Both the position numbers and the translations under genes were made by a program. A model generated the notes under the pieces. It had not been told where the DNA came from and searched no databases. It was given only the letters and a program-made list of their open reading frames with translations. A DNA stretch of 10,070 bases from Candidatus Woesearchaeota archaeon (GTDB lineage Archaea > Nanobdellota > Nanobdellia > Woesearchaeales > GW2011-AR9). This document shows positions 1 through 10,070 of this stretch, one piece after another. The DNA lies in the NCBI GenBank assembly GCA_016181345.1, contig JACOZM010000069.1, positions 1-10,070 of the forward strand. Direction: 5' to 3'. The first letter of the stretch is position 1. Every line of letters begins with the position of its first letter.

Positions 1-560
1 TTTCCTCGAGGCTCCCACGTACCCTCTTCCATATTATGCCAAATAGTGGGGCCTGTTTGCTGAATGGGTTGAGTCTTTATCTCTTCTTTACCTCCAACCG
101 GTAAGCGTGCAAGAAGTAATCTTAATTCATCGGTGTTTACACCTTGAGCTGCCAATTGATCAACTTTTTTTTGTAAGTCTTCATAGAGCTGAGGATGAAT
201 GCCTTCAGCTTCGACTAAGCTTTCTAAATCCGACTTAAGTAGGTCATAGGTTGTTTTTGTGGTCTCGAGCCGGGTGATATTTTCTTTTCGACCACCAACA
301 GATAATTGAGCAAGGAGTTGATCCAATTCTTTAGTATCGATTCCTTCTGATTCTAGTACTCTGATTTTCATTTCTATCTGATCATATATATCAGGACTGA
401 TCCCTTCGCGTTGCAGCATACTTTCTATTTCAGATTTGAGTAGATCATATGAAGAATATTCAGTTTCATTTTCAAAAGGAGGAGAATTTGGAATATTGCT
501 GCTCTGAGAACAGCCAACCATGATGACTACAACCAGCAAAAAAAGAAGATTGATTTTCAT
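1..560 (-). CDS. Putative lipoprotein with two tandem 56-residue modules (partial, C-terminus outside window)
   Basis: An uninterrupted minus-strand reading frame runs from ATG at 558-560 to the left edge (186 codons visible). Residues 1-16 form a hydrophobic signal segment (MKINLLFLLVVVIMVG) followed by Cys17, a lipobox-like site, so export and lipid anchoring are likely. Residues 38-93 and 105-160 are a gapless internal duplication: both begin YDLLKS, carry EGI.P..Y in the middle and end VGG..E, with about 27 of 56 positions identical. Each copy looks like two charged amphipathic helices. After the repeats comes a Trp-containing stretch (WHN at 174-176, TWEP at 181-184) that may start another domain. 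A TATA-like box 26 nt upstream supports this start without a leader. I do not recognise the family; function unknown. Confident that it is coding, less so about lipidation. Confidence 0.75.
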   Translation of the reverse strand, partial: MKINLLFLLVVVIMVGCSQSSNIPNSPPFENETEYSSYDLLKSEIESMLQREGISPDIYDQIEMKIRVLESEGIDTKELDQLLAQLSVGGRKENITRLETTKTTYDLLKSDLESLVEAEGIHPQLYEDLQKKVDQLAAQGVNTDELRLLLARLPVGGKEEIKTQPIQQTGPTIWHNMEEGTWEPRG

Positions 561-580
561 AATACGTTAAATATACAGTA

Positions 581-590
581 CTATTTTAAT
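581..590 (-). promoter_or_regulatory. TATA box of the lipoprotein gene
   Basis: On the minus strand this reads ATTAAAATAG, centred about 25-26 nt upstream of the ATG at 560. That spacing places transcription start at or next to the start codon (leaderless mRNA). A purine-rich GAAAT just upstream could serve as the TFB recognition element. Confidence 0.5.
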
Positions 591-607
591 ATTTCTTTTC
601 GATAGGC

Positions 608-621
608 TTTTAAATTAAAAT
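608..621 (+). promoter_or_regulatory. TATA box of the RNase J gene
   Basis: TTTTAAATTAAAAT lies about 25 nt upstream of the ATG at 637 but only about 13 nt upstream of the ATG at 625. The archaeal TATA-to-start spacing therefore favours a leaderless transcript beginning at 637. Confidence 0.5.
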
Positions 622-636
622 AGTATGCTTTCCCTT

Positions 637-1968
637 ATGCCTATTGAAATTTGCGCCATTGGGGGATTTTCTAAAACTGAAGGGAATTCTGTAGCGATAA
701 AAATCGATGAAGAAGTTATTATTCTTGATATGGGATTATGCATGGAAGACTATATTAGATTTACTGAAGACCGAGAAGACGTTCAAGGTAAGAACTATAG
801 GGATCTTTTGAAGGCCCATGCTGTTCCGGATTATGGCTTTCTGGAAGATTGGCAGGAGAAGGTAAAAGCGATTGTTTGTTCTCATGGCCATCTTGATCAC
901 TTAGGTGCTGTTCCTTTTGCTGCACCGCTCTTTTCAAAAGCTCCTGTCGTCAGCACCCCTTATGCGATTGAAATTTTAAAAAGTATTCTTCAGGACGAAA
1001 AAATAGATTTAAAAAATCGTCTTATCCCATTAAATTTAGGAGCGACCTATACTGTTTCTGAAAAAATAAAAGTTGAGTTTGTAACCATTACCCACTCTAT
1101 CCCACAGGCAGCTATTGTTGTTATCCACACCCCTTATGGAAACGTTATGTACGTCAATGATTTTAAGTTAGATCCCCAACCAGTCCTAGGCAAGAAGCCC
1201 GACTATAAGCGTTTGACGGAATTAGGCAAGGAAGGTATTGAGATAGTTATCATGAATACCTTATATGCACATGCTCATCGGAAATGCCCTTCAGAATCTG
1301 TTGCACGAGAGATGTTAAAAAATGTCATGCTTGGAGTCAATAGCTTAGGAAAAGGGATGATTGTAACAACCTTTTCTTCGCATATGGCCAGGCTTAAGAG
1401 TATCGTTCAACTCGGAAAAGAACTCAATCGAAAAATAATATTTTTAGGAAGGTCACTCAATAAATATGTGACGGCCGCAGAACGGATTAATTTAGTCAAT
1501 TTTCAAAAAGATGTAAAATTTGTTAACCATGGTGATAAGATTCAGAAGATACTTAAAAAGATAGAAAAAGAGGGAAAGGGAAAATATCTTATTGTCTGCA
1601 CCGGACACCAAGGAGAGCCGAAAGCAATTCTTTCTAGGTTAGCAAGAAATGAATTAAACTTTCATTTTGATTCGGGAGATGTCGTCATTTTTAGCTGTCA
1701 AGTTATTCCTGTAGAAATCAATATCAAAAATAGGGAAAAGCTAGAACAATCCTTGCGAAAAACAGGCGTGAGAATTTTCACTGATGTTCACGTTTCTGGA
1801 CATGGAGCATTAGAAGACCATCGTGATCTATTAGAGATGATCAAGCCGAAGAATATTATCCCGATCCATGCAGGAGCTGAAAAAGGTAGAATGCTAGCAG
1901 AGATGGCAGCAGGATTAGGATTTAAAAATACGACTATTCTTAGCGACGGGGATAAAAGAACATTTTAA
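637..1968 (+). CDS. rnj: Ribonuclease J, archaeal (metallo-beta-lactamase/beta-CASP family)
   Basis: 5'-3' exoribonuclease (possibly also endonuclease) of RNA decay and processing; cytosolic. I choose the ATG at 637 (protein begins MPIEICAIGG, 443 aa) over the in-frame ATG at 625, because archaeal RNase J proteins typically begin MPIEI and the TATA spacing fits. Numbering from the 625 ATG: metal-binding motif HGHLDH at 87-92, third-motif His157 (THSIP), Asp179 (NDF), beta-CASP signature TTFSSHMAR at 248-256, TGHQGEPKA at 327-335, and the C-terminal SGHG (391-394) and IPIHAG (412-417) that return to the lactamase core. All expected zinc ligands are present. The segment at 211-223 (NTLYAHAHRKCPS) diverges from the acidic residue usually seen there. 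Its own promoter is upstream; pcn follows after a gap of about 100 bp with a separate TATA box. Family call is near certain. Confidence 0.93.
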   Translation: MPIEICAIGGFSKTEGNSVAIKIDEEVIILDMGLCMEDYIRFTEDREDVQGKNYRDLLKAHAVPDYGFLEDWQEKVKAIVCSHGHLDHLGAVPFAAPLFSKAPVVSTPYAIEILKSILQDEKIDLKNRLIPLNLGATYTVSEKIKVEFVTITHSIPQAAIVVIHTPYGNVMYVNDFKLDPQPVLGKKPDYKRLTELGKEGIEIVIMNTLYAHAHRKCPSESVAREMLKNVMLGVNSLGKGMIVTTFSSHMARLKSIVQLGKELNRKIIFLGRSLNKYVTAAERINLVNFQKDVKFVNHGDKIQKILKKIEKEGKGKYLIVCTGHQGEPKAILSRLARNELNFHFDSGDVVIFSCQVIPVEINIKNREKLEQSLRKTGVRIFTDVHVSGHGALEDHRDLLEMIKPKNIIPIHAGAEKGRMLAEMAAGLGFKNTTILSDGDKRTF

Positions 1969-2025
1969 ATAAATTATCACGCGAGAAATCGCCGTTTTTC
2001 TTATAACCACTCTACAACAACAAAT

Positions 2026-2034
2026 TTTATAAAG
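2026..2034 (+). promoter_or_regulatory. TATA box of pcn
   Basis: TTTATAAAG is centred about 26 nt upstream of position 2056. The predicted transcript would thus start just before the GGGGGT at 2057-2062, giving a very short leader of about 12 nt that holds little more than a ribosome binding site. Confidence 0.5.
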
Positions 2035-2056
2035 CATCTCTCCTCCTGGATTTCTA

Positions 2057-2062
2057 GGGGGT
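2057..2062 (+). promoter_or_regulatory. Ribosome binding site of pcn
   Basis: GGGGGT ends 5 nt before the ATG at 2068. It is a variant of the archaeal GGAGGT Shine-Dalgarno sequence, and the same GGGGGT core precedes doxX in this window. Confidence 0.45.
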
Positions 2063-2067
2063 AAATC

Positions 2068-2811
2068 ATGAAAGTAGTCTTAGCTGAACCAAAATATTTT
2101 AAGGAAAGCATCTCTATCATTTCTGAGCTTGTTTCCGAAGCTAAATTTAAAGTAAATTCAGACGGGCTAGAACTTATTGCGATGGACCCGGCAAATGTAG
2201 CAATGGTCGTGTTTAGGCTATTAAGCAGTTCTTTTACCCAATATGATGTTAAAAAACCATAGGAGATTGCCATCAACCTGAATAATTTAAAACAAATATT
2301 AAGAAGAGCCAAGGGAGATGATATCTTATCGTTAGAAACAGAAGATAATAAGCTCAAGATTCAGTTGAAGAGCAATACGCTAAGGTCATTTTCTATCCCA
2401 ACATTAGAACTAGATGATAAAGAACAAAAAGTTCCACAATTAACTTTTCCAGTTTCTATCCAGATGGATGCACAAGTCTTGAGTGAAGCAATTGAGGATG
2501 TTTCTGTCGTTGCTGAATCAGTTACATTTCTTGGGGAAAAAGAGCTATTATCAGTAAAAGCTGAAGGAGATCTATCAAAGGCATTTATTGAAATACGAAA
2601 TGATGAACATACGGTTATAACAGTAAAAGATGAAGAGAAGTATAAAGCAAAATATTCACTGGAATATTTGAAGAAGATGATAGCTGGAAGTAAGCTGCAT
2701 GACAAAGTGTCTTTGCATTTTAACAATGACTATCCGTTAAAGTTGGAATATAAAGTTACCGACAGGCTATTGCTGAGCTTCATTCTTGCACCAAGAGTAG
2801 ATAATGATTAA
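2068..2811 (+). CDS. pcn: DNA polymerase sliding clamp (PCNA), interrupted by an in-frame TAG at codon 65
   Basis: Processivity clamp that encircles DNA and tethers polymerase, ligase, FEN1 and RFC. Codons 1-64 (MKVVLAEPKY...QYDVKKP) are the first half of PCNA domain 1, with the hallmark DGLELIAMDPANVA at 32-45. Codon 65 (2260-2262) is TAG. The same frame then continues without shift (EIAINLNNLKQIL, residues 66-78) through the interdomain linker and domain 2 to the C-terminal FILAPRV at 237-243, ending at TAA 2809-2811. Including codon 65 the protein is 247 residues, the normal PCNA length, with no gap or frameshift. In the remembered Pyrococcus furiosus sequence the matching position is Glu (PETIGVN against P-TAG-EIAIN), so one G-to-T change from GAG would create the stop. 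Alternatives: amber read as an amino acid (pyrrolysine or suppressor), restart downstream, a recent nonsense mutation, or a base error. PCNA is normally essential, so a dead gene is unlikely unless another copy exists. Confidence 0.93.
2260..2262 (+). other. In-frame amber codon within pcn
   Basis: TAG in the pcn frame, followed directly by GAG ATT GCC ATC AAC, which continues the conserved PCNA sequence. The site is the loop between the two beta-alpha-beta units of domain 1, a surface position tolerant of varied residues. No in-frame ATG lies close downstream; the nearest usable restart would be the TTG at 2365, which would delete conserved strands. Confidence 0.9.
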
Positions 2812-2814
2812 ATC

Positions 2815-2838
2815 TTTATTCTTTTGAAGTTATTTTTT
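2815..2838 (+). terminator. T-rich terminator region after pcn
   Basis: Starting 4 nt after the pcn stop codon, the sequence is T-rich and ends in a run of six T at 2833-2838, the usual form of archaeal intrinsic termination. No strong hairpin is visible. The rest of the gap up to 2962 is AT-rich and shows no gene. Confidence 0.35.
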
Positions 2839-2929
2839 GAATTTGTATTTATGACTTGTTTTATACTCTTAGATAGTTTTCTATACCATTTATTAAAATA
2901 GTTGGCTGGGAAAAAAAGATTATTACGTA

Positions 2930-2940
2930 AATATTAAATA
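2930..2940 (+). promoter_or_regulatory. TATA box of the cupin gene
   Basis: AATATTAAATA is centred about 28 nt upstream of the ATG at 2963, again fitting a leaderless transcript. No Shine-Dalgarno sequence precedes the start. Confidence 0.5.
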
Positions 2941-2962
2941 GAATAGTCTCTCTTTTAAATAG

Positions 2963-3268
2963 ATGAAAACAAACTATGATCTGCAAAAGATGATCTCTTA
3001 TTCAGATGGAGGAATAATCTCTAAAGTAGTGATGGCTTCTGACAAATTAAATATCACTTTATTTTCCATGGCAGCAAATACTGGCATTAACGAGCACACT
3101 AGCACAAAAGCGGGAACGGTCTATATTATTGAAGGAGAAGGTGTATTTCTATTAGCCCATGAGCCTATTATTATGAAGCCAGGAATCCTTATCCAGATGA
3201 AGCCCCATCAACCCCATAGTATTTCAGCAAAGAAAGACACAAGTTTTTTGCTTACTCTTATTCATTAA
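2963..3268 (+). CDS. Small single-domain cupin protein
   Basis: A 101-residue single-cupin protein. Cupin motif 1 spans about residues 41-60 (GINEHTSTKAGTVYIIEGEG) and motif 2 about 73-86 (PGILIQMKPHQPHS). The conserved EHTS and the V/YIIEGEG turn are clear, but only His45 and His85 (or His82) remain of the usual metal ligands: the second His of HxH is Ser47 and the Glu ligand position is Ala/Gly. It may bind metal weakly, or act as a sensor or small-molecule binding protein rather than a dioxygenase. It is a single gene with its own promoter, convergent with doxX. A 17-bp tandem duplication covers the end of the gene including the stop codon. Fold call is firm; activity is unknown. Confidence 0.8.
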   Translation: MKTNYDLQKMISYSDGGIISKVVMASDKLNITLFSMAANTGINEHTSTKAGTVYIIEGEGVFLLAHEPIIMKPGILIQMKPHQPHSISAKKDTSFLLTLIH

Positions 3269-3296
3269 TCTTAATAAGACATTAATCTTAACAAGA
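3263..3296 (+). repeat. Tandem duplication of 17 bp across the cupin stop codon
   Basis: CATTAATCTTAATAAGA (3263-3279) is followed directly by CATTAATCTTAACAAGA (3280-3296), differing at one base. The first copy holds the last codon (CAT) and stop (TAA) of the cupin gene, so the second copy is a duplicated gene end in the 3' untranslated region. TCTTATT (3256-3262) and AATAAGA (3273-3279) can also pair around the stop codon. Confidence 0.75.
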
Positions 3297-3343
3297 ATCG
3301 CTGCTGATTTCTATACATAATAAAATAAAAGAGAAAGAAAAAT

Positions 3344-3376
3344 AAAAAAGAAGTATCATCAGAATACTTCTTTTTT
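3344..3376. terminator. Bidirectional hairpin terminator between cupin and doxX
   Basis: AAAAAAGAAGTAT (3344-3356) and ATACTTCTTTTTT (3364-3376) are perfect 13-bp inverted repeats with a 7-nt loop. A T-run closes the stem on both strands, so it can terminate the convergent cupin and doxX transcripts. It overlaps the last codons and TGA stop of doxX. Confidence 0.7.
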
Positions 3377-3745
3377 CAACAAGGCTTTTTCTAAACTTAA
3401 CCATCCGTTGCCATGGACTGCTAAGAGCAGGAAGCCCAAGAAGAATAGTACTGCTAATTCCCCCCCGTTAGCTAGCGGACTCAAAGCAGTAAATGCATGT
3501 ACTTTAAAATACGCCACAACCATCATAACTGCTCCGCCTGTTGCTGCCAATCGTGTAAAGAATCCAGTAAATACGCCTAATCCAACAAGCAATTCGATAA
3601 CTCCAGCTACTAGCATCAATCCTTGCGGCATACCCTTTGAAAACTTACTAACGCCGTGCAGGAAAAATAGCAACCCAAACAGAACTCTTGCTAATGTGTA
3701 TGCGTATGCACCATAGCTCTTTACTACTGTTTCATATAATCCCAT
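3359..3745 (-). CDS. DoxX family integral membrane protein
   Basis: A 128-residue protein with four predicted membrane helices at about 14-32, 42-60, 64-82 and 94-111. The family signature is visible: RVLFGLLFFLHGVSKF (20-35) in helix 1 and the C-terminal HGNGWLSLEKAL (111-122). DoxX/DoxD relatives include thiosulfate:quinone oxidoreductase subunits and redox-linked membrane proteins, but most stand-alone DoxX proteins have no proven reaction, so no substrate is assigned. GGGGGTGA sits 4 nt upstream of the ATG and fixes the start. The gene lies 111 bp downstream of ribL on the same strand. It may be co-transcribed, or use a weak TATA-like TTTAAC near 3771. Its 3' end overlaps the bidirectional terminator. 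Confidence 0.87.
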   Translation of the reverse strand: MGLYETVVKSYGAYAYTLARVLFGLLFFLHGVSKFSKGMPQGLMLVAGVIELLVGLGVFTGFFTRLAATGGAVMMVVAYFKVHAFTALSPLANGGELAVLFFLGFLLLAVHGNGWLSLEKALLKKEVF

Positions 3746-3749
3746 TTTT

Positions 3750-3757
3750 TCACCCCC
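3750..3757 (-). promoter_or_regulatory. Strong ribosome binding site of doxX
   Basis: On the minus strand GGGGGTGA ends 4 nt before the ATG at 3745, matching seven of eight positions of GGAGGTGA. Because a leader is needed to hold it, doxX is probably not leaderless, unlike most genes here. Confidence 0.65.
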
Positions 3758-3856
3758 TTTTATTTTTTGTTAAATGGAAAATGAACGATTACGATGACTT
3801 CTATCTACCTATTGTTGAAAGGCATGAAAGGTTTAAAGGAAATAAAGCGAGGTAAG

Positions 3857-4279
3857 TTATATATGTTGGGTTATTTTCTCTTTCAAAAGAGAACTTTTAA
3901 ACATTTGAGGATGATAAGGCTTAAGTTTTTTAACTTTTGCATTCATTCCCAAGGAGTTAAGCTTTTTGCTTAGTTCCTCTGCAGTCATTTTTTGATCATA
4001 GCCAAGACAGAGGACATCAGGATTTTTTTCCCTAATAACCTTAAAATGATCAACTTCATCTCCTAAAACTGCTTCGTCAACAATCTTTAAGCTATTCACC
4101 ATAGCTAATCGCTCTTTTTCCGAAAATATTGTTGGCTTCTTTTCGTTTACCTTCGTTTTATCTCTGGCTATGATGACAATCAAATAATCTCCGTGTGATT
4201 TAGCCTGCTGGAAGTAGTTCAAATGTCCTGGATGGAGGAGATCAAACGTGCCGAAGCACATGACTTTCTTAAGTTTCAT
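3857..4279 (-). CDS. ribL: Archaeal FAD synthase (FMN adenylyltransferase, nucleotidyltransferase fold)
   Basis: A 140-residue cytidylyltransferase-like protein. The N-terminal GTFDLLHPGH (10-19) holds the HxGH nucleotide-binding motif. ARDKTK (38-43), the region around NPDVLCLGYDQ (85-95) and the C-terminal FKSSLLKEKI match the archaeal RibL pattern, where the last motif corresponds to ISSTxxR. RibL of Methanocaldococcus makes FAD from FMN and ATP (established for that family). A related glycerol-3-phosphate cytidylyltransferase activity cannot be excluded, but the LGYDQ context favours RibL. The start codon overlaps the stop of the upstream fusion gene (ATGA), so the two are translationally coupled in one operon. 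Length is normal. Confidence 0.85.
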   Translation of the reverse strand: MKLKKVMCFGTFDLLHPGHLNYFQQAKSHGDYLIVIIARDKTKVNEKKPTIFSEKERLAMVNSLKIVDEAVLGDEVDHFKVIREKNPDVLCLGYDQKMTAEELSKKLNSLGMNAKVKKLKPYHPQMFKSSLLKEKITQHI

Positions 4280-6444
4280 TTTTCCTCCAAATAGGCTTTT
4301 TTTATGATCAGCCGAGCTGTATTTTTTCCGTCCTCTTTTATTTCAAACTCTTTGATAACTACTCGTTTCTTAAATAGAGGACAATCTAATACTAAAGACT
4401 CAAACTCTCCCCCTTCGCCAGCAACGTTAAGACCATTCTTTTGGTTCATCGCCTTCAGTTTTTCTACATCCTCTTTAGTCATGATCCGATTAAGCCAACG
4501 TTTATCTAAACCATCGGCAGCTATCGCTGTAAGAATAAATTTAAATCCTTGTCCAAGCAATTCAGACATCTCCTGCTCTTGCAATTTATGCCATAGCGGT
4601 GAAAAGGTTTTTAACCCTAATTCTTCACAAATATTTTCGATACGCTCACGCTGATACGTTGAAGCTAAAGCACCAGTAATTATCCCATCAATATGATATT
4701 CCTCTTGAGCTGTCTGTAAAGCCCGTTTTAAGTCTTGCAATTCTTTTTCTTTTTCTCCTGGTGTAGTTTGAGTTATTAACGGGAGATTCATAGCTTGTGC
4801 TTGCAAGTCTACCACTTCTATTCCCGCAGTTTGAAACATGTAGGAATCTTTGTTTTTAGATCTTAACGTTATCAAACAACTAAGCTGATAATTCTGCCGT
4901 TGCATAATATAAGCAGCATACGTAGAATCCTTTCCTGAAGAAAATAAGACACCTAAACGTAAATTCTGGCGAGGATAGAACTGGTAGATATATGCAGATT
5001 TAATGGATAAATTATTTTTTTTAGTTAATTTTTCAAAAGCAGAATCTATCCTAGAACCGTATTGGGCTGCTACTTTCTTACGAAAAGCCAATTCATGCGA
5101 TACGCCTTGTTTCTCTGCTAAAAATCGCAGAATGTATTTGCTGTGTCCTTCCTTAATTTTATATTTAGCCGGAATTTTTAAGGCGTAGTTCACTAAGTCT
5201 AAATCTAGATAAGGAAGACGTAATTCTAGTCCATGATGCATCGTAACGACATCGTCACGATATAAATCACGTTCGTAAAGTTTACGCAAGCCCGAGACGC
5301 ATTCTAGGTTAAGATCTAAGGATAGTTTGTGACGCTCATAACCTGCAAATATTTCTTCGCTGCCTAATCCGGAAAAGATGACTTTACATCCATCTTTACT
5401 AGCCAGTTCACATGCAGCATAAAAAGTTAAGGCTACTCCTGCTTTAGTAACATTATTATCTTCAATAAGAGGAACTACCTTCTTCAAGTAACTTGGAATA
5501 CGTGAGAGAGGTATTTTTTTTACTTTGAGTTTCAACCCCATAGATCTAGCTGCTTTTTCCGCATAGATCAGATCCGTGGGCTGCGTCTCTTTTGTATCCA
5601 ATACTGCCGTGTAACAGGTAAAAGGTATCTTTTTCTGTTTTAGATAGTGAGCTAAATACGTAGAATCTAACCCTCCGGAGAATAACAAGCCAAGTTTTTT
5701 AGATGGAATCCGTTTATTAATAGCTTGAGCAAGTAATCTGGCTGTTTTTTTACAAATGGCCGAATAGTCGTCATGTTGCTCTGGTTGAGAGCTAAAGAAT
5801 GTCTGCTGGATAAACCTTACTGCTTTTTGATTTATGTCATAAACAAGAATTTGCCGCGGGTGTAATTCACGAATGTAAGTATAATTCAGTTTTTCCAGAG
5901 CTTTTTTTTCAGAAGCAAACGCGAAACTGCCCTCTTCGTGCGCAAACCATAACGGTTTCTCTCCTAAAATATCACGGGCTAAAATCAAGCAATTGTTCTG
6001 ATAATAAGCAAAGGCATAAACTCCATCTAATTGTTTTAATACCTCTGATAGAGTGGATAGGGTTGATTGTTCTACTTGATCCGATAATTTCAATGGTTTT
6101 GATAGTTTTAATTTGTTTGCCTGTCCTGACTGCTCTAATTTCTTTATTCCAAACCTATCTAATAGGTGCAATAATACCTCGGCGTCGTTTTTTGCTTTTA
6201 ACTTATATTTTTTTTGTAGCTCCCGCCAATTATAAATTTCACAATTAGCAACTAAGATCCCTTTTCCTTGAATTGGTTGAGGAACATTGTTGACGACGGC
6301 ATGCAACGTATGCCCAAATACAGATGTAGGATTAATGGAAAGAAATTTACTTCCGTCTTTTCCTCTATTTTTTAAGATGGCTATCGCTTGCTGAACTTTT
6401 TTTTTCGCTTCCGGATGACCAAATACTCCGACAATTCCGCACAT
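4276..6444 (-). CDS. Fusion: glutamine amidotransferase/asparagine synthetase + diphthine-ammonia ligase (Dph6)
   Basis: 722 residues with three catalytic units. 1) Class II glutaminase domain, about 1-200: nucleophile Cys2 (MCGIVGVFG), RGKDG (27-31), GH (44-45), QPI (56-58), NCEIYNW (67-73), NDAE (86-89). 2) Asparagine synthetase PP-loop domain, about 215-480: SGGLDS (256-261), SGLGSEEIFAGY (358-369), LRLPYLD (408-414), KYILR (436-440), RKKVAAQYGS (455-464). 3) Dph6-type PP-loop domain, about 495-722: SSGKDSTYAAY (502-512), GALASTYQRERIE (591-603), SPLW (615-618), GEGGEFESLVLD (676-687). Dph6 amidates diphthine on elongation factor 2 using ATP and ammonia. The fusion suggests that glutamine-derived ammonia could be shared between the two synthetases (inference). 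Departures from E. coli AsnB: the Arg49 position is Leu47 and Gly75 is Cys68. A low-complexity insert lies at about 103-135. TATA 26 nt upstream, leaderless; ATGA overlap with ribL. Confidence 0.9.
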   Translation of the reverse strand: MCGIVGVFGHPEAKKKVQQAIAILKNRGKDGSKFLSINPTSVFGHTLHAVVNNVPQPIQGKGILVANCEIYNWRELQKKYKLKAKNDAEVLLHLLDRFGIKKLEQSGQANKLKLSKPLKLSDQVEQSTLSTLSEVLKQLDGVYAFAYYQNNCLILARDILGEKPLWFAHEEGSFAFASEKKALEKLNYTYIRELHPRQILVYDINQKAVRFIQQTFFSSQPEQHDDYSAICKKTARLLAQAINKRIPSKKLGLLFSGGLDSTYLAHYLKQKKIPFTCYTAVLDTKETQPTDLIYAEKAARSMGLKLKVKKIPLSRIPSYLKKVVPLIEDNNVTKAGVALTFYAACELASKDGCKVIFSGLGSEEIFAGYERHKLSLDLNLECVSGLRKLYERDLYRDDVVTMHHGLELRLPYLDLDLVNYALKIPAKYKIKEGHSKYILRFLAEKQGVSHELAFRKKVAAQYGSRIDSAFEKLTKKNNLSIKSAYIYQFYPRQNLRLGVLFSSGKDSTYAAYIMQRQNYQLSCLITLRSKNKDSYMFQTAGIEVVDLQAQAMNLPLITQTTPGEKEKELQDLKRALQTAQEEYHIDGIITGALASTYQRERIENICEELGLKTFSPLWHKLQEQEMSELLGQGFKFILTAIAADGLDKRWLNRIMTKEDVEKLKAMNQKNGLNVAGEGGEFESLVLDCPLFKKRVVIKEFEIKEDGKNTARLIIKKAYLEEK

Positions 6445-6466
6445 ACTAGTTCATTAAGCAGGTATT

Positions 6467-6474
6467 TTTATAAA
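6467..6474. promoter_or_regulatory. Palindromic TATA box shared by two divergent genes
   Basis: TTTATAAA is its own reverse complement and is centred at 6470.5, exactly 26.5 nt from the first base of the AsnB-Dph6 ATG (6444, minus) and 26.5 nt from the Nudix ATG (6497, plus). It is the only TATA-like sequence at the right distance for either gene, so both leaderless transcripts seem to rely on one box. Confidence 0.65.
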
Positions 6475-6496
6475 GTTTTACTCTTTAACCACTTTG

Positions 6497-7078
6497 ATGA
6501 AAAAAAATCCAGAAATAATCTCAAGAAAGATAGCCTATGAATGCCCTATCTTTAAAGTAGAAGAACGGCGTGTTGTTCTAAAAAATAGTGATGCAAAAGG
6601 TAAAGAAAAAAAGAATATAGAAAAAACTTTCTGGGTTATTGTTAGACCGCCAAATGTAACGATAGTTGCGTTGACGAAAGACAAAAGAATTGTCTTAATT
6701 AAAGAAATGCTTAAGGGAAAAGAGTGTATTGTCCTTCCAGGGGGAAAAGTTGAAAAATATGATGTTTCTGAAAAGGAGATACGAGAGCAAGCTTTAAAGG
6801 AACTACAGGAAGAAACAGGATTTTCTGCCCGAAGAATTGAATTGCTCCATAAAGAAGAATCACCTTGGAATACCTTAGATCGAAAATTTTATTGCTTTCT
6901 AGCTTGGGATTTAGAAGACGTAGGACAGGAACTAGAAGAAGGAGAAACTATTTCTCGATATCTAGTTTCAATCCAGGAAGCTGAAAAGATTATTGACAGA
7001 AGAGAAATGACCTCCCCAGAAGAAGAGAGAAATCTCATTAAAGCACTTAGTATGTTCAGAAAGAAAAAACTTATTTGA
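6497..7078 (+). CDS. Nudix hydrolase (ADP-ribose/nucleoside-diphosphate-sugar pyrophosphatase-like)
   Basis: 193 residues counted from ATG 6497; a TTG directly before it (6494) is in frame, but ATG is preferred and fits the promoter. The Nudix box lies at 82-109: it begins GGKVE, and ends KELQEETGF, retaining the catalytic EE pair. It differs from the consensus by about four extra residues between GGKVE and the helix, and by Lys in place of the Arg of REL. The N-terminal about 50 residues (beta strands with FKVEERRVVL) resemble the swapped N-terminal strands of ADP-ribose pyrophosphatases, so hydrolysis of ADP-ribose or a similar X-linked nucleoside diphosphate is the best guess. Substrate not determinable. 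Transcribed divergently from the AsnB-Dph6 operon from a shared TATA box. Confidence 0.87.
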   Translation: MKKNPEIISRKIAYECPIFKVEERRVVLKNSDAKGKEKKNIEKTFWVIVRPPNVTIVALTKDKRIVLIKEMLKGKECIVLPGGKVEKYDVSEKEIREQALKELQEETGFSARRIELLHKEESPWNTLDRKFYCFLAWDLEDVGQELEEGETISRYLVSIQEAEKIIDRREMTSPEEERNLIKALSMFRKKKLI

Positions 7079-7087
7079 GTGGAGAAC

Positions 7088-7106
7088 TGGTTAAGAAGAT
7101 TAACCA
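7088..7106. terminator. Small hairpin between convergent genes
   Basis: TGGTTAA (7088-7094) and TTAACCA (7100-7106) pair around a 5-nt loop in the 29-bp gap between the Nudix gene and the convergent 93-residue gene. No T-run follows directly on the plus strand, but one (7065-7070 region, TTTTTT on the minus strand) follows on the other. It may mark the transcript ends. Confidence 0.35.
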
Positions 7107-7107
7107 A

Positions 7108-7389
7108 TTAATAAGGCGCAGTCTGAAAAATTCCTTGATCACGAAGATAAGAGTCATTCCTACCACTGGTTACTGGATTCCCGCAAACCCATCTTCCCAC
7201 TGCCAAAGCAAGGTACCCAGTAAAAGGTCGATTAAATTCTTCTGTTCTTAACTCCTGAAGACGTTGGACATCTTCTCTGCTCCGTCCTCCCGGAGAATGG
7301 ATATCAACATCATCAAGACGGAGCTGAGTAATGATTGATCGGCTTTCTCTCCCTGCTTGAAATCCTTCAACGAGCTCTTTTAAAGACAT
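7108..7389 (-). CDS. Hypothetical protein, 93 aa, unrecognised
   Basis: I do not recognise this family. It is judged a real gene because a TATA box sits 26 nt upstream of the ATG, the frame fills the space between the Nudix gene and DRG, and codon use looks coding. The N-terminal half is charged and helical (LKELVEGFQAGRESRS, and SREDVQRLQELRTEEF at 37-52). The C-terminal half is richer in Gly, Trp, Tyr and Asn (GYLALAVGRWVCGN at 58-71), with a single Cys69. There is no membrane segment and no clear motif. It is somewhat more GC-rich than its neighbours by eye. It lies 73 bp downstream of DRG on the same strand but with its own promoter. Confidence 0.6.
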   Translation of the reverse strand: MSLKELVEGFQAGRESRSIITQLRLDDVDIHSPGGRSREDVQRLQELRTEEFNRPFTGYLALAVGRWVCGNPVTSGRNDSYLRDQGIFQTAPY

Positions 7390-7409
7390 AAGAACTTAAA
7401 GGTACTCTT

Positions 7410-7420
7410 CTATTTAAAAA
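7410..7420 (-). promoter_or_regulatory. TATA box of the 93-aa gene
   Basis: On the minus strand TTTTTAAATAG, centred about 26 nt upstream of the ATG at 7389. It supports independent, leaderless transcription of this gene rather than read-through from DRG. Confidence 0.5.
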
Positions 7421-7462
7421 TATTGAAACTAAAAATCATGCCTCCATTAATGTTAAAGAATC

Positions 7463-8560
7463 CTATCTCATATGTATCTCTAAGATATCTTGGTCTTGAA
7501 GAACGTGGTTAAGCATCAAACGCTGTCCAGGATGTTTAGCTGATTTTCCCCAGACTCGAGCAAATTTAAATTTTTTAGAAAAATCTTTATGTAATTTATC
7601 ACAGATATCACGGATAGAAGAATTTCTTAATACTATCATCGGAACATTCATATCTGCGTCTTTCTTCGGCTCTTTCATATAGATCCGAATAAAGTCAAGC
7701 TTTTGAAAAATCAATTCTTTCAGGGACTCAAGGTTTAAGTTTTGCTCAGCAGAGATGACGATGTCGGCATTTAATTCTTTCTTTATCTGGCTTACTTTAG
7801 CAGCAGTAGCCAAGTCTACCTTTGTAATACAAGTTATTGCCGGCATATATTTCTTATTTCCTTCAATACAATCAATGAAATCATCAATATCAATTGGGCT
7901 TCTGATAAGAACATCAGCACTATTTATCTTAAATTCCCGCATAACTTTTCTTAATGTATCATCGTCAATCTCTAAAGGGACTGTTTTTCCAATCTGGATT
8001 CCCCCCATAGCTTTCTTCTTGATGAATACTTCTGGTTTCTTTTTATTCAGCCTAATTCTAGATTCCCATACTTCTCTCAAGATGGCCGGAAAGTGCTCAG
8101 GATAGTTAACATCGACAACCATCAATACTAAATCTGCGTTAGCGATGACGGCTAAAACTTCTTTCCCTCGCCCTCTTCCTGAGGCTGCTCCGGCAACGAT
8201 TCCAGGAACGTCTAAAATCTGGATCTTTGCTTGTTTATATTCCATCATTCCAGGAATTACCGTCAACGTAGTAAAGGCATAGGCAGCAACTTCGGAATTA
8301 GCACCAGTAAGCTTGTTCAGTAAGGTTGACTTTCCAGCAGAGGGAAAACCAAGCAAAAGGACAGTTGCATCTCCTGATTTTCGTACTGAATACCCGTGTT
8401 CTGAACGTCCTACTTTTTTTACTCCGCGAGATTCCTGCTTTTCTTTTAACTGAGCTATTTTTGCTTTTACTAAACCAATGTGGCCTTGAGTAGCTTTGTT
8501 GTACTTTGTTTTTTTTAGCTCCTCTTCAAATTCCTTGATTTTTTGGTTATAATCGACCAT
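7463..8560 (-). CDS. drg: DRG family GTP-binding protein (Obg-related, TGS domain)
   Basis: 365-residue homologue of eukaryotic/archaeal Drg (Rbg), a cytosolic GTPase associated with ribosomes and translation. Order: N-terminal helical segment (about 5-45, KIKEFEEELKKTKYNKAT typical of Drg), G1 GFPSAGKST (71-79), G2 Thr97/98 (FTT), G3 DVPG (117-120) followed by the Drg signature GAASGRGRGKEVL (124-136), the inserted S5D2L-type region (about 165-235), G4 TKVD (246-249), G5 SA (270-271), and a C-terminal TGS domain from about 290 ending in LNHVLQDQDILEIHMR. All nucleotide-binding motifs are intact. It ends at TAG, the only such stop among complete genes here; an in-frame TGA follows 8 sense codons later. 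TATA box 27 nt upstream. Confidence 0.94.
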   Translation of the reverse strand: MVDYNQKIKEFEEELKKTKYNKATQGHIGLVKAKIAQLKEKQESRGVKKVGRSEHGYSVRKSGDATVLLLGFPSAGKSTLLNKLTGANSEVAAYAFTTLTVIPGMMEYKQAKIQILDVPGIVAGAASGRGRGKEVLAVIANADLVLMVVDVNYPEHFPAILREVWESRIRLNKKKPEVFIKKKAMGGIQIGKTVPLEIDDDTLRKVMREFKINSADVLIRSPIDIDDFIDCIEGNKKYMPAITCITKVDLATAAKVSQIKKELNADIVISAEQNLNLESLKELIFQKLDFIRIYMKEPKKDADMNVPMIVLRNSSIRDICDKLHKDFSKKFKFARVWGKSAKHPGQRLMLNHVLQDQDILEIHMR

Positions 8561-8583
8561 ACAAGACGTAGAAGAAGAATTAC

Positions 8584-8591
8584 TTTTAAAA
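8584..8591 (-). promoter_or_regulatory. TATA box of drg
   Basis: TTTTAAAA is centred 27 nt upstream of the ATG at 8560, supporting a leaderless drg transcript. Confidence 0.5.
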
Positions 8592-8661
8592 CCTTTGCCT
8601 TGGCTAGGCTAATGCGTCTTTCTCCTGGCGCTCATCCCATCAAGGAAGAAATATTCTTCTC

Positions 8662-8672
8662 TTTTGTTTTCG
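8662..8672 (+). repeat. Left flanking direct repeat (possible target-site duplication)
   Basis: TTTTGTTTTCG, identical to 8864-8874. The two copies directly abut the two ends of the 191-bp inverted-repeat element, as expected for a target-site duplication of 11 bp (12 bp if the adjoining C is counted). Confidence 0.7.
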
Positions 8673-8863
8673 GCTTAGTAGAAAATGTCCCGCAGGCAGC
8701 TGTTCAGTAGATGAACAATAAGTGAGATGAACTGCAGAGTAGGCTTATCTGACGAAGCTGATTATGCCTGCTGGCGACACAAGAAATGAAGCAACGACTT
8801 TATTTCTGTGCAAAAATGAGATCGCTGTCGCATTTTTTGCATTCGCGACATTTTCTACTAAGC
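8673..8863. mobile_element. MITE-like element with 17-bp perfect terminal inverted repeats
   Basis: The left end GCTTAGTAGAAAATGTC (8673-8689) is the exact reverse complement of the right end (8847-8863). With the 11-bp direct repeats on both sides this has the form of a small non-autonomous transposon: 191 bp and no transposase. The interior is rich in further pairing: GCAGGCA/TGCCTGC (8692-8698, 8765-8771), TGTTCA/TGAACA (8701-8706, 8712-8717), ATAAG/CTTAT (8718-8722, 8744-8748), GCAAAAATG/CATTTTTTGC (8810-8818, 8831-8840). A structured RNA gene is the main alternative, but that would not explain the direct repeats. Inserted between drg and the mscS promoter, 3 nt before the T-tract that leads into its TATA box. 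Confidence 0.6.
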
Positions 8864-8874
8864 TTTTGTTTTCG
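8864..8874 (+). repeat. Right flanking direct repeat (possible target-site duplication)
   Basis: TTTTGTTTTCG, identical to 8662-8672. It lies directly upstream of the mscS-like TATA region, where TFB would contact DNA. Confidence 0.7.
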
Positions 8875-8879
8875 CAATT

Positions 8880-8887
8880 TTTATAAA
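8880..8887 (+). promoter_or_regulatory. TATA box of the mscS-like gene
   Basis: TTTATAAA within TTTTTATAAAG, centred 27.5 nt upstream of the ATG at 8911. The 11-base sequence is the same as at the shared promoter near 6470, and it gives a leaderless transcript. Confidence 0.55.
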
Positions 8888-8910
8888 GAAAACTAGAGAC
8901 TATCTCTATA

Positions 8911-9444
8911 ATGATCAATATCTTAAAAACCATAGAAAGTTATGCCTATAACATCACTATCAGCATTGTGATACTTCTAGCTGGATTTGGACTGGGGATG
9001 ATCGTTAAAAAAATCCTTCAGCGGATTTTGAAAGAGCTAGAATTAAATAAGATTATGGCAAAAGTCAATGTAACGTATGACTTAGAAAAAATAATAAGCA
9101 ATATTGTCTCTTATGTTATCTACCTATTCACCGTCGTCCTTGTTTTAGATCAATTAGGATTAAAGTCCGTGGTTCTCTACTTACTTGTTGGAGCTATCTT
9201 AATGCTTATCATCCTTACCTCTCTCGTCGGATTAAAAGATGTTATCCCTAATTTTATCGGCTGGCTTTTGATCCAGAAAAGAAGCAATATCAAAGAAGGC
9301 TATAGGATCGATATCAAAGAGATCTATGGAGTTGTAGAACGTATAGGGTACTTAGAAACGGAAATACGGACAGAAAGAGGTGACTTATTGTACGTACCAA
9401 ATTCTCTCTTTATGAAGTCAAAATTTAGGATTAAAAAGAATTAA
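8911..9444 (+). CDS. Short MscS-like mechanosensitive channel protein
   Basis: 177 residues. Three hydrophobic helices at about 14-34, 62-80 and 86-108 are followed by the MscS pore-lining/beta-domain region: GLKDVIPNFIGWLLIQ (107-122), NIKEGYRIDI (126-135), YGVVERIGYLETEIRTERGDLLYVPNSLF (139-167). This matches the small-conductance channel pattern of a GD/GY.I segment, G.V..I..., and PNS. The C-terminal alpha/beta cage domain of E. coli MscS is missing; the protein ends soon after PNSLF. Many archaeal members are similarly short, so it is not necessarily truncated. Role: likely release of ions or osmolytes under membrane tension. Single gene with its own promoter; convergent with pfdB, 39 bp away. 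Confidence 0.85.
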   Translation: MINILKTIESYAYNITISIVILLAGFGLGMIVKKILQRILKELELNKIMAKVNVTYDLEKIISNIVSYVIYLFTVVLVLDQLGLKSVVLYLLVGAILMLIILTSLVGLKDVIPNFIGWLLIQKRSNIKEGYRIDIKEIYGVVERIGYLETEIRTERGDLLYVPNSLFMKSKFRIKKN

Positions 9445-9483
9445 TCTTAAAACAAGAGCAGATATCTGTAAGTATTCAGAAGA

Positions 9484-9807
9484 TTATTTTTGTTTGCTTT
9501 TCAGTTCTTTCATTGCCTCTTCTTGAGCTTCGGCAAACTTTTTCTTTAGAGAACTTTCTTGATTGACAAGATTCTTCAGCCGTAATTCCTGAACTTCTTT
9601 ACTGCTTTCTAAGTCTTTCTGTAAATCTTCTTTAGCAGAAGCAATCATAATCCTGCCAACAATTTTATATGCCTTATCTGTTGATGTAAGACCTTCTAAG
9701 GCTGAATCAATCTCTGCAACTTGAGATTCAAGCTGTTGTTTCTGCATTAAAATATTCTGTAGATTATGCTGAAGAACTTGAAGCTGATTAACTTTGTCAG
9801 AACTCAT
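9484..9807 (-). CDS. pfdB: Prefoldin subunit beta
   Basis: 107 residues, the usual length for archaeal prefoldin beta, a cytosolic hexameric holdase that passes unfolded proteins to the thermosome. Two long coiled-coil helices (about 5-40 and 68-105) flank the central beta hairpin region (LEGLTSTDKAYKIVGRIMI, 37-55), which corresponds to the family's ALEEL...VYK..G.ILI pattern. The start lies 10 nt after the rpoP stop. AAGGT overlaps the end of rpoP as a weak, distant ribosome binding site. Last visible gene of the eL43-rpoP-pfdB operon, a grouping well known in archaea. Confidence 0.92.
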   Translation of the reverse strand: MSSDKVNQLQVLQHNLQNILMQKQQLESQVAEIDSALEGLTSTDKAYKIVGRIMIASAKEDLQKDLESSKEVQELRLKNLVNQESSLKKKFAEAQEEAMKELKSKQK

Positions 9808-9817
9808 CTTATTACAG

Positions 9818-9952
9818 TTACCTTGCCTTTACTTTAACTACGGTCCTTCGATCCTTATAGAGAACTTTTCCACCGCAGTATGGGCATCTCACCCTAGTTT
9901 TAACATATTCGTCTTCGACTTTTTTTCCACAATCAAAACATAAGTAATACAT
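9818..9952 (-). CDS. rpoP: RNA polymerase subunit P (Rpo12, Rpb12 homologue)
   Basis: A 44-residue zinc-ribbon subunit of archaeal RNA polymerase. It reads from ATG at 9950-9952 to TAA at 9818-9820. Cys5 and Cys8 (CFDC) plus Cys23 and Cys26 (CPYC) are the zinc ligands; VRCPYCGGKVLYK (21-33) and the basic C-terminus VVKVKAR are typical of the family. AGGTGT (9957-9962) is a good ribosome binding site 4 nt upstream of the start. Located between eL43 and pfdB, the usual archaeal neighbours, which supports the call despite the small size. Confidence 0.93.
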   Translation of the reverse strand: MYYLCFDCGKKVEDEYVKTRVRCPYCGGKVLYKDRRTVVKVKAR

Positions 9953-9956
9953 TTTT

Positions 9957-9962
9957 ACACCT
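9957..9962 (-). promoter_or_regulatory. Ribosome binding site of rpoP
   Basis: AGGTGT on the minus strand, 4 nt before the rpoP ATG. It fits an internal operon gene translated with a Shine-Dalgarno site, in contrast to the leaderless first genes. Confidence 0.55.
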
Positions 9963-9978
9963 AATAGATTTTCTGTGA

Positions 9979-10070
9979 TTAAACGGTATAAGCCTTACCA
10001 GTAAATTTTGTTGTACATTTTCGGCATTCCCAAATACCCATAGCAATGCTCTTAACGCCTACTTTCTTAC
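9979..10070 (-). CDS. rpl37ae: Large ribosomal subunit protein eL43 (L37Ae), partial
   Basis: The last 29 residues and the TAA stop (9979-9981) are visible; the start lies outside the window. The sequence contains GIWECRKC (11-18 of the visible part), the second CxxC of the L37Ae zinc ribbon, and ends KFTGKAYTV, the normal C-terminus of this family (compare GIWKCRKCGATFAGGAYTP). It binds 23S rRNA in the large subunit. First visible gene of the operon with rpoP and pfdB; 26 nt separate its stop from the rpoP start. Confidence 0.88.
   Translation of the reverse strand, partial: KKVGVKSIAMGIWECRKCTTKFTGKAYTV

Follow-up and report, generated by a model that had tools for sequence, protein, structure and literature searches.

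The window analysed here, a stretch of 10,070 nucleotides, lies on contig 114 of a woesearchaeal draft genome comprising 902,592 bases in 146 contigs and estimated to be 68.39% complete. It carries a gene for the archaeal DNA sliding clamp PCNA whose reading frame is interrupted by a stop codon. The relevant features are the following:

625..1968, forward strand: RNase J-type beta-CASP ribonuclease, neighbour of pcn, uninterrupted
2068..2811, forward strand: pcn (PCNA, DNA sliding clamp), 247 codons plus TAA, with one TAG interruption
2260..2262, forward strand: in-frame TAG at codon 65 of pcn, a position where 111 of 120 listed homologues and the near-identical protein P0002 have E
2365..2811, forward strand: downstream open reading frame (ORF) of 148 amino acids with a TTG start at about codon 100, beginning where the PCNA_N match ends

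The preliminary description of this DNA had reported that codon 65 is an in-frame TAG in a PCNA gene which is otherwise perfect, spans 247 codons, is free of insertion, deletion or frameshift and has conserved PCNA sequence on both sides. All of this was confirmed. The ORF that begins at 2068 terminates at the TAG after 64 amino acids, and the same frame then stays open until the TAA at 2809-2811, continuous over 2068-2811; the TAG is truly present in the draft sequence. The product obtained by reading through the TAG, with X at codon 65 (P0001), matches the Pfam domains PCNA_N at residues 7-101 (PF00705, 59.5 bits for a cut-off of 20.3) and PCNA_C at residues 121-242 (PF02747, 53.6 bits for a cut-off of 23), as well as the TIGR00590 pcna model (129.8 bits against 99.1), while five narrower NCBI clamp models score below their own cut-offs. 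The window gene thus shares with archaeal PCNA (TIGR00590 / PF00705 + PF02747) its length, the conserved positions and both the N- and C-terminal domains in a single chain of about 247 residues, and differs from it by the single in-frame TAG at codon 65, owing to which the draft holds no ORF for the whole chain; in P0002 that chain is intact.

A homologue search with P0001 returned matches for 4887 of 5307 candidates at E<=1e-3. Of the 120 matches listed, 111 have E at residue 65, 7 have T, one has K and one has Q. The window protein shows no departure at any of the 100 positions on which 117 or more of these 120 homologues agree. The best relative, P0002, has E at codon 65 and three other differences from P0001. 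The preliminary description had proposed a comparison of relatives at this codon and had named a sense codon such as GAG, seen in reads, as the observation that would speak against it; the Glu of P0002 comes close to this. Matches to P0001 occur in 103 of the 115 genomes searched, the draft included, and the draft alone has an internal stop in pcna, none being found in the other 102 relatives with a match. Codon 65 reads GAA in 21, GAG in 7 and ACT in 1 of the 29 best of these 102 relatives, and GAA in 12 and GTT in 1 of 13 named loci, some of which may overlap with the 29. The named close homologues and the 13 loci carry the labels Candidatus Woesearchaeota, Nanoarchaeota, Nanoarchaeia or simply archaeon. 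Conserved programmed readthrough finds no counterpart here, TAG not being kept at codon 65 in the relatives examined. That PCNA would instead be made in two pieces, by termination at the TAG and restart downstream, is barely conceivable: the TTG-started ORF at 2365 speaks for it, but codons 65-99 would be missing from a product restarted at about codon 100, and the relatives with a match are free of internal stops. We reject this split-gene reading because the TAG falls inside the N-terminal domain.

The preliminary description had offered two branches for the TAG, either a decoded amber codon or a recent nonsense change or base error. Decoding, whether with pyrrolysine or through a different amber suppressor, would yield a full-length PCNA and agrees with the persistence of frame and conservation on either side of the TAG. 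Pyrrolysine-decoding archaea carry pylTSBCD, according to the review PMC9499178. The search for pyl genes that had been suggested was made for PylS and gave no hit of sufficient score: none of the 115 genomes, draft included, has PylS_Cterm above its cut-off (best score in the draft 20.1 bits against 178.15), and PylS_Nterm has no match in the draft, while the positive control Methanosarcina acetivorans is above the cut-off for both. In a draft that is 68.39% complete this absence of PylS is not proof, and a pyl cluster or a tRNA with a CUA anticodon could sit in the missing part.

No CUA anticodon was found by ARAGORN at default settings in the window and 60 other contigs, of which four were truncated to 12,000 bases; on the other 85 contigs the program was applied only around Rfam tRNA matches. 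Such matches number 14 in the whole draft, and among the 11 anticodons fully read and the one partly read, none is CUA. Six of the 14 were named by ARAGORN (Asn, Gly, His, Ser, Ala and Val), and visual inspection supplied another six (Lys UUU, Thr CGU, Thr GGU, Cys GCA, Ser GCU and one starting GA). The two unsettled cases are L014, whose ambiguous anticodon has U, not C, at position 34 in its best reading, and L015, which falls outside the anticodon reading. With loosened thresholds ARAGORN gave 625 hits in 61 sequences, several of them labelled CUA (tRNA-Pyl); these could be counted in favour of decoding, but the set is too noisy for use. In six of the 14 tRNA matches (L006, L007, L009, L011, L013 and L014) the anticodon loop is enlarged by about 40-55 inserted bases, which resemble tRNA introns.

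The behaviour of TAG elsewhere in the draft also argues against decoding. The draft has the archaeal release factor aRF1. Among the 328 start-based ORFs of ≥120 amino acids in 393,308 bases, 179 end with TAA, 77 with TGA and 72 with TAG. When open frames no shorter than 100 codons were compared with their homologues in two relatives, the frame ended about where the homologue does in 25/27 cases for TAG, 58/63 for TAA and 27/32 for TGA. One of the two TAG exceptions, in L112, has its own end 67 residues beyond that of the homologue. In the other, in L088, the homologue's frame continues 437 residues further; similarity continues beyond the TAG in none of the frames, the aligned part resembles what we take to be a whole PfkB-type kinase, and this TAG is taken, unproved, as a natural end. 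TAG is an ordinary terminator in the draft, and since it still ends genes a genome-wide reassignment does not apply.

Stop codons interrupt other genes of the same draft. The stop survey compared 61 of the 146 contigs (393,308 of 902,592 bases) with the ORFs contained in 800,000 bases from two relatives, excluding matches below 40% identity, stops less than 20 columns from an alignment edge and stops with less than 40% identity on either side. It yielded 124 non-overlapping matches covering 29,139 amino acids, with four internal stops flagged and three of them clean; the one in L111 was discounted on visual inspection, since it shares a stretch immediately ahead of the aligned gene with two more stops. 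In addition, when 158,156 bases were scanned for ORFs, a long open stretch behind a stop appeared in 10 frames, nine of which were translated; two were judged by eye to be interrupted genes, and the remainder neighbouring genes, antisense frames or chance. One of this remainder, in L069 with 227 codons after a TAG, would encode a transporter-like protein and then a seemingly separate methyltransferase. The clean internal stops are the following:

Window 2260-2262: TAG in the PCNA gene (stop survey)
L107:1480: TGA in the LonB gene, directly before LIGEPGTGKS (stop survey)
L065:709: TGA in the HerA gene, within STGK*KSN (stop survey and ORF scan)
L059: TAA in the gene of a FemAB/GNAT protein, the fourth clean internal stop (ORF scan)

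The edge and identity rules set aside a further 14 stops in the draft (TAA 9, TAG 4, TGA 1), 7 in the control genome G005 and 25 in the control genome G009. In two genes of the draft a deletion is accompanied by a frame change, detected in each case with two query frames: HerA (L065 near 551-569) has lost 49-51 residues and a thermosome-like gene (L097 near 1150) about 33.

TAG decoding is insufficient to account for these data, because genes of the draft are also broken by TGA, TAA and deletions. Furthermore, no single suppressor or reassignment fits three stop types at four sites occupied in the relatives by E, L, S and G. We consider decoding of the TAG very improbable, and amber decoding through PylS, a suppressor tRNA or reassignment is rejected on the PylS results, the terminator data and the mixed stop types. 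The draft resembles the pyrrolysine-decoding archaea described in PMC9499178 in having an in-frame UAG within an otherwise conserved gene, and is unlike them in that PylS does not reach its cut-off, many genes end in TAG and other in-frame stop types occur. Even less credit can be given to leaky termination, in which a woesearchaeal population would tolerate all three nonsense types and make PCNA, LonB and other proteins by readthrough; it owes its small chance to the 32% of the genome that is missing, but the frame-change deletions in two core genes need a further explanation.

Under the same rule as the draft, the control genome G005 gave 0 flagged internal stops in 33,052 amino acids and G009 gave 3 in 37,467, one inside a signal recognition particle RNA and two antisense to a 75-amino-acid ORF. 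A genuine internal stop is therefore absent from both relatives under the same tests. Deletions with a frame change, 0 in G005 and 0 in G009, were found by the same search in two genes of the draft. The count of simple frame changes flagged, 2 in G005, 2 in G009 and 3 in the draft, where the L111 stretch set aside above accounts for two, does not discriminate between the draft and the controls. A gene in L059 that looks by eye like asparagine synthase changes frame near its end (4758-4774), with 571 and 90 residues aligned to a relative's frame of 639 amino acids; this may be an error or a natural difference.

Intact near-identical proteins cover three of the four stop sites (PCNA, LonB and FemAB/GNAT). 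The best relative of LonB, P0122, is an intact protein of 633 amino acids with L at the stop site; within the overlap a single further residue is different, and P0122 lacks the one that precedes the probable start. Among 120 listed homologues of LonB this column is L in 113, F in 6 and V in 1, and the draft LonB shows no departure at 267 conserved positions. For the FemAB/GNAT protein, the interruption was confirmed by P0242, its best relative, an intact protein of 337 amino acids that is 99% identical and has S at the stop site and one other difference; this column is variable among the 99 homologues listed. The HerA stop site is occupied by G in two relatives. P0002, P0122 and P0242 may come from sister strains.

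These results bear on the second branch of the preliminary description, which stands where the decoded amber fell: terminator use, PylS, mixed stops and deletions all point to a recent nonsense change or a base error. A real and recent nonsense mutation, undecoded and fixed into the consensus from a sub-population or a failing strain, seems unlikely to us. TAG is one base away from a sense codon and the relatives mostly have GAA or GAG; the intact near-identical sister is what a young change would lead one to expect, and the mutation could be private if the near-identical proteins come from sister strains. Against this, PCNA is normally essential in archaea and occurs as a single copy in the draft: a second intact pcn, for which the preliminary description had proposed to look, was not found in the 68.39% of the genome that the draft represents, where the PCNA match is a single one. 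The mutation would also require LonB, HerA and the thermosome-like gene to have been lost in one genome.

The TAG in pcn is most likely a consensus base error of a low-quality draft, made in sequencing or assembly. The mixed stop types, the deletions, the clean controls and the intact near-identical copies favour a base error. We infer a cause in sequencing or assembly, rather than in cells, because the joint breakage of PCNA, LonB, HerA and the thermosome-like gene is hardly compatible with life. Such errors, if errors they are, would be sparse, since PCNA has no second defect at its 100 conserved positions and LonB has none at 267. In living cells, codon 65 is most likely a sense codon (Glu) and the clamp an ordinary PCNA ring. 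The TAG is a genuine part of the draft sequence, but most likely it reflects ordinary biology and no novel use of the genetic code. A comparable confusion is described in PMC8629427, where in-frame stops of pseudogenes in yeast species were mistaken for recoding. Both cases present in-frame stops without a matching suppressor tRNA, here among the tRNAs whose anticodons were read; they differ in that yeast pseudogenes are concerned there, whereas here the draft sequence itself is the likely cause. The draft is unsuitable for claims of gene loss or recoding. It offers a worked example of how recoding can be separated from an in-frame stop error in an essential gene of a draft without reads, by means of three criteria: other stop types and deletions in the same draft, control genomes, and near-identical sequences that are intact.

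The search for PCNA brought further observations. In 12 of the 115 genomes (G015, G019, G027, G030, G034, G046, G053, G064, G065, G068, G092 and G103) there was no match to P0001, nor to PCNA_N on a second search. They include G068, which is 99% complete, and G015, which is 96% complete in 2 contigs; loss, strong divergence or a search miss may account for the missing match. The pcna of G017 lies in two pieces on two contigs (C4:18256-18768 and C34:6722-7048) that overlap at residues 78-108. Elsewhere in the window, an ORF of 722 amino acids on the reverse strand (4276-6444) joins an asparagine-synthase-like part, scoring 263.4 bits with TIGR01536, just below the cut-off of 267.1, to a Dph6 diphthine-ammonia ligase part (residues 499-716) above the cut-off of TIGR03679.
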